DNA from: Phaeobacter italicus
GTDB lineage: Bacteria; Pseudomonadota; Alphaproteobacteria; Rhodobacterales; Rhodobacteraceae
Assembly (NCBI RefSeq): GCF_001258055.1
Contig: NZ_CVRM01000022.1
Span: 62,001-126,000, forward strand
Length of the DNA: 64,000 bases
Direction: 5' to 3'
Part shown: one piece after another, positions 1 through 64,000 of the stretch
Layout of the letters: every line of letters starts with the position of its first letter
Position numbering within the stretch: the first letter of the stretch is position 1
The notes under the pieces: generated by a model
Databases searched by the model: none
What the model saw: only the letters and a program-made list of their open reading frames with translations
What the model was told of the DNA's origin: nothing
Program-made: the position numbers and the translations under genes

Positions 1-1
1 G

Positions 2-2140
2 GGGATGATTGCCGAAGAACTGATCGACGGCACGCCAGTTGAAATCCCGCACCTACGCGGCGACATCGAATTGCGCGACGTGTCGGTCAAGGATGCAGAT
101 GGCAATATGGTGCTGGAAGATGTCTCTCTGACCATTCCGGCAGGCAGTCGCGTCGCAATCGAAAGCGCAAACGAAGCAGAGCGTGCGGCCTTTGCCGCCC
201 TGTTGACCCGAGAGGTCATGCCGTATCGCGGATCGGTCAAAATTGCAGGGCGCCGATTGGATCAAATCCATCAAGGGGTGATTTCTGCCCGGATCGGATA
301 TGCCTATTCGCGTCCTTACCTGTTCAACGGCTCACTTGGCGACAACGTTTTGATGCCGCTGCGCGATCACCCTCACCTGCCGCCGGGGGCCGAGACCCGC
401 GGACCCGGAAAAGCAATGGTCGAGGCCTGCAAAGCGGGCAACAGCCCAGACACGTTGGCGGCGGACTGGATCAATCCTGCCTTGGCGGGGCTCGGCTCTG
501 AAGGGGAGCTGCGGGACTGGTGGTTCCAGCTGGTCGAAGCCATGGGCATTGATGAACAGCTGTTTCGACGCACGCTGCACACGCGGTTTCAGATCGGGCC
601 GCACCTTGGGTTGGTTCAGCAGGTGATCGCCCTGCGCCCACTGGTTGCAGAGCGGTTGTATCAGGCCGGCCTGTCAGATGTTGTGCACCGGTTCGACCCC
701 AACACGTTCAACCCCTCGGTGCCATTGGGGGGCAACATGTTGTTTGCAGCGCCAACGCGAGCGATTGCACCCGAAGAGCTGATCGCCCCGGATGGCCCTA
801 TCGTTACAGCGCTTCGTGACAACGGGCTCCGTGACGAGGTCATCGCCTTCGGCATCGGGGTGATGGAAACCCTGCAACAGACTTTTGGGCGGGCCAACAC
901 AGATCACCCCCTGTTCAAACGTCTCGGCCTTGATGAAGCACTGTATCAGCGCATCGCAGAAGTGGCGGATCGGCAGATGACCCTTGGCGTTTCCGGCCTG
1001 CGTGAAGAGGAGCGTGTCTTGCTCGCTTCCGTACCATTCCTGATGTCAGAGGATCAGATTGGCACCCCTTTCCCAGAGCGGTTCAAACGTCGCATTCTGG
1101 CCATGCGGCGCGAAACCGGCCCGGCGCTTCAGGCGCAATTGGGTGATTTGTTCATTCCGATCACCGAAGACGCCTACTTTCCACGGTTGACGGTTATGGA
1201 AAACGTCCTGTTCGGGCGTTTGTCCCTGATGGCAGGAGCCAAGGCAAAACAGGTTGAGGATCTTGTGGCTGACGTTCTGGAAGAACACGGGCTGCGCAAA
1301 CGGCTCGCACTGATCCTTTATGATCTACCCGCGGGTATTGGTGGCGCCTCGCTTGAGCCGGTTTTTCAGGAGCGCGCGGCCTTTACCCGCGCGGCAATCA
1401 AACGACCGGATGTCCTGATTCTGGATCACGCGCTCGCAAGCCACGACAGCGAAAGCCGTCTTCAGGCACGTGAACGTCTGGCGGGTCTATTGCCGAACGC
1501 GACGATGCTCTTCCTGGAGCAGCACTTCAACTATCCGGAACGCTATGATCTCTATGTGAAGATCCAGAATGGCAGGATCGATGGGGTTGCAGGCGGCCAA
1601 CCCGAGCCAGAGGAAAAGATCGGCAGCAGCGATCTCAACAAGCGGCTTGATGTCATCAAGAGCACGGACCTGTTCCGCAAGCTGGATGCACGCAACCAGC
1701 GGCTTCTTGCGTTTTCGGCCCGTTGGCATTCAGTGGGCAAGGGGGATTATGTCTTTCGCAAGGGGGACAGCGGTGACGCAGTGTTCCTGTGCCTCAAGGG
1801 GCGGGCAGAGCTGCATTGGCATGATGCCGAACCCGACGCAGAGCCGGTCTCTGTCATTGAACCTGGGCGTCTGATCGGTGATCTTGCCGTGATCCTGCGG
1901 GAAGAGCGGCAATTGGACCTCATTGCCGCTGAAGACTGCCGTTTCCTGCGCATTGGCGCAGAGGAATACCGCGCTGTCATCGAAACCGACGCAGGTGTCG
2001 CGACGCAGCTTTTGGAAACCGTGGCTGGCCATCTGGTGCGCGTGGCTGGCGTGGTTCGGGCCGCAGACCAGAACACCGCCGCGCCAAGCATGGCCGCCGC
2101 CAGCCGACCGGTCGAGGAGCAGACGGAAAATGTTCACTGA
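2..2140 (+). CDS. Degenerate ABC-type ATPase with C-terminal cyclic-nucleotide-binding domain (5' partial)
   Basis: The reading frame is open to the window edge, so the start is missing; the Met at position 5 is probably internal. Counting from that Met, residues 20-120 look like the first half of an ABC nucleotide-binding domain, but the Walker A position reads IESANEAERAA and lacks the G-x-x-G-x-G-K-S/T pattern. A helical insert of about 270 residues follows. The second half of the fold then resumes, with a signature-like GIGGAS near 441 and a Walker B strand (DVLILDH near 468-475) in which His replaces the usual catalytic Glu. Residues about 545-690 form a Crp-type cyclic-nucleotide-binding domain. 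The missing upstream part may hold a transmembrane exporter domain. ATP hydrolysis looks unlikely, so a regulatory or structural role is inferred. The 3' end overlaps the next gene by 11 bases. Confidence 0.75.
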   Translation, partial: GMIAEELIDGTPVEIPHLRGDIELRDVSVKDADGNMVLEDVSLTIPAGSRVAIESANEAERAAFAALLTREVMPYRGSVKIAGRRLDQIHQGVISARIGYAYSRPYLFNGSLGDNVLMPLRDHPHLPPGAETRGPGKAMVEACKAGNSPDTLAADWINPALAGLGSEGELRDWWFQLVEAMGIDEQLFRRTLHTRFQIGPHLGLVQQVIALRPLVAERLYQAGLSDVVHRFDPNTFNPSVPLGGNMLFAAPTRAIAPEELIAPDGPIVTALRDNGLRDEVIAFGIGVMETLQQTFGRANTDHPLFKRLGLDEALYQRIAEVADRQMTLGVSGLREEERVLLASVPFLMSEDQIGTPFPERFKRRILAMRRETGPALQAQLGDLFIPITEDAYFPRLTVMENVLFGRLSLMAGAKAKQVEDLVADVLEEHGLRKRLALILYDLPAGIGGASLEPVFQERAAFTRAAIKRPDVLILDHALASHDSESRLQARERLAGLLPNATMLFLEQHFNYPERYDLYVKIQNGRIDGVAGGQPEPEEKIGSSDLNKRLDVIKSTDLFRKLDARNQRLLAFSARWHSVGKGDYVFRKGDSGDAVFLCLKGRAELHWHDAEPDAEPVSVIEPGRLIGDLAVILREERQLDLIAAEDCRFLRIGAEEYRAVIETDAGVATQLLETVAGHLVRVAGVVRAADQNTAAPSMAAASRPVEEQTENVH

Positions 2141-3041
2141 GCGTGACTATGCAGCCCAACGCCTGCTGATCGAGCGGGCCCGCGAGAAAGCCCAGCTCTG
2201 GCGTCTGTGCCTTGGGCTGTTGGTTGTTGCAATGACCAGCTATTTGCTTACGGCCACAGCACTGCCGATCTTGGGCGGCCTTTTTCCAGGGCAATGGCTG
2301 TGGGATCTGCCAACAGGCGCAACGCCGACTGCGATGTTCGTCCTGTTGGGCAGTTTTCTATTCATCACCCTGGGTGTGGCGCTGGCCTTGCGGTTGTTGC
2401 ACCAAAGGCAGCTGGTGGAGATCCTTGGGCCGCTTCCCCTGGCATTCTGGCAGTTTCTGCGGGTGTCCGGCGCGCTCCTTCTGCTGGGGCTGGCTCTGCT
2501 TGCAGTGTTTGTGTTGTTACCTGTCGATCTCAGTGGCGGGCGAGCGGAGCCGCTGGTTCAGAACATGCCAATCCGCCTGTGGCTGGTGCTCTTGCTGCCG
2601 GCTCTGGCGGCGGTTCTGATTCAGATCAGCGCTGAAGAAATCCTGTTCCGGGGGTATGTCCAGCAAACCCTGGCCGCGCGATTTCGCAGCCCTCTGGTCT
2701 GGCTAATCCTGCCAAGCGCGTTGTTTGCTATTGGACATTACGTGCCTGCAGACGCCGGTGACAACGCTGCGCTGATCGCGCTGTGGGCGGGGCTGTTCGG
2801 TGTGCTGATGGCGGATCTGACGGCAAGGGCGGGCAGTCTTGGCCCTGCCTGCGCCGTGCATTTTTTCAACAACATTCTGGCAATGCTGATTTTTGGCTCA
2901 CCCACGAACCTTTCCGGGCTCGCGCTTTATCTGTTGCCGTATGAGCTGTCAGACACGGTTGCTGTCCGCCAGATGCTGTGGCTGGACGGGGCCATCATCT
3001 TGCTTGGTTGGCTTGCGGCACGGCTGGCTATTCGCCGCTGA
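2130..3041 (+). CDS. CPBP family intramembrane metalloprotease
   Basis: This 303-residue membrane protein carries the three CPBP (Abi/Rce1-like) motifs: EEILFR (EExxxR), FAIGH (FxxxH) and HFFNN (HxxxN). These supply the catalytic Glu and the metal-binding His residues of a glutamic/metal intramembrane protease. Several hydrophobic segments surround them. The start ATG at 2130 was chosen because it sits inside the end of the preceding gene, giving translational coupling, and because the residues further upstream are read from that gene in another frame. The tight overlap suggests that it works with the cyclic-nucleotide-binding ABC-like protein. The substrate is unknown. Confidence 0.85.
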
Positions 3042-3103
3042 TTGCAATTACTGACGTAGGGTCTTATTTGGGATGTCAAACCGCCCCTACAAAGGCATGG
3101 CTA

Positions 3104-4048
3104 ATGAACTGGATTACCAACTACGTCCGGCCGCGGATCAACTCGATCTTCTCGCGCCGCGAAGTTCCTGAGAACCTTTGGCGCAAGTGCGATGAATGCG
3201 GCACGATGCTGTTTCACCGCGAGCTGAGTGACAATCTGAACGTCTGCAACAACTGCGGGCACCACATGCATATCTCGCCGCGTGACCGTTTCACCGCGCT
3301 GTTTGACGGTGGCGTGTTCACAGAGGTTGCCGTGCCCGAGCCACTGGCCGACCCGCTGAAATTCAAGGACCAGAAGAAATATCCGGACCGGATGAAAGCG
3401 GCGCAGAAAAAAGCTGGTGAGAAAGAGGCCATGCTGGTGGCCGCAGGTGAAATCGGTCGTACCCCGATCGTGGCTGCTGCACAGGACTTTTCCTTCATGG
3501 GAGGGTCGATGGGCATGTATGTCGGCAACGCCATCATCGCCGCAGCCGAGGAGGCCGTGAAGCTTGGCCGCCCCCTAATCCTGTTTTCCGCTGCCGGTGG
3601 TGCGCGCATGCAGGAAGGCATCCTGTCACTGATGCAGATGCCGCGGACCACGGTGGCAGTTCAGATGCTGAAAGAGGCAGGTCTGCCCTATATCGTCGTT
3701 CTGACACACCCGACCACGGGTGGTGTGACCGCATCCTATGCAATGCTGGGCGATGTTCATATCTCTGAACCCAACGCGCTGATCTGCTTTGCCGGTCCTC
3801 GCGTTATTGAACAGACCATCCGTGAAAAACTGCCCGAGGGTTTCCAGCGGGCCGAGTACCTGCTGGATCACGGCATGCTGGACCGGGTGACGCCGCGCAC
3901 CGAGATGCGCAACGAGTTGATCACCATCACCCGTATGCTGATGGGCCTGCCACCGCAGATCGTTGGCGATCTGCCCGCTCCCGATGGTGAGGCGGACGCC
4001 GCGAACGGCGGCAATGATGCCGCCCCGGCGCCCTCGGCAAAAGGCTGA
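3104..4048 (+). CDS. accD: Acetyl-CoA carboxylase carboxyltransferase subunit beta
   Basis: AccD, with AccA, transfers the carboxyl group from carboxybiotin-BCCP to acetyl-CoA, giving malonyl-CoA for fatty acid synthesis in the cytoplasm. The 314-residue protein begins [10 protein letters not shown] and has the N-terminal four-cysteine zinc finger (Cys29, Cys32, Cys48, Cys51). The crotonase-like carboxyltransferase core follows, including the stretch [12 protein letters not shown]. The start at 3104 gives the standard N-terminus; the reading frame extends upstream but has no family similarity there. The C-terminal tail is rich in Ala, Asp and Pro. It lies just before folC, a common accD-folC arrangement. 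Confidence 0.97.
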
Positions 4049-4070
4049 TCCTGCTACACAGAACCTGAGT

Positions 4071-4100
4071 GGCCCGTCCGTTCCGGGCGGGCCGTTTTCA
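4071..4100 (+). terminator. Hairpin terminator between accD and folC
   Basis: GGCCCGTCCG and CGGGCGGGCC form a 10-bp stem with one G-T pair around a 3-base loop (4071-4093), followed by a short T-rich stretch (GTTTTCATTT). It lies 22 bases after the accD stop. It may terminate or only attenuate readthrough into folC. Confidence 0.65.
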
Positions 4101-4153
4101 TTTGATCCGGACGATCCGTCCTCTTCCCTGTTGCTGCCAGAGACCCCCTATCC

Positions 4154-5422
4154 ATGACACAGACATCTGACGCGATCCTTGCCCGCATGATGGCGCTGCA
4201 CCCCAAGATCATCGATCTGACCCTGGATCGCGTCTGGCGGCTGCTCGGGGCGCTGGACAACCCGCAGGAGAAACTGCCTCCGGTGATCCATGTTGCCGGC
4301 ACAAATGGAAAAGGGTCGACCCAATCCATGATCCGTGCAGGGCTCGAAGGCATGGGCAAGGCTGTTCACGCCTATACCTCGCCACATCTGGCCCGCTTTC
4401 ACGAGCGTATCCGCCTGGCTGGCTCGCTGATTTCAGAGGATCACCTGACCGACATTCTCGACGAATGCTACCGCGCCAATGGCGGTGAAGATATCACCTA
4501 TTTTGAAATCACCACGGTTGCGGGCCTGCTGGCCTTTTCGCGCACCCCGGCAGACTACACCCTGCTCGAGGTCGGTTTGGGTGGCCGTCTGGATGCAACC
4601 AACGTCATCACGCCAGAACTGTCGATCATCACACCTGTATCGATCGATCATGAACAGTTCCTTGGCAATACGATTGCCAAGATCGCAGCGGAGAAGGCGG
4701 GCATCATCAAGCGTGGCGTTCCCGTTGTGGTCGGCCCTCAGCACGAGGACGCGCTGGAGGTGATCGAAGCGACCACCGCCCGTCTGGGTGCGCCGGTCCT
4801 GGCCTATGGCCAGCACTGGCATGTGCAGGAAGAGCGTGGTCGCCTGGTGTTTCAGGATGAAAACGGCCTTCTGGATCTGCCTCTACCTGCGCTTCTGGGT
4901 GCCCATCAGATCCAGAACGCGGGGGCTGCATTGGCTGCTTTGCGCCACCTCGGTGCGGATGAAGCCGCCTGCGAGGCCGCGATGACCAACGCCGAATGGC
5001 CCGCGCGGATGCAGCGGCTGAAGACCGGCCCCCTGGTCGAGGCTGCAGGTGATGCGGAACTGTGGCTGGATGGTGGGCATAATGCGGCTGCCGGAATTGC
5101 CTTGGCTGACGTGCTGGCCGACCTGCCGAAACGTCCGACGCATCTGATCTGCGGGATGCTGAACACCAAGGACGTCAAGGGCTACATGGCCCCTCTGGCC
5201 GCACAGGCTGCAAGCCTCACCGCGATTTCGATCCCCGATGAGATCAACACCCTCAGCGCAGAGGAAACCGAAGCTGCGGCGAAATCCGTGGGACTTGAGG
5301 CAACAACCGCAGCCAATACACTGGCTGCACTCCAGGCAATCCTGGCCAAGGATCCAACCGCCCGTGTGCTGATCTGCGGCTCGCTTTATCTCGCAGGTCA
5401 CATTCTGCGCGAAAACGGCTGA
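4154..5422 (+). CDS. folC: Bifunctional dihydrofolate synthase / folylpolyglutamate synthase
   Basis: FolC adds L-glutamate to dihydropteroate and then extends the gamma-glutamyl tail of reduced folates, using ATP. The 422-residue protein is a typical Mur-ligase-type enzyme. It has the P-loop HVAGTNGKGST at residues 46-56, the region LLEVGLGGRLDATN, the ligase motif SIDHEQFLG and a C-terminal Mur-ligase domain with WLDGGHN. Length matches the family. It is downstream of accD with a hairpin between them and is followed by a strong terminator. Confidence 0.96.
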   Translation: MTQTSDAILARMMALHPKIIDLTLDRVWRLLGALDNPQEKLPPVIHVAGTNGKGSTQSMIRAGLEGMGKAVHAYTSPHLARFHERIRLAGSLISEDHLTDILDECYRANGGEDITYFEITTVAGLLAFSRTPADYTLLEVGLGGRLDATNVITPELSIITPVSIDHEQFLGNTIAKIAAEKAGIIKRGVPVVVGPQHEDALEVIEATTARLGAPVLAYGQHWHVQEERGRLVFQDENGLLDLPLPALLGAHQIQNAGAALAALRHLGADEAACEAAMTNAEWPARMQRLKTGPLVEAAGDAELWLDGGHNAAAGIALADVLADLPKRPTHLICGMLNTKDVKGYMAPLAAQAASLTAISIPDEINTLSAEETEAAAKSVGLEATTAANTLAALQAILAKDPTARVLICGSLYLAGHILRENG

Positions 5423-5456
5423 CGGACGTTGATCTGACGGCAACAGGACCAGAATA

Positions 5457-5485
5457 GGGGGCGGGAGCGCCCCCTTTTTGTTTTT
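5457..5485 (+). terminator. Rho-independent terminator of folC
   Basis: GGGGGCG (5457-5463) and CGCCCCC (5468-5474) form a perfect 7-bp stem with a GGAG loop, followed by TTTTTGTTTTT. It starts 34 bases after the folC stop. Confidence 0.85.
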
Positions 5486-5540
5486 GCCGCGACGGCGCAA
5501 GGCGGTGGCATGTTGGGCGGTTCAGGCCAGTTCGGCGTTT

Positions 5541-5606
5541 GTCATCTTTCCCCAAATACTCCGGGGGTGAGACAGCGCAGCTGTCGAGGGGGCAGCGCCC
5601 CCAATC
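5541..5606 (-). repeat. Dispersed intergenic element, copy 1
   Basis: Read on the minus strand, this stretch has a GGGGGCGCTGCCCCC hairpin, then a CCCCTCG motif, and then CACCCCCGGAGTATTTGGGG followed by an A/G-rich end. A second related copy is at 35575-35632 on the plus strand. It lies directly after the zapE stop, reading in the direction of zapE, so it may double as that gene's transcript end. Confidence 0.45.
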
Positions 5607-5616
5607 TTGCAGGGCT

Positions 5617-6687
5617 TCAACCCGCCTTGCCCCAGTCCTGATCCTGCATTTCCCGCAACCGCGAAGCGGTACGTTCAAATTCAAACGTGCCTTCGCCCTC
5701 AACATAGAGCATTTCGGGCTGGGCCGCGGCGGAGCAAATCAATCTGACCTTTGCCTCATAAAGCGCATCAATCAGCGTCACGAAGCGTTTTGCCTCGTTG
5801 AAGTTGTTACGCGACAGGCGGGGGATATCTTCAAGGATGAGAACCTTCACCTCTTCAGCGATGGCAAGATAGTCACCGGGCCCCAGCATCTTGCCGCATA
5901 GGTCGTAAAAGGTGGCGCGGGCGACACCATTGCGAAAGGCTGGCAAGGTGACTTCGCGGCCTTTGACTTCCAGGGTGAGCGGTTGCGCCGGTCCGCCTGA
6001 CAGATCTTCCCAGACAGCCCGGATCTTGGCCCGAGAGTCTGCGTCAACGGGCGCGAAATAGACCTGTTCACCGGTCAGCCGATCCTGCCGATAATCCACC
6101 GGGCTCACCATTTCGTGGACCTCCATCTGCTCTTTGATGAGGGCGATGAAGGGCAAGAACAGCTGCCGGTTCAATCCGTTCTTATAAAGATCATCCGGCA
6201 CACGGTTGGAGGTGGTGATCACCGTCACTCCGGCTTCAAACAGCGCTTCAAACAGGCGACCAACGATCATCGCATCGGTGATATCGGTGATCTGCATCTC
6301 GTCAAAGGCCAGCAGGCGCACGCTATCGGCGACCTCCTTTGCGACAGGGGCCAGTGCGTCCTCGGTGCCGCTTTGCCGGGCCTCATGCATCTTGCTGTGT
6401 ATCTCTTGCATAAAGGCGTGAAAATGGACGCGACGGGCGGGCACGCCTTGCAGGCTGTCGACAAAGAGATCCATCAGCATGGATTTACCACGCCCGACAC
6501 CGCCCCAGAGATAAAGGCCGCGCACGGACTGATAGCTGGCCTTGCGAAAGAACCCGCGTTTCACCGGAGGCGCCATCAGCCCTTCGGCGATACGATCGAA
6601 ATGCGGCAACACCGCCTCTTGGGCAGCATCGGGCTTCAATTCACCCGCGTCGATTTTCTGCTGATACAGCGTGCTCAGATGCGTCAT
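5617..6687 (-). CDS. zapE: Cell division protein ZapE (AFG1-like ATPase)
   Basis: This is a 356-residue P-loop ATPase of the AFG1/ZapE family. In E. coli, ZapE associates with the Z-ring during late constriction. The Walker A motif is GGVGRGKSMLMD and a Walker B-type LLAFDEMQITD follows. The C-terminal part has the family stretch NNFNEAKRFVTLIDALYE. The start at 6687 (MTHLSTLYQQ) was chosen because the further upstream frame (to 6804) is basic and unlike the family. It is transcribed away from the MFS gene at 6910. Confidence 0.9.
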   Translation of the reverse strand: MTHLSTLYQQKIDAGELKPDAAQEAVLPHFDRIAEGLMAPPVKRGFFRKASYQSVRGLYLWGGVGRGKSMLMDLFVDSLQGVPARRVHFHAFMQEIHSKMHEARQSGTEDALAPVAKEVADSVRLLAFDEMQITDITDAMIVGRLFEALFEAGVTVITTSNRVPDDLYKNGLNRQLFLPFIALIKEQMEVHEMVSPVDYRQDRLTGEQVYFAPVDADSRAKIRAVWEDLSGGPAQPLTLEVKGREVTLPAFRNGVARATFYDLCGKMLGPGDYLAIAEEVKVLILEDIPRLSRNNFNEAKRFVTLIDALYEAKVRLICSAAAQPEMLYVEGEGTFEFERTASRLREMQDQDWGKAG

Positions 6688-6909
6688 GGCAAAGGGATAG
6701 CGCGCCGGACGGCGGATGGGAAGCGATGGAAAACCACATGCGGGCAAAGGTTTGTTATCAGCCATCCGCCCCTTGCGGCTGTTCACATCAGTTTTGCTTA
6801 ACATACCCCGAAGAAATGCTGATTTGACCGGTGAGGGGATTTGGCTACCGTGGCCATCCGAATGTCTGGCAGATCATGGTCCTGCCATTTGATGAGCAGG
6901 AGAGACCCC

Positions 6910-8148
6910 ATGCCCCGCGCCACGCCCTTGTTTACCCCGGTTTTGATCGTGGGCTGCGTCATTATCATGATGAGCTTTGCCGTGCGCGCTTCATTCGGGG
7001 TGTTCCAGATCCCGATCGCGGAAGAGTTTGGCTGGCTGCGCTCTGAATTCTCGCTCGCCATCGCCATTCAAAACCTCGCCTGGGGGATCGGTCAGCCCAT
7101 TTTTGGCGCGGTGGCTGAGAAGATCGGGGATCGCAAGGCCATTGTCCTTGGCGCTGTCGTCTACGCCGCCGGTCTGGTCCTGAGCGCAGGTGCCACGACG
7201 CCATTTCAGATGCAGGCCTACGAGTGGCTTGTGGGCTTTGGGATCGCAGGCACCGGTTTTGGTGTGGTTTTGGCGGTCGTGGGGCGGGCCAGCTCTGATG
7301 AGAACCGATCCATGTCGCTTGCGATTGTTACCGCAGCCGGATCGGCAGGCCAGATCGTCGGCGCGCCGACAGCAGAGTTCCTGCTGACCATGATGAGCTG
7401 GCAGATGGTGTTTCTGGTGTTTGCGGTCAGTGTTCTGGCCCTCATCCTGACGCTGCCATTGATGCGGGCGCCAGAGGTCGCGAGCAAAGCCGAACTGGAA
7501 GAGAGCCTGGGGCAGATCCTGGTCAAGGCGTTCAAGGATCCCAGCTACACGATGATCTTCCTGGGCTTTTTCAGCTGTGGTTACCAGTTGGCGTTCATCA
7601 CGGCTCATTTCCCTGCCTTCGTCACCGAGATGTGCGGCCCTATCATGCCCGGCGGTGTGCTGCATTCGGTTGGTGTCACGACGACATCCGCGCTTGGCGC
7701 GGTTGCAATTTCGTTGATCGGCGCGGCGAATGTCGCGGGTACGCTGTTCGCTGGCTATCTGGGTAAGCGGTACACCAAGAAATATCTTCTGGCGGGGATC
7801 TACACTGCGCGTACGGTTGTCGCTGCGGTATTTATCCTGCTGCCGATTACCCCCCTATCGGTCATCATTTTTTCGGTCGTGATGGGGTCACTCTGGCTTG
7901 CCACGGTGCCACTGACCTCTGGTTTGGTCGCGCATATCTATGGTCTGCGCTACATGGGCACGCTTTATGGCATCGTGTTCCTCAGCCACCAGATTGGCGG
8001 GTTCCTGGGGGTCTGGTTGGGTGGCCGGATGTATGACATCTACGGCGATTACACGCTGGTGTGGTGGATCGGCGTTGGCGTTGGTGCCTTCAGTGCCATC
8101 GTGCACCTGCCGATCCGCGAGCGGCCCCTCGCGGCGGCCGCCGCCTGA
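6910..8148 (+). CDS. MFS transporter (oxalate/formate or monocarboxylate type)
   Basis: The protein has 412 residues and about 12 hydrophobic segments, with the MFS loop 2-3 motif region seen as GAVAEKIGDRKAIVLG. The overall pattern (N-terminal FGVFQIPIAEEFGW, later YLGKRYTKKYLLAGIYTAR) resembles the monocarboxylate/oxalate-formate branch of MFS carriers. The start at 6910 is preceded by CAGGAGAGACCCC, a good ribosome binding site. It is convergent with the ornithine-cyclodeaminase-like gene. The substrate cannot be read from the sequence. Confidence 0.85.
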   Translation: MPRATPLFTPVLIVGCVIIMMSFAVRASFGVFQIPIAEEFGWLRSEFSLAIAIQNLAWGIGQPIFGAVAEKIGDRKAIVLGAVVYAAGLVLSAGATTPFQMQAYEWLVGFGIAGTGFGVVLAVVGRASSDENRSMSLAIVTAAGSAGQIVGAPTAEFLLTMMSWQMVFLVFAVSVLALILTLPLMRAPEVASKAELEESLGQILVKAFKDPSYTMIFLGFFSCGYQLAFITAHFPAFVTEMCGPIMPGGVLHSVGVTTTSALGAVAISLIGAANVAGTLFAGYLGKRYTKKYLLAGIYTARTVVAAVFILLPITPLSVIIFSVVMGSLWLATVPLTSGLVAHIYGLRYMGTLYGIVFLSHQIGGFLGVWLGGRMYDIYGDYTLVWWIGVGVGAFSAIVHLPIRERPLAAAAA

Positions 8149-8180
8149 ATGGGCGGCAGCCTGTCTGGGTCTGCGTGCAA

Positions 8181-9101
8181 TCAGGTTGTTGCGCGCCAGC
8201 GTTCCAGAATGTGGCGGCTGGTCATCAGATCAAGATGGGCCCCACCGCCGTTCTTGAACAGGGTGATCTGACCTGGATCGAAGGCAGGAAAGCTGTCCAA
8301 TGCATAGAAGTCCGCGAGGATGTCCTCCCGTTGGATGGCCCCATTGGCGAGCGGGATCTTGAACTCACCAATGTGGTCAATGGTTGTGTCAAAGCTGTCG
8401 CAATAGATCTGTGAGCGCTGAAGAGCGGTATCGTCCGCCTCGCGCATGTCCGGGCGATAGGCGCCGATCATGTTCAGGTGCTGACCGGGGCGCAACCATT
8501 CCCCCCGGATCACCGGGGTTGAGGACATGGTGCAGGTGATGATGATATCAGTGGCCCGGACTGCGGCTTCGAGATCGGGGGCAGTCTGGGTGCCCGGATA
8601 GGCAGCTGTGAGCGCGTCTGCTTTGGTGATTGTTCGGTTCCAGATACGGATCTGCGCCTCTGGATAAGCCGTGCCAAAGGCTTCGATCAGAGATGCGCCA
8701 ACCGTGCCGGCCCCCACGATCAGGATCTCGCGACTGTCAGGGTTGGCAAGGCGCAGCGCGCCAAGGAGCGTATCGCCAGCGGTTTTCCACTTTGTCACGA
8801 GGTGAAAGTCGACCAGAGCTTCCAGCACCCCGTCTCCATCGCCGTAGAGATAGACACCGCCATTGATCATCGGCTTGCCATGTTCCGGATTGCCGGGGAA
8901 CACCGTCGCGTTCTTTACCGCAAGCCCCATGCCGTCGATCCATGCGGCGCGGTTCAGCAGGGTGTCCTTGCCGCGATACAGGAAACTGTCGGCGACCTCT
9001 GCCTTGGGCAGCTTGTGCCCGGCGGCCAGCGCATCACAGAACGCCAGCCAATCAAGATTGGCTTCGCCTTCGGCAAACGGGATGTGCAGGATGTTGGTCA
9101 T
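8181..9101 (-). CDS. Ornithine cyclodeaminase / mu-crystallin family protein
   Basis: The 306-residue protein has the Rossmann NAD(P)-binding region ILIVGAGTVGASLIEAF and downstream IITCTMSSTPVI, as in ornithine cyclodeaminase, alanine dehydrogenase (archaeal type) and ketimine reductases. The N-terminal half has the substrate-domain pattern around AAWIDGMGLAVKNATVFPGN. The exact reaction is uncertain: deamination of ornithine to proline, or reduction of a cyclic imine. Its ATG overlaps the stop of the HAD phosphatase gene by 4 bases (ATGA), so the two are probably translated together. Confidence 0.85.
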   Translation of the reverse strand: MTNILHIPFAEGEANLDWLAFCDALAAGHKLPKAEVADSFLYRGKDTLLNRAAWIDGMGLAVKNATVFPGNPEHGKPMINGGVYLYGDGDGVLEALVDFHLVTKWKTAGDTLLGALRLANPDSREILIVGAGTVGASLIEAFGTAYPEAQIRIWNRTITKADALTAAYPGTQTAPDLEAAVRATDIIITCTMSSTPVIRGEWLRPGQHLNMIGAYRPDMREADDTALQRSQIYCDSFDTTIDHIGEFKIPLANGAIQREDILADFYALDSFPAFDPGQITLFKNGGGAHLDLMTSRHILERWRATT

Positions 9102-9718
9102 GTCGCGTCCTCTTCGCTCAGGAGCCCTTCATCCACGAGGCGGCGGGCGAGAGTATCCGGGGTGGTGAACAAATGTGTGTTCCATCCCCGCTCTGCCGCA
9201 GCTGCGATATTTTCAGGGCGGTCGTCGGTAAACAAAAGCCGGTTCGGGGCAACCTTGCTGCCGCGTTCCAGGTGTTCATAAATTTCGGGTTCAGGCTTTA
9301 GCGTGCCGAGATAGCCAGAGACATAGGCCTGATCAAATTCCTTGAAGAAGGGATAGACTGTGCTTGCCAGTTCGAACGGGCCGATGCCGAAATTGGACAG
9401 GGCAAAGACAGGAACGCCTGCACGCCTCAGATTGCGTAGCAGTCTTACGGAGTGGGGGATTTCTGCATAGGCCATCTTTAGCCAGCTGTCATGCCATTGG
9501 CGGATCTCGTCGGCCCAGGCAGGGTGACGTTCGGCCAGGTCATAGACCGCGCTTTTAAAGTCATCTCCCCGATCCAGTCCTTCGTTCATGCCCAGCAGAT
9601 CGACCTCCTGAAACAGGCGCATGCGCTCTGCCTCTCCCAGTCTGCTGTCATAAAAACGCTCGGGATCCCATTCGATCAGGACGCGACCAATATCAAAAAC
9701 GACGGCATCAATAGGCAT
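9098..9718 (-). CDS. HAD family hydrolase (HAD-IA, YihX/haloacid dehalogenase-like)
   Basis: This 206-residue HAD-IA hydrolase has motif I VVFDIGRVLIEWD, motif II with Ser in VFALSNFG, the conserved Lys region LGTLKPEPEIYEH and motif III/IV LLFTDDRPENIAAA. Asp in motif I is the nucleophile for phosphate ester hydrolysis. It is similar in layout to YihX-type sugar phosphatases. It sits upstream of, and overlaps, the cyclodeaminase-like gene, and 9 bases downstream of the DMT transporter stop, so the three may form one transcript. Confidence 0.88.
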   Translation of the reverse strand: MPIDAVVFDIGRVLIEWDPERFYDSRLGEAERMRLFQEVDLLGMNEGLDRGDDFKSAVYDLAERHPAWADEIRQWHDSWLKMAYAEIPHSVRLLRNLRRAGVPVFALSNFGIGPFELASTVYPFFKEFDQAYVSGYLGTLKPEPEIYEHLERGSKVAPNRLLFTDDRPENIAAAAERGWNTHLFTTPDTLARRLVDEGLLSEEDAT

Positions 9719-9727
9719 TCGTGTCTC

Positions 9728-10690
9728 CTAGCCGGTTGAGCGAGGTCTGGGGCGTGGGGCAGGGCGGTTCCTGCGGGTTTCGCGCCAGACAGAAACAAGG
9801 CCCGCGCCAATAATAAGCGCAGAACCGATCCAGACGGCAGGCTCGGGCCATTCATCGAACACCAGAACGCCCCAAAACACAGCCATAGGCATGGCGTTAT
9901 ATTCAAATGGCGCCACCAGACCAGCTTCGCACAGGCGATAGGCCTGGCTGACGAGATAGCCTCCGACCGATCCCGCCAAGCCAACAGTCAGAAACAGAAG
10001 CCAGTCCTCTGGAGCGGGCCAAACCCACGCGCGCAGGACAAACTGCAAGGCGGCGCTGTCACTGGTCGCAAAGCGACCGTCGCCCGTTGCAAGCCCGACA
10101 AGAGCACTGACCACGAGAAAACCCAGCGTTGGATAAAATGACAGCGTTGCCGCCTTGTCGCTTCCACCGGCCCGCCGGGTCAGCACATGCAGCGTGGCAT
10201 AGCCACAGGCGCCCAGAAACGGCAGAAACGCTGCGGCCTGAAAGGTGCCGGGTCCGGGGCGCATGATAATGAGAATGCCGAGAAAACCGACCGCAACAGC
10301 AAGCCATCGCCAGGGGCCAACACGCTCTTTGAGAAAGATGACCGAAAGTGTGGTGACGACCAGGGGCGTTGCAAAAGCGATCGCCACGGCCTCGGCAATG
10401 GGCATGATTGCAAGGCCTGTGAAAAAGCAGAGGTTCGCAAACAAAACAGCAAGACTGCGCAGCAGATGCAGCCGCGGTTGGCGGGTGCGCAGGATGCCAA
10501 ACCCACCTTCCAGCGGGATGATGACAGCCATCAGCACGATCATCGCCACAATCGATCGCAGCATGACGACCTGATACAGCGGGTAGTCCCCCGACAGAAA
10601 TTTGAAGATCACGTCGATGACGGAAAATGCAACAGCGGCACCGATGGCGGCGAAAATGCCGAACAGGCTGACCTTTGCAGTGTCACTCAT
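9728..10690 (-). CDS. DMT family transporter (EamA domain)
   Basis: This 320-residue inner-membrane protein has about ten hydrophobic segments and two EamA repeats. The N-terminal repeat has FSVIDVIFKFLSGDYPLYQVV and VAIAFATPLVVTTLSVIFLKERV, the second APFEYNAMPMAVFWGVLVFDEWP. It is probably a metabolite exporter. The start at 10690 has GGAGG about 9 bases upstream. The basic, Pro-rich C-terminus (ETRRNRPAPRPRPRSTG) is cytoplasmic. It is the first gene of a likely three-gene minus-strand operon. Confidence 0.87.
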   Translation of the reverse strand: MSDTAKVSLFGIFAAIGAAVAFSVIDVIFKFLSGDYPLYQVVMLRSIVAMIVLMAVIIPLEGGFGILRTRQPRLHLLRSLAVLFANLCFFTGLAIMPIAEAVAIAFATPLVVTTLSVIFLKERVGPWRWLAVAVGFLGILIIMRPGPGTFQAAAFLPFLGACGYATLHVLTRRAGGSDKAATLSFYPTLGFLVVSALVGLATGDGRFATSDSAALQFVLRAWVWPAPEDWLLFLTVGLAGSVGGYLVSQAYRLCEAGLVAPFEYNAMPMAVFWGVLVFDEWPEPAVWIGSALIIGAGLVSVWRETRRNRPAPRPRPRSTG

Positions 10691-10774
10691 TGTTGCGCCT
10701 CCACCGTTCTAGGGACGATCCTTCGCGCAAAAGCTGTGCTGGGGCAATGGGTGGAGATTGCAAAAAGAGCTGAA

Positions 10775-10787
10775 ACCGATAATCGGT
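10775..10787. promoter_or_regulatory. Palindrome ACCGATAATCGGT upstream of the DMT transporter
   Basis: A perfect 6-bp inverted repeat (ACCGAT / ATCGGT) around a single A lies 85 bases upstream of the DMT transporter start and 34 bases after the DUF188 stop. There is no T-run, so an operator is more likely than a terminator. This is a sequence observation only. Confidence 0.3.
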
Positions 10788-10820
10788 GCCAATCGGGTGA
10801 GCGACGGTGGCTTTCTGATC

Positions 10821-11279
10821 CTAACCCGCCGATTTTGCTGCGCGGATTTCGCGCTCTAGCGCATCAAGAAAGCGGGACCGGTCCGCCTTGCCAAAGGGTT
10901 TGCCCCCACCACCCGCAGATAGCGGATTTGCAGCCCGCAAATCGGCCATCAGGTCGCGCATCGCCAGCTGCTGACCGATGTTGGCCTCGGTAAAGCGTTC
11001 CCCATTGTGGCGCAGCACACGTGCCCCCGCTTCGATGCATTTCGATGCAAGGGGTATGTCGCCGGTTACAACGACATCACCTGGGCCGCAGCGCTCCGCG
11101 ATCCACATATCGGCAACATCTGCCCCTTCGGACACGATAACGGTTTCCACCAAGGGATTTGGCGATGGTCTCAGTCCGCCATTGGAGACGATGAACATGC
11201 GCCACCCATGGCGGGTGGCGACACGTTCTGCTTCGGCTTTCACCGGACAGGCATCTGCGTCGATGTAAAGCGCGCTCAT
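10821..11279 (-). CDS. YaiI/YqxD family protein (DUF188)
   Basis: The 152-residue protein begins [19 protein letters not shown], the hallmark N-terminus of the YaiI/YqxD (UPF0178) family, and has the conserved [16 protein letters not shown] stretch. The family has a PIN-like/NYN fold, so a nuclease role is suspected but not established. The C-terminus is [17 protein letters not shown]. Its start codon overlaps the sthA stop by 4 bases, so the two are translationally coupled. Confidence 0.9.
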
Positions 11280-12769
11280 TCGGCGGCTTTGCGTGCAGCT
11301 TTTTCTGTCTTCTCTGCGTTCTTTTTCGGCGCAGGTTTTTTCGCCTTCGAGGGGGCCATCACCTTGTATTCATCTGGAATTGGCATCCGGTTGAACGCAT
11401 CCAGACCAGCGATTTTGTAGGCCTCGGCAAGGGTGGGGTAGTTGAAGGTATTCTGAACAAAGTAATCAACCGTGCCCTGCAGGTTCAAAACAGCCTGGGC
11501 AATGTGGATCAGCTCTGTTGCACCCTCGCCCACGATTTGGACCCCAAGAACCCGGCGCGTCTTGAGCGAGAACAGCATCTTCAGCATACCGTGCTCCAGC
11601 CCCATGATGTGGCCGCGCGATGTCTCGCGGAAGCGGGCGATGCCAACTTCATAAGGAACGCCGCGTTCTTTCAGCTCTTCCTCGGACATGCCGCAGGTGG
11701 ACATTTCCGGCACCGAATAGATGCCATAGGGGTACCAGGGGCTTTCCGGGACAGTTGGGACGTCCATTGCATGACAGGCCGCAACACGGCCCTGTTGCAG
11801 CGATGTGGACGCCAGCGAGGGGTGGCCGATCACATCACCGGTTGCATAGATGTGCGGCACTGCTGTCTGATAGGTCTTGCGTTCAACCGCGAGGCGGCCG
11901 CGATGATCGGTTTCGAGGCCAACCGCCTTCAGGTTCAGCTTTTCGGTATTGCCCATGCGACCAGCTGCAAACAGCAACATTTCGCCGCGCACGTGGCGCC
12001 CGTTGGCCAGGGTCACTTCGATATGTTCGCCTTCGTCCTCGATCTTTTCGATGGCAGAGCCAAGACGCAGATCGACACCGTTTTCACGAATCTGATGGGT
12101 GAACTCCTGGATCAGGGTCCGGTCAATGAAGTCCAGGAAACTGTCGCGCGGTTCGATCAAGGTCACGCGCACATCAAGGGCAGAGAACATGGTGGCATAT
12201 TCAACGCCGATAACGCCGGCCCCCACAACGATCAGCGAGCGGGGGATCTCTGCCATTTCGAGGAATTCGTCACCATCCACAACGGTTGTCCCGTTGAACG
12301 GTACATAGTCCGGGCGATACGTCCGGGTGCCGGTCGCGATCAGGAACTTTTCGCTGGTAACGCGGGTGGTGTCGCCTGCTTCGGTTTCCACCTCGACCTC
12401 GTTCGGGCCGACGAAATGCGCAAGCCCCGCCAAAGTGTCGACGTGGTTGCGGTTGAATTGGTGTTCCAGCACGTCGACCTCGTGATCGAGCGTCATGTGC
12501 AGGCGGGCCTTCAGGTCCTCGGCCTCGATGGTGTCCTTGACCCGGTAGCTGCGCCCGTAAAAACTGCGCTCACGCCAGCCGGTCAGATTGAGCACGGTTT
12601 CCCGCAGGGTTTTCGATGGGATCGTGCCAGTGTGAACCGACACCCCGCCAAGCCGATCCTTGCGGTCGATGACCAGAACACGGCGTTTCAGTTTTGCCGC
12701 CTGAATGGCCGCTGTCCGACCCGACGGGCCGGAACCGATGATGATGAGATCGTAGTCGAATTCGGTCAT
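11276..12769 (-). CDS. sthA: Soluble (Si-specific) NAD(P)+ transhydrogenase
   Basis: SthA is a cytoplasmic FAD enzyme that moves hydride between NADPH and NAD+, balancing the two pools. The 497-residue protein has the N-terminal FAD dinucleotide motif [12 protein letters not shown], a central NAD(P) motif [12 protein letters not shown] and a C-terminal dimerisation domain ([15 protein letters not shown]). In place of the CxxxxC disulphide of lipoamide dehydrogenases it has [13 protein letters not shown], with no cysteine at all; this agrees with transhydrogenase rather than disulphide-reductase activity. An extra Lys/Ala-rich tail of about 25 residues ends the protein. The upstream neighbour fghA stops 3 bases before its start. 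Confidence 0.92.
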
Positions 12770-12772
12770 GGA

Positions 12773-13606
12773 TCAGCCCCGGTACAACGCTTCGGCATGG
12801 AAGGCGACGTGATCTTCCATGAAGGTGGAGACAAAGAAATAGCTGTGGTCGTAACCTGGCTGCATGCGCAGTGTCGCCTGCTGGCGGCGCGCAGCGGCGG
12901 CTTGGGCCAGACTTTCGGGTTTCAGTAGATCAAGGAACTGATCCGCAGTGCCAGTGTCCACAAGAACGGGGCCGTCAAATCCCTTTTCCTGCATCAGCAG
13001 CGTGGCATCATGGGCAGCCCAGTTTGCCTCGTCTTCGCCCAGATACGCTGTCAACTGCTTGCGGCCCCAATCGCTGGCGCTAGGGTTGCAAATCGGCGCA
13101 AAGGCCGAGACCGAGCGGAACCGGCCAGGCAGGTTCATTGCCATGGTCAGAGCACCATGCCCACCCATCGAGTGACCGGTGATCGACTGGCGGTCGAGAT
13201 CAATTGCAAAGTTCTCGCCCAAGAGAGCGGGCAGCTCTTCGGTGATGTAGTCCCACATCTGGAAGTGCGGCGCCCATGGGTCTTGGGTGGCATTCACATA
13301 AAACCCTGCCCCCTGACCAAGATCATACGCGTCGTCGTCAGCGACACCTTCGCCGCGCGGTGAGGTGTCGGGGAAAATGATCGCGATCCCCTGTTCCGCG
13401 CACCATGCCTGAGCCCCTGCCTTGGTCATGGCATTTTCATGGGTGCAGGTCAGGCCGGAGAGATACCACAAGAGAGGAACGGGGCCGTCTGCCACCTCTT
13501 CGGGGAGGAACAGGCCAAAGGTCATGTCGCAGTTGGTGGTTGTGCTGGAATGGCGATAAACGCCCTGCACGCCGCCAAAAGCTGCGTTTTCCGAGACGGT
13601 TTCCAT
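12773..13606 (-). CDS. fghA: S-formylglutathione hydrolase
   Basis: This 277-residue esterase-D-type alpha/beta hydrolase splits S-formylglutathione into formate and glutathione, the second step of glutathione-dependent formaldehyde oxidation. It shows the nucleophile elbow GHSMGGHGA (Ser146), the oxyanion region LSGLTCTHENAMTKAG, the Asp region VDTGTADQFL and the His of YDHSYFF. The start at 13606 follows AAAGGAGTCGCCCA, a good ribosome binding site. No glutathione-dependent formaldehyde dehydrogenase gene lies next to it. Confidence 0.93.
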   Translation of the reverse strand: METVSENAAFGGVQGVYRHSSTTTNCDMTFGLFLPEEVADGPVPLLWYLSGLTCTHENAMTKAGAQAWCAEQGIAIIFPDTSPRGEGVADDDAYDLGQGAGFYVNATQDPWAPHFQMWDYITEELPALLGENFAIDLDRQSITGHSMGGHGALTMAMNLPGRFRSVSAFAPICNPSASDWGRKQLTAYLGEDEANWAAHDATLLMQEKGFDGPVLVDTGTADQFLDLLKPESLAQAAAARRQQATLRMQPGYDHSYFFVSTFMEDHVAFHAEALYRG

Positions 13607-13742
13607 TGGGCGACTCCTTTGTTCGTGTGCTGCCCTATCGCTACCTGTGGTCAGGCACAGGGTCCAGTGACTGCGCGTCTGTGGCCCCTGTTTTTGCGAC
13701 ATAAGCTTGCAAAAAGCTGAACGTCGGCAGCCTGAGCGACAT

Positions 13743-14681
13743 TCAGCGTAGCGTAAAAGTCGTGACCCAGGCGATAACGAGCGGCAAAGTGACGATCGAC
13801 AGTGTCGTGGACAACAAGATCGCCGCAGAGGCGCGGTGCGGGGCGACGCCATAGTGTTGGGCCAGCATGTAGACGTTGCCGGCAACCGGTAGCGCAGCGG
13901 CCGCGATCGCCACACCGGCAGCATAGGGATCAACGGGGATCAGGACCAAAACACACAGCGCAACCAAAGCGGGGTGCAAGACCAGTTTGGCGAAACTGAG
14001 CCAGCTGGCAATCTGAACACGCTCCGCCGATTTCGATGCGAGGGATGCACCAATTGCAAACAACGCTCCGGGTGTTGCTGCGTCTCCCAGCAGTTCGAGG
14101 AATGCATTCGCAGGTGCAGGGATGGGCAGGGCCAGTGCTGACCAAATGAGACCAGCACAAATCGACAGGATCATCGGGTTCTGCAGCAGACCACGGCCCA
14201 CCAGTTTCAGGGTGCTGAACCCCAGACCAGAGCCGCGCCCCGCATTGATGAGGATAACGATCAGTGACGAAAACACCACCAGATCAACGCTCAGGACCAG
14301 CATCATCGGCCCGATTGAGGCGGCTCCGAAAAGCAGCACCATCATCGGCAGACCAAGAAAACCAACATTGCCAATTGCTGCGCATTGGGCCTCTACGGCA
14401 GCGGTTTGCATGTCCAACCCACGCAAGGCGGCGATGACGGTGGCGATGAGGTACACCGCCAAAGTCCCAAGCAGATAGCCGAGGATCAGCCTGGGATCAA
14501 AGATCTCTGCAACCGACAGATTTGCCGCAAAGCGAAAGATCATCGCGGACAGTGGGAAGTAAAAGACAAATTTGGTGAGATTGGCTGTCGCTTCTTCACT
14601 GAAAAAACGGCTTCGTCCGGCCCAGTATCCCAGACCGATGATCGCAAAGAAGGGAAGGGTTCTCAGAAAGATGTCTAACAT
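13743..14681 (-). CDS. AEC family (auxin efflux carrier-like) transporter
   Basis: The 312-residue membrane protein starts MLDIFLRTLPFFAIIGLGYW and has about ten transmembrane segments in two halves, as in the AEC/MdcF family of small-molecule permeases. Typical stretches are FYFPLSAMIFRFAAN and ALPVAGNVYMLAQHYG. The start at 14681 gives the normal family N-terminus; the frame upstream overlaps the mbfA 3' end and looks non-coding. It lies 55 bases downstream of mbfA on the same strand. The substrate, possibly an organic acid, is not known. Confidence 0.87.
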   Translation of the reverse strand: MLDIFLRTLPFFAIIGLGYWAGRSRFFSEEATANLTKFVFYFPLSAMIFRFAANLSVAEIFDPRLILGYLLGTLAVYLIATVIAALRGLDMQTAAVEAQCAAIGNVGFLGLPMMVLLFGAASIGPMMLVLSVDLVVFSSLIVILINAGRGSGLGFSTLKLVGRGLLQNPMILSICAGLIWSALALPIPAPANAFLELLGDAATPGALFAIGASLASKSAERVQIASWLSFAKLVLHPALVALCVLVLIPVDPYAAGVAIAAAALPVAGNVYMLAQHYGVAPHRASAAILLSTTLSIVTLPLVIAWVTTFTLR

Positions 14682-14736
14682 TGACGGAATTGGTAACCTG
14701 ATTTGACCACGGCGGAAAGCCGCAATTGCGACCGTC

Positions 14737-15711
14737 CTAGCCGCTACCGATAAGGACGCCGGCGGCCAGCACCAACGCGCCCCCGACAACCACCTGTAGC
14801 GCGGCGCGCCAGAACGGTGTTTCCATGAAACGGTTCTGGATCCAGGCAATCGCCCAAAGTTCTACAAAGACGATCAGCACCGCAATGATGGTGGCGGTCC
14901 AGAAATCGGGGATCAGATAGGGCAGGGCGTGACCAAGGCCGCCAACAGTTGTCATGATCCCTGACGCAAATCCACGTTTGAGCGGAGAGCCCCGGCCTGA
15001 CAAGGCGCCGTCGTCCGAAGCCGCTTCGGTGAACCCCATGGATATGCCTGCCCCAACCGAGGCGGCGACGCCGACCAAAAAGGTGGTCCAGGTGTCCTGC
15101 GTTGCAAAAGCGGTGGCAAAGATCGGTGCCAGGGTGGAAACAGAGCCATCCATAAGCCCCGCAAGCCCCGGCTGAACCCAGGTCAACAGGAACTGTCGAT
15201 GTGCGGTGGCGTCTTCGGCATCGGTTTCCTCCGCGCCCAGATGGCGATCCCCCAACTCGGTTGCGGTGACTTGATGGCCTGCCTCTGCCGCAGCCAGATC
15301 GCCCAGCAGTTTACGCGTTGCCGCGTCGGATGTGCGCGCCGCTGCGGCGGTGTAAAATCGCTCGGCATCACGTTCCATCACGGCGGCTTCTTCCCGGATA
15401 CGGTCGAGGCCAAGGTTTTCCACCAGCCAAATGGGGCGGCGCGCGTAGAACCCGGCAACGTGTTCGCGCCGGATCAGCGGGATTGTCGGGCCAAATCTGG
15501 CCTCGTGCAGATCAATCAACGCAGCGCGATGTGTGTCTTCTTCGGCGGCCATCCCGTCAAAAACGGCAGCAGTCGCCGGGTAATCCTCACGCAGGCGTTC
15601 AGCGTAGCCCCTGTAAATGCGTGCATCATCTTCCTCGGAGGAAATTGCCAGCGCGAGAATCTCCTGCTCGCTCAACTCGTTGAACCGTCGGCGTTGCGTG
15701 AAATAGAACAT
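14737..15711 (-). CDS. mbfA: Membrane-bound ferritin-like iron exporter MbfA
   Basis: The 324-residue protein joins an N-terminal ferritin/rubrerythrin-like di-iron domain (residues about 1-165; ExxH-type motifs in SSEEDDARIYRGY, AAEEDTHRA and AAAEAGHQ) to a C-terminal VIT1/CCC1 membrane domain (FLLTWVQPGLAGLMDGSVSTLAPIFATAF). This is the MbfA architecture, known from Bradyrhizobium and Agrobacterium as an iron exporter under Irr control. AAAGGAAA precedes the start. It is divergent from the TetR gene. I could not identify a clear Irr-type box in the 203-base divergent region. Confidence 0.92.
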   Translation of the reverse strand: MFYFTQRRRFNELSEQEILALAISSEEDDARIYRGYAERLREDYPATAAVFDGMAAEEDTHRAALIDLHEARFGPTIPLIRREHVAGFYARRPIWLVENLGLDRIREEAAVMERDAERFYTAAAARTSDAATRKLLGDLAAAEAGHQVTATELGDRHLGAEETDAEDATAHRQFLLTWVQPGLAGLMDGSVSTLAPIFATAFATQDTWTTFLVGVAASVGAGISMGFTEAASDDGALSGRGSPLKRGFASGIMTTVGGLGHALPYLIPDFWTATIIAVLIVFVELWAIAWIQNRFMETPFWRAALQVVVGGALVLAAGVLIGSG

Positions 15712-15914
15712 CGTATTTTCCTTTTACCGCAATAGCTGCACACCTACTCTGGATCACGTTATGACAACAGGCTGTGATGCAGGTCCAACGGTCGCAGGAT
15801 GCTTGCTAAGTTAACCGGACTTCGCGCCGCTTGTCTTGCCATTTGCGCAGGGGAGTGCCATCGCATCGCAACGCCGCACAGATTAGCGGCGTGACCGCAG
15901 CAACCGGAATAGCC

Positions 15915-16532
15915 ATGAGCCAAACAGCCACCAGCCCGCGAAAAGGGCGCAAATACGATCAGGTTCTGCAGGGCGCACGGGACGTCTTCATGGCGCATGG
16001 CTTTGAAGGGGCCAGCGTGGATGACATTGCCAGGGCTGCGGGTGTGTCCAAGGCGACGCTTTACAGCTACTTTCCCGACAAGCGGCTGTTGTTCATGGAA
16101 GTCGCGCGCCACGGCTGTGCCCATCAGGCAGATACGGCACAGGATTTCTGTTCTGCGTCCTGTGATCCGCAAACGGTGTTGCGCGCGGCGGGGCATCATA
16201 TCCTGTCCGTGGTGTTGTCTGAATTTGGCGTGAAGATGTTTCGGATCTGCGTCGCAGAGGCCGACCGCTTTCCCGATCTTGGACGCTGGTTTTATGAGAG
16301 TGGCCCGCTCACCATTCGGGCGCAGCTGCGGGACTACCTTGCAATGGCGGTCGCGCAAAATCAGCTGCAGATCGACGATCTCAGCCTGGCTGCGGATCAG
16401 TTTGCCGAACTGTGCCGCGCAGATATGTTTCTGCGGCTTCTGTTCAACATAGATGCCGAAATCTCGCAGGCGGAGCGGGAAAAGGTAATCAATGGTGCAA
16501 TTGATATTTTCCTGACCCGCTACGGGGTTTGA
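15915..16532 (+). CDS. TetR/AcrR family transcriptional regulator
   Basis: The 205-residue protein has the TetR N-terminal helix-turn-helix (FMAHGFEGASVDDIARAAGV and SKATLYSYFPDKRLLF, residues about 25-65) and a helical C-terminal domain like the AefR-type (TetR_C_7) group. The start at 15915 (MSQTATSPRKGRK) gives a basic N-terminal arm; an in-frame extension to 15831 is possible but lacks family similarity. It is divergent from mbfA, so control of mbfA or of itself is possible, though AefR-like proteins more often control efflux pumps. Confidence 0.88.
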   Translation: MSQTATSPRKGRKYDQVLQGARDVFMAHGFEGASVDDIARAAGVSKATLYSYFPDKRLLFMEVARHGCAHQADTAQDFCSASCDPQTVLRAAGHHILSVVLSEFGVKMFRICVAEADRFPDLGRWFYESGPLTIRAQLRDYLAMAVAQNQLQIDDLSLAADQFAELCRADMFLRLLFNIDAEISQAEREKVINGAIDIFLTRYGV

Positions 16533-16626
16533 TCAGATCTGCGGCCAACCGTTACGGTGATCGTTCGCTCATCATCGAAGCGATTGTTCTGGGGCGTTGG
16601 GGCCAGCTGCGCTAGGCTTTGATGCC

Positions 16627-17328
16627 ATGAGCACTCCTCGATTTGATATCCTTGGCCAAGCCCTCGCAGATGCGAGCCGGACCCGCATGTTATGTGAACT
16701 GCTGGATGGGCGATCCTACACCAACAAGGAGTTGGCCTCTGCTGCGGGCGTCACACCCCCAACGGCAACGGCGCATCTGCAGCTCTTGCAGTCGGCTGGG
16801 CTGGTTGTGGCTGAGCGGCGGGGGCGCTGTGTGTTTCACCGCCTAACCAGCGCCGAGGTTGCGCACGCGTTGGAGCAATTGGCCTCGATTGCGCCATCAG
16901 ACGCATTGCATCAGGCACAAAGGCGCAAGGCGGGAGCGCTTGCCCCGCTGCGGAGCTGCTATGATCATTTTGCCGGACCGTTGGCTGTGGCAATGACGGA
17001 TCGGTTTCTGTCGCGGGGCATGCTGATCGAACGCAACGGCGGATTTGATATTCAACCGGATGACGTCTGGCAAAAGCTGGGTGTTGAACTGCCGCACACC
17101 GTAGGCAAACAGCCCTTCGCCCGCCCGTGCATGGATTGGACGGAACGGCGTCTGCACATCTCAGGTCCGCTGGGGCGCCAGTTGCTGTCCCACGCGTTGG
17201 ACATTGGTTGGGTCAAGCGTCAGACGGTGCGACGTGGGCTGGTTCTGACGATGCCGGGACGGGTGGCTTTTCAACAAATCCTGGGCCTGGACACCCATGC
17301 TGTTGGCGCTGAGAGCGCCGCCAGCTGA
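16627..17328 (+). CDS. ArsR/SmtB family winged-helix regulator
   Basis: This 233-residue protein has an N-terminal ArsR winged helix (LGQALADASRTRMLCELLDG, then YTNKELASAAGVTPPTATAH and the wing region VVAERRGRCVFHRL). The C-terminal half of about 130 residues is longer than in metal sensors and has a CMDWTERRLHISGPLG stretch seen in larger ArsR proteins of proteobacteria. The usual metal-binding ELCVCDL motif is absent, so metal sensing is not supported. The start ATG at 16627 gives the compact family N-terminus. It stands between the TetR and DUF2794 genes on the same strand. Confidence 0.85.
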   Translation: MSTPRFDILGQALADASRTRMLCELLDGRSYTNKELASAAGVTPPTATAHLQLLQSAGLVVAERRGRCVFHRLTSAEVAHALEQLASIAPSDALHQAQRRKAGALAPLRSCYDHFAGPLAVAMTDRFLSRGMLIERNGGFDIQPDDVWQKLGVELPHTVGKQPFARPCMDWTERRLHISGPLGRQLLSHALDIGWVKRQTVRRGLVLTMPGRVAFQQILGLDTHAVGAESAAS

Positions 17329-17395
17329 GGCCACTTGCGCGGTTCAATTCGGTCAGGGGCTTGATTTGGGGGCAAATCATGGCATCCTTAACTCC

Positions 17396-17740
17396 ATGAG
17401 CTTTGACCAGGTACAGCCTTTCCCGTCTCACTCCGGCCCCGAGCAGGTCGCCTTTCATCGCACAGAGCTGGCGGTTATCCTGTCGCTCTATGGGCGGATG
17501 GTTGCAGCGGGGGAGTGGCGGGATTACGGAATATCCTCGCTGCGGGACTTGGCAGTGTTCTCCGTGTTTCGTCGAACCGCAGAAAACCCACTATACCGGA
17601 TTGAAAAACGGCCCAAGCTGCGCGGTCGTCAAGGGCAGTATGCCGTTGTCGGTATGGATGGCCAGATCCTGAAGCGGGGGCATGACCTGAAGACGGTGTT
17701 GCGCGTGTTGGAACGCAAACTGATCCGCTCTGTAACGTGA
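17396..17740 (+). CDS. DUF2794 family protein
   Basis: The small 114-residue protein matches the DUF2794 pattern found across alphaproteobacteria: FHRTELAVILSLYGRMVAAG, GISSLRDLAVFSVFRR and LYRIEKRPKLRGRQGQYAVV. It has no known function, no signal peptide and no membrane segment. The start at 17396 (MSFDQVQPF) was chosen because the upstream frame overlaps the preceding gene. Its stop is 9 bases from the convergent NlpC/P60 gene. Confidence 0.85.
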   Translation: MSFDQVQPFPSHSGPEQVAFHRTELAVILSLYGRMVAAGEWRDYGISSLRDLAVFSVFRRTAENPLYRIEKRPKLRGRQGQYAVVGMDGQILKRGHDLKTVLRVLERKLIRSVT

Positions 17741-17749
17741 AGCACTGTG

Positions 17750-18607
17750 TCACCCTGTCGTGAGCGGTAGCCTGCGATGCCCGGTGATCGGCCCGTCCCC
17801 CTGTTCCATGATCCGGCTGACGGCCCCTGTGACAGGTTCTAGTGCCACGGCCATATGGTAGGCATTTGCATGGATCATGGTTTCACTGTCCCGCATCATT
17901 GCCACATGGCCTTTCCAGAACAGAATATCGCCGCGTCGCAGATCTGCCGGGACGGATGTATTGCCTAGGGGCAAAGGTTCGCCCAGTTCCTGTTCCTGCT
18001 GATCGCTGTCGCCGGGACAGTCGATGCCGGAGGCCAACATGGCAGCCTGCACAAGGCCCGAGCAGTCGATGCCGGAGCGGCTGTTGCCGCCCCATAGATA
18101 TGGGGTCCCGAGGAACAGCTCAGCGACGGTTACCGGATCAGCTGAGTAGGCATCCAAGGGGCGCAGGTGGTGGGCCGGGATAAAGCCCTGGTCGGTTTCG
18201 GCGAACCGGTCTGTTTGTCCCAAGACCCGAACACGAGCGCCAAAGCTCAAGCCGCAGAGATCTGGGGACTTCATGTTGCCATCGCGGTAGGCATGGGTTG
18301 CGGCCGTGCACACCATATGGGTCGCAGGCGCATCCCGCTCTGCCAGTGCGGCGCGCGATACGTAGCCAACATAGTCATCAGCCGCGGACTGCACATAGGC
18401 CCAGCCGTTCCTGTCCTCATAAACCGTGACATCCGCGCCAAGCAGCAGTTGTCTGTCCCGCGGCCCATCAGGTCGGCGCAACAGGTCCACCACGGGGGCG
18501 ATGACCGTCATGGTGGTTCCGTCAACGGATGCCAGATCCGGGTAGCTCTGTTTCAGCCGTGCGGCGACAACCCGATCATTGGCAGGGGTGCGTCGTGCGT
18601 CCGTCAT
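17750..18607 (-). CDS. C40 (NlpC/P60) family peptidase with SH3-like repeats
   Basis: The 285-residue protein has two bacterial SH3-like segments (residues about 30-150), then an NlpC/P60 papain-like domain with the catalytic Cys in GIDCSGLVQAAM, His in WKGHVAMM and a third polar position at IHANAYH. Such enzymes cleave gamma-D-glutamyl-meso-diaminopimelate or related peptide bonds in cell-wall material. No signal peptide is visible, so recycling of imported muropeptides in the cytoplasm is likely. Its ATG overlaps the stop of the M17 peptidase gene (ATGA), and the pairing of two peptidases suggests murein peptide recycling. Confidence 0.9.
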   Translation of the reverse strand: MTDARRTPANDRVVAARLKQSYPDLASVDGTTMTVIAPVVDLLRRPDGPRDRQLLLGADVTVYEDRNGWAYVQSAADDYVGYVSRAALAERDAPATHMVCTAATHAYRDGNMKSPDLCGLSFGARVRVLGQTDRFAETDQGFIPAHHLRPLDAYSADPVTVAELFLGTPYLWGGNSRSGIDCSGLVQAAMLASGIDCPGDSDQQEQELGEPLPLGNTSVPADLRRGDILFWKGHVAMMRDSETMIHANAYHMAVALEPVTGAVSRIMEQGDGPITGHRRLPLTTG

Positions 18608-20013
18608 TTGGAGCCTTTCGGCAGGTCCAGCATGTTTGGAAGAGCCTCGAGCAGGGCGCGCGCCCCCTGCAGCGCGCCCCCTTTGGGGCGGGCGGGTGCG
18701 GCAGCGGGGGTCCAGCCGTAGATGTCAAAATGCATGTAGCGGGTATCGGCTGTAAAGCGGCGCAGGAACAACGCCGCAGTAATCGAGCCTGCAAAACCAC
18801 CACCCGGGGCATTGTCGAGGTCAGCGATCTGCGGTTCGATCATGGTCTCATACGGAGTGTGGAACGGCATGCGCCAGACTGGATCTGCCAATCTCTGTGC
18901 CGCCTGTGCCAGTGCAACCGCGTCGCCTTCGTTATCGGTATAAAACGGGGCAAGGTCAGGGCCAACCGCCACCCGTGCCGCGCCTGTGAGGGTCGCCATG
19001 GAAATCAGCAAATCGGGGGTGTCTTCCGCTGCAAGAGCCAGAGCATCGGCCAGCACGAGCCGCCCCTCGGCGTCGGTGTTGTTTATCTCGACGGTCAACC
19101 CGTTGCGCGCTGTCAGGACGTCGCCGGGGCGGAAGGCATTTGCTGAGACGCTGTTTTCAACCGCGGGAATGAGAACCCGCAAGCGGACAGGCAGGTTCAA
19201 CGCCATGATCATATGGGCAAGGCCCAGAACATTTGCCGCGCCGCCCATATCCTTTTTCATCAGCGCCATGCTGCTTCCGGGTTTGAGATTCAGCCCGCCA
19301 GTGTCAAAACAGACGCCCTTGCCAACCAGTGTCAGCGTCGGGCCGCTGTTGCCCCATTTGATATCGATCAGACGCGGCCGCCTGTCAGAGGCGCGGCCAA
19401 CCGCATGTATCATCGGCAGGTTCTGCTGCAGGAGATCTTCATCCTGGATGACGGTGAAACTGGCCTTGTGCTTGTCAGCCAGATCGCGTGCGGCGGCCTC
19501 CAGTTCATCCGGCCCCATGTCACCTGCAGGTGTGTTGATCAGGTCGCGGGTCAGGAACTCACCCGCTGCGAGTGCTTCGATGCGTGTGGCGTCTACGCCT
19601 TCGGGGGCGACCAGATGCGTGTCGGCATCACCGCCGGATTTGTAGCGGTCATAGCGGTATTGCGCCAATAGCCAGCCAAGCGATTCGGCTGCGCGATCAG
19701 CCTCTGCGACACCCTCCGCCAGGCGATATATGCCTTTGGGAAGGGATGGCACGGCTGCCGCCAGATTGAACCGTTTGCGGGCGCGGTCTGCAGCCCGGCC
19801 ATATCCCACCAGCACCTGTGCGGGTTGCCCATCAGGCGCGGGCACGACAACGACCTGCCCAATCGCGCCCCGAAAGCCATTGGTGCGAGCCCAATTCGCG
19901 GTCATGGCGGGGGCCGCTGCCAGCCAGTCCTCGCAGGTGTCCTGATCCAGAACATGCAGATCGATTGCAGCGGCATCCGCATTGGCAAAGACAGCGGGCT
20001 TGGCAGAGGTCAT
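18604..20013 (-). CDS. Leucyl aminopeptidase family (M17) metallopeptidase
   Basis: The 469-residue cytoplasmic enzyme has the M17 catalytic core: LVGKGVCFDTGGLNLKPG, MKKDMGGAANVLG and the signature NTDAEGRLVLADAL, giving the Lys, Asp, Glu and Arg residues that bind two metals. It removes N-terminal residues from peptides, including possibly Cys-Gly or muropeptide fragments. The N-terminal domain is shorter and divergent from E. coli PepA, as in the PepB-like group. It is the first gene of a pair with the NlpC/P60 peptidase. Confidence 0.92.
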   Translation of the reverse strand: MTSAKPAVFANADAAAIDLHVLDQDTCEDWLAAAPAMTANWARTNGFRGAIGQVVVVPAPDGQPAQVLVGYGRAADRARKRFNLAAAVPSLPKGIYRLAEGVAEADRAAESLGWLLAQYRYDRYKSGGDADTHLVAPEGVDATRIEALAAGEFLTRDLINTPAGDMGPDELEAAARDLADKHKASFTVIQDEDLLQQNLPMIHAVGRASDRRPRLIDIKWGNSGPTLTLVGKGVCFDTGGLNLKPGSSMALMKKDMGGAANVLGLAHMIMALNLPVRLRVLIPAVENSVSANAFRPGDVLTARNGLTVEINNTDAEGRLVLADALALAAEDTPDLLISMATLTGAARVAVGPDLAPFYTDNEGDAVALAQAAQRLADPVWRMPFHTPYETMIEPQIADLDNAPGGGFAGSITAALFLRRFTADTRYMHFDIYGWTPAAAPARPKGGALQGARALLEALPNMLDLPKGSK

Positions 20014-20297
20014 GACGGGATACTCCGGTCCGGGGGGGCGATTTCATCGTCACAGTATCTGTCACAGCGCCATCTGCAAGCCCTGCACTGTCTTGGCTCG
20101 TCCGCCCGAGTACGGATGTCTCCGGGCCTGACTGTCGTATGCCCAACGCCGATAAGGGCCCCTTTGCAGAGCCCGGTCACTGAGACAGTGCGACGTTGGT
20201 TTGGCAGGCATCTGCTGATGCGGGGAAACCCTGTCGGTGGCAGTCCGAACTCAGCTATGGTTGCCTTGTTTTGGCGGTGTCCCCCCAGGATCACCGA

Positions 20298-20693
20298 TCA
20301 AACGGAAAGGTCTTGTTGCTCCCAAACGGCCGTGAGCGAGCGCTCTCCGATCCGCATCAGGCGGAACAATGTTGCAGAAATGGCTGACGGATCCTCGCTG
20401 TCGATCGCAGCGGTGACGTCCCGCGCAATGCGCGCCATCGCCGTCATCCCGATCTGATCCGAAATCGCAATCAGCGATCGCGCGCTTTTGCGCAGGTTGG
20501 CCATATCATTTTGACGCCAGAGCCGTTCGCAATGAGACAGGCGCACTGCCAGCTCTTCAATTGCGCGACAGATGACATCTTCTGCCCCGGCTTCGCCAAG
20601 TTGCGCATAGAGCTCCGAGAGTTTCTCGGAATCCAGGCGCACGTTTTCCTTGTGTATTACTGTGAGTATCTGAGCCACCACATTAAACCCCAT
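20298..20693 (-). CDS. Small helical protein of unknown function
   Basis: The 131-residue product is predicted all-helical. The segment LRKSARSLIAISDQIGMTAMARIARDV resembles the layout of a histidine phosphotransfer (HPt) helix pair, but the phospho-accepting His is absent (Ser or Arg at the equivalent place). I do not recognise a family. It has no signal peptide or membrane segment. It is divergent from the carbonic anhydrase gene across 138 bases and has a 284-base non-coding stretch after it (20014-20297) in which I see no gene. Confidence 0.6.
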   Translation of the reverse strand: MGFNVVAQILTVIHKENVRLDSEKLSELYAQLGEAGAEDVICRAIEELAVRLSHCERLWRQNDMANLRKSARSLIAISDQIGMTAMARIARDVTAAIDSEDPSAISATLFRLMRIGERSLTAVWEQQDLSV

Positions 20694-20762
20694 TATTCAT
20701 GCCCCCACGGCACGATCCAAAATTGCGCCTCAGAAGTTTTCAAAAGGTTTCCACGCAGGTAG

Positions 20763-20799
20763 CCAAATCTCTCGAATTTGGTAACAATCCTTGGTAACA
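20763..20799 (+). promoter_or_regulatory. Inverted and direct repeats upstream of carbonic anhydrase
   Basis: CCAAAT (20763-20768) and ATTTGG (20776-20781) form an inverted repeat. TTGGTAACA occurs twice, at 20778-20786 and 20791-20799, with a 13-base period. The group lies 33-69 bases upstream of the carbonic anhydrase start, where a regulator could act on its promoter. No known site was recognised. Confidence 0.35.
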
Positions 20800-20831
20800 G
20801 ACCTCGCATAAGGTCATTTGAGGAATAACTT

Positions 20832-21482
20832 ATGGAATTCGCCAAACCTCTCCCCAGCTATCTGGTGACGCGCTATCACGGCTGGAAAGCGACCACCTAC
20901 AGCGAGAACCAAGGCTGGTATCGGCGGCTTGCCAGCGAAGGTCAGCGTCCCCGTGCCATGGTGATTTCCTGCTGTGACAGCCGCGTGCATGTGACCTCCA
21001 TCTTTGGGGCTGATCAGGGTGAGTTCTTTATCCACCGAAATATCGCCAACCTCGTTCCGCCCTATCAACCGGATGGGGATCATCACGGGACCAGCGCAAC
21101 GGTCGAATATGCCGTGACCGTTCTCAAGGTTGCGCATCTGATCGTGCTGGGTCACTCGCAATGTGGTGGTGTTCAGGGCTGCATCGACATGTGCAAAGGC
21201 CATGCGCCGGCTCTTGACGCCAAGGAGAGCTTTGTCGGGCGGTGGATGGACATCCTGAAACCGAAATTCTCTTTGGTGGAAGATATCGAAGATGCCGATG
21301 CGCAGGCCCGCCAGTTTGAACGTCAGGCGGTTGTTGCGTCTCTGGAAAACCTGATGACATTTCCCTTTATTGACAGTGCTGTACGCGACGGAACCCTGAG
21401 CCTGCACGGTCTTTGGACGGATATCGGTGAGGGCGGTTTGGAATGTTACGATCCGCGTGCCGGGCGATTCCAGCCTGTGTGA
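20832..21482 (+). CDS. Beta-class carbonic anhydrase
   Basis: The 216-residue zinc enzyme interconverts CO2 and bicarbonate in the cytoplasm. The beta-class residues are visible: Cys47 with Asp49 and Arg51 in CCDSR, and His108/Cys111 in GHSQCGG. Length is normal. The start follows GAGGAATAACTT, with GAGGAA as ribosome binding site. It is monocistronic, with repeats upstream and a strong hairpin downstream. Bicarbonate supply to biotin carboxylases such as acetyl-CoA carboxylase is a likely role. Confidence 0.95.
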   Translation: MEFAKPLPSYLVTRYHGWKATTYSENQGWYRRLASEGQRPRAMVISCCDSRVHVTSIFGADQGEFFIHRNIANLVPPYQPDGDHHGTSATVEYAVTVLKVAHLIVLGHSQCGGVQGCIDMCKGHAPALDAKESFVGRWMDILKPKFSLVEDIEDADAQARQFERQAVVASLENLMTFPFIDSAVRDGTLSLHGLWTDIGEGGLECYDPRAGRFQPV

Positions 21483-21507
21483 TCAGCACATTCTGTCCCG
21501 ATAAGAC

Positions 21508-21545
21508 AAAGCCCTCTCGCAGCGATGCGGGAGGGCTTTGATTTG
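21508..21545 (+). terminator. Bidirectional hairpin terminator after carbonic anhydrase
   Basis: AAAGCCCTCTCGCA and TGCGGGAGGGCTTT form a 14-bp stem (one G-T pair) around GCGA at 21508-21539. The flanking A-run on the left and T-rich run on the right let it serve both the carbonic anhydrase gene and the convergent DUF3095 gene. Confidence 0.85.
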
Positions 21546-21562
21546 CTTGCAGGTGGGAGCGA

Positions 21563-22720
21563 TCAGGCCACGGCAGAGGTCATACCTGCGCTCATCTGAA
21601 GCGCGGCCTGAGTGTAGCCACCAGCCGCCCCATCAACAAAATGGACGTGATCGTCCCGCATCACCGAGGGCACGATGCAGGTGACCAGTGCTTCGTCTTG
21701 TTGATGAAGGCCATAGCGGACCAGCCGCGCAGCGGCCGCGCGTTCCAGGATATCGGCAAGGGCCGCGCGCACCTCTTCGGGGCAATCGAGCGTAAGTTTC
21801 AAACCGTCATCGAATTTGCGGTAGTCGGCATTGGCGGCGAGCATATGGCGGTAGTGCGATGCGTCAAATCCAGCCAGAGGCTTTTTGCGCGACAGGGCAA
21901 AGGCGGCAAAGGCACTGATTAGAAATACTTGCAGTTTTTTCCAAATCACCGACCCCTGACCGCGGAAAATCCGGGCCTCCAGGTCAATGCCGGGCGGTGG
22001 AAAACTGAAATCTGGCCCCTCAGCGGGAACAGGATGGCCGCTGCGCTGTAGCTGTTCCGCAACAGCGAGGACCTCGCTCGTGATTCTCTCGAAGCTGCCA
22101 GAAGGCGCGCCGGGAACAGGTTGCACCACCACGGACAGGATCATCCCGTTGCGCGCAGGGATTGTATTCCAGCGGCAGGAAAGGCCGGTCAGGTCAGGCG
22201 GGTCCGGCAGCTCGGCGGGGGCGACCTGAAAACCGCCTGCCTTCATCTGTTGTTCCGCCCAAGTCAGGCCGCCACCGGAAAACATTGCGTAGTCTGCTGC
22301 ATCTGACACCGCATAGCGCGCAACCGTGACATCAAGCCCTTCGGCCCGGATCCATGACACCGGCAAAAGCGCGGCGCGCAGGTCGATATCGAATTCTGCA
22401 CTGGCCCAACTGCGCAACCGGCTAAGAACATCGCGGGCGGTATCTGCGAATTCGGGTGGCACGGCAAAAGATGCACCATCACCGCCAAAGATATACGGGA
22501 ACGACGTGCCTCTCATCGCATTGATCATAGCGGCAATCGCAGAAGCGCCGATGGTGTTGACCGTTTTGTACCGTCCCTTGGCGATAAGCTCTGAGGAATT
22601 TACGATATCGCAGCAGCCGACCATCCAGTCGCGCGGCAGTGGGGTAAACGCGCCGCTCCGCGTCAAAGCAGCGAAATCCTTGCTTGGCGAAAGGTTTTTG
22701 TAAAAATCGTCCTGGGCCAT
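21563..22720 (-). CDS. DUF3095 family protein
   Basis: The 385-residue protein matches the DUF3095 family by its N-terminus (FYKNLSPSKDFAALTR), VGCCDIVNSSELIAKGRYKTVN, YIFGGDGASFAVPP and the C-terminal HFVDGAAGGYTQAA. The central DIVNSSELI and GGDGASF segments resemble the two metal/nucleotide regions of GGDEF or class III nucleotidyl cyclase folds, so a nucleotide-related signalling role is possible but unproven. The start at 22720 (MAQDDFYKN) fits the family; the upstream frame is not conserved. It is divergent from the MFS gene at 22860. Confidence 0.82.
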   Translation of the reverse strand: MAQDDFYKNLSPSKDFAALTRSGAFTPLPRDWMVGCCDIVNSSELIAKGRYKTVNTIGASAIAAMINAMRGTSFPYIFGGDGASFAVPPEFADTARDVLSRLRSWASAEFDIDLRAALLPVSWIRAEGLDVTVARYAVSDAADYAMFSGGGLTWAEQQMKAGGFQVAPAELPDPPDLTGLSCRWNTIPARNGMILSVVVQPVPGAPSGSFERITSEVLAVAEQLQRSGHPVPAEGPDFSFPPPGIDLEARIFRGQGSVIWKKLQVFLISAFAAFALSRKKPLAGFDASHYRHMLAANADYRKFDDGLKLTLDCPEEVRAALADILERAAAARLVRYGLHQQDEALVTCIVPSVMRDDHVHFVDGAAGGYTQAALQMSAGMTSAVA

Positions 22721-22859
22721 TGGGGTAAATGCCTCCTGTCGAAGGATAGGGTAGCGCGGTTTCAGATCACGACCATTCACGGACTGGTGGTTTCGCACCC
22801 TTGTGCAACGGTGCGAAATCGCCACTGTGAGTTCAACCATATCAGGAGGAGGCAGAGCA

Positions 22860-24041
22860 ATGCACATCGGCTTGATCATCTTGTGTCTGGGCTATGTGCT
22901 CAGTCAGTTTTATCGGGCGTTTCTCGCTGTGCTGACGTCTGCGCTGGAAACCGACATCGGCACCACACCCGAAGATCTGGCGTTCGCCTCTGGTCTTTGG
23001 TTTCTGACATTTGCCGCTATGCAGCTACCGGTGGGCTGGGCCCTGGACCGCATCGGGCCGAGCCGAACGGCGGCGGCCCTGTTGCTTGTGGGCGGTGGGG
23101 GTGGTGCGCTCTTGTTTGCGGTTGCAACTGCGCCGATCCATGTCAGCCTTGCGATGGTGCTGATCGGTGTTGGCTGCTCTCCGGTTCTGATGGCGTCCTA
23201 CTACATCTTTGCGCGCCAGTATCCGCCGCGCCAGTTTGCAACACTTGCGGCCGTGATGCTGGGGGTGGGGTCGCTTGGGAATTTGGTGGCCTCTTATCCG
23301 ACGGCATTGGCTGTGGAATGGGTCGGCTGGCGTGGCACCATGATCGGACTGGCGGTGGTTTCTGCGCTGGTGGCTGTTGGTATAGGCGTTACGGTCCGGG
23401 ATCCGGAAAAGGTCAGCGCGCCTGATGATGCGCCCAAAGGGTCGGTTCTTGATATTCTCAGAATGCCGGTCCTGTGGCCCATATTTCTGCTGATGTTGGT
23501 CGCCTATGCCCCCTCTGCGGCACTGCGAGGGCTGTGGATCGGCCCCTACCTGAGCGACGTTTTCAACATGAGCCGCGCGGATGTTGGGCTTGCCAGCCTC
23601 GCGATGGGGATCGCGATGATCCTGGGAACCTTTGCCTATGGGCCAATGGACCGGCTGCTGGGTACTCGCAAGGGGGTAATCCTGGGAGGCAACCTGCTGG
23701 GTGGTCTGGCTCTTTGTGGGGTGATGATGTGGATCGACGGGCCGGTGGTTCTGGTTATCGCGCTCTTGGCTGCGGTTGGCTTTTTTGGCGCGTCTTTTCC
23801 TGTGATCCTTGCACATGGGCGGGCTTTTGTTCCGCCGCATCTGGTCGGGCGGGGTGTCACGATGCTCAACTTCTTTGGAATTGGCGGCGTGGGAATCATG
23901 CAGTTCGCCAGCGGACGGCTCCATGCGAAAATGGCCGGTGCGGACCTTTCTGTTCCCTATTTTGCGATTTTTGCCTTCTTCACGATCTTTTTGGCGGTCG
24001 GATGCGCAATATATCTGCTCAGTCAGGACCGGTTGGACTGA
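22860..24041 (+). CDS. MFS transporter
   Basis: The 393-residue protein has about 12 hydrophobic segments. The conserved MFS loop motif is seen as GWALDRIGPSRT, and a mid-molecule polar loop (RDPEKVSAPDDAPKG) joins the two six-helix bundles. AGGAGGAGGCAGAGCA directly precedes the start at 22860, which is why the longer in-frame start was not used. The substrate is unknown. It is divergent from the DUF3095 gene, with asd 78 bases downstream. Confidence 0.85.
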   Translation: MHIGLIILCLGYVLSQFYRAFLAVLTSALETDIGTTPEDLAFASGLWFLTFAAMQLPVGWALDRIGPSRTAAALLLVGGGGGALLFAVATAPIHVSLAMVLIGVGCSPVLMASYYIFARQYPPRQFATLAAVMLGVGSLGNLVASYPTALAVEWVGWRGTMIGLAVVSALVAVGIGVTVRDPEKVSAPDDAPKGSVLDILRMPVLWPIFLLMLVAYAPSAALRGLWIGPYLSDVFNMSRADVGLASLAMGIAMILGTFAYGPMDRLLGTRKGVILGGNLLGGLALCGVMMWIDGPVVLVIALLAAVGFFGASFPVILAHGRAFVPPHLVGRGVTMLNFFGIGGVGIMQFASGRLHAKMAGADLSVPYFAIFAFFTIFLAVGCAIYLLSQDRLD

Positions 24042-24119
24042 TCCGGCCTTTCATACTGAGGCCAATATCGATATGACACCGCAGCCGGCCACAGGGCCGG
24101 ATACAATTGGAGAAACAAA

Positions 24120-25142
24120 ATGGGTTATCGCGTCGTTATCGCTGGCGCCACGGGCAACGTGGGTCGCGAAATGCTGAACATTCTGGCTGAGCGCCAGTTT
24201 CCTGTGGATGAGATTGCAGTTCTGGCGAGCCGCAAATCCCTCGGCACCGAAGTCACATTCGGCGACAAGACACTGACAACCCAGGACCTGGACACGTTCG
24301 ACTTTGCAGGCTGGGACATGGCGCTTTTTGCCATCGGTTCCGATGCGACGAAGAAATACGCGCCCAAGGCTGCGGCGGCGGGCTGTACCGTCATCGATAA
24401 CTCTTCGCTCTATCGCTACGATCCGGACATCCCGCTGATCGTACCGGAAGTGAACCCGCAGGCCGTGCACGGCTATGCCAAGAAAAACATCATCGCCAAC
24501 CCGAACTGCTCTACCGCGCAGATGGTTGTGGCGCTGAAGCCGCTGCATGATCGTGCCAAGATCAAGCGCGTGGTGGTATCGACCTACCAATCCGTTTCCG
24601 GCTCCGGCAAGGAAGCGATTGACGAGCTGTGGGATCAGACCAAGGCGGTTTACAATCCGACGCAGGACGTGCCGCCGAGCGTCTACACAAAGCAGATCGC
24701 GTTCAACGTGATTCCGCACATCGACGTTTTCCTGGACGACGGTTCGACCAAGGAAGAATGGAAGATGGTGGCGGAGACAAAGAAGATCGTCGATCCGTCG
24801 ATCAAGGTCACGGCGACCTGCGTGCGTGTGCCGGTGTTTGTCGGTCACTCCGAATCGATCAACATCGAATTCGAAGACTTCCTTGACGAAGACGAAGCCC
24901 GCGACATCCTGCGTGAGGCGCCGGGCATCATGGTCATCGACAAGCGCGAAGACGGTGGCTACGTCACCCCGATCGAATGCGTTGGCGACTTTGCAACCTT
25001 CATCAGCCGCATCCGTCAGGATTCGACCATCGACAACGGTCTGAACCTGTGGTGCGTCTCTGACAACCTGCGCAAAGGCGCGGCCCTGAATGCCGTGCAG
25101 ATCGCAGAACTTCTGGGTCGCGAAGTCCTGAAAAAAGGCTAA
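24120..25142 (+). CDS. asd: Aspartate-semialdehyde dehydrogenase
   Basis: Asd reduces L-aspartyl-4-phosphate to L-aspartate 4-semialdehyde with NADPH, the branch point to lysine/diaminopimelate, threonine and methionine. The 340-residue protein has the NADP motif AGATGNVGREML at the N-terminus and the catalytic Cys130 in ANPNCSTAQM. The His-containing part follows in the C-terminal domain (ATCVRVPVFVGHSESINIEF). Length and layout are those of the bacterial type. GGAGAAACAAA precedes the start, and a strong terminator follows. Confidence 0.96.
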   Translation: MGYRVVIAGATGNVGREMLNILAERQFPVDEIAVLASRKSLGTEVTFGDKTLTTQDLDTFDFAGWDMALFAIGSDATKKYAPKAAAAGCTVIDNSSLYRYDPDIPLIVPEVNPQAVHGYAKKNIIANPNCSTAQMVVALKPLHDRAKIKRVVVSTYQSVSGSGKEAIDELWDQTKAVYNPTQDVPPSVYTKQIAFNVIPHIDVFLDDGSTKEEWKMVAETKKIVDPSIKVTATCVRVPVFVGHSESINIEFEDFLDEDEARDILREAPGIMVIDKREDGGYVTPIECVGDFATFISRIRQDSTIDNGLNLWCVSDNLRKGAALNAVQIAELLGREVLKKG

Positions 25143-25162
25143 TCTGCTATCCTTCCAGATAG

Positions 25163-25192
25163 AGGGGCGTCTCGAAAGAGGCGCCCCTTTTA
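25163..25192 (+). terminator. Rho-independent terminator of asd
   Basis: AGGGGCGTCTC (25163-25173) pairs with GAGGCGCCCCT (25178-25188), with one G-T pair, around a GAAA tetraloop, followed by TTTTA. It starts 20 bases after the asd stop. Confidence 0.85.
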
Positions 25193-25273
25193 CTGTTTGT
25201 ACAGCTATTTCTAGCAGCCTTGGTGTCACTAGTCTGAAGGGGAGGTCAATTCCGGACCAAAGGGGATCAGACG

Positions 25274-25594
25274 ATGACGACATACACCACACACCTGCCA
25301 GGCCAATCGGGCGAAAGTGCATGGGCTTCGGCGCGCATGTCCGCGCGATTGGATACTGAAATGGCTGTTCAGCTTCGCATGGTTCTGAATGAGAGCTTCA
25401 GAACCGCGAAATCCTGGGTGGACCTGTTTCAGGCCCTCCGCGACAAAGGGTTTTACCTTCAGCATCGTAGCGGCCGCACTCGGCTCAAGGATTGCCACAG
25501 CCATGTGGAAATCTGCACCTGCCGGTTCCTCGGCTATCCGACAAGCGAGCTGGAAAACCGGTTCGGGGCAAAAATGCCTGTCCGCCCGGCATGA
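25274..25594 (+). CDS. Small hypothetical protein (relaxase-tail-like segment)
   Basis: The 106-residue product has no signal peptide or membrane segment. Residues about 40-95 (SWVDLFQALRDKGFYLQHRSGRTRL and RFLGYPTSELENRFG) recall a short region found in some plasmid relaxase proteins, where a small domain follows the nuclease. The similarity is from memory and weak. It stands alone between asd and the convergent liv operon, with a plausible upstream GACG-rich leader but no obvious ribosome binding site. Confidence 0.5.
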   Translation: MTTYTTHLPGQSGESAWASARMSARLDTEMAVQLRMVLNESFRTAKSWVDLFQALRDKGFYLQHRSGRTRLKDCHSHVEICTCRFLGYPTSELENRFGAKMPVRPA

Positions 25595-25609
25595 TGGAAG
25601 GCATATCGC

Positions 25610-26680
25610 CTATCGTTGCCCGCGCAAGCGACCAACCACACCGGTTGGAAAGAAATAGACGCTGAGGATAAACAAAACTCCCAGCCACAAGAGCCAGCGA
25701 TCCGGGCTGAACAGCTCCGGCAGAATGGGCAGTCCTTCTGTCATGCTCGACAGGCCACTCATCAGGTTCTGCAGATAGTTCTGGGCAAGGACAAACAACG
25801 TGGCCCCGATCACGGCTCCGTAGATCGTTCCCATGCCGCCGATCACGACCATCAGTAGAATGTCGATCATTATTTCCATCGACAGGGTGGTGTCCGGCCC
25901 GACGTATCGCAGCCAGATCGCATAGAGAGATCCGGCCAAGGCGGCCACCGCAGCAGAGAGACAGGTTGCCGTGACGCGGTATATCACCACCCGGTAGCCA
26001 ATGGCTTCTGCGCGAAAATCGTTTTCGCGGATGGCCTGGAGGACGCGGCCAAACGGTGAATTCACAATCCGCAACAGTGTCAGGAACAAGATGAGGCTGC
26101 CGCCGAAGATCAGGTAATAGGTGAGAAGTTTGCCGTTCAGCTTGACGCCAAGAAGCTCTCCGCCAAAGAGGTCTTTACCGAATTTGAATGCTGGTCCCAG
26201 CTCGCGCGGGATCTTGAATGTAAGACCGTCCTCGCCTCCGGTTACAGACGAAATCTGGCTGACCAGAACGGCCACAGCGGATGCGACGGCGAGGGTGATC
26301 ATTGCAAAAAAGATCGCCCGAACCCGCAGGGAAAACAGACCAATCACCAGCGCAAGGGCCGCTGCCAGGATTGCACCGAGGCCTGCTCCGATGATCAGGG
26401 AGTCAAATCCGCGGCCCAGATGGGTAGAGCTGAGCGCAACACCATATGCGCCGATGCCAAAAAACATCGTATGGGCAAAGCTGACAATACCGCCATAGCC
26501 CAGCAGCAGGTCATAACTGGCGACCAGGACAACAAAGATACAGATCCGGGCGGCCGTGTCGACTGTGCGGACCCCCGGAAAAAGAAACGGTGCAAAGGCC
26601 AGACAGATCAGGATGACAAGCAGAATTGCGCCCAGAAACTTGGATCGTGGCATATCGCCAGACAGGAGAGAGCGGATCAT
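25610..26680 (-). CDS. livM: Branched-chain amino acid-type ABC transporter permease LivM
   Basis: The 356-residue inner-membrane permease of the Liv (HAAT) family has a C-terminal half with the EAA-like conserved loop (RAEAIGYRVVIYRVTATCLSA) and the GGMGTIYGAVIGA motif. It forms a heterodimer with LivH. Its ATG overlaps the livH stop by 4 bases (ATGA), and it is the last gene of the minus-strand operon. The frame upstream of 26680 lies within livH, so this start was chosen. Confidence 0.92.
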   Translation of the reverse strand: MIRSLLSGDMPRSKFLGAILLVILICLAFAPFLFPGVRTVDTAARICIFVVLVASYDLLLGYGGIVSFAHTMFFGIGAYGVALSSTHLGRGFDSLIIGAGLGAILAAALALVIGLFSLRVRAIFFAMITLAVASAVAVLVSQISSVTGGEDGLTFKIPRELGPAFKFGKDLFGGELLGVKLNGKLLTYYLIFGGSLILFLTLLRIVNSPFGRVLQAIRENDFRAEAIGYRVVIYRVTATCLSAAVAALAGSLYAIWLRYVGPDTTLSMEIMIDILLMVVIGGMGTIYGAVIGATLFVLAQNYLQNLMSGLSSMTEGLPILPELFSPDRWLLWLGVLFILSVYFFPTGVVGRLRGQR

Positions 26681-27708
26681 TTTGCCTTTACCACCGGGAT
26701 CATGCCCATCGGGCGCCACATGAGGATCGCGACCATTAGCGCGATGTTGGAAATCAGTGCGAGTTTCGGCTCAACAAAGGCGATGTAGTTTTGCAGAAGG
26801 CCGACAAGAAGAGCGCCAACAAAACATCCCTCGACAGAACCAAGCCCGCCAATAATCACGACGATGAAGATCAAGATCATTGCCTGATTGCCCATATGGG
26901 CGGTGATGACCTCCTGGTAGAGACCCCACATCACTCCGCCCAAACCGGCCAGTGCAGAACCGGCAATGAAGACGCCGACAAAAACCAGTCTCAACCGGTA
27001 CCCAAGGGCCGCCACCATTTCACCGTTTTGGACACCTGCCCGTACGATCAGACCAATTTTGGTACGGCGCAGCACGAACCGCATCGCGGCAAAGACCACA
27101 AGCCCGACGCCGACGGCCACCAGACGGTATTTTTCAATTGCCGCATCCCCAAATGTCAGCGCGCCTTTCAGTGTCTCAGGGCGGGTGAAATAGATCTCTT
27201 CTGGCCCCCAGAGGACGATAATCAGCTGTTCTGCGATAATGAGCCCGCCCATCGTAACGAGGATCTGGCTGAGGTGATTTCCGTAGACGGGTTTCACGAT
27301 CACCCTCTCAAAGGCCCAGCCCATTGTTGCCGTGGCGGCCATCGCGGCGAGAACGGCAGCGAGAACCGCCAGTAGGTTTAGCCCAAGAGACGGAGCCCCG
27401 GTCATCTGCCCCAGCGCCAACAGAACAGAGATTCCGACAAAGGCCCCCACCGAGACAAAGGCGCCGTGCCCGAAATTGATGACGTCCATCAATCCGAAAA
27501 CCAACGTCAGGCCAGAGGCCATGATGAAGATCATCATTCCCATCGCCAGCCCGGAGACGGTCAGCGTCAGCCAGCTTGCCGGGTTCTGTACGGCGAGGAA
27601 ACCGGCAACGGCCAGCGCGGGAACCAGCAGGAACGGCGCATAGGGCGCGAGCCGGTCGCGTAGCGTTGTGCGCGCCATCGTCGGCGCATGTTCGGGGGCC
27701 GCGGTCAT
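26677..27708 (-). CDS. livH: Branched-chain amino acid-type ABC transporter permease LivH
   Basis: The 343-residue permease shows the LivH motif GLMDVINFGHGAFVSVGAF and the C-terminal GGLGSVEGCFVGALLVGL. It has eight or more hydrophobic segments, with an N-terminal extension carrying two segments. It pairs with LivM. It follows livF by 37 bases and overlaps livM. Confidence 0.93.
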   Translation of the reverse strand: MTAAPEHAPTMARTTLRDRLAPYAPFLLVPALAVAGFLAVQNPASWLTLTVSGLAMGMMIFIMASGLTLVFGLMDVINFGHGAFVSVGAFVGISVLLALGQMTGAPSLGLNLLAVLAAVLAAMAATATMGWAFERVIVKPVYGNHLSQILVTMGGLIIAEQLIIVLWGPEEIYFTRPETLKGALTFGDAAIEKYRLVAVGVGLVVFAAMRFVLRRTKIGLIVRAGVQNGEMVAALGYRLRLVFVGVFIAGSALAGLGGVMWGLYQEVITAHMGNQAMILIFIVVIIGGLGSVEGCFVGALLVGLLQNYIAFVEPKLALISNIALMVAILMWRPMGMIPVVKAK

Positions 27709-27745
27709 GGGTGGTATCCTGCCGGGTTGGAATAGGCTGATTGGG

Positions 27746-28474
27746 TCACGTCGAATGCGCCTCCATGCTCAATCCCATCAGTTGCTCCTGTAGACGAGCG
27801 TCGTTGGCGAGCGCCTCCATCGCACCCGACCAGATTACCCGCCCGTCATCCATCACGTTGGCCGTGTCACCCAACGCTTTGGCCACGGCAAAATTCTGCT
27901 CCACCATCAGGATCGATGCGCCCTGATCCTTCAAATCCTTGAGCGCACGCGCCATCGTGGAAATGATCGCCGGCGCCAGGCCCTTGGTGGGTTCGTCAAT
28001 CAGATAAAGCTTGCGTTCTTCGGCCATCGCGCGGGCAATCGACAACATCTGTTTCTGCCCACCCGACAGCGTTCCTGCCTCAGACTTCCAAAAGGTTTTG
28101 AGAGGGGGAAAGGCGGCAAAGATCCAGTCCAGGCGCGCGGGGTCGATCGGGCCGGAAATAGCTGCAAGGATCATGTTTTCTTCAACGGTGAGGTCCGCAA
28201 AGATGCCCATATCTTCGGGCACGAAACCAAGGCCCGCACGGGCGATGGCAGCGGTCGGCAGTTGGGTGATATCCTGTCCATCAAACAGGATGCGACCCTC
28301 ATGCGCGCGCCAGTGGCCGATGACGCTGCGCAGGGTCGTTGTCTTGCCCACCCCGTTGCGGCCAAGCAGCATGGTTACACCGCCCCGCGGCACCACCAGA
28401 TCGACCCCCTGCAGGATGTGATATTGGGCAATATTGGTGCAGATGCCTTCGATTTTGAGAATGGGATCAGACAT
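27746..28474 (-). CDS. livF: ABC transporter ATP-binding protein LivF
   Basis: The 242-residue ATPase has Walker A LLGRNGVGKTTTLRS, signature LSGGQKQMLSIARA and Walker B RKLYLIDEPTKGL. It is the short LivF type. Its start at 28474 overlaps the 3' end of livG by 8 bases. With LivG it drives import through LivHM. Confidence 0.94.
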   Translation of the reverse strand: MSDPILKIEGICTNIAQYHILQGVDLVVPRGGVTMLLGRNGVGKTTTLRSVIGHWRAHEGRILFDGQDITQLPTAAIARAGLGFVPEDMGIFADLTVEENMILAAISGPIDPARLDWIFAAFPPLKTFWKSEAGTLSGGQKQMLSIARAMAEERKLYLIDEPTKGLAPAIISTMARALKDLKDQGASILMVEQNFAVAKALGDTANVMDDGRVIWSGAMEALANDARLQEQLMGLSMEAHST

Positions 28475-29243
28475 CAGCCAAAATTCCTTCCAGTCCGCGT
28501 CCCATATAGGCCTCCTGCACGACGTCAGAGGCCATGACCTCGGCTGGTGCCCCATCTGCAGCAAGGGCGCCGTTGTGCAAGACGATGATCCGATCTGCGA
28601 GCGTGCGGATGACGTCCATCTTGTGTTCGACCAATAGGATCGCCCGGTCCCCCTGCGCCTTGAGCTGCGCTATGAGATCAAGAACAATCGGCGCTTCGTC
28701 CACGCTCATGCCAGCGGTGGGTTCGTCAAACATGTAGACAGCCGGGTCCAGGGCAATCAGCAGTGCCACCTCCAGCTTGCGCTGGTTGCCATGCGAAAGT
28801 TCAGAGACGGTCTGATTGCGTTCCTCCAGCAGGCGAACCTGTTGCAGGATGTTCTCAGCCTGCTCGGTCAGATCTGTGTGGTGGGACACCATTGACCACA
28901 GATTAAATCCGCGCTCAGCCTTGGCCTGTACGACCAGTCGCACATTCTCCAGCACGCTCAGGTCAGGAAACAGGTTGGTTAGCTGAAAGGCCCGTCCGAT
29001 CCCGGCTTTGGTCCGCGCAGAGACGGGATGGCCCGAAATATCCTTGCCGTGCAGCTGAACAGTGCCCCCAGATGCGGGGATCTGGCCTGAGATCAAATTG
29101 AAATATGTCGTCTTGCCTGCTCCGTTCGGGCCGACAATTGCTGTCAACTCTCCGGCATTGAAAGCGCAGGTGACATGATCGACCGCGACATGGCCACCAA
29201 AGCGGACGGTCAGATTGGTTGTGCTCAGAATGGGTTCGGGCAT
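28467..29243 (-). CDS. livG: ABC transporter ATP-binding protein LivG
   Basis: The 258-residue ATPase has Walker A IVGPNGAGKTTYFNLI, a signature-like LSHGNQRKLEVALLIA and Walker B AVYMFDEPTAGM. The C-terminal extension typical of LivG is present (DVVQEAYMGRGLEGILADV). The start at 29243 (MPEPILST) fits the family; the longer frame runs into the livJ-livG hairpin region. Confidence 0.94.
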   Translation of the reverse strand: MPEPILSTTNLTVRFGGHVAVDHVTCAFNAGELTAIVGPNGAGKTTYFNLISGQIPASGGTVQLHGKDISGHPVSARTKAGIGRAFQLTNLFPDLSVLENVRLVVQAKAERGFNLWSMVSHHTDLTEQAENILQQVRLLEERNQTVSELSHGNQRKLEVALLIALDPAVYMFDEPTAGMSVDEAPIVLDLIAQLKAQGDRAILLVEHKMDVIRTLADRIIVLHNGALAADGAPAEVMASDVVQEAYMGRGLEGILADV

Positions 29244-29272
29244 CGCTGACCTGTCAGATCCTTGGGTCGGTT

Positions 29273-29308
29273 GCCGGGGCACACGGTGGGTCGCACCTGT
29301 GCCCCGGC
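29273..29308 (-). promoter_or_regulatory. Strong intercistronic hairpin between livJ and livG
   Basis: GCCGGGGCACACGGTG (29273-29288) and CACCTGTGCCCCGGC (29294-29308) pair over about 15 bp with a one-base bulge. There is no T-run on the minus strand. It lies between the binding-protein gene and the rest of the importer. A hairpin here commonly stabilises the binding-protein mRNA, raising its level over the membrane parts. Confidence 0.65.
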
Positions 29309-29334
29309 TGGCTGAAACAGTTTAGCGTTTTGGC

Positions 29335-30522
29335 TTACTGATTGCGGATCGGAACTGGCAGATCATCGATGCCGAGCTCGCGGACCAGTTCAGGGATAGC
29401 CCATTCCACACCGTCCTCAACCCGCAGCTTGAAATGGTACATGGATTGCAGGGCCTGATGGTCCTCTGCGCGGAAACGCATGGTGCCCTTGGGGGTTTCC
29501 CATTCCATGCCTTCCATCGCTTCGATCAGGGCTTCTGTATCGGTAGAGCCAGCCTTCTTGATCGCCTCAACGGCCGCGATGCCAGCTGCCATCCCACCTG
29601 CCGTGAAAAAGTCCGGCGGGCTGTCGAACCGTTCAAAATGGGTTTTGACCAGCCAGTCATTCACCGGATTGTTGGGCAACTCGTAATAGTAATAGGTGCC
29701 GCCTTCCATCCCTTCAAAGTCCTTGAAGCCTTTGAGCGCGGCGAGAATGTTGCCGACACCGGCAAACTCAATCCCGAAGCGGCCCGGATCCATGGCGTTG
29801 ATCTTTGCCCAAGGGTTGCCTCCGCCTGCCCAGATGATGAACAGTTTCTTCTCGCCTTCCAGATCCTTCATCGCGTTGAAGATGCGCTCTCCGGCGGCCG
29901 TGAAATCGGTTGTGTCGGTGGGGGCGAATTCTTCGTGCACGATCTCATGGCCCTGTGCGGCGAGCGCCTCACGGAAGGCCGCGATACCGTCCCGGCCAAA
30001 CGCATAGTCCTGGGCGAGGGTTGCGATATGCACATTCTCACCGGCGAGTGCGATTGCACTGGCGACCGCATCCTGCGACGAGTTGCGCGAGGTGCGGAAG
30101 ATGTAGCGGTTCCAATTCGCGCCGGTGATCGAGTCTGCAACCGCAGGTTCGACAATCAGCAGTTTTTCGTATTCCTCAGCAACCGGCAGCATGGCCAGTG
30201 CCACACCCGAGCTGACCGGGCCGATGGCCAGATCAACTTCGTCGTCGCCATAGGCCTCTTCCAGCAGGGCCTTGCCGTTTTCCGGTTTGAGCTGGGTGTC
30301 CTTTTCAATCACGACGATCTTCTCGCCGTTGATTTCCATGGTCCCACCGGTCGCGTATTCCAGCCCAAGCATCAGCCCATCATGAGACTGTTTGGCGTAG
30401 GCCTCAAATGGCCCCGTCTTGCCATAGATGTGGGCAATCTTGATATCGGCGAGGGCCGACGTTGCCAGCCCTGCGCTGAGAGCCAGTGCAGAGACCACCC
30501 CCGCAATCAATGTGCGCTTCAT
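29335..30522 (-). CDS. Liv-type ABC transporter substrate-binding protein
   Basis: The 395-residue periplasmic protein begins with a clear Sec signal peptide (MKRTLIAGVVSALALSAG, cleavage near ALA-DIKIAH). The mature part is a type I periplasmic binding fold like LivJ, with IGPVSSGVALAMLPVAEEYE and PTDTTDFTAAGERI. AGGAGGGAGAGAAACAGG precedes the start. The gene follows hpaI on the same strand, so the ligand is more probably an aromatic acid, amine or amino acid than leucine. That is an inference from position only. Confidence 0.9.
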   Translation of the reverse strand: MKRTLIAGVVSALALSAGLATSALADIKIAHIYGKTGPFEAYAKQSHDGLMLGLEYATGGTMEINGEKIVVIEKDTQLKPENGKALLEEAYGDDEVDLAIGPVSSGVALAMLPVAEEYEKLLIVEPAVADSITGANWNRYIFRTSRNSSQDAVASAIALAGENVHIATLAQDYAFGRDGIAAFREALAAQGHEIVHEEFAPTDTTDFTAAGERIFNAMKDLEGEKKLFIIWAGGGNPWAKINAMDPGRFGIEFAGVGNILAALKGFKDFEGMEGGTYYYYELPNNPVNDWLVKTHFERFDSPPDFFTAGGMAAGIAAVEAIKKAGSTDTEALIEAMEGMEWETPKGTMRFRAEDHQALQSMYHFKLRVEDGVEWAIPELVRELGIDDLPVPIRNQ

Positions 30523-30541
30523 CCTGTTTCTCTCCCTCCTG

Positions 30542-30564
30542 GCGCACCAGAGGATCCGGTGCGC
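30542..30564 (-). promoter_or_regulatory. Leader hairpin upstream of the binding-protein gene
   Basis: GCGCACC (30542-30548) and GGTGCGC (30558-30564) form a perfect 7-bp stem in the leader, immediately upstream of the AGGAGGG ribosome binding site of the Liv binding-protein gene. Confidence 0.4.
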
Positions 30565-30583
30565 GCTCTCTCCTGTGGTGTCA

Positions 30584-30635
30584 GGCTATCGGTAGGGTGT
30601 CAAACCGGTCAATTGCGTGGAAATACTTAATTTCC
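30584..30635 (-). promoter_or_regulatory. Candidate promoter and operator for the liv genes
   Basis: On the minus strand TTGACC (30607-30612) is followed after 17 bases by a weak -10-like ATAGCC (30584-30589). Just upstream lies the inverted repeat GGAAAT-N5-ATTTCC (30619-30635). This suggests that the importer may have its own promoter in the 154 bases after hpaI. The -10 match is poor. Confidence 0.3.
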
Positions 30636-30676
30636 CGCATGGCGGGCGTCGAGGAAGCGTTCAGCAGGTGAACGGC

Positions 30677-31447
30677 TTACTTTGATTTCCAGCTTTGCGA
30701 CAGTGCGCGTGCATTCTGGGCAAGGACCAGCACATCAATGCCAACCGCCAGAAACTGTGCTCCCATATCCAGATAGGCCTGTGTTGCTTCTTCGCTCACA
30801 CCTAGAATGCCAGGGGCAATGCCCGCTGCCTTGATGCGGGTGATGGCATCGGCGATTGCCGCGCGCACCTCCGGATGGGCGGAGTTGCCCTGGTGGCCCA
30901 TGTCGGTGGATAGATCCGCTGGTCCGATGAAAACACCGTCGATGCCCTCGACCTGCAGGATCTCATCAAGTGCGTCTATCCCGGCGCGGTTTTCCACCTG
31001 CACCAGCAGGCAGACTTCCTGATCGGCGGTCTGGATGTATTCAGAGACCGAACCGAACATGGTGGCGCGGGCCGCCGTAGCGCCGACGCCGCGCACGCCC
31101 TTGGGCGGATAGTGGCAGGCGCGAACCAGGTCGCGGGCCTGATCGGCGCTTTCGACAATCGGCACCAGCACCGTCTGCGCGCCAGCATCCAGCACCTGTT
31201 TGATCATCCAGGTTTCCCCCACTGGCACCCGCACCACCGGGTGGCTGGGCGAAGCCGTCAGCGCGATCAGCTGGTCGCGGATAGAGCGGATGTCATTGGG
31301 CGCGTGCTCGCCGTCGATTACCAGCCAGTCGAAACCGCAGGTGCCCATGATCTCGGCGATCTGGCCGTCGGCAAAGCTCATCCAGCAGCCGATCTGGCGC
31401 TCACCCTTGGCAAGGGCCTCTTTGAAGGGGTTCTTGGGCGCGGGCAT
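30677..31447 (-). CDS. hpaI: 4-hydroxy-2-oxoheptanedioate aldolase
   Basis: HpaI is a metal-dependent class II aldolase that splits 4-hydroxy-2-oxoheptanedioate into pyruvate and succinate semialdehyde, the last step of the homoprotocatechuate pathway. The 256-residue protein has the catalytic His48 in DGEHAPNDIRS, the metal Glu in VENRAGIDALDEI and Asp in GPADLSTDMG. Length fits the HpcH/HpaI family. It lies 15 bases downstream of hpaH on the same strand, which supports the specific assignment. Confidence 0.93.
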   Translation of the reverse strand: MPAPKNPFKEALAKGERQIGCWMSFADGQIAEIMGTCGFDWLVIDGEHAPNDIRSIRDQLIALTASPSHPVVRVPVGETWMIKQVLDAGAQTVLVPIVESADQARDLVRACHYPPKGVRGVGATAARATMFGSVSEYIQTADQEVCLLVQVENRAGIDALDEILQVEGIDGVFIGPADLSTDMGHQGNSAHPEVRAAIADAITRIKAAGIAPGILGVSEEATQAYLDMGAQFLAVGIDVLVLAQNARALSQSWKSK

Positions 31448-31462
31448 GGGCGGGGCCTCCTG

Positions 31463-32263
31463 TCAGGCGAAATTTATGGATACGGAACCGAAGGAGCCGA
31501 AATCAGCGGCAATCTCCGTGCCCGGCGGGCATTCGATAGGGCGGATGAACGAGCCCGAGAGCACGATATCCCCGGCCTCGATCTGTTGTCCATATTCCGC
31601 CATCCGGCGCGCCAGCCACAGGACAGAGGTGACGGGGTCATTCAGAACACCCGCCCCGAGGCCGGTTTCCTCCACCGTCCCGTTCCGGGCCACGATTGCA
31701 CCCACCCAGCGCAGGTCATGCGCGTCCACCGCGTGGCGCTCCGCGCCCAGCACAACACCCGCGTTGGCGGCGTTGTCGCTGATGGTGTCGGTGATAATGC
31801 GGGCCTGGCCGGTTGCCGGGTCGGTGCGCAGGATACGAGTGTCGAGGATCTCCAGCGACGGCGCCACATAATCTGTTGCGCCCAGCACATCTGCGCGGGT
31901 GCACTCGGCGCCTGCGAGGGGGGATTTCATGACAAAAGCGATCTCCGCCTCCACCCGCGGCTGAATGAAGCGGCCTGCGGGGACGGTGCTGCCGTTTTCA
32001 AACAGCATGTCGTCCAGCAGCACGCCGCTGTCCGGGGTGGTGATGTTCAGCGCCTGCTGCATGGCGCGGCTGGTGAGGCCGATTTTCCAGCCGATCTTCC
32101 TGCGCCCGGAGGCCAGTTTTTGCCTGATTAGAGCCTGTTGCACCGCATAGGCATCGTCCAGCGTCATGCCGGGATAGGCCAGCGAGAGCAGGCCGCACAG
32201 CTGGCCGGTTTGCTCGGCCTTGAACAATCTGTCGGCGGCTTCCTGGTGCTGCTCCGGGGTCAT
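31463..32263 (-). CDS. hpaH: 2-oxo-hept-4-ene-1,7-dioate hydratase
   Basis: The 266-residue enzyme belongs to the 2-keto-4-pentenoate hydratase/FAH superfamily. It adds water to 2-oxo-hept-4-ene-1,7-dioate to give 4-hydroxy-2-oxoheptanedioate. Visible landmarks are KIGLTSRAMQQALNI, the metal-region Glu residues in PRVEAEIAFVMKSPL and VLNDPVTSVLWLARRMAEYG. Its ATG overlaps the stop of the upstream FAH gene (ATGA). Confidence 0.92.
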   Translation of the reverse strand: MTPEQHQEAADRLFKAEQTGQLCGLLSLAYPGMTLDDAYAVQQALIRQKLASGRRKIGWKIGLTSRAMQQALNITTPDSGVLLDDMLFENGSTVPAGRFIQPRVEAEIAFVMKSPLAGAECTRADVLGATDYVAPSLEILDTRILRTDPATGQARIITDTISDNAANAGVVLGAERHAVDAHDLRWVGAIVARNGTVEETGLGAGVLNDPVTSVLWLARRMAEYGQQIEAGDIVLSGSFIRPIECPPGTEIAADFGSFGSVSINFA

Positions 32264-33111
32264 GCCTCATCCTCAACCGTGTTGCGCAGGATGCCGATGC
32301 CTTCGACCTCCACCTCAATCACATCGCCGGGAACTAGGTATTTCGGCGGATCAAACCGCGCGCCTGCGCCGGTCGGGGTGCCGGTGATGATCACGTCGCC
32401 AGGCTGCAGGGTTGTGAAGGTGGAGATATAGGCAATCTCCTCTCGGATTGGGAACATCATCCGGGCGAGGGTGTCATCCTGACGGATCTCTCCGTTCACG
32501 CGGGTGACGATGCGCGCCTCATCCAGCTGCGCGGCATCGGTGAAGGGCACCAGCCAGGGGCCGATGGCGCCGGAGTTGTCCCAGTTCTTGCCTTGCGTGA
32601 CGTTGAATTTGGCGTGGCGCACCCAGTCGCGGATGGTGCCCTCATTCGCCAGCGTCAGCGCCGCGATGTGATCGTAGGCGTCTTCCGGCTTGATGCGGCG
32701 GCCTGTTTTGCCGATCACCACGGCAACCTCACCTTCGTAATCCAGCGTGTGGTTTTCCGGCGGGCGGATCAGCGGGCGTTCGGCTCCGGTGAAGGAGCGC
32801 GGGAAGCGGGGGAACAGGGACATGTGTTTTGGCTGGGCGGAGCCGTCTTTGTACTCCGCGTTGCGGTCGGGGAAGTTGACGCCGACGCAGATGATCTTCT
32901 CCGGGTTGGGGACCGGGATTTCATAGGTGAACTCCGTGTGGGTGACTGGTTTGCCCTCGGCGGCCACGGCCAATGCAGGCAGGCCGTCCGCCGCGATCAC
33001 GTCGCGCAGTGTGGGCCAGTCCGGGAACTGCGGCGACAGGGCGATCATGCCAGCATCTGTCACCGCACCATAGAAGATCTCGCCGTCGGCAGTGTAGGTG
33101 GCAAAGCGCAT
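32260..33111 (-). CDS. hpaG: Fumarylacetoacetate hydrolase family protein, probable HpaG decarboxylase/isomerase
   Basis: The 283-residue FAH-fold protein has the family core PEKIICVGVNFPDRNAEY, the metal residues in LDYEGEVAVVIGK and the motif GDVIITGTPTGAGARFDPP. By position between hpaD/hpaE and hpaH it should decarboxylate 5-oxopent-3-ene-1,2,5-tricarboxylate and isomerise the product. E. coli HpaG is a two-domain fusion of about 430 residues, whereas this is one FAH domain, so it may do one of the two steps or act as a homo-oligomer. Its start overlaps the decarboxylase stop by one base. Confidence 0.82.
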   Translation of the reverse strand: MRFATYTADGEIFYGAVTDAGMIALSPQFPDWPTLRDVIAADGLPALAVAAEGKPVTHTEFTYEIPVPNPEKIICVGVNFPDRNAEYKDGSAQPKHMSLFPRFPRSFTGAERPLIRPPENHTLDYEGEVAVVIGKTGRRIKPEDAYDHIAALTLANEGTIRDWVRHAKFNVTQGKNWDNSGAIGPWLVPFTDAAQLDEARIVTRVNGEIRQDDTLARMMFPIREEIAYISTFTTLQPGDVIITGTPTGAGARFDPPKYLVPGDVIEVEVEGIGILRNTVEDEA

Positions 33112-34523
33112 CAGCTCAGGCTCCTTGCGATTTCGGTGATGACGTCGAAGGCCATCATCACGTCTGCCTCAGTCGTCTCAAACTGGCCGGCCTGGAAGCG
33201 GATTACCAGATCGCCGTCGAGGCGGGTTTGGGTCAGGTAGATGCGACCGTCGTCGTTGATGGCGTTGACCAGCCGCAGGTTGAGGTCGTCGAGGTCCGCA
33301 GCGCCATCAGGAGTGTAGCGGAAGGACCAGAGCGACCACATGGGCGCGCTGGTGATCTCAAAATCAGGCTCTAACTTGAGCTTTTCGTGCAGTTGGTTGG
33401 ACCAGTTGATGTGGTTGCGCAGCCGCTGGCGCAGGCCCTCCAGCCCGTAGGTGCGGATCAGGAACCAGATTTTCAGCGCGCGAAAGCGGCGGCCCAGCGG
33501 CACCGACCATTCGGAATAGTTGATGATGCCATCATGGCCGTGGGTTTTGAGGTATTCCGGGCTGATGGCGAGGGTCTGCACCAGGTCGTCCGGGTTCTTC
33601 AGGAAATGTGCGGAGCAGTCGAACTGCACGCCCAGCCATTTGTGCGGGTTGAAGACGATGCTGTCGGCGCGTTCGACGCCGGGCCAGTAGTGGCGGTATT
33701 CCGGGCAGATCATTGCGGAGCCGGCCCAGGCGGCGTCCACGTGGGTGTAGAGGCCATATTTTTCGGCGACGTCCAGCACCTGATCCACCGGGTCGGTGGC
33801 ACCGACACCGGTGCCGCCAACGCAGAGGATGACGCCCGCGGGCTGGTGGCCTGCGGCGAGGTCAGATTGGATGGCGGCCTCTAGCGCGTCGGGGTCCATG
33901 CCGCGCCAATCGCCTTTGATCGGCACACGGATCAGGTTCTGCTGGCCGATGCCTGCAACCCAAATAGCGCGGTCGATGGAGGTGTGGACCTCGGAAGAAC
34001 AGTAGATGCGCAGCGCCTTTTGCCCGAACAGGCCTTGGCTGTTGCCCTGCCAGTTCAGCGCCTTTTCACGCATGGTCAGCACTGCGGCGAGGGTGGCGGA
34101 GGAGGCGGAGTCCTGGATGACGCCCTGGAACTGCTCCGGCAGGTCCAGGGCCTGGCGCAGCCAGTCCATCATCCTTGTTTCCATCTCGGTTGCGGCGGGC
34201 GAGGTCTGCCACAGCATGCATTGCGGCGCGATGGCCGAGGCCAGGAACTCCGCCAGCACCGAAGGCGCGGCGGCGTTGGAGGTGAAATAGGCAAAGAAGC
34301 GCGGGTGCTGCCAATGGGTGATGCCGGGCATCACGATGTCCTCGAAATCGCGGAAGATCGCCTCCATCCCTTCACCGTCCTCAGGCGGGGTTTGCGGCAG
34401 GGCGTTCAGCACTTGGCCCGGTTCGGTCATGGCGCGCACCGGGCGGTCGCCGACGGTCAGGTGGTAGTCCTGCGTCCAATCCGCGACCTTGCGGCCCCAT
34501 TCGGAGAATTCATTCCATTTCAT
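33111..34523 (-). CDS. PLP-dependent aromatic amino acid decarboxylase family protein
   Basis: The 470-residue group II decarboxylase is like tyrosine, DOPA and tryptophan decarboxylases. The PLP-binding Lys295 is in FNPHKWLGV, the ring-stacking His180 in SSEVHTSIDRA and the PLP-nitrogen Asp263 in HVDAAWAGSA. The product would be tyramine, dopamine or another arylamine, or, if it is of the aldehyde-synthase subtype, the aryl acetaldehyde directly. It sits between hpaD (40 bases away) and hpaG (1-base overlap), inside an operon for 3,4-dihydroxyphenylacetate. This suggests that aromatic amino acids feed the pathway. Confidence 0.9.
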   Translation of the reverse strand: MKWNEFSEWGRKVADWTQDYHLTVGDRPVRAMTEPGQVLNALPQTPPEDGEGMEAIFRDFEDIVMPGITHWQHPRFFAYFTSNAAAPSVLAEFLASAIAPQCMLWQTSPAATEMETRMMDWLRQALDLPEQFQGVIQDSASSATLAAVLTMREKALNWQGNSQGLFGQKALRIYCSSEVHTSIDRAIWVAGIGQQNLIRVPIKGDWRGMDPDALEAAIQSDLAAGHQPAGVILCVGGTGVGATDPVDQVLDVAEKYGLYTHVDAAWAGSAMICPEYRHYWPGVERADSIVFNPHKWLGVQFDCSAHFLKNPDDLVQTLAISPEYLKTHGHDGIINYSEWSVPLGRRFRALKIWFLIRTYGLEGLRQRLRNHINWSNQLHEKLKLEPDFEITSAPMWSLWSFRYTPDGAADLDDLNLRLVNAINDDGRIYLTQTRLDGDLVIRFQAGQFETTEADVMMAFDVITEIARSLS

Positions 34524-34562
34524 CTCGTATTCCTTTTGTCCGTGCCATCGGCACGAACAGTG

Positions 34563-35543
34563 TCAGGGTGCAATAATCGGCTGCGCGTTCAAGGCGCTGG
34601 GTTTCGGAGTGGTGCCTTCGAAAACGGAGCCCTCCTCGAACCAGCTGCGCGGTGCAGGCGCGCCCCAGAGGGTCTGGCGCTGCGGATCGGTGAGCGACCA
34701 TTTGATCGGCTCCAGATCCGGATCGACGGTCTGGTAGTCGGAGCAATAGATCTCGATCCGGTGGCCGTCGGGGTCGCGCACATAAAGGAAGAAGGCGTTG
34801 GAGATGCCGTGGCGACCGGGGCCGCGCTCGATGTTATCGACATAGCCAGTGGTTGACATCAGATCGAGGAGGTCGATGATGTTCAAGGGGTTCGGCACCC
34901 AGAAGGCGGTGTGGTGCAGGCGCGGGCCGAGACCATTGGTGAAGGCCACGTCATGCACGCCGCCCTTGCGGTGCATCCAGGCGGCCCAGACCTTGCCGCT
35001 TTCGTCATCCTCGGTGAATTCCGTCACGCGAAAGCCCATCTCGCCGTAGAAGGCGACGGAGGCATCCACATCCGCGCTGAACATGTTGAAATGGTCGATG
35101 CGCAGGGGTTTTACCCCGTTATAGAGCCTGTATTTCTGGTGGATCGGCTCCAGACGCTCCATCTTGACGTAGAACTCCAGCGGGATGCCCCAGGGGTCGC
35201 GGGTGCGCAAGGTGCGGCCCATATGGGGGCGTTCGACCCATTCGACGGGCAGGTCCTTGGAGGCGAAGAATTCTGCGGCTTTGTCCAGGTCGGGCTCGTC
35301 ATAAAGCTTGAAACCCAAGACCCCGACCGAGGCCTCATCCGCCTGAACCAGCACGATACAGTGATGGCCGCGTTCCTCCATGGCGCGCAGGTAAATGCGG
35401 CTGTTGTCCTCATGCGTCACCTGTAGGCCGAGGATGTCGACGTAAAACGCACGGGAGGCGGCGAGGTCGGTCACGGCGTATTCCACATGGGACAGCCGCA
35501 CGATGTTGAAAGGCGGATAGAGGTTCGGGGCGGGGACGGGCAT
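34563..35543 (-). CDS. hpaD: 3,4-dihydroxyphenylacetate 2,3-dioxygenase (vicinal oxygen chelate type)
   Basis: This 326-residue type I extradiol dioxygenase opens the ring of homoprotocatechuate to 5-carboxymethyl-2-hydroxymuconate semialdehyde. It has the two VOC repeats and the 2-His-1-carboxylate facial triad: His151 (RIDHFN), His210 or His211 (LHHTAFW) and Glu264 (HRIEIY), with the second-sphere catalytic His197 (GGVHDVAF). The C-terminal extension resembles the Fe- and Mn-dependent enzymes of Brevibacterium and Arthrobacter rather than E. coli HpaD, which is a type III (LigB) enzyme. The metal, Fe or Mn, cannot be told. Confidence 0.93.
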   Translation of the reverse strand: MPVPAPNLYPPFNIVRLSHVEYAVTDLAASRAFYVDILGLQVTHEDNSRIYLRAMEERGHHCIVLVQADEASVGVLGFKLYDEPDLDKAAEFFASKDLPVEWVERPHMGRTLRTRDPWGIPLEFYVKMERLEPIHQKYRLYNGVKPLRIDHFNMFSADVDASVAFYGEMGFRVTEFTEDDESGKVWAAWMHRKGGVHDVAFTNGLGPRLHHTAFWVPNPLNIIDLLDLMSTTGYVDNIERGPGRHGISNAFFLYVRDPDGHRIEIYCSDYQTVDPDLEPIKWSLTDPQRQTLWGAPAPRSWFEEGSVFEGTTPKPSALNAQPIIAP

Positions 35544-35574
35544 GGTTTGAACCTTTCACTTGGGGCCGGGGACG

Positions 35575-35632
35575 GGAGCGAGGGGCTGGCCCCTCGCGCA
35601 CCCCAGGATATTTTGAGCCAGAAGAAAAACGG
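35575..35632 (+). repeat. Dispersed intergenic element, copy 2
   Basis: Plus-strand sequence has a GAGGGGC/GCCCCTC hairpin, CCCCTCGCGCACCCCAGG and then ATATTTTGAGCCAGAAGAAA. It shares the order hairpin - CCCCTCG - CACCCC.GGA - TATTT - purine-rich tail with copy 1 (5541-5606). It fills most of the gap between hpaE and hpaD, within the operon. Confidence 0.5.
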
Positions 35633-35633
35633 A

Positions 35634-37145
35634 TCAGGCGCCGAGGCGCGGAATCTTGTGGTGGCCTAGGGCAAAGCCGATGTGTTTCTGTTCCATGTAG
35701 AACTCGAAGCTCCAGTCGCCGCCGTCGCGGCCGATGCCGCTGGATTTTACCCCGCCAAAGGGAGTGGGCAGGTGGCGGACGTTTTCGGAATTCACCCAGA
35801 TCATTCCGGCTTCAAGCTGGTGGGTGAAGCGCAGGGCGCGGGTGAGGTCATTCGTCCAGACGTATCCAGTGAGGCCGTACTGGGTGTCATTTGCCAATGA
35901 CAGAGCATCATCTTCGTCCTTGAAGCGGATGGCGGTGAGGACCGGGCCGAAGATTTCCTCCTGCGCGATGGTCATATCGTTGGTGGCATTGGTGAACAGC
36001 GTCGGGCGCACGAACCAGCCTTGGTCTCCAACGCGGTTGCCGCCGGCAGCAATGCTGGCACCGTCCTTTTTGGCGGTCTCGAAATAGGATGTGACCTTGT
36101 CGAAATGCACCTTGTGGATCAGCGGGCCGACCTCTGTTGTCGGGTCCAGCGGGTGGCCGACCTTGATGTTGTTGACGCGCTCGATCAGCTTGGCCTCGAA
36201 TTCCTTGGCGATGCTCTCTTGCACCAAAAGGCGGGAAGAGGAGGTGCAGCGCTCGCCGTTCAGCGAATAGATCATGAAGATTGCGGCATCGAGCGCACGG
36301 TCTAGATCAGCGTCGTCGAAGACCACCACCGGGTTCTTTCCGCCCAGTTCGAAGTGCACCCGTTTCAGAGTATCGGCGCCCTGCTTCATGATCATCGAAC
36401 CGGTTTTGCTCTCGCCGACAAAGGCGATGGCTTTGATGTCGGGGTGTTCGGTCAGCGCCTTGCCAGCCTCTTCGCCAAAGCCGTTGACCAGGTTCCAGAC
36501 GCCCGGCGGCAGGCCTGCCTCATGGGCGATCTCGGCCAGGATGCGGGCGGTGAGGGGGGAGAACTCGGCCGGTTTGTGGACCACGGTGCAGCCGGCCGCC
36601 AGTGCGGGTGCGATTTTCCATGTGGACAGCATGAAAGGCGTGTTCCACGGGGTGATGACGCCAACGGGGCCGATCGGCACGCGGGTGGTCACGTTCATCA
36701 GCGTTGGCGATTGCAGCTGCTGGCCGTCGCGGGCGGAGGTGGCCTTGTCCGCGAAGAAGCGGAAGTTTTCGGCGCCGCGCAACGCTGCCTTGGACATGAA
36801 GCGCAGGGCCTGCCCGGTGTCCCAGCATTCGCAGAGCGCGATTTCTTCGGCGCGTTCGACGATCAGGTCGGCGATACGATGCAGGATCTTCTTGCGCTCC
36901 AGCGCAGGGGTGTCGCGCCAGGCAGGAAAGGCGGCTTTGGCGGCCTGAGCGGCAGCGCCGATGTCGTCGGCACTGCCCTTTGCGACGGAGCAGATCACGC
37001 TTTCATCCACGGGTGAGGATGTTTCAAACGTCGCACCTGAGGCGGCAGGGCGGCTTTCTCCGTTGATCAGGTTCAGGATGCCGCCCGTGCGAAAGCGCGC
37101 CAAATGGCCGTTCAGCGTTTCGATGTTGGTGGTCAGATCGCTCAT
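35634..37145 (-). CDS. hpaE: 5-carboxymethyl-2-hydroxymuconate semialdehyde dehydrogenase
   Basis: This 503-residue aldehyde dehydrogenase oxidises the HpaD product to 5-carboxymethyl-2-hydroxymuconate with NAD+. The catalytic Cys is in NGERCTSSSRLL, the general-base Glu in FELGGKNPVVV and the cofactor region is VTPWNTPFMLSTWKIAP. Length is normal. The start at 37145 (MSDLTTNIETL) overlaps the hpaF stop by one base. It is separated from hpaD by about 90 bases holding a repeat element. Confidence 0.94.
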   Translation of the reverse strand: MSDLTTNIETLNGHLARFRTGGILNLINGESRPAASGATFETSSPVDESVICSVAKGSADDIGAAAQAAKAAFPAWRDTPALERKKILHRIADLIVERAEEIALCECWDTGQALRFMSKAALRGAENFRFFADKATSARDGQQLQSPTLMNVTTRVPIGPVGVITPWNTPFMLSTWKIAPALAAGCTVVHKPAEFSPLTARILAEIAHEAGLPPGVWNLVNGFGEEAGKALTEHPDIKAIAFVGESKTGSMIMKQGADTLKRVHFELGGKNPVVVFDDADLDRALDAAIFMIYSLNGERCTSSSRLLVQESIAKEFEAKLIERVNNIKVGHPLDPTTEVGPLIHKVHFDKVTSYFETAKKDGASIAAGGNRVGDQGWFVRPTLFTNATNDMTIAQEEIFGPVLTAIRFKDEDDALSLANDTQYGLTGYVWTNDLTRALRFTHQLEAGMIWVNSENVRHLPTPFGGVKSSGIGRDGGDWSFEFYMEQKHIGFALGHHKIPRLGA

Positions 37146-37537
37146 CACTGGTCCGCCTTTTGCATGTGGTCGCGGATGGTGCCGCATTTTGGGGAAAGCG
37201 CCGGGTCGATGTCTCGCATTTCCATCGACAGTGCGAGAGAGCGACGTTGCATGATGGGTTCGAGAAAGGTTTTGGCAGCGGCGAATATCGCCCGTGTTGC
37301 GCTGTCTTTCCGCTCTTGTGGGCGACCTGCGCGCAACCGAATGGAAATATCGATATATCCGTGCTGCGGATCACCGTCTGCGATCGAAACATGGGACGCA
37401 GCAAAGGCGCGAACACGGAGGCCCGCCACAGGGAATACGCCTGTACCGATGGCCGCGATGCGAAGATGGTTGCAGAAGGCAGCCATGTCGATGTCGGCTT
37501 CGAGATTGGGCGAATAGTCAATTGTGAGATGTGGCAT
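37145..37537 (-). CDS. hpaF: 5-carboxymethyl-2-hydroxymuconate delta-isomerase
   Basis: The 130-residue tautomerase-fold enzyme shifts the double bond of 5-carboxymethyl-2-hydroxymuconate. It begins MPHLTIDYSPNLE; after Met removal the N-terminal Pro would be the catalytic base, as in the CHMI family, which fixes the start at 37537 rather than the longer frame to 37597. A GGGGAGGCTTGCC leader precedes it. It is the first gene of the hpa operon. Confidence 0.92.
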   Translation of the reverse strand: MPHLTIDYSPNLEADIDMAAFCNHLRIAAIGTGVFPVAGLRVRAFAASHVSIADGDPQHGYIDISIRLRAGRPQERKDSATRAIFAAAKTFLEPIMQRRSLALSMEMRDIDPALSPKCGTIRDHMQKADQ

Positions 37538-37565
37538 GGCAAGCCTCCCCTCTTGCACTATGCTT

Positions 37566-37597
37566 AACATGTTTACAAAAATAAGAGAGCGAGTCAA
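37566..37597 (-). promoter_or_regulatory. hpa operon promoter with overlapping HpaR-type operator
   Basis: On the minus strand TTGACT (37592-37597) and a -10-like AAACAT (37569-37574) are separated by 17 bases, ending about 30 bases before the hpaF start. The palindrome AACATGTT (37566-37573; 12 bases nearly symmetrical as TTAACATGTTTA) overlaps the -10, a good place for MarR-type repression by the divergent hpaR product. Confidence 0.5.
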
Positions 37598-37712
37598 CGA
37601 GGACCAGATCGGGCGGGCATAGATCCGCTGATGGGCTGCTCAATCGTGGCGGCAAATCGCAAAAAGCACGGTCTTGGTTTGCCTTTGTGTCGTGGCAAGG
37701 CGATAATTGGGT

Positions 37713-38147
37713 ATGACAAAACAGCTTCCCAGTACGGACCGTTCCCTGCCTATCGCCCTGCTGCGCGCGCGTGAGCGTGTAATGGGGCCAATCCGCGCGT
37801 TGTTGAGCGATGCCGACCTGACAGAGCAACAGTGGCGGGTACTGCGGGTGGTGCAGGAAAGTGGCGACATCGATCCCACGCAGATTTCCGAGCAGGCCTG
37901 TCTTTTGCTGCCCAGCCTGACCCGTATTCTGCAAAAGCTGGAGGACAAGGGCCTGATCCAACGGGAAAAGGACCAGATGGATCGTCGGCGCCAGATCGTC
38001 AGGATCACCCCTGCCGGGGAGCAGATCATTGATGACAACCTCGAAGCCAGCCTGGCCGTGATAGAAAACACACGGACCAAGATGGGGCCTGAGCGGTATG
38101 AGGCCCTTTTGGATTTGCTGAATGAGCTCAACCGAAAGGGCGACTGA
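37713..38147 (+). CDS. hpaR: MarR family regulator of homoprotocatechuate degradation
   Basis: The 144-residue MarR protein has the winged helix LTEQQWRVLRVVQESGDIDP, LLLPSLTRILQKLEDKGL and the wing QREKDQMDRRRQIVRITPAG. This matches HpaR, which represses the hpa genes and is released by 4-hydroxyphenylacetate or its dihydroxy form. It is divergent from hpaF across 175 bases with a palindromic site. ATG at 37713 was preferred over TTG at 37707. The partner operon supports the name. Confidence 0.9.
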   Translation: MTKQLPSTDRSLPIALLRARERVMGPIRALLSDADLTEQQWRVLRVVQESGDIDPTQISEQACLLLPSLTRILQKLEDKGLIQREKDQMDRRRQIVRITPAGEQIIDDNLEASLAVIENTRTKMGPERYEALLDLLNELNRKGD

Positions 38148-38183
38148 GTCCAGCTTTTCCTAAGGGGGGATGGGTTTGGCCGC

Positions 38184-39449
38184 CTAGGCGGGGAGGCGCA
38201 GCAGAACCTGGACGTCGGCAACATTGGTGCCGGTGCCACCGGTCATCAGTAGAGCATCACACAACGCCAGCGCCTTGTTGCTGTCATTGTTGGCGAGCAG
38301 CGCCTGCGGGTCTGCCCCGGCTGTGCGAATCTTGTCCCAACTGGTGCCATCCACGATACCGCCAGCCGCTTCGGTCGGGCCATCGCGGCCATCGGTACCA
38401 CCTGACAGGAATAGCCATTTTCCTGTCAGCTCGGATGCGCCATCGCGGGCTACGCGCAGCGCGAGTTCCTGATTGCGCCCGCCAAGGCCATCGCCACGCA
38501 GCTGAACGGTTGTCTCGCCACCGAAAATCAACGCTGCGGGGATGGTTGTGTTTTCAATCGATTTGGCCGCTGCGATGATCTCTGCCGCGGCGTCTGCGAC
38601 ATCGCCTTCCAATGCATCATTGACAATGCGTGCGTTCCATCCCTGAGCCTGCGCTGTGTCCAGCATGGCCCCAAGGCTGTGCCGGTTGGAGCCGATCAGG
38701 TGCGCGGCGCTGGGCGGCACGTCGGATCTCTTGGGGCTGGCTTGCAGATGGGCCACAACGGAAGCGGGCAGATCGTCCCAAAGGCCTGCCTCCTGCAAAA
38801 GCGCGATGGCGTCTTCCTGCGTACCAAGCGGCGCGACAGTCGGACCGGACGCGATGGCGCGCAGGTCATCCCCGATCACGTCGGACAGGATGTAGCTTGT
38901 GACCTGTGCAGGAGCCGCCAACTGCAACAGACCACCGCCTTTCAGATCAGAGAGCTGCTGGCGTATAAGGTTCATCTTGTTGATGTCCATTCCAGAGGCG
39001 AGCAGCTGTTTGGCCACCGCAGATTTGTCAGCCAAGGTCAGCGCACCTGCGGGCAGGACTGCAAGGGCAGATCCACCTCCGGAAATGAGCGCAACGACCC
39101 TGTCTTTGGCTGTCAAATCTGCAACCGCGTCGCGCAGACATTCGCCCGCTGCGACGCTGTCCGCGTCCGGCACGGGATGTGCCCCGGCCATCACCGTTGC
39201 ACCCGCAATCGGGATCAGGTTTTCCGGGTTTGTCACTGCAACGACCCGATCGGCAGCGGGCAACAGTTCCATGGCCTTGCGGACCATCGGTACCGCAGCC
39301 TTTCCCAAAGCCAAGATAATCAAGCGGCCAGACCCCAAAGGTGGCTCGGGTGGGGTCTTTTGAAACGCAGTTGCCAAAGCGGTAGCCGGGTCGGCCCGGT
39401 CAACGGCCGCCTTGAAGAGAGCTTTCGCGGTTTCGTGAAGGTCCTTCAT
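38184..39449 (-). CDS. Type-2 glycerate kinase (GckA/TtuD, MOFRL family)
   Basis: The 421-residue enzyme phosphorylates D-glycerate, normally to 2-phosphoglycerate. It has the N-terminal DUF4147-type domain (LIILALGKAAVPMVRKAMELLP, VVALISGGGSALAVLP) and the C-terminal MOFRL motif region (GGRNQELALRVA, FLSGGTDGRDGPTEAAGG). The start at 39449 follows GCAAGGAAATGCA. It is 36 bases downstream of the phosphonate monoester hydrolase-like gene and convergent with hpaR, so it is probably not part of the hpa unit. Its stop codon lies inside the palindrome CCGCCTAGGCGG. Confidence 0.9.
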   Translation of the reverse strand: MKDLHETAKALFKAAVDRADPATALATAFQKTPPEPPLGSGRLIILALGKAAVPMVRKAMELLPAADRVVAVTNPENLIPIAGATVMAGAHPVPDADSVAAGECLRDAVADLTAKDRVVALISGGGSALAVLPAGALTLADKSAVAKQLLASGMDINKMNLIRQQLSDLKGGGLLQLAAPAQVTSYILSDVIGDDLRAIASGPTVAPLGTQEDAIALLQEAGLWDDLPASVVAHLQASPKRSDVPPSAAHLIGSNRHSLGAMLDTAQAQGWNARIVNDALEGDVADAAAEIIAAAKSIENTTIPAALIFGGETTVQLRGDGLGGRNQELALRVARDGASELTGKWLFLSGGTDGRDGPTEAAGGIVDGTSWDKIRTAGADPQALLANNDSNKALALCDALLMTGGTGTNVADVQVLLRLPA

Positions 39450-39485
39450 TGCATTTCCTTGCGCGGGCAAAACCGTGTTGTAGCG

Positions 39486-41045
39486 CTATCTTGGCGACAG
39501 AGGCTGGCGTTGCTGTCGGCGTGGTCCATCTGAGGTGATGCTGTCCAGAGACAGGGTGTGGTCCATATTGCGCATCCTGTGCCGCAGCATTTGCCGGGTC
39601 AGCCGCATCAGATCCGCTTGGTAGGCCGGATCATCGGCAACATTCACGTGCTCACCGCCATTGTCTTTGTCGAACAGAAGTGGCGGGAGGTTAGCTGCGA
39701 ACTCTACAAGCGTAAAGCGGGCGTCCCGCAGGATTGTCAGGCAGGAGTCGCTGGCGGTTGTGCCAAGGTGCTGTTGCCAAATGTTGGGCACCTCTGGATC
39801 GGCAAAATCCAGCTCGGAGATACTGAAATCCCGCCAGTTTTCCGGAACCTCGCCAGCCAACAGCGGTAACAGCGAGCGTCCGTCCATCGAGTTCGGGATT
39901 TCCTGTCCAACCCAGTCGAGGATCGTGGGAGTCAGATCCACGGATTCGGTAAAGGCGTCTACAACCGCCCCGGCGCGGGTCGTGTTGCCGGGCTGGCGAA
40001 TGATCAGAGGCGTATGGTAGGCAGCATTGTAGACAGAGAATTTGCCCCAGCTGTGGCGATCCCCCAACATTTCACCGTGGTCGGCGCTCAGAACCACGAG
40101 AGTGTTGTCCAGTTGACCGCTATCGCGCAGGTACTTCATGACCCGGCCGATATGGGCGTCCACCTCGCTCGCCAGGCCGAGGTATACGGACCTCAGCGTC
40201 TGCACGACTTCTTCGGAATCTTGAAGGTCCGGGAAACCCTCCACGAAAGACGCAGGCGTCTGGGCCTGTGTTGCGGGCACAAAGAACGGGTGGATGGCAT
40301 TTTCCTCCCCGACCGTGCGAAGCCGATCGGCGGCGGGCAGGTCCGATGGATCATACATTGCATTGTAGGGTGCAGGGGCGACAAGCGGGGGGTGCGGACG
40401 TATGTATGTGAGGTGGGCAAACCAGCTTTGATCGCTGTAGCCCGGCATGGTTGCGAGGAACCGATCAGTCAGAAATGCAGTATCGCTGTCATCGGCTGAA
40501 TAGACTGCCGGATCGTTCAGCTTGGCTGCGCCACCATCCGGAGCGGTGGGTTTGTAGAGGTCCCAGTAGCTGTCAAAGGTATACCCCTTGCCCAGCAGAT
40601 GGGCGCGCCAAGGGTGCGACATCTCCAGCCGCATTTCCAGCATCTCTTGAAAACCGGCCATAGGGTATTCGTAGGTGCGCACGGTCGGGTCGTTTGGGTG
40701 ATGAACGCGCGGATCATGGGAAGTGTCCGTATAACCAAACAACATCGGGAGATACCCCGCCTTGCGCATCTCGGCCGGAAGGGTCGGCGTATCGTGGCGC
40801 AGGGGGGTTCCATTGCGAACAGACCGATGGTTCATCGCATATTGCCCGGTCAGAATAGAGGCGCGGGATGGGCCACAGGGGTTCACAACGGTGTAGTTGC
40901 GCGTAAACGTCACGGCATCCGCCATGAGTGCCTGCAGGTTTGGCAGTTGGACATGGTCGGCCAGGGCACCAAACAGGCAGTCGGCCCGCATCTGGTCAAT
41001 CAGAATGAAGAGAACATTTCGTTGTTTTTCAGTTGTCGTGCTCAT
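39486..41045 (-). CDS. Phosphonate monoester hydrolase / sulfatase family protein
   Basis: The 519-residue alkaline phosphatase-superfamily hydrolase has the sulfatase signature NPCGPSRASILTGQY, in which Cys57 would become formylglycine. The N-terminal metal motif is IDQMRAD and the C-terminal SADHGEMLGDRHSWGK. The DQxRAD form, the run SILTGQYAMNHRSVRNGTPL and the C-terminus (LPPLLFDKDNG, DDPAYQADL) resemble the phosphonate monoester hydrolase/phosphodiesterase of Rhizobium more than choline sulfatase. No signal peptide is seen, so it acts in the cytoplasm. AAAGGCGAATAG precedes the start. It is divergent from a DeoR regulator. Confidence 0.85.
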   Translation of the reverse strand: MSTTTEKQRNVLFILIDQMRADCLFGALADHVQLPNLQALMADAVTFTRNYTVVNPCGPSRASILTGQYAMNHRSVRNGTPLRHDTPTLPAEMRKAGYLPMLFGYTDTSHDPRVHHPNDPTVRTYEYPMAGFQEMLEMRLEMSHPWRAHLLGKGYTFDSYWDLYKPTAPDGGAAKLNDPAVYSADDSDTAFLTDRFLATMPGYSDQSWFAHLTYIRPHPPLVAPAPYNAMYDPSDLPAADRLRTVGEENAIHPFFVPATQAQTPASFVEGFPDLQDSEEVVQTLRSVYLGLASEVDAHIGRVMKYLRDSGQLDNTLVVLSADHGEMLGDRHSWGKFSVYNAAYHTPLIIRQPGNTTRAGAVVDAFTESVDLTPTILDWVGQEIPNSMDGRSLLPLLAGEVPENWRDFSISELDFADPEVPNIWQQHLGTTASDSCLTILRDARFTLVEFAANLPPLLFDKDNGGEHVNVADDPAYQADLMRLTRQMLRHRMRNMDHTLSLDSITSDGPRRQQRQPLSPR

Positions 41046-41219
41046 CTATTCGCCTTTCTGATCTTTGGCTCAGATAAGCGGGAAGAACGAAACTTGGCAA
41101 AGGAAAAGCACAAGCGTTTGACCGAATTTTGAGTGTGTTTGTGGATTTTTGGGGATTTGCTGTTTGAATTTTCCGAGAGATTCGTGCATTTATGGCAGCC
41201 TGAAACCCGAGGAACCCGT

Positions 41220-41999
41220 GTGAGCAAAGCCGAAAAACTATCGCATCGAGAGCTGGAACTGCTGGAGGCCTTGCGCCGCCTGGGAGGGTCTGCGCGTAGC
41301 GCGGAGCTTGCGAAAGTTCTGGAGGTTTCCGAGGAAACAGTTCGCCGGACCATCAAATCGCTGTCCAAGCAGACCCTCGTGCAGCGGGTCCATGGCGGGG
41401 CCTATCTTGCAGGACCGGACACCGCTGACAGTTTTTTCCGCCGTATCTCCGAGCACCCGGAAGAGAAAAAGCAGATCGCCACCGCGGCGCTGGCGCATAT
41501 TGGGGACGGAATGACCGTGTTCCTGGATGTGGGGTCCACCACAGCCTATGTCGCAAAGGAGTTGCGGGATCGTGCCGGGCTTACGGTTGTCACCAATTCG
41601 ATCGGCGTGGCCCAGACGTTGGCCAACCACAACGGCAACCACGTCCATTTCCTTGGTGGTGAAATCCAAAGCAATGAACGCGGCACATTTGGTCATGTCG
41701 CAGAACAGCAGGTGCGCGCCTTTGCGTTGGATATGGCGGTTCTGTCTGTTGATGGTTTCTCGGCAAAGCACGGTGCACTTTATAATAGTGCCACAGAGGC
41801 GCAGCTGGCCGCTGTGGTATCGGGTGTTGCGGATCAGGTGATGATTGCTTTGGCGCATCAGAAGTTTGACGAAACCGCCGCCCATCGCGGGCCACTCCCT
41901 GAACAGCTGGATCTTGTCGTCACCGATGATGTGCCACCGCGCAAACACCGAAAGGCGCTGGAAGATTGGTCGATCAAACTGGTGGTTGCGCCGGGGTGA
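41220..41999 (+). CDS. DeoR/GlpR family transcriptional regulator
   Basis: The 259-residue protein has a DeoR helix-turn-helix (ARSAELAKVLEVSEETVRRT, then RVHGGAYL) and a C-terminal DeoRC sugar-phosphate-sensing domain with VFLDVGSTTAYVAKEL and VVTNSIGVA. The GTG start at 41220 was chosen because CGAGGA lies just upstream and the length is then typical; an ATG at 41133 would add 29 residues unlike the family. It probably controls the divergent hydrolase-kinase pair and perhaps the Na/Pi gene 71 bases downstream. Confidence 0.85.
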   Translation: MSKAEKLSHRELELLEALRRLGGSARSAELAKVLEVSEETVRRTIKSLSKQTLVQRVHGGAYLAGPDTADSFFRRISEHPEEKKQIATAALAHIGDGMTVFLDVGSTTAYVAKELRDRAGLTVVTNSIGVAQTLANHNGNHVHFLGGEIQSNERGTFGHVAEQQVRAFALDMAVLSVDGFSAKHGALYNSATEAQLAAVVSGVADQVMIALAHQKFDETAAHRGPLPEQLDLVVTDDVPPRKHRKALEDWSIKLVVAPG

Positions 42000-42070
42000 T
42001 CGCGATGCTCACTACCCCTGGGGTGGCTTACCCGGAGCAACTACAATAGATGAGGAAACGATAACAGAAC

Positions 42071-43747
42071 ATGGCAATTCTTAGCTTTCTGACCAGTCTC
42101 GCGGGCGCAGTCATGCTGCTTTTGTTTGCTGTGCGTATGGTGCGCACGGGAATCGAGCGGAGCTATGGCGCGACATTTCAACGTCTTCTGACGGGACAGC
42201 GGAGCCTGGTGCAGGCCAGTACGGTCGGGATCGGGATGGCGATCATCCTGCAGAGTTCAGCTGCGGTTGCCTTGCTCACCTCTGGATTTGCCGCCAGTGG
42301 TCTGTTGTCGTTTACCTCAGGACTGGCCATCGTCCTGGGCGGGGATTTGGGGTCAGCGCTGATTATTCAGCTCCTGTCGTTCCGTCTGGATTGGTTGGTG
42401 CCTGTTCTGCTCGCCGTCGGTGGCTATCTGTTCGTCAAGACCGAGGCCAAGAAGGCCCGACAAATGGGGCGGATCCTTATGGGGATCGCGTTCATTCTGA
42501 TTTCCCTGCGTTTTCTGCGCGAGGCGATGGATCCGATCCGGGAAAGTGCCTTTCTCCCCGCGATTGCCGAATACCTTGCCCGGGATTACATCACCGCCTT
42601 TTTGGTTGGTACGGCACTGGCCTTTGTCATGCATTCGTCTGTTGCGGCCATCTTGATGTGCGTGACCCTGGTTCAGATTGAAGCGATCCCATTTGCGGCG
42701 GGTCTGTCGCTGATGCTGGGGGCGAACTGCGGCTCTGCATTTATCCCGGTCTGGCTTAGTCGGACGATGGCGCCCTCGGGTCGCCGAATACCACTGGCCA
42801 ATCTGGCGTTGCGGGGCACATGGTCTGTGATCTGCCTGATTGGTATCAACATGGCGCAACGTACCGGCATCATTGAGATGCCGGAGACCGGTCAGGCATT
42901 GGTCAGTGCGCATCTATTGTTCAACGCATCCTTGTTGATCCTGGCTCTGCCGTTTTGCGGGGCTTTGCGCGGGGTGATGATGCGCATGCTGCCGGATCCT
43001 GTTGTTTCTGGCGGCAAACAGCCCGGCCTTCCGGTCAGTGTTCTGAACACTGATGACTACAGACAGCCACAGCAGGCGATCACCAGCCTCAAGCGAGAGC
43101 TGTTGCGCATGTCCGATCTGGTAGGCTCCATGTTCCGCCCTGTGCCTGAGCTGTACCAAAGTGGCGACAGCGCCAAGATCAAGGCGGTCAAGGCCCTTGA
43201 TACGGAGGTGAACGCCTGCCTGTCCGGGATCCGTTCTTATGTCGCCGGAATGCCGACTGAGGGGATGAGCGAGGAAAATGCAAAGACAGCCCGCGATCTT
43301 GTTGAATATGCCATCCGCCTGGAAACCGCGGGGGATGTGGTTGATGAGCGGCTCGCAGCGCTGGCCGCGTCGATGCACAAAAAAGGCGTTCAGTTTTCTA
43401 AAGAGGGTTGGACAGAGATCACCCGCATGCATGAGGTGATCGTCGCAAACATGCAGCTGGCATCCAATGTCCTGATTTCCGATGATTTGGAAAGCGCCCG
43501 CTTGCTGTCACTGGAAAAAACCGAGGTAAAGCGCATGGAGCGCGACAGCCGCAAGCGGCACCTGCGGCGGCTTCAGCATGGGGCGAGCGAGAGTTTCGAG
43601 ACCTCGGATATCCACCTTGAGACGCTCCGGGCATTGCGGGAATTCAACAGCCACATTGCGGCGATTGCTTATCCGATCCTGTATCGCAACGGCCAACTGC
43701 TTGAGACGCGGTTGATCCAGGGTATGCATGAAAAAGAGATCAACTGA
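42071..43747 (+). CDS. Na/Pi cotransporter family protein (NptA/YjbB-like) with PhoU-like tail
   Basis: The 558-residue inner-membrane protein has two Na/Pi-cotransporter repeats, with the paired QSSAAV (residues about 61-66) and HSSVAA (about 190) motifs, and a cytoplasmic C-terminal domain of about 200 residues that is helical like PhoU. Such bacterial proteins move phosphate with sodium; E. coli YjbB exports phosphate. Its position after a DeoR gene and near a possible phosphonate/phosphate ester hydrolase suggests phosphate handling, with direction unknown. Confidence 0.9.
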   Translation: MAILSFLTSLAGAVMLLLFAVRMVRTGIERSYGATFQRLLTGQRSLVQASTVGIGMAIILQSSAAVALLTSGFAASGLLSFTSGLAIVLGGDLGSALIIQLLSFRLDWLVPVLLAVGGYLFVKTEAKKARQMGRILMGIAFILISLRFLREAMDPIRESAFLPAIAEYLARDYITAFLVGTALAFVMHSSVAAILMCVTLVQIEAIPFAAGLSLMLGANCGSAFIPVWLSRTMAPSGRRIPLANLALRGTWSVICLIGINMAQRTGIIEMPETGQALVSAHLLFNASLLILALPFCGALRGVMMRMLPDPVVSGGKQPGLPVSVLNTDDYRQPQQAITSLKRELLRMSDLVGSMFRPVPELYQSGDSAKIKAVKALDTEVNACLSGIRSYVAGMPTEGMSEENAKTARDLVEYAIRLETAGDVVDERLAALAASMHKKGVQFSKEGWTEITRMHEVIVANMQLASNVLISDDLESARLLSLEKTEVKRMERDSRKRHLRRLQHGASESFETSDIHLETLRALREFNSHIAAIAYPILYRNGQLLETRLIQGMHEKEIN

Positions 43748-43780
43748 TCAGGTTTCGGCCTGCTGCGAGATAGGTTCACT

Positions 43781-44620
43781 ATGACGCCATTCGTGATCGC
43801 CATCATCCTGTCCGCAGCCATGCTGCATGCGGTCTGGAATGCGATTGTCAAAACAGCTGTTGATCGAACGACGACTCTGGGCCTGGTGGCGCTGGGCCAT
43901 GTGATCCCAGGGGCCGTGATGGTGGCAGTCTTGCCGCTGCCAGAGCTGCAAAGCCTTTGGTATGTCGCACTCTCTACCGTGGTGCATTTTGGCTATTTCT
44001 ACATGCTTGGACGGGCCTATCAGCATGGTGATCTGAGCGTTGTTTATCCGATTGCCCGCGGCATTGTTCCAGCATTGGTCGGCCTTTGGGCGATGATTTT
44101 TGTGGGAGAGGTGCTGCCGCTGCAGGCCTGGCTGGGCATTGGCCTTATCGGCCTTGGCATCCAGCTCAGCAGCTGGAAGGCGCTGCGTTCAGGTGTTGGG
44201 CGGACAGCGCTGTGGTACGCGCTTGGCACCGGTGTCTGCATCTCGATCTATTCGCTGGTTGACGGGGTTGGCGTCCGGCTGTCGGGCAACACGCTGAGTT
44301 ATTGGGCGTGGGGTGCGTTTCTGCATCTGTTCGTGACCATTTTTGTGTTCTGGCGCAAGCGCGACGCGCTGCCCACGGTTCCGATGCGGGTTTGGGTTTT
44401 GGGCGTCGCAGGTGGTCTGGTTTCCATGTGTGCATACGGGCTGGTGTTGTTTGCCAAGAACTTTGCCCCGCTTGGGGCGGTTTCTGCGTTGCGCGAGACC
44501 TCTGTCATCTTTGCAGCCCTGATCGGATTCGTTTTCCTGAAGGAAGGGAACTGGAAGCGCAGGCTTGGGGCGGCTGTCCTGATGGCAGGAGGTGTCGCCC
44601 TAATCGGGACTGCTGTTTAA
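43781..44620 (+). CDS. DMT family transporter (EamA domain)
   Basis: The 279-residue protein has ten hydrophobic segments in two EamA halves: AIILSAAMLHAVWNAIVKTA and VYPIARGIVPALVGLWAMIFVGE, then SALRETSVIFAALIGFVFLKEG. It is likely a small-molecule exporter. It begins 33 bases after the Na/Pi gene and may share its transcript. A 303-base stretch without a gene follows (44621-44923), holding only the palindrome at 44750 and the leader of the polyamine-type importer. Confidence 0.87.
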   Translation: MTPFVIAIILSAAMLHAVWNAIVKTAVDRTTTLGLVALGHVIPGAVMVAVLPLPELQSLWYVALSTVVHFGYFYMLGRAYQHGDLSVVYPIARGIVPALVGLWAMIFVGEVLPLQAWLGIGLIGLGIQLSSWKALRSGVGRTALWYALGTGVCISIYSLVDGVGVRLSGNTLSYWAWGAFLHLFVTIFVFWRKRDALPTVPMRVWVLGVAGGLVSMCAYGLVLFAKNFAPLGAVSALRETSVIFAALIGFVFLKEGNWKRRLGAAVLMAGGVALIGTAV

Positions 44621-44749
44621 GCAGCCTGATCAAAACCTGGGCACTCACTTGTTTGTGTGGCGTTGACGCCGAGGCCTTTGCGGGCGCAGACTGTGAGTGA
44701 GAGACGATCTCACAGGCGAACCACCGCCCTCAAAACAAGGGAATTTGCG

Positions 44750-44767
44750 CGTTTTGCGCGCAAAACG
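44750..44767. promoter_or_regulatory. Perfect 18-base palindrome upstream of the polyamine-type ABC operon
   Basis: CGTTTTGCGCGCAAAACG reads the same on both strands. It lies 157 bases upstream of the binding-protein start, overlapping a direct repeat of TTTGCGCG (44744-44751) and TTTTGCGCG. No T-run follows, so an operator is more likely than a terminator. The cognate regulator is not apparent. Confidence 0.5.
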
Positions 44768-44923
44768 TCCCAAACTGGCCACATCGAGTCGCATCCGTAG
44801 TGCGTTCTGGCCTTATCAAAATCTGAATCTGTCTCTGTAGGGATGGGTGTGTGTTTCGCACAGTTTCCCCACCAAAAACAAAAACAAAACCAAGACCAAC
44901 AGATCCATAGGGAGAAAGACAAG

Positions 44924-46048
44924 ATGACTGCAAAGTCCACAGTAACTCGCCGCTCCATCCTGAAAGGGGCAGGCGCGGCAGCTCTGGCGGCGCCGCTCTA
45001 CTCCAAGAGCGCACTGGCCTCCTCTGGCGAGATCAACATCCTGATGTGGTCGGACTATCTGCCGCCGGAATTCATTTCCGGGTTCGAGGCCAAGACCGGC
45101 ATCAAGGTGAATTACACCGGTATCGGTTCGAACGAAGAAATCATCAACAAAATGAAGGCCACGAAAGGTCAGGGGTTTGACATCGTGTCCCCGACCAACA
45201 ACCGCTCGCTGCAGTGGGGGCCGCTAGAGCTTTTGAAGCCGTTTGACATGAATAAGGTCAATGTCGATGCGGTGAACCCCGCAATGGCAAAGATCGGCAC
45301 CGACGCGTGGAACTTTGACGGTGCGGGTGTGCACTGGCTGCCGCACATCTGGGGCACCGAAGGCATTGCCTATCGGACCGATAAATGGCTGCCCGCGGGT
45401 GACGCGCCGTCTTATGGCGATGTCTGGTCCGAGGAAAACGCAGGCAAGACCATGGGCCGGGCCCATTCGATGATGTTGGGTGCAGGCCTCTACATGGAAG
45501 CCTCTGGCGAAATGGAGCCGGGTTCGGTTTGGGCGGCCTACAACGACGAAGACACCATGCGGAAGGTCTGGGGTCAGATCGCCGACTGGTGCATTGAGCG
45601 TAAGAATCGCATCAAGCTGATCTGGAACGATGCAGACACCCAGAAAAACGGACTGCTGAACGAGGGTGTTGTTGTGGGTCAGACCTGGGATGGTCCGCCG
45701 CTGGCGCTGAAATCCGCAGGCGAGCCTGTGCACTATCAGGCCCCGGTTGAGGGCGCGATGGCGTGGGTTGACGGTATGTCGATGCCGGTTGGTGCCCAGA
45801 ACGAAGAGCAGGTCTACGCCTTCATCGACTATGCCTACGAAAAAGAGCCGGCAGGCAAAGCCATCGACAGCCACGGCTACAACTCTCCGGTTCTGGAGGC
45901 AGACAGCTTCTCTGGTGATGTCTACAAAAAGAACTTTGCCGAAGCCTATCCTGGTGACAGCCTTGCCAACCTGAACCCCTGGCCGGCGGAAGCCCCGTGG
46001 TATGCGGACGTGCGGACCGAGTTCGTCAACAAGTTCAAGAGCGCCTGA
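44924..46048 (+). CDS. Polyamine-type ABC transporter substrate-binding protein (Tat signal)
   Basis: The 374-residue periplasmic protein is of the PotD/PotF group. It has a twin-arginine signal (TRRSILKGAGAAALAAPL), which fixes the start at 44924. The mature protein begins near SSGEINILMWSDYLPPEFISG, a PotD-like strand, and has KMKATKGQGFDIVSPTNN and WDGPPLALKSAGEPVHYQ. A GGGAGAAAGACAAG leader precedes the ATG. The ligand may be spermidine, putrescine or another amine. It heads an operon of binding protein, ATPase and two permeases. Confidence 0.9.
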   Translation: MTAKSTVTRRSILKGAGAAALAAPLYSKSALASSGEINILMWSDYLPPEFISGFEAKTGIKVNYTGIGSNEEIINKMKATKGQGFDIVSPTNNRSLQWGPLELLKPFDMNKVNVDAVNPAMAKIGTDAWNFDGAGVHWLPHIWGTEGIAYRTDKWLPAGDAPSYGDVWSEENAGKTMGRAHSMMLGAGLYMEASGEMEPGSVWAAYNDEDTMRKVWGQIADWCIERKNRIKLIWNDADTQKNGLLNEGVVVGQTWDGPPLALKSAGEPVHYQAPVEGAMAWVDGMSMPVGAQNEEQVYAFIDYAYEKEPAGKAIDSHGYNSPVLEADSFSGDVYKKNFAEAYPGDSLANLNPWPAEAPWYADVRTEFVNKFKSA

Positions 46049-46066
46049 TCTGATCAGCGTGCAGAA

Positions 46067-46092
46067 CTGGCCCCTGCTGTGGTGGGGGCCAG
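46067..46092 (+). promoter_or_regulatory. Intercistronic hairpin after the binding-protein gene
   Basis: CTGGCCCC (46067-46074) and GGGGCCAG (46085-46092) form a perfect 8-bp stem 18 bases after the stop. There is no T-run, so mRNA stabilisation or partial attenuation is likely rather than full termination. Confidence 0.55.
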
Positions 46093-46148
46093 CCACACGC
46101 CGCAGGCGTAATTTCAACATATTATCAATCGGATGCAGGTGGCGTCGA

Positions 46149-46166
46149 CCGGTGGGTTTCCACCGG
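46149..46166 (+). promoter_or_regulatory. Second intercistronic hairpin, upstream of the ATPase gene
   Basis: CCGGTGG (46149-46155), GTTT loop, CCACCGG (46160-46166): a perfect 7-bp stem 29 bases before the ATPase start codon, just above its AAGGAG ribosome binding site. Confidence 0.45.
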
Positions 46167-46195
46167 ATGTGTCTGTGCACCGAAGGAGAAGCCAA

Positions 46196-47308
46196 ATGAG
46201 TGCTGGGGTTGGCGTAGATCTTGAGAACCTCTGGATCCGCTTTGGAGATTTCGTCGCGGTGCGCGACGCGAATGTCAAAATCAACGGGGGCGATTTCTTT
46301 TCGTTTCTGGGCCCGTCCGGCTGCGGCAAGACGACAATTCTGCGGGCCGTTTCGGGGTTTCTGGAGCCGAGCGAGGGCAATGTCCTGATCGGCGGAAACA
46401 ACATGCGCGGGATTGGGCCGAACAAGCGCCCGACAGCGCTGATCTTTCAGAACCTCGCCTTGTTCCCGCTGATGAAAATCTGGGAGAACATCACCTTCTC
46501 CATGGAGATCAAGGGGGCCTCTGCCAAGGAACGTCGCAAGCGTGCAGACGAACTTCTGGACATGATCGCGCTGCCGGGGCAGGGCGACAAGCTGCCCTCC
46601 GAACTGTCAGGCGGCCAGCGTCAGCGGGTGGCCATCGCCCGCGCGCTCTGTGCGGAGCCGGACGTCTTGTTGCTGGATGAGCCGCTGTCGGCGCTGGATC
46701 TCAAGTTGCGTCAGCACATGCGGACCGAACTGCGCGAGATCCAGCAGCGGGTCGGCATTACCTTCATCTACATCACCCACGATCAGGGCGAGGCGCTGAC
46801 CATGTCCGACAACATCGCGGTGATGAAGGCAGGTGTGATTGACCAGATTGCAGATGGCAAAACCATCTACAACGACCCTGCAACCGCCTTTGCAGCGTCT
46901 TTTGTCGGGGAAAACAATGTTTTCCGGGGCAAGGTGCAGCAGGTCATGGGCGACGAGGCCATGATCAGGACCAATCGATCCGGTGATCTGGTGGCGCGGA
47001 TCTCCTCGGCCAACCGCGGAAAGCTGAAAGTGGGCGATGATGCGATGATGTTCATCCGCCCCGAGGCCTTCTCTCTCGCGCCGCAAGGCGCCACGGGTGA
47101 TCATTTCGTCACCGCCAAGGTCAACCACGAAGAATTCGAGGGCAATGTCTTCAACATCTTCATGGAAGGTGAAGGCGGTAAGGAGCTCAAGGTCTCCATC
47201 CCCAACCTCGGTCAGTCGTTCGAGGATCACACAGGCCAGAACATCACGCTGGAATACGAGACGCAAAATGCCGTTGTCGTGCCTGCTGGTGAACTGGCTG
47301 CGGAATGA
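46196..47308 (+). CDS. Polyamine-type ABC transporter ATP-binding protein (PotA-like)
   Basis: The 370-residue ATPase has Walker A GPSGCGKTTILRAV, signature SGGQRQRVAIARAL, Walker B VLLLDEPLSALD and the switch His in YITHDQGEAL. It carries the C-terminal TOBE/OB regulatory domain of PotA-type ATPases. AAGGAGAAGCCAA precedes the start at 46196. The next gene begins 13 bases after its stop. Confidence 0.94.
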   Translation: MSAGVGVDLENLWIRFGDFVAVRDANVKINGGDFFSFLGPSGCGKTTILRAVSGFLEPSEGNVLIGGNNMRGIGPNKRPTALIFQNLALFPLMKIWENITFSMEIKGASAKERRKRADELLDMIALPGQGDKLPSELSGGQRQRVAIARALCAEPDVLLLDEPLSALDLKLRQHMRTELREIQQRVGITFIYITHDQGEALTMSDNIAVMKAGVIDQIADGKTIYNDPATAFAASFVGENNVFRGKVQQVMGDEAMIRTNRSGDLVARISSANRGKLKVGDDAMMFIRPEAFSLAPQGATGDHFVTAKVNHEEFEGNVFNIFMEGEGGKELKVSIPNLGQSFEDHTGQNITLEYETQNAVVVPAGELAAE

Positions 47309-47321
47309 GAGGGGCCGAACC

Positions 47322-48242
47322 ATGCCTAGTTTCCTGAAGGAATTCTTCAAACGGAACGGCGTCGGCATGGGCAGTGTGATGCTGGGTCTTGTCCTGTTCT
47401 GGACGATTGGCCTGATCATTCTGCCACAGCTGTCGATGCTGGACTTTTCGTTCCGGCCCAACCTGCCGCCGCCGGAAATTGGCGGGCCTAAGGATGTCTA
47501 CACGCTGGAGAACTACAAATACCTGATCTACGGTCCGGAAGGCGGCAGTCAGGATTATAACGCTGTCGATCTTCGGGTTTTCTTTCGAACGCTGGTGGCT
47601 GCGGTCTGTGTGACAGTTTTCAACCTGATCCTGTGCTACCCGATCGCCTATTATCTGGCCCAGACCAAGGGCAATCACATCCGTATCTTTGCGCTGATGC
47701 TGATCATTCCCTATTGGATCAACGAGATCCTGCGCGCCTTTGCTTTGCGCATCATCTTTGGCGAAACGGGGGTTTTGAACAATCTGCTGGTCGGGATGGG
47801 GCTGTTTGACACGCCGTTTGACTTTATCCGCAATGACATCGCGCTTTATGCGGGTCTGGGGTACGCCTACATCCTTCTTATGATCTTCCCGATCTACAAT
47901 GTGATCGAGAGCCTCGACCGCAACCAGATCGAAGCGGCGCGCGATATGGGGGCCAGCTGGCCGATGATCCACCGCCGCGTGGTGATCCCCTATGCCAAGC
48001 CGGGTATTTCGTCGGGGTGCACCATGGTGTTCATGCTGTCGGCCGGCGCATTGGCCGCGCCACAGATCCTGGGCGGGCCGTCGTCCCTGTGGTTCACACA
48101 GCTGATTTATCAGCAGTTCAATGACAACTCCGATTGGCCGCAGGGTGCCGCCTATGCAGTGGTTCTGCTGGTCACCTGTATCCTGCTCGTTCTGGCAATC
48201 ATGCGCCTGTTTAAGGTGAATATGGGAGACATCGGCAAATGA
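47322..48242 (+). CDS. Polyamine-type ABC transporter permease (PotB-like)
   Basis: The 306-residue inner-membrane permease has six or so hydrophobic segments and the EAA loop EAARDMGASWPMIHRRVVIP. The large periplasmic loop after the first segment (FRPNLPPPEIGGPKDVYTLE) is typical of PotB. The start at 47322 (MPSFLKEFF) is 13 bases after the ATPase stop. It overlaps the following permease by 4 bases (ATGA). Confidence 0.93.
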   Translation: MPSFLKEFFKRNGVGMGSVMLGLVLFWTIGLIILPQLSMLDFSFRPNLPPPEIGGPKDVYTLENYKYLIYGPEGGSQDYNAVDLRVFFRTLVAAVCVTVFNLILCYPIAYYLAQTKGNHIRIFALMLIIPYWINEILRAFALRIIFGETGVLNNLLVGMGLFDTPFDFIRNDIALYAGLGYAYILLMIFPIYNVIESLDRNQIEAARDMGASWPMIHRRVVIPYAKPGISSGCTMVFMLSAGALAAPQILGGPSSLWFTQLIYQQFNDNSDWPQGAAYAVVLLVTCILLVLAIMRLFKVNMGDIGK

Positions 48243-49552
48243 AGAGCTTCTCCTTCCTTCGCTTGAGCGTATGGTTCTACCTGGCGATTTTCTTCGCCTA
48301 TCTGTTGGGGCCGCTGGTGATCATGTCGGTCACCGCTTTCAACTCGCCAGAGTTTCCGCGGGCGTCGCCTTGGGAATGTCTGACCTTTGAATGGTTCTCT
48401 GCCCTGTTTCAGGATGAACGCATTCTGAACGGGATCTGGAACTCCATTCTGGTCGGTGCAGGCACGGTGGTTCTGTCTGTTGCGATGGGGCTGGCCGGAG
48501 CGCTGATGCTCACTCAGATCTGGCCGAAACTGCGCGCAACCTATTACACGATCATCATTGCGCCGATTCTCATTCCTGGCGTCGTGCTTGGTATCTCGAC
48601 CCTTGTGTTCTGGGACCGGATCAACCGGATGTTGGGGCTGGGGGCGGATAGCTTCCTGTCCAATGGCTTGTTCCTGACCATCATTGGTCAGTCCACCTTT
48701 ATTGCCAGCTACTGCATGCTTGTTCTGGTCGCGCGTTTGCAGCGCTATGACATCGCGCTGACAGAGGCGGCACTGGATCTGGGCGCAACCCATGCGCAGG
48801 CATTCCGCAAGGTTCTGCTGCCGTTCATGAAACCGGCAATTGCCTCTGCGGCGGTGCTGGCCTTCCTGGCGAGCTTTGAGAACTACAACACCACCACCTT
48901 TACCTTCGGGGAATACCCGACGCTGACAATCGAACTGGCCCAGAAGGTTCGCTATGGCATCACGCCTGCGATTTCGGCTCTGGCCTTTATCATCGTGGTG
49001 TTGACGGTGTTTGTCGCGCTCGCAAACGAGGCGAACATTCGTCGCAAGGAGCTGGTCGCAGCTGCGCGCAAGGATGCCACTGTCGAAGAATTGGAAAGTG
49101 GCCGTCTGCGGTTGCCGAATTTCTTCAGCTCGAACTGGGCTGCGGTTGCCCTGGTTGTTGTCGCCTGTCTGACCATTGCAACGGTCGGAACCGCAACAGT
49201 CTACAGCCCGCAACAGTGTATTGCGGATATTCGCGAGCAAAAGCGGCTTGAGACTGAGGCGCGCATCCAGGAACTGCGCCAACGCCGCGCAGAAGAAGCA
49301 GCGCGTCGGGCTGCTGAAGAGGCGGAAAAAGGCGATGATGCCACGGGCGGGACATCAACCGCGCCTGCCACTGGTGGCAACAACTCTGGCTTCGGCAATG
49401 TGTTTGATCCCAATGCCCTTGGTGGTGGGTCATCAGATGCAGAAGAGACCGATGACCAGAGCAGCGCACCCAGTTCCGGTGGCGGCAGCTCTGCTTTTGG
49501 TGGTGCATTTGACCCCAATGCCCTGTCCGGGGGCGGCTCGGACGGCAACTAA
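48239..49552 (+). CDS. Polyamine-type ABC transporter permease (PotC-like) with extended C-terminus
   Basis: Residues 1-265 are a normal PotC-type permease with the EAA loop EAALDLGATHAQAFRKVLLP (176-195). The rest is unusual for the family, which usually ends near 260-290 residues. It adds a further hydrophobic segment (about 300-322), a highly charged helix rich in Glu, Arg and Ala (325-365), and a Gly/Ser/Asp-rich tail holding two copies of an FDPNAL motif (FGNVFDPNAL 385-394, FGGAFDPNAL 420-429). The reading frame is continuous with no sign of frameshift. With six core helices the tail would lie in the periplasm. Its role is unknown. Confidence 0.9.
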   Translation: MKSFSFLRLSVWFYLAIFFAYLLGPLVIMSVTAFNSPEFPRASPWECLTFEWFSALFQDERILNGIWNSILVGAGTVVLSVAMGLAGALMLTQIWPKLRATYYTIIIAPILIPGVVLGISTLVFWDRINRMLGLGADSFLSNGLFLTIIGQSTFIASYCMLVLVARLQRYDIALTEAALDLGATHAQAFRKVLLPFMKPAIASAAVLAFLASFENYNTTTFTFGEYPTLTIELAQKVRYGITPAISALAFIIVVLTVFVALANEANIRRKELVAAARKDATVEELESGRLRLPNFFSSNWAAVALVVVACLTIATVGTATVYSPQQCIADIREQKRLETEARIQELRQRRAEEAARRAAEEAEKGDDATGGTSTAPATGGNNSGFGNVFDPNALGGGSSDAEETDDQSSAPSSGGGSSAFGGAFDPNALSGGGSDGN

Positions 49553-49600
49553 AGCGACAAAGGTAGGGCAGTCAAAACTGTCCTGCCTTTCAAATCACGA

Positions 49601-49637
49601 ACCCCCTGCCCAGAGAAATCCGGGCAGGGGGTTTTTC
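49601..49637 (+). terminator. Rho-independent terminator of the polyamine-type ABC operon
   Basis: ACCCCCTGCCC (49601-49611) and GGGCAGGGGGT (49622-49632) pair perfectly, followed by TTTTCGTTT. A weaker imperfect hairpin (AGGTAGGGCAGT / ACTGTCCTGCCTTT, 49561-49590) lies just before it. Confidence 0.88.
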
Positions 49638-49662
49638 GTTTCCTGAGCGGGGGGGCTGGCTG

Positions 49663-52600
49663 TCAGCCCATGCTGACCCTTGCTGCCACGGTCTGGCGAA
49701 CGGGGGCCTGCACTGTCCCAAACCGCCGCAGTTTATGCCAGCCGGTCAACCGACCTGTCAAAATCCGCCACAGCGAACGGTAGACATTGATGATCAGCAA
49801 CTGCCGATAGATCAGCCGGTTGAGCAGCAGCAGGAACACCATTCGGCGAGGCGTGGAGGGTTCGGAGCGAACCGCATAATCGGCCATGATCATTTCCAGC
49901 AGTGGCAAAGCGAGGAAAATTGACAGAACGATATAGTCCCGTGCGGTAAAGGCATCAAAGCTGGTGCCGTCAAAGCTGGTGATGAAGCGCGCCAGCATCA
50001 GAACAAGCAACAGATCGATGATCGGGCCAAGCAGCGGCATGATCACACCAAACAGCACCAGGTCCGTCAGCCCGACAAGCCCGATGGCATGGCCCTTGCG
50101 GATCGTCGCACGGTGTTTCCAGGCTGATTGCAGGATGCCAATGGACCAGCGCATGCGCTGTTTCATCAGCGTGCCAACAGATGCGGGTGCCTCTGTGTAG
50201 GCATAGGCTTTTTCAGCGGCCCGGACGACATAGCCGGCCTCCAGCAGCGAGATGGTAAGATCCGTGTCCTCCGCCAAGGTCTGGCTGGAATAATAGCCGC
50301 ATTCACGAACGGCAGCGGTCCGCCATGCCCCAAAAGCACCGGGGACCACCATGATCGCGTTGATCGTCTCATAGGCGCGACGATCGATATTCTGGGCGAC
50401 GGTGTATTCCAGCTTTTCCAGTTTGGTCAGCAGGTTGTTGGAGTTGCCAACCATGATTTTTCCGGCCACGGCCCCGACCTTTGGGTTGCGAAGCGGTTGC
50501 ATCAGGCGGCGGATTGCGTCAGGCGCGACGATTGTATCCGCATCAATGGCCACAACATAGTCGGTGGTGACATGGGCAAAGGCCAGGTTTGCGGCCTTCC
50601 ACTTGCCGCCGTTTGGCTGGCGCAGGATCTGAACCTTTGGATTGTTCAGATAAGTCTTTGAAACCAGGTCATAGGTTGCATCGGTCGAACCGTCATCGAC
50701 AACCAGAACCGACAGGTTCGGATAATCGGAATCAAGGACGCTGTAGATGGTCTTGAGGATGCTTTTCTCTTCGTTATAGGCGGGAATGACCACTGTCACC
50801 GGTGCGGTGAAATCACCGGTGCGATGGCGGAGATCCGAGCGGGACAGGCGTTTTGAGCGGATCGCCAGCACGAACAGCGTCAGTGCCCGCAATACCCCTA
50901 GAAGCACGGCAAGCGGGACGATGTAGGAAACCCAGGTTGCGCCACTGCCAACCCCGCTGAAGGCAAGGGATTCAAAAGATTCCAGTTGGCTGACCTGGCG
51001 GGTTTCGTAGGGTGTGCCAAAGCTTACCATTGCCTCTTTCAGAGAAATGAACTCGTAGCCGCGCGCCTTCAACTCCGGAATGAGCAGTGCCAGAGCAGCG
51101 ACAGTGTTGCTGCGTTCACCGCCGCCATCATGCAAAAGCAAGACCTGACCGGAACCGTCCAGCTGTTCGATTGTGTAATCGACCAGCTCCCGAGGGCTGA
51201 GGTCACGCCAATCCGGCGGCACGATGTCGGCGCCCAGCAGATGGTAACGCTGATCGATAACGGTCTTCAGGCGGCGGGCCATCTCTCCCTCAAGCGGGCC
51301 GGGACCACGCATGTATGGCGCACGGAACACAACAGGAGTCTTCCCGGTGAGCCAGGAAAACATCCGCGACTGCAAGGCCAGCTCCACCTGAACCCGGTTC
51401 GGTGATGACCGATCCAGCTGCGGGTGGGAAAAGGTGTGCAGGCCAAAGTCATAGTCGTTCTGTGCCATCGCATTCACGACCGACTTATGCTCAAACATCT
51501 GGTTGCCGATCATGAAGAAGGTCGCAGGAACCTCTGCATCCGCCAGGATATCCAGAACGTCCTGGGTGTGCTCTTTGGTGGGGCCATCGTCAAAGGTCAG
51601 CAGAATGCTTTTGTCCGGAAGGGCGCCGTAGCGCTGGCCAATCACCGGGGTCGGCAACGGATCGGTAATCGCCTCTGTCACGCGCAGGGTTTCAGGGTCG
51701 CGGCTGACAGTGCGACGCCCCGGAACCTCTGTCTGGTCGAACCGGATAAACGCGCCTTCACCGCGGTAGGAGACAAAGCTGCCGAGGTCGATTTCCTTCA
51801 GCGATGCAAAGGCGTCCTCAGACAGGATGTCTGCATTCGAGAGCAGCGGCCAGATGGACGGGTCTTCCTGCCCAAGGCCCCAGATCGCGACACCATCGAT
51901 GTTGGCTTCGGACACAGACAACAGTTGGCTGTAGTGGCTGACCGCATCAAGGTACCAGATCATGTTCCGCTCACCCGCGCTGTCCATATAGGAGATCAGC
52001 CCGTGCCCTTTTTCTGGCGAGTAGCCGGCGAAGGCGCGGTATTGATCGGCCTGAGACATGGCGTCTGCGTAGCTGATGAACTCCGGCACCGGTTCTGCCG
52101 TGCTCCAGTGAACGCCACCGGATGCAAGGCCAACAACCAGCTTTTCGGAGGGGATGATATCCTGTGCACGCACCAGCGTTTCTTCGAACCAGTCCAGTGG
52201 CGCAGGGGATTCCTCATAAATGCTGAGACGGAAGCTGTTTTGAACAATGGGAAGGATCACGCGGTCTGGCAGTTCCGCGCTATATGCCAGGGCTTCGATC
52301 TGGTCCGGGGCGACGACGACGCAGTTTTCCAATCCCTTTTGGGTAAAACTGGTCTGCACGCTTTCGATCTCTCCCAGCGCCTTGCGCAGGTTCTCGACTT
52401 CGAGCCGACGCACATCAAAGCAAAGGCCGGACCAACCTTCGGTCACAGCCAGATCTGCCGTCTTGGCCCATAGATCCGGGTTCTGCCCTTCCAGAACGTC
52501 CGCCTGTACGTGGATCAACGGCTGGATCGGATGGCCACCAAAGGGGTTGTTGCGCACAATGTACGGAACGCTCTCACCAGTGTGGCCCGACTGCAGCCAA

Positions 52601-53205
52601 TCGATGCCGTTTTCGCTCAGCATCAGCCATTCGGGAACATAGGTATTGATGGTGTCGCAGGTACGGCTGATCGCGTTGGACACATCCTCAAGGTTGGCCG
52701 CGACAAAGGCGTAGACCTGCGAGGGGTTGCCGCTGGCGGTGCGTGCAGCCATTCCATCACCAGTGCATGCCGCCGCCATTTCGGTCGGTGTGGTGGCGTG
52801 TTGGTGAAGCTGATTGTGACCCAGATGGTCGTGGCCACTGTCGCCATGCAGGCTGTCGTTTTGCGGCAGGAAACGGCGCAAGTCCTGTGAGGCGACTGTT
52901 TTTGCAGGGCTTTCCTGAAACAGCGTGCGTGCAAAGTTGAACTCGGTAATCACATTCTTGGTGACGGCGAAGATCATCGCGAGCGCGAGAGCAACCAGCA
53001 GAACAAAGATCAACACAGCCAGCAGAGGACGGGCAGGACCATCTGCTTTAAAGATTTGCCGCTGCGGATCCGTGGAGTTTGACATCTCGGCTGGGAGAAT
53101 CTCAGTCGGGAATGTCTTGAAACGACGCGGTTTGGGCGCTGCGCGCTTTGCACTGCGTTTGGTGGGCCCTGGCGCCGGCCGGTTTTTGATCGTCGTAGTC
53201 ATCAC
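49663..53205 (-). CDS. GH18-like / NodB polysaccharide deacetylase / family-2 glycosyltransferase fusion protein
   Basis: This 1180-residue inner-membrane protein has, in order: a basic cytoplasmic N-terminus, one membrane helix (60-82) and a periplasmic GH18-like domain (about 160-470, ending GVAIWGLGQEDPSIW). A NodB (CE4) deacetylase domain follows, with its motifs present (TFDDGP 537-542, HTFSH 590-594, RAPY 628-631, DW 665-666, LHDGGG 691). Then come a helix (760-783), a cytoplasmic GT2 domain (VVIPAY 805, DDGSTD 837, DAD 888-890, AED 978-980, QRMRW 1016-1020) and further membrane helices. Together this equals PgaB plus PgaC of poly-N-acetylglucosamine export. In the GH18-like part the usual D-x-E acid is replaced (FDVRR, 263-267), so hydrolysis is doubtful. 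An ATG one codon later is also possible as the start. Confidence 0.92.
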   Translation of the reverse strand: MMTTTIKNRPAPGPTKRSAKRAAPKPRRFKTFPTEILPAEMSNSTDPQRQIFKADGPARPLLAVLIFVLLVALALAMIFAVTKNVITEFNFARTLFQESPAKTVASQDLRRFLPQNDSLHGDSGHDHLGHNQLHQHATTPTEMAAACTGDGMAARTASGNPSQVYAFVAANLEDVSNAISRTCDTINTYVPEWLMLSENGIDWLQSGHTGESVPYIVRNNPFGGHPIQPLIHVQADVLEGQNPDLWAKTADLAVTEGWSGLCFDVRRLEVENLRKALGEIESVQTSFTQKGLENCVVVAPDQIEALAYSAELPDRVILPIVQNSFRLSIYEESPAPLDWFEETLVRAQDIIPSEKLVVGLASGGVHWSTAEPVPEFISYADAMSQADQYRAFAGYSPEKGHGLISYMDSAGERNMIWYLDAVSHYSQLLSVSEANIDGVAIWGLGQEDPSIWPLLSNADILSEDAFASLKEIDLGSFVSYRGEGAFIRFDQTEVPGRRTVSRDPETLRVTEAITDPLPTPVIGQRYGALPDKSILLTFDDGPTKEHTQDVLDILADAEVPATFFMIGNQMFEHKSVVNAMAQNDYDFGLHTFSHPQLDRSSPNRVQVELALQSRMFSWLTGKTPVVFRAPYMRGPGPLEGEMARRLKTVIDQRYHLLGADIVPPDWRDLSPRELVDYTIEQLDGSGQVLLLHDGGGERSNTVAALALLIPELKARGYEFISLKEAMVSFGTPYETRQVSQLESFESLAFSGVGSGATWVSYIVPLAVLLGVLRALTLFVLAIRSKRLSRSDLRHRTGDFTAPVTVVIPAYNEEKSILKTIYSVLDSDYPNLSVLVVDDGSTDATYDLVSKTYLNNPKVQILRQPNGGKWKAANLAFAHVTTDYVVAIDADTIVAPDAIRRLMQPLRNPKVGAVAGKIMVGNSNNLLTKLEKLEYTVAQNIDRRAYETINAIMVVPGAFGAWRTAAVRECGYYSSQTLAEDTDLTISLLEAGYVVRAAEKAYAYTEAPASVGTLMKQRMRWSIGILQSAWKHRATIRKGHAIGLVGLTDLVLFGVIMPLLGPIIDLLLVLMLARFITSFDGTSFDAFTARDYIVLSIFLALPLLEMIMADYAVRSEPSTPRRMVFLLLLNRLIYRQLLIINVYRSLWRILTGRLTGWHKLRRFGTVQAPVRQTVAARVSMG

Positions 53206-53310
53206 TTGCCAACCCGTTGAAAAAACGTGGTAATCAGTCGTTCACAGTTGGGGGGCAGGCGATTTTCGCCATCAAGTGAGGTCAGAACTTTTCGATTCCG
53301 CCATCACTCG

Positions 53311-53333
53311 TTAAGTTTTTAACAAAACCTTAA
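53311..53333. promoter_or_regulatory. CtrA-type box in the divergent exopolysaccharide promoter region
   Basis: TTAACAAAACCTTAAG contains TTAA (53319-53322), seven bases, TTAA (53330-53333), the full CtrA consensus spacing. A further half site TTAA is at 53311-53314. The region of 205 bases separates the fusion gene from the DUF3131 gene, so one site could control both. Confidence 0.55.
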
Positions 53334-53410
53334 GGGTATTTCAAGGTGGGCACCGGTTTGTTGAGAGTTTAGGTTAACACCAGCCGGAACCGGAACATTG
53401 GACAGGGTCG

Positions 53411-55801
53411 ATGCCGTTGAAACGTCGTGAATTTCTGGGTTTGGCTACCTCTGGCCTGATGAGCGCGGCATATCCGTCGTTGGCTCAGACGTCGCGCGTG
53501 GAGGGGATCCGGGCCTTTTCCGTGCTGCTGACCGGTGTGCATCCCTCGCTGCCAGAAAATGCGCTTGGCTCGTTGATTTTTGCGTTTTTGTCCCAAGGGG
53601 TCGCCGTCTCAGTCGAGGTGGATTTCGAGGCCTTTGCGAAACATACGCCGGACGCATTGCACCCGACTTTGGCGATGTTGAATGAAACGTCGGCGCGAAA
53701 CAGGACCTTTGTCGAGATTGTCCCGGCCATGCCCGGCTTGCTGGGGCAGACAGGGTATTTCAAGGCGCGGCACTTGTGGCGGGTTCGTAATCAGATCAAC
53801 CAATTGCTGCCCGGTGCCCTGAGCGAAGCAACCCAGACAGCACATTTTTCGACCGTCTCAACCGGTCTATTGGATGCCGACCTGCGGCAGGACGGGCTGC
53901 GCACTGGTGGCTGCACGACTGTAATTTACGACGCAGTCGATAGCCCCGAACAGGAGGCGCTGCTGGGGCCTGCAGCGGTCTTGATGGTTCCGCTCAAAGC
54001 GCGGCTGGATCTGGCGGATGCGGTTCAGCAGATGACGCCGACACTGTTTGACAGGCTAGGGGACGGCACGGCCTTGGCCATCAATGTCCAGGAGCTGCCG
54101 ATCAATCCGGCCCGGGCCTATGAAATCGGCCAGCGGGTTGCCGCATCGGTTAATCGGGCGCGGTTGTCCAGCTATCTGCTGTCAGTGTTGCCGCGGGAGA
54201 TTTACAAACGTTGTTGTGCCTTCCTGCCCAATCATTCCCGCCATTTCGTCCTTTTGCCTGAGGTGCCGGATGATCGAGCCTCTTATGACCGAATGCTTGG
54301 ACAGGCGCGGGCTCTTCTTGATGTGGACTGCGTCACCCTCGTCAGCGGGGGCGGCACCGGAACGGACGGCGCGCTCTGGGTCCGGACGCGAGACGGCGAA
54401 ACCCATCGGTTGGGGGCGCCGGGCATTGCGCCCGATGGCGTGCCGGTTGAGGGGCCGCTTTTTCTGGCGGACGAGGTTGCCCCGCAACGGGGGGACATCC
54501 GCCACCCGGACGCTGTGTTTCTGCACCGGGCCGAAGCGGCGGGCAAAGTCGCTTCAAAGGTGCCGCCATCAAACGGGATTTGCCTGAACTATCCCGTGAC
54601 AATCGTGGATCCGGCCCATGAGTTGTTTCTGCAGGCGCGTCAGGCGCTCAGCCAGTCGACGCTTGCTTCAGAAAAGGTGCGTTTTGATGACGGGCTGACG
54701 GCAGATGCGGAACTGGCCTATTCGTATCTTGAGCAGGCAGAGATGTCGGCCACTGGGCTCGCGCTCACTGTGCGCAAGCAGATCAACGGCAAGTCGTTCA
54801 ACAATGCCGAAATCACAATGTGGGATGTGGGCAGCCTGATACTGGGGCTTCTGGCTGCGGCTGACCTGGGACTTGTACCAGAACGTGAAGCCTATGCCCG
54901 TATCCGCAAAATCATGCGCAGCTTGCCGGTTATCCAGGACGGAGACCATGCCTATCCCCCGACGCTGATCAATGTGCGGGATGCCTCGATTGAACGGGAC
55001 GGGTTTGATGCATGCGACTTTGGGCGCCTCAGCAGTGCGGTCACGCGTGCCGCACAACGCCCTGACCTGGCCGAGGCGGCAAGCCAGTTGATCGGGAAAT
55101 GGAAGGTTGGAGGCCTCATTCAGGATGGCGCCCTGATCAACATCTTGCAGACCCGGACACAGTCTTCCTACCTGTCGCATTGCGCCCACTACATGGCGCG
55201 GGTGCTGCCAATGCTTGGCTATGCCGAGATGCGTTCGCCTTATCGAGAGGCTTTTGTGGGCGAAACGCTTGCAGATCGAACTGTGAGCCTGCTGTATGCG
55301 GTGGATCAGATCGGGATTTTACCAACAGAACCGTTGCTGCTTGAATACGTCGAGTTGGGGCCCTCTGCAGAATGCTCTGTTTTGAGTGACGTTTTCTTGG
55401 GCGCGATGAAGCACCATTTTGACGAAACAGGCCAAATCCTCGCCCCGTCAGAAACTCCGATCGATACGGCCCCCTGGTTTGTCTACCAGGGCTTCGATCT
55501 GGGGCATGCGACCCGCTGGAATGTCAGCTATCGCCGGGGTCGTGAGGTGTTTTTCGACCCGGTCGAGAGCAGTGAGTTTGGCATCTATTCAACCAAGGCG
55601 GCATATCTCTGGTATGCCGTGCGCCCCTGTGCCTACACCAGACAGATGCTTCAGCTGGCGCAAAACCGTGCCCGCATAGAGGGGTTTGGAATGAGCAGCG
55701 GGCTGTTTCTGGATGGCTATGGTCAGATGCAAAACCATGCTGACCTGAACACAAATGGCATCGTTTTGCAGGCTCTCGCCCATATCAAACGCCGGTCGTG
55801 A
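53411..55801 (+). CDS. Tat-exported DUF3131 domain protein
   Basis: The 796-residue protein begins with a twin-arginine signal (KRREFLGLATSGLMSAAYPS, cleavage near SLA-Q). Residues about 30-430 are not recognised. The C-terminal half matches DUF3131, a family with an alpha/alpha-barrel like glucoamylases: the strings ITMWDVGSLILGLLAAADLG, WFVYQGFDLGHATRW and GIYSTKAAYLWYAVRP are typical. An action on a polysaccharide in the periplasm is inferred. It is divergent from the fusion glycosyltransferase, with a shared CtrA-type promoter region, which supports a joint role in an exopolysaccharide. Confidence 0.85.
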   Translation: MPLKRREFLGLATSGLMSAAYPSLAQTSRVEGIRAFSVLLTGVHPSLPENALGSLIFAFLSQGVAVSVEVDFEAFAKHTPDALHPTLAMLNETSARNRTFVEIVPAMPGLLGQTGYFKARHLWRVRNQINQLLPGALSEATQTAHFSTVSTGLLDADLRQDGLRTGGCTTVIYDAVDSPEQEALLGPAAVLMVPLKARLDLADAVQQMTPTLFDRLGDGTALAINVQELPINPARAYEIGQRVAASVNRARLSSYLLSVLPREIYKRCCAFLPNHSRHFVLLPEVPDDRASYDRMLGQARALLDVDCVTLVSGGGTGTDGALWVRTRDGETHRLGAPGIAPDGVPVEGPLFLADEVAPQRGDIRHPDAVFLHRAEAAGKVASKVPPSNGICLNYPVTIVDPAHELFLQARQALSQSTLASEKVRFDDGLTADAELAYSYLEQAEMSATGLALTVRKQINGKSFNNAEITMWDVGSLILGLLAAADLGLVPEREAYARIRKIMRSLPVIQDGDHAYPPTLINVRDASIERDGFDACDFGRLSSAVTRAAQRPDLAEAASQLIGKWKVGGLIQDGALINILQTRTQSSYLSHCAHYMARVLPMLGYAEMRSPYREAFVGETLADRTVSLLYAVDQIGILPTEPLLLEYVELGPSAECSVLSDVFLGAMKHHFDETGQILAPSETPIDTAPWFVYQGFDLGHATRWNVSYRRGREVFFDPVESSEFGIYSTKAAYLWYAVRPCAYTRQMLQLAQNRARIEGFGMSSGLFLDGYGQMQNHADLNTNGIVLQALAHIKRRS

Positions 55802-55890
55802 CGCGCCGATCACTGTCAGATTATGTGCCCAACCCGCAGGGCGGGCTGGGCTGTGCTGCATGATATCATGGGGTCCGGTGACGGGTGTGA

Positions 55891-56511
55891 TTAGCCGACG
55901 GGACCAAATACCTGACAGCCGCTTTCAGAAATCTCGCCACGGGTAACAGGATAACCTCGACGTGGGTTCATTCGGATGGGCTGCATTCCGGTAAGCCGAT
56001 ACATGCACTGCTCGGTCTCGCGAACGCTGCTGTTTTTGCCGCCGATATAGATGTCGAGCCAAGGCCGCCCGTTCTTGCCTGTGTAGCAGGGGCCGTTTTG
56101 GGGCTGATATCCATCCCCGCAGACATCTTCGACGATGGCGTATTTGCGCAGCCGTTCAATGTAAAAACGGGTGCCGGGGGGGAAATCCAGCGTTTGGTGA
56201 CCGCCGCGGATCGCATGGCCCACGGCAATTGTGATCGGATCGTTGTATGTTCCGGTGCCGCCGGCCTGTTGGCGCAGAACGGGGCGGGCGATTGCTGCGC
56301 TTCCCGGTGGTGTGTTGTCCCAGTAACTGTAGCCGGTCAGGTAGCCTTCGAAACGGACTTCCGTGCCTTGCTTCACATAGCGTTTCAGCTGGGCTTTCAT
56401 GTTGTTGTTGATGCTTTGAGCGGGCAACATACCTGCGCAGATGCCTGTGATAGCCAGGGCCGCAGCAGCAATGGTGGATTTGCGGATCAGTGAGTTTTGG
56501 ATCTTCGACAT
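55891..56511 (-). CDS. Secreted protein with 3D/double-psi-barrel-like domain
   Basis: The 206-residue protein has a Sec signal peptide (IRKSTIAAAALAITGICAGM). The mature part has a run (ITIAVGHAIRGGHQTLDFPP, then GTRFYIERLRKYAIVEDVCG and WLDIYIGG) that follows the pattern of 3D or barwin-like double-psi beta barrels, where a P-x-G-T turn and an E-D pair precede an L-D-I/L-Y strand. Four cysteines (in VCGDG, GPCYTG, EQCMYR and SGCQVF) could form disulphides. The start at 56511 follows AAGGAATTGAGC. It converges on the DUF3131 gene. The domain call is from pattern memory and is moderate. Confidence 0.6.
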   Translation of the reverse strand: MSKIQNSLIRKSTIAAAALAITGICAGMLPAQSINNNMKAQLKRYVKQGTEVRFEGYLTGYSYWDNTPPGSAAIARPVLRQQAGGTGTYNDPITIAVGHAIRGGHQTLDFPPGTRFYIERLRKYAIVEDVCGDGYQPQNGPCYTGKNGRPWLDIYIGGKNSSVRETEQCMYRLTGMQPIRMNPRRGYPVTRGEISESGCQVFGPVG

Positions 56512-57629
56512 GCTCAATTCCTTGTCGAGGGCAGCCTCGGGTTGGGGGGCTGACAGCGGGTCAGCGCGCCGTGGACAGGACAGATCCGGACCGGAGCAGA
56601 CCGGCATTCGGATCAGTTGGTTCAAAAGGCCCTGTCAGGCGTCTTATCGCTCTCATCTACGGTTGTTCAGGACGCCCCCCGGGAGCATGTGTCCTGCCAT
56701 CAAAAGGATCTCCGGCCGCTGACCCCTCCGATTGGGGAAAAGCGGGTACACCATGTGCGGGGCCTGACACAAAGCACAGCAGCGTGTCTGGGCAGAAATT
56801 CACCCAGCTATCGGCGGAAATCCGTCAGTTTGGTTTTGCGTGAGAGCTTGATTTTTTGGTCAAACTTATTGTGCGATATTCGAACATCGTCGCCGTCGTC
56901 GGCGAAGGGCGACAAAGATGTCTGCCCCGGCGGCACGGTTGGCAGCCTTCGTGGCCCATAAGAAAATCGCAGCCTGAAACCATCCGCCTTTGCGAACGGG
57001 TGTATGTAGCAACGCACATGCCTGTACGAAATCAGCGCCACCAAGGGGCGCAGCCCCGTTCAGAGGGTGGGTTAATTTTTTGTATCGTTCACAATGCGCT
57101 GATGCAGCGTCCTGTGGCCAACCTATGGCTGGATTACGCGAAATCCCGCGCCTGCAATGGCGAGAACAAGAACTGTTCGACGGCGTCATTCCCACCTCCT
57201 GGTTGCGGGTGTATTGCCAGTGAAGCACCCGTTTTTGGGGGCAATCTCACTGCTCGATGCGGAGAGGTTAGGCTGACAAATCTTAAACCACGTTAAAATG
57301 GAGCGATTCGGATCACTCATAATGAGAGCAATTTGATTCAACGGCAGGTTACCGCCGACAGTTTTACGTCTTTTGGGGTGTTTGTTTGCGAGGCAGAAAC
57401 ATCAGTTGCGCCCTTGGTGGCGACTGCTGCGGTTTCCTAGTCAAACGAATCGAAAATTGCCCGTTCGGTGCCGAATCCCTACACGCTCAGAGTGTTTGAA
57501 CCACGCCGCTACATCTGAGCATCACGCCTAACGGCCGTAGATACGCCGAAAGGAGCAGAAAACCGCCAACCCGGACATCAAATAGGGTTAGATGTGATCT
57601 TAGGCTTTGATTTTTGGGGATTTTTTTAC
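56512..57629. other. Long region without a convincing gene
   Basis: About 1.1 kb between the secreted-protein gene and tRNA-Thr. Open frames up to about 150 codons exist on both strands but have uneven composition and no family match. A minus-strand frame starting at 57189 has a GGAGGTGGG leader and runs about 107 codons, Arg-rich at its end. Small hairpins and TTAA half sites are present. It may hold a decayed gene, a small RNA, or the upstream control region of the secreted-protein gene. Confidence 0.5.
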
Positions 57630-57704
<75 letters not shown>

Positions 57705-57717
57705 GCCGGTGAAGGGG

Positions 57718-57746
57718 CTTTTAGGGGGAAACTCTCGGGGGTGCAA
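57718..57746 (-). promoter_or_regulatory. Promoter of tRNA-Thr
   Basis: On the minus strand TTGCAC (57741-57746), a 17-base spacer and TAAAAG (57718-57723) lie with 13 bases between the -10 and the tRNA 5' end, as expected for a short-leader tRNA transcript. Confidence 0.55.
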
Positions 57747-57789
57747 GAGCATTCTGGACGGTTTTTTCACTCTCCGGTACAGAAGATCT

Positions 57790-57954
57790 ATGGCAGAGAA
57801 GAAAACAGCAAAAAACAAAGGGTCTGCGCAGACGCGGGAAGACCGGTTGAAGGCCGCATTGAAGGCGAATATGGCCCGCCGCAAGGCGCAGGCCAAGGCG
57901 CGTGCGGTCAGTGACGACAGCGATTCCCCCGCAACAAGCAGTTCCAAGGAGTAA
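57790..57954 (+). CDS. Small basic protein upstream of murA
   Basis: The 54-residue product [20 protein letters not shown]... is Lys/Arg/Ala-rich in its first 40 residues and ends with an acidic/Ser tail ([14 protein letters not shown]). No family is recognised. It has no membrane segment. The start at 57790 and stop 7 bases before the murA ATG suggest co-transcription with murA; its end supplies part of the murA leader (GGAGTAAAGAGCAG). Codon use is like that of its neighbours, which supports a real gene. Confidence 0.7.
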
Positions 57955-57961
57955 AGAGCAG

Positions 57962-59230
57962 ATGGATTCGATTTTGGTGACGGGGAATGGCCCCCTCAAG
58001 GGACAAATTCCGATTGCAGGGGCCAAGAACGCCTGCCTTACCCTCATGCCGGCGACCTTGCTGAGTGAGGAACCGCTGACGCTGACCAATGCGCCGCGTC
58101 TGAGCGATATCAAAACAATGACGCTGCTGCTGCAATCGCTGGGTGCCGAGGTCTCCAGCTTGCAGGACGGTCAGGTGCTGGCCTTGTCGAGCCACAACCT
58201 CACCAGCCATGTTGCCGATTATGACATCGTCCGCAAAATGCGTGCGTCCAACCTGGTGTTGGGGCCGATGCTGGCGCGGCTCGGGCAGGCCGTTGTCTCG
58301 TTGCCGGGCGGCTGTGCCATTGGTGCGCGACCGATGGATCTGCATATCCACGGGCTGGAAGCCCTGGGCGCGGAAATCGAACTGAAAGATGGCTATCTGC
58401 ACGCCAAGGCGCCGAACGGGTTGAAAGGGGCAGTTGTCGAACTGAGCTTTGCTTCGGTCGGCGCCACCGAGAACATCATGATGGCGGCAACGCTTGCCAA
58501 GGGGACCACCGTCATCAAAAACGCGGCGCGCGAGCCTGAGATCGTCGATCTTGCGGATTGCCTGCGCAAGATGGGGGCGCAGATCGAAGGTGACGGTTCG
58601 CCCGATATCACCATTCAGGGCGTTGACCGACTGCATGGTGCAACGCATCAGGTGGTAACTGACCGGATCGAACTGGGAACCTATATGTTGGCGCCTGCGA
58701 TTTGCGGTGGTGAAGTGGAGCTGCTTGGCGGTCGTCGCAGCCTGCTTGAGAGCTTCTGTGCGAAGCTGGAAGCCGCCGGGGTCGAGATCATCGAAAACGA
58801 CAATAGCCTGACAGTGCGCCGAGGTGACAATCGGGTGAAGGCAGTCGATGTGGTGACAGAGCCGTTCCCAGGTTTTCCGACAGACCTGCAGGCGCAGATG
58901 ATGGCGCTGATGTGCACGGCGGAAGGCACCTCGGTTCTGGAAGAAAAGATCTTCGAGAATCGCTTTATGCACGCGCCGGAACTGGTGCGCATGGGGGCTC
59001 AGATCGAAGTGCATGGCGGCCATGCGACCGTAACGGGCGTCGAAAAGCTGAAAGGCGCGCCAGTCATGGCGACGGATCTGCGGGCGTCGGTGTCCTTGAT
59101 CCTTGCTGGTCTTGCTGCTGAGGGGCAGACCAAGGTGAGCCGTGTCTACCACCTTGATCGCGGCTACGAGCATGTGGTGCGCAAGCTGTCCGCAGTTGGC
59201 GCAAAGATTGAGCGCATCAAGGAGGAATGA
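57962..59230 (+). CDS. murA: UDP-N-acetylglucosamine 1-carboxyvinyltransferase
   Basis: MurA transfers enolpyruvate from PEP to UDP-GlcNAc, the first committed step of peptidoglycan synthesis. The 422-residue protein has the Lys22/Asn23 pair in AGAKNACL, the catalytic Cys118 in [15 protein letters not shown] (the fosfomycin target) and the Asp-containing region [12 protein letters not shown]. Length is normal. The start at 57962 follows AAGGAGTAAAGAGCAG. Its stop overlaps the next start (ATGA). Confidence 0.97.
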
Positions 59231-59706
59231 TGGCAGACGCACGCTTTGATGACGGGCGCGAGGCGCCTTTGAACCTTGGTGCTTTTGAGGTGGATGACCT
59301 GCAGGTCATCGCCTCGCTTGCACAGGATGCCGTTTTCCCGGTGACAGAAATCACCTGGCGCCCGTCTGAGCGGCGATTTGCCATCCTTCTCAATAGGTTC
59401 CGCTGGGAGGATAAAACCGCAGCGGAACGGCGTGGTCGGCCCTATGAACGGGTTCAATGCGTGCTTGTGGTGGATCAAGTGCTGGGTGTTGCCTCGCAGG
59501 GGATTAATCGCAAGGATCGCGACCTCGTGCTGTCCCTTCTGTCGGTCACGTTTGAACCTGGCGACGATGGTGAAGGCCATGTTCTGCTCACCCTTGCAGG
59601 TGACGGGGCAATCCGCCTTCATGTTGAGGCGCTTGAGGTGACGTTGCGGGATGTGACACGCCCTTACAAGGCCCCTTCTGGGGCTGCGCCCGACCACGGC
59701 GCATAA
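59227..59706 (+). CDS. DUF2948 family protein
   Basis: The 159-residue protein matches DUF2948, known mainly from alphaproteobacteria: [37 protein letters not shown] and [18 protein letters not shown]. Function is unknown. It overlaps murA by 4 bases; a second ATG directly follows the first (59230), so either may be used. It sits between murA and hisD, a conserved order in Rhodobacteraceae. Confidence 0.87.
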
Positions 59707-59802
59707 CACCTCATGCTCCCATGTGCGGCATGGGGGCATCGCACGTCATACGGCTTGAGACTGCGCGGCTTGCCCTATATTGCAGGCGCAAAGGAGAGCC
59801 GA

Positions 59803-61104
59803 ATGCCACAGTTTCTCAATACCGCTGATGCCGATTTCGAACAGGCCTTTACCGCCCTTCTCGGGGCAAAGCGCGAAGACAGTCCCGATGTCGATGCTAT
59901 CGTTGCGGACATCATTGCGGATGTGCGCGCCCGCGGTGATGCCGCGCTTGTTGAACTGACCGAAAAATTCGACCGGATGAGCCTGACGGCGGACCGGTTG
60001 CAGATCTCCGAAGCTGAGATTGATGCCGCAATCGAAAACGTCTCAGCAGAAGAGCGCGCGGCGCTGGAGCTGGCGGCGGAACGGATCCGGGCCTACCACG
60101 CGCGGCAGATGCCGGCGGATGATGAATGGCAGGATGACACCGGCGCGACCCTGGGCTGGCGTTGGTCTGCTGTTTCGGCGGCAGGGCTTTATGTGCCGGG
60201 CGGGCTGGCGAGCTATCCGTCTTCTGTTCTGATGAACGCGATTCCGGCCAAGGTTGCCGGAGTTGAACGGCTGGCAATGGTGGTCCCGACCCCAGATGGC
60301 CAGGTCAATCCGCTGGTGTTGTTGGCCGCGCGTCTTTCAGGTGTGGACGAGGTTTATCGTGTTGGTGGAGCGCAGGCAGTCGCCGCGTTGGCCTACGGCA
60401 CCGAAACCATTGCGCCCGTCGACAAGATCACCGGTCCCGGCAACGCATTTGTTGCGGCGGCGAAACGCCGGGTGTTCGGCAAGGTCGGCATCGACATGAT
60501 TGCAGGCCCCTCCGAAATTCTGGTGATCGCTGACAAGGACAACGACCCGGATTGGATCGCTCTGGACCTGCTGAGCCAGGCCGAACACGACGAAAGCGCG
60601 CAATCTATCCTGATCACCGATGATGAGGGGTTCGGTCGATCTGTTGCCGATGCGGTTGACGCACGTCTGCAGATGCTGGAGCGCAGCGCGATCGCCGGGC
60701 CGAGCTGGCGCGATTTCGGCGCCATCATCACCGTGCAGGATCTGGACGAGGCGGCAGAGCTGTCTAACCGCATCGCCCCCGAACACCTGGAGCTATGCGT
60801 CGCGGATCCTCGCGCCCTGAGTGAAAAGACCATTCATGCAGGCGCGATTTTTCTCGGCCAGTACACTCCCGAAGCAATCGGGGACTACATTGGTGGTCCG
60901 AACCACGTTTTGCCGACGGCCCGGTCTGCGCGGTTTTCCTCCGGCTTGTCGGTAATGGATTTCCTCAAACGCACCACATTGAGCCAAATCACGCCGGATG
61001 CTTTGCGGGCCATCGGTCCGGCAGCAGAGACCCTTGCCAAGAGCGAAAGCCTGCAAGCCCATGGGCTGTCCATTCGGGCGCGGCTTGATCGTCTCAACCG
61101 GTGA
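59803..61104 (+). CDS. hisD: Histidinol dehydrogenase
   Basis: HisD carries out the last two steps of histidine synthesis, oxidising L-histidinol to L-histidine with two NAD+ and Zn2+. The 433-residue protein has the family stretches GLYVPGGLASYPSSVLMNAI, ITGPGNAFVAAAKRRVFG and the signature DMIAGPSEILVIAD, the zinc His region SQAEHDESAQ and the C-terminal NHVLPTARSARFSSGLSV. The start at 59803 follows AAAGGAGAGCCGA. A terminator follows. Confidence 0.97.
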   Translation: MPQFLNTADADFEQAFTALLGAKREDSPDVDAIVADIIADVRARGDAALVELTEKFDRMSLTADRLQISEAEIDAAIENVSAEERAALELAAERIRAYHARQMPADDEWQDDTGATLGWRWSAVSAAGLYVPGGLASYPSSVLMNAIPAKVAGVERLAMVVPTPDGQVNPLVLLAARLSGVDEVYRVGGAQAVAALAYGTETIAPVDKITGPGNAFVAAAKRRVFGKVGIDMIAGPSEILVIADKDNDPDWIALDLLSQAEHDESAQSILITDDEGFGRSVADAVDARLQMLERSAIAGPSWRDFGAIITVQDLDEAAELSNRIAPEHLELCVADPRALSEKTIHAGAIFLGQYTPEAIGDYIGGPNHVLPTARSARFSSGLSVMDFLKRTTLSQITPDALRAIGPAAETLAKSESLQAHGLSIRARLDRLNR

Positions 61105-61130
61105 TTGGCTGACACGGCGCGCAATTCGGG

Positions 61131-61161
61131 GTGGGGCGTTCTGCGCACCGCCCCTTTTTCT
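61131..61161 (+). terminator. Rho-independent terminator of hisD
   Basis: GGGGCG (61133-61138) and CGCCCC (61149-61154) form the stem, followed by TTTTTCTTTT, 28 bases after the hisD stop. Confidence 0.75.
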
Positions 61162-61280
61162 TTTCGTCCCGATGGTGGCTGCACCGCATCGTGAGGGAAC
61201 TTCGCGCTGCTGCTCATTGCCGTTGTCACAGGGTTCGGCTACTCAGGTATCAATGTGACCTGCGCATAGAGACCTGACCC

Positions 61281-61760
61281 ATGAGCCGCATCAGCCAAAT
61301 CGAATTGGACGACCGTAATCTGCCTCCGCCGACGCCAGAGATTGAGCAGGAGCGCCGCGTCGCCATTTTCGATTTGATCGAAGACAACAGCTTTTCCTTG
61401 CCAGCCCGAGACGAGCGCGCAGTGCCGGATGGGCCATATCACCTGGCGCTGGCGATCCGTGATAAGCGTTTGGTTTTCGACGTCTCCTCCGAGAGCGGCG
61501 ACAAAGCGGCAGAATTCCACCTTTCTCTGTCCCCGTTTCGGCAGGTGGTGAAGGACTATTACCAGATCTGCGAGAGCTACTTTACTGCGGTCAAGACGCT
61601 GCCCCCTAGCCAGATCGAGACCATCGATATGGCCCGTCGCGGGATCCACAACGAAGGCAGCCGGGTGCTTCAGGAGCGGCTGGAGGGCAAGGCGGAGATC
61701 GATACTGATACCGCTCGCCGGCTCTTCACACTGATCTGCGTTCTGCACTTCGGAGGTTAA
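61281..61760 (+). CDS. UPF0262 family protein
   Basis: The 159-residue protein matches UPF0262, confined largely to alphaproteobacteria: ISQIELDDRNLPPPTPEIEQ, REQ-like basic segments, FDVSSESG and PSQIETIDMARRGIHNEGS. Function is unknown. It starts 3 bases after GACC with a weak ribosome binding site and lies 3 bases before the phosphatase gene. Confidence 0.88.
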   Translation: MSRISQIELDDRNLPPPTPEIEQERRVAIFDLIEDNSFSLPARDERAVPDGPYHLALAIRDKRLVFDVSSESGDKAAEFHLSLSPFRQVVKDYYQICESYFTAVKTLPPSQIETIDMARRGIHNEGSRVLQERLEGKAEIDTDTARRLFTLICVLHFGG

Positions 61761-61763
61761 GGC

Positions 61764-62222
61764 GTGAGCGAGTTGCCGCAGTCGATCCTGTTCTGCTGTG
61801 ACCACAACGCGGTCCGGTCCCCTATGGCAGAGGGGATCATGAAACAATTCTACGGCTCAGGCACCTATGTGCAGTCCGTCGGCGTCAAGAACGACATGGA
61901 GATCGACGGCTTTTGCATCGCGGTCTGCCAAGAGATTGGTGTGGAGCTGTCACGTCATCGTTCGCGGTCGTTTGACGAGATGGAACAATGGGGGGACGAT
62001 CTGTCGTCCTTTGATCTGGTGGTGGCGCTGTCCCCTGCCAGTCAGCGTCGAGCGCTGGAACTGACCCGTTTTTTTCATCTCGATGTCGAATATTGGCCAA
62101 TTATGGACCCAACTGGACTGGGGGAAACCCGTGAAGCCAAGCTAGACAGCTACAGGCAAACCCGATCCCAGATCATCCAGCGCCTGACAGAGCGCTGGGG
62201 AAACCCGTTGGAGACAAAATGA
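61764..62222 (+). CDS. Low-molecular-weight protein tyrosine phosphatase-like / arsenate reductase-like protein
   Basis: The 152-residue protein has the active-site loop CDHNAVRSPMAEG near the N-terminus (C-x5-R-S), the LMW-PTP/ArsC pattern, and a later DPTGLGE that includes the acid region of this fold. It could remove phosphate from tyrosine or, less likely, reduce arsenate; no further arsenate-specific cysteines are evident. GTG at 61764 is the likely start, coupled to UPF0262. It overlaps the next gene by 4 bases. Confidence 0.85.
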   Translation: MSELPQSILFCCDHNAVRSPMAEGIMKQFYGSGTYVQSVGVKNDMEIDGFCIAVCQEIGVELSRHRSRSFDEMEQWGDDLSSFDLVVALSPASQRRALELTRFFHLDVEYWPIMDPTGLGETREAKLDSYRQTRSQIIQRLTERWGNPLETK

Positions 62223-62614
62223 ACAGCACGATTACTCGCTACTTTGAGGCGTTCAACGCAAAAGATACTGATGCCATGCTGGCCTGCCTGTCCGATGATG
62301 TGGCTCACCACGTGAACGAGGGCAAAATCCGTGTCGGCAAGGCGCTGTTCGCAGAGTTTTGCGCGCACATGAGCCGCTGCTACGATGAGAACCTCACCGA
62401 TATGGTGATCTTCGCCAACGAAGAGGGCACCCGTGCCGCTGCCGAATACATCGTGAATGGCGTCTATCTTGAAACCGATGCAGGCCTGCCAGAGGCGCGC
62501 AAGCAGACGTACCGTTTGCCGGCTGGGTCGTTCTTTGACCTGGAGGATGGCAAGATCACGCGGGTGACAACCTATTACAATCTCGCGGATTGGACGGCGC
62601 AGGTTTCTGCCTGA
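62219..62614 (+). CDS. NTF2-like / SnoaL-like protein
   Basis: The 131-residue protein has an NTF2-like fold pattern: YFEAFNAKDTDAMLACLSDD at the start, DMVIFANEEGTRAAAEYIVN in the middle and LEDGKITRVTTYYNLADW at the end. It is similar to ketosteroid-isomerase-like proteins of unknown substrate. Its ATG overlaps the phosphatase gene (ATGA), and the GNAT gene starts on its stop codon. Confidence 0.82.
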   Translation: MNSTITRYFEAFNAKDTDAMLACLSDDVAHHVNEGKIRVGKALFAEFCAHMSRCYDENLTDMVIFANEEGTRAAAEYIVNGVYLETDAGLPEARKQTYRLPAGSFFDLEDGKITRVTTYYNLADWTAQVSA

Positions 62615-63204
62615 TGGGGCTGCGGCTGGATGTTCTGCGGGGCGAAGACCTGGCTAGGGCGATTGATGATGTTGCGCGTCTGCGCATCGCCGTGTTCCGG
62701 GACTGGCCTTATCTTTACGATGGCGACCTGAGCTATGAACGGAGCTATCTGCAAAGTTATCTGGAGAGCGAACGCTCTGTGGTGGTTGGTGCTTTTGATG
62801 GCGATGAGCTGGTTGGTGCCTCGACAGGGGCCCCCCTTGCCGATCATGCCGAGGATTTTGCTTCTGCGTTCAAAGGTGCAGGTCTCGCGTTGGAGGACGT
62901 GTTTTATTGCGCTGAATCGGTTCTGCTGCCCCAGTATCGCGGGCAGGGGCTTGGACATTGGTTCTTCGATCTGCGCGAGGCCCACGCGAAGGAACTGGAT
63001 TTTGCCGTGTCCGCATTCTGTAGCGTCCAGCGCCCTGACGACCATCCGGCCAAACCGCAGAATTACCGCGATCTGCATGATTTCTGGCGCAAGCGCGGGT
63101 ATCAGCCCATGCCGGGCGTGGTGGCCAGTTTTTCCTGGCGCGACGTCGGGGATACGGAAGAAACCCGCAAGCCTCTGCAGTTTTGGTCACGGAACTTGAC
63201 CTAA
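62614..63204 (+). CDS. GNAT family N-acetyltransferase
   Basis: The 196-residue protein has a GNAT domain: RLRIAVFRDWPYLYDGD in the first strands and ESVLLPQYRGQGLGHWFFDL, the acetyl-CoA loop Q-x-x-G-x-G. The substrate is unknown. The start at 62614 overlaps the preceding stop (TGATG), so the run of small genes is one transcript. It ends 58 bases before the carbon-nitrogen hydrolase gene. Confidence 0.85.
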   Translation: MGLRLDVLRGEDLARAIDDVARLRIAVFRDWPYLYDGDLSYERSYLQSYLESERSVVVGAFDGDELVGASTGAPLADHAEDFASAFKGAGLALEDVFYCAESVLLPQYRGQGLGHWFFDLREAHAKELDFAVSAFCSVQRPDDHPAKPQNYRDLHDFWRKRGYQPMPGVVASFSWRDVGDTEETRKPLQFWSRNLT

Positions 63205-63262
63205 GCCAAGGTTTGCGACCCGATTGTCATATTTGCCCGCACTCAACGCATAGGATTCTTTG

Positions 63263-64000
63263 ATGAAAGTCGCTGCTGCAGCCTACCCTCTTGATTGGTT
63301 CGATGACTGGTCCGCCTATGAGGCGAAAATCACACGCTGGGTGAAGGATGCGGCAGACAACGGCGCGAACCTGTTGGTGTTCCCGGAATATGCCGCGATG
63401 GAGCTGTCGACATTGGACGGGGCTGACGTCGCCGGGGATCTGGAACAGTCCCTGCACGCGGTTTCCCGCCGCATGCCGGATGTGGATGCACTTCATCTGA
63501 AGCTGGCGGCTGAGTTTGGCGTTCACATCCTCGGTGCATCTGCACCGGTTTTTGACGGTGGCACCCGTCCTGTTAACCGCGCAACACTTTATGCCCCGAA
63601 TGGGCAGAAGGGCTTTCAGGACAAACAGATCATGACGATGTTCGAGCGCGACCCCTGGGATGTGACAGGGGGATGTCCGCTCAAAGTGTTTGATACTGAA
63701 TTGGGAAAAATCGGCATCCTGATCTGTTATGACAGTGAATTCCCGCTGCTGGGCCGAGCATTGGCCGATGTCGATATCCTGCTTGTCCCCTCCTGTACGG
63801 AGGCGCTTGCTGGATATTGGCGGGTGCGTATCGGAGCCATGGCGCGCGCGCTTGAAAACCAGTGCGTTTCCGTCATGTCCTCTATCGTTGGCCCAGCGGA
63901 ATGGTCAGAGGCAGTTGACCAGAATACCGGCATGGGGGGCATCTTTGGTCCTCCGGACACGGGCTTTCCGGCGACCGGTGTGCTGGCTGAAGGACAGCTG
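63263..64000 (+). CDS. Carbon-nitrogen hydrolase (nitrilase superfamily), 3' partial
   Basis: The frame from ATG 63263 stays open for 246 codons to the window edge. It has the Glu-Lys-Cys triad of the nitrilase superfamily: Glu in LLVFPEYAAMEL, Lys in GFQDKQIMTMFER and Cys in IGILICYDSEFPLLGRAL. The family hydrolyses amides or nitriles; this branch is near amidohydrolases often next to GNAT genes. The C-terminal 40-50 residues are missing. The start is preceded by AGGATTCTTTG. Confidence 0.88.
   Translation, partial: MKVAAAAYPLDWFDDWSAYEAKITRWVKDAADNGANLLVFPEYAAMELSTLDGADVAGDLEQSLHAVSRRMPDVDALHLKLAAEFGVHILGASAPVFDGGTRPVNRATLYAPNGQKGFQDKQIMTMFERDPWDVTGGCPLKVFDTELGKIGILICYDSEFPLLGRALADVDILLVPSCTEALAGYWRVRIGAMARALENQCVSVMSSIVGPAEWSEAVDQNTGMGGIFGPPDTGFPATGVLAEGQL

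What the first reader, a model, noticed from the sequence alone, without database searches (positions are those of the whole stretch)
49663..55801. Single-chain exopolysaccharide machine (GH18-like + NodB + GT2) paired with a Tat-exported DUF3131 protein
One 1180-residue protein holds a periplasmic GH18-like domain, a CE4 deacetylase with its catalytic motifs and a cytoplasmic GT2 synthase with D, D, ED and QxxRW motifs: PgaB and PgaC activities on one chain. The divergent gene encodes a twin-arginine-exported 796-residue protein with a C-terminal DUF3131 and a novel 400-residue N-terminal half. No PgaA-like porin or PgaD is seen nearby. This looks like a compact system for making, deacetylating and handling a beta-linked amino sugar polymer, with DUF3131 as the unexplained partner.
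Basis: partly seen in the sequence, partly recalled or inferred. Interest (0 to 1): 0.8.

Follow-up and report, generated by a model that had tools for sequence, protein, structure and literature searches.

The report
Three-gene amino-sugar exopolysaccharide synthase module
A bacterial gene set that probably makes and trims a GlcNAc-type surface polymer pairs a one-chain synthase, whose built-in cutting domain has lost its catalytic motif, with a separate exported protein shaped like sugar-polymer-cutting enzymes, which may have taken over that job.

Summary
Both proteins are real and correctly placed. The 1180-residue chain (49663-53205, -) is GH18-like + CE4 + membrane GT2; 53411-55801 (+) is a DUF3131 protein with a Tat-type signal. 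They belong together: in 198 family genomes the 14 with the three-domain protein are the same 14 with the long DUF3131 protein, side by side at 15 of 15 loci.

Best reading: a MatB-like poly-GlcNAc synthase-deacetylase whose chain-cutting step moved from its own GH18 domain to a separate periplasmic DUF3131 enzyme. The exchange rests on about two independent origins. Polymer, enzyme activity and export route are untested.

The parts
49663..53205 (-). Three-domain polysaccharide synthase, 1180 aa: TM, GH18-like, CE4 deacetylase, TM, GT2, TMs
51646..52758 (-). GH18-like domain (about residues 150-520); catalytic motif absent (GLCFDVR where Bacillus relatives read GINIDFE); Cys262 and Cys295 together in 53 of 55 DUF3131-linked loci and 0 of 44 others
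51001..51621 (-). CE4 (NodB homology) domain, about residues 529-735, motifs intact in the window
50140..50802 (-). GT2 catalytic domain, residues 802-1022; best NCBIfam model PgaC/IcaA (156 bits, below its 422-bit cut-off)
53411..55801 (+). DUF3131 protein with a Tat-type signal, 796 aa
53501..54658 (+). N-terminal half of the DUF3131 protein (about residues 31-416): alternating strands and helices in the model, weak profile similarity to CE4; its profile matches 3 of 385 class genomes, all 3 with the pair
54671..55798 (+). DUF3131 domain (residues 421-796), predicted fold closest to cyclic-glucan-synthase cyclisation domain and beta-1,2-glucanases; conserved acids D536, D622, E640, E648, E681
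55891..56625 (-). Third gene (F3): small secreted protein, no Pfam match at 0.001, well conserved beside the pair; a likeness to 3D/double-psi-barrel proteins is by eye and recall only, shown by no tool
53319..53333 (.). CtrA-like palindrome TTAA-N7-TTAA (motif recalled) in the divergent intergenic region, the only perfect one in the window

Best explanation
This is a compact system that makes and processes a beta-linked amino-sugar (probably GlcNAc-type) exopolysaccharide. Shown by sequence or model: the GT2 domain has its synthase motifs; the CE4 domain on the same chain has intact deacetylase motifs; the GH18-like domain lacks its catalytic motif; a DUF3131 protein with a Tat-type signal and (at most linked loci) a small secreted protein are encoded beside it; DUF3131 is predicted to have the fold of cyclic-glucan-synthase cyclisation domains and beta-1,2-glucanases. 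Inferred: the GT2 extrudes the polymer through the inner membrane, the CE4 domain removes some acetyl groups in the periplasm, the dead GH18 domain only binds or guides the chain, and DUF3131 cuts or transglycosylates it, the job that the intact GH18 domain would do in relatives without DUF3131. The N-terminal half of the DUF3131 protein may dock it on polymer or synthase, and the third protein may help passage through the envelope. The route across the outer membrane is unknown.
Against: The link between GH18-motif loss and DUF3131 is almost wholly one clade plus L144, about two independent events, so the cell counts are not independent. Exceptions: L094 keeps the motif beside DUF3131; L137 and L156 lost it without DUF3131, and their genomes show no DUF3131. 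The characterised relatives of the fold act on beta-1,2-glucans, not on GlcNAc polymers (PMC12102758 and PMC10834661, passages), and a shared fold shows no activity. Catalytic residues were not superposed, and the sequence match covers only about the first 100 residues of the barrel. In one clade (L066-L069) the CE4 motifs are lost while GT2 motifs and DUF3131 stay, so deacetylation is not essential to the pairing. F3 is missing from the stretch held at 18 of 55 linked loci. No outer-membrane exporter was identified.
Confidence: 0.5

Rival explanations
1. DUF3131 is a non-enzymatic scaffold or chain-binding protein; the barrel and the N-terminal half both only bind polymer, and chain length is set by the synthase alone.
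For: The GH18-like domain kept much of its conserved sequence after losing its motif, and the partner's N-terminal half may be a deacetylase-like domain without the motifs, so binding-only domains are plausible here.
Against: Acidic residues D536, D622, E640, E648 and E681 are conserved in both long and short DUF3131 sequences, as expected of an active site.
Confidence: 0.2
2. The polymer is a beta-glucan or mixed glycan rather than a GlcNAc polymer, and DUF3131 works on it as its fold relatives do on beta-1,2-glucan.
For: DUF3131's best structural neighbours are beta-1,2-glucan enzymes; short DUF3131 genes sit with cellulose-synthase-like GT2s and often acyltransferases; one clade lost the CE4 motifs.
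Against: CE4 motifs are intact at 51 of 55 DUF3131-linked loci, and the two best GT2 models are for GlcNAc polymers (PgaC/IcaA, NodC), though both far below their cut-offs.
Confidence: 0.2
3. DUF3131 clears stray polymer or acts elsewhere in the envelope and did not replace the GH18 domain; the two changes only share a lineage.
For: About two independent origins and three exceptions.
Against: Synthase and partner stay adjacent through gene-order changes, with overlapping stop and start codons at several loci.
Confidence: 0.2

Closest known systems
Streptomyces MatB (MatAB, poly-beta-1,6-GlcNAc)
   Same: CE4 and GT2 on one membrane chain, CE4 outside and GT2 inside (PMC5972031, passages)
   Different: No GH18-like domain is described in the passages read; the partner MatA has no known domain there; DUF3131 is not mentioned in them
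pgaABCD / icaADBC poly-GlcNAc systems
   Same: Synthase plus deacetylase; GT2 best matched by PgaC/IcaA in NCBIfam
   Different: No PgaD match, no PgaA over cut-off; activities fused on one chain; a GH18-like domain precedes CE4
Unpaired GH18-CE4-GT2 proteins of Bacillus, Acidobacteria and others
   Same: Same three domains in the same order
   Different: GH18 motif intact in 42 of 44, and no DUF3131 or F3 in the stretches held
[quoted passage not shown]
   Different: 8-14% identity; different genetic setting; activity and catalytic residues not established
Short DUF3131 proteins beside cellulose-synthase-like GT2 (contig C11 of this genome; Klebsiella block 3b, PMC12974863, one passage)
   Same: DUF3131 next to a membrane GT2
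   Different: Shorter, 406-584-residue frames without the long N-terminal half; other synthase, acyltransferase and GH16 partners

Membership tests
pgaABCD poly-GlcNAc operon | PgaC-type synthase over the equivalog cut-off | tested here: not met
   TIGR03937 156 bits against cut-off 422
pgaABCD poly-GlcNAc operon | PgaA outer-membrane porin in the genome | tested here: not met
   best 22.8 bits against cut-off 366.65
pgaABCD poly-GlcNAc operon | PgaD in the genome | tested here: not met
   0 matches at E 1 or better; 7 first-look candidates scored
MatB-type single-chain synthase-deacetylase | CE4 and GT2 motifs on one membrane chain | tested here: met
MatB-type single-chain synthase-deacetylase | poly-beta-1,6-GlcNAc product | not testable with these tools
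   needs chemistry or antibody
Active GH18 glycosidase | GxxxDxE catalytic motif (DxxDxDxE type, recalled) | tested here: not met
   GLCFDVR in the window
CE4 deacetylase | TFDDGP, HxxxH and HD motifs | tested here: met
   window, and 51 of 55 DUF3131-linked loci
[quoted passage not shown]
   sequence support
[quoted passage not shown]
   no residue-level superposition was made; PMC12102758 names these residues (passages)
[quoted passage not shown]
   needs an enzyme assay
Tat substrate | RRx[FLVIM] signal at the N-terminus | tested here: met
   41 of 42 in A3 and 15 of 15 in A2, starts chosen partly by this motif; Pfam TAT_signal at E 1 or better in 9 of 42
NodB-like fold for the N-terminal half | Profile or structural match to CE4 | tested here: inconclusive
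   hhalign score 24.2 over 196 columns but own probability only 2.8%; 0 of 60 shuffles as high; z 4.5 against CE4 of loci without DUF3131, z 1.0 against the degenerate CE4 set; PDB sequence search lists no CE4; separate model not finished

The most novel reading that the evidence does not exclude
DUF3131 defines a new glycosidase or transglycosylase family, related to the beta-1,2-glucanase clan and GH189, that works on a GlcNAc-type polymer. In Rhodobacteraceae and relatives, and separately in a Hyphomicrobiaceae relative, it took over from the GH18 domain built into the synthase, whose active-site strand gained a cysteine in the main clade. Its nearest fold relative is the cyclisation domain of cyclic glucan synthase, so it might close or transfer chains rather than hydrolyse them.
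Probability: 0.3. Interest if true: 0.75.

Novelty: new variant of a known kind. Interest (0 to 1): 0.55.

Why it matters
It gives an uncharacterised Pfam family (DUF3131; 3 papers of the held library name it) a fold, a likely role and a linked synthase, and it offers a direct test of whether a secreted enzyme can replace a catalytic domain of a polysaccharide synthase. It also points to a surface polymer that searches for the pgaABCD genes would miss, since PgaA and PgaD are absent and the synthase falls below the PgaC cut-off.

Tried and rejected
Considered and rejected: a plain pgaABCD operon; chance neighbours (pair kept in two main gene orders over 55 loci); the three-domain synthase as the novelty (widespread); GH18 as the relative of the N-terminal half (hhalign near shuffle level); further fixed members (58 loci: after the three genes the most frequent families are an ABC-transporter ATPase type in 16 loci and a 173-aa secreted protein in 7; the others listed are in 5 or fewer).

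Led nowhere: PDB sequence searches with the N-terminal half and F3; Pfam and NCBIfam for F3; literature on GH18-CE4-GT2 chains: searches found no paper, one search listed five and one (none opened), one search listed one, of which I read passages that do not describe this chain. This covers only the held library and those terms. The plain Foldseek search was never accepted, so only the VIA second look was used.

Own errors and limits: the tree held the window twice, once mislabelled as lacking DUF3131, so its counts of changes are inflated by that row; it was not rebuilt, and the clean counts are. In one search control frames were picked wrongly; one search replaced it. Genome searches score only the best few first-look candidates per genome (3, up to 5, up to 14). 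L114 is counted as DUF3131-linked on a partial N-terminal hit at a contig edge. L098, L099 and L100 have a Glu at the motif column but not the Asp, and count as lost. G013 (GT2-only match) is not counted as a three-domain locus. L199's GT2 is a partial piece.

Full report
What is there. Pfam finds CE4 at residues 529-631 and GT2 at 802-1022 of the first and DUF3131 at 432-793 of the second. The GH18-like part is not hit in the window's own protein, but 11 of 32 relatives scanned match Glyco_hydro_18, and the family profile matches solved GH18 proteins such as 3cz8 and 4s3k over that stretch. Hydropathy places one membrane segment before the GH18-like part, one or two between CE4 and GT2, and three after GT2.

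Co-occurrence. In 198 genomes of the family, 15 match the long protein at E 1e-60 or better; 14 of these have the full three-domain protein, at 15 loci (one genome has two), and G013 has only the GT2 part. DUF3131 is found in 29 of 198; the long form (frames of 807 residues or more) is in 14, the same 14 genomes, and at all 15 loci it is the neighbour. The profile of its N-terminal half matches 3 of 385 genomes drawn from the class, and all 3 have the pair. A third gene, called F3 here (window 55891-56625, minus), matches in 8 of 198 genomes, all 8 among the 14. Other neighbours are far less conserved.

Wider comparison. With the window, 14 family loci and 11 loci from class and phylum samples, less 4 duplicates, this gives 102 distinct loci. 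DUF3131 lies beside the synthase in 55, is absent from the stretch held in 44, and cannot be judged in 3 at contig ends. Order is divergent in 27, same strand in 26, convergent in 1, and cut by a contig edge in 1. F3 is near 37 of 55 and 0 of 44. The loci without DUF3131 come from Bacillus and relatives, Acidobacteria, Armatimonadetes and other Alphaproteobacteria, among others.

The GH18 domain. The motif GxxxDxE (GINIDFE in most Bacillus relatives) is kept in 42 of 44 loci without DUF3131 and in 1 of 55 with it. The window reads GLCFDVR. In the linked group two cysteines, Cys262 on the altered strand and Cys295, are both present in 53 of 55 and in 0 of 44 others. The Fisher value of 2e-24 is only descriptive, because on the tree the linked loci are one clade (support 99) plus L144, a Hyphomicrobiaceae sequence whose partner lacks the N-terminal half. 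Exceptions are L094 (motif kept, DUF3131 present) and L137 and L156 (motif lost, DUF3131 absent). Of 13 whole genomes searched, 11 show no DUF3131; L144's holds exactly one; and G201, whose synthase keeps the motif, has a partial 28-bit hit over Pfam's cut-off in a 2991-residue frame, not beside its synthase.

The CE4 domain. Its motifs are intact at 51 of 55 linked loci; the four without them, L066-L069, form one clade. All four carry another small protein (F7) and no F3 near by; in one of three F7 proteins scanned Pfam finds a weak transglycosylase match (E 0.047, below its cut-off).

The N-terminal half. It has no Pfam match at 0.001. Against the CE4 profile it scored 24.2 over 196 columns; hhalign itself gives that only 2.8%, but 0 of 60 shuffles scored as high, and z is 4.5 against CE4 domains of loci without DUF3131. 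GH18, GT2 and glucanase profiles stayed near shuffle level, and so did the degenerate CE4 domains (z 1.0). The model shows alternating strands and helices there. A divergent NodB-like domain is plausible but not shown.

How it probably works. Synthesis by GT2, partial deacetylation by CE4, chain cutting or transfer by DUF3131 in the periplasm, and help from F3 are inferred from domains and linkage. Streptomyces MatB, a CE4-TM-GT2 chain, is needed for poly-beta-1,6-GlcNAc (PMC5972031, passages), the best precedent. The linkage and sugar of the polymer here are unknown: the best NCBIfam model for the GT2 is PgaC/IcaA, far below its cut-off. No PgaD match and no PgaA over cut-off were found, so export through the outer membrane is open.

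Novelty. The three-domain synthase and its chemistry are of a known kind. New here, as far as the searches named in this report go, are the strict link to DUF3131 and F3, the fold of DUF3131, and the match between loss of the GH18 motif and presence of DUF3131. I file it as a new variant of a known kind.

Noticed in passing
window 53319-53333: The only perfect TTAA-N7-TTAA (CtrA-like, motif recalled) site in the window lies between the two divergent genes (0.08 expected). A perfect site lies in the 5' region of the synthase at 3 of 54 DUF3131-linked loci; sites with at most one mismatch at 12 of 54 against 2.15 expected from AT-matched stretches, and at 16 of 44 unlinked loci against 15.8.
   Followed up: partly
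L004 and L005 (G000 contig C11, 408000-440000): Second DUF3131 cluster in the same genome: two short DUF3131 proteins, a cellulose-synthase-like GT2, GH16, acyltransferase, nucleotidyltransferase, caspase-domain protein and an ABC-type protein.
   Followed up: partly
L093 and L096: Rhizobiales loci with two three-domain synthase genes in tandem beside one DUF3131 gene.
   Followed up: no
L066-L069: Clade with degenerate CE4 motifs and a different small protein (F7) and no F3 near by.
   Followed up: partly
L057:14261-14782 and six other loci: A 161-199 aa secreted-looking protein family recurs near the synthase in 7 of 58 loci.
   Followed up: no
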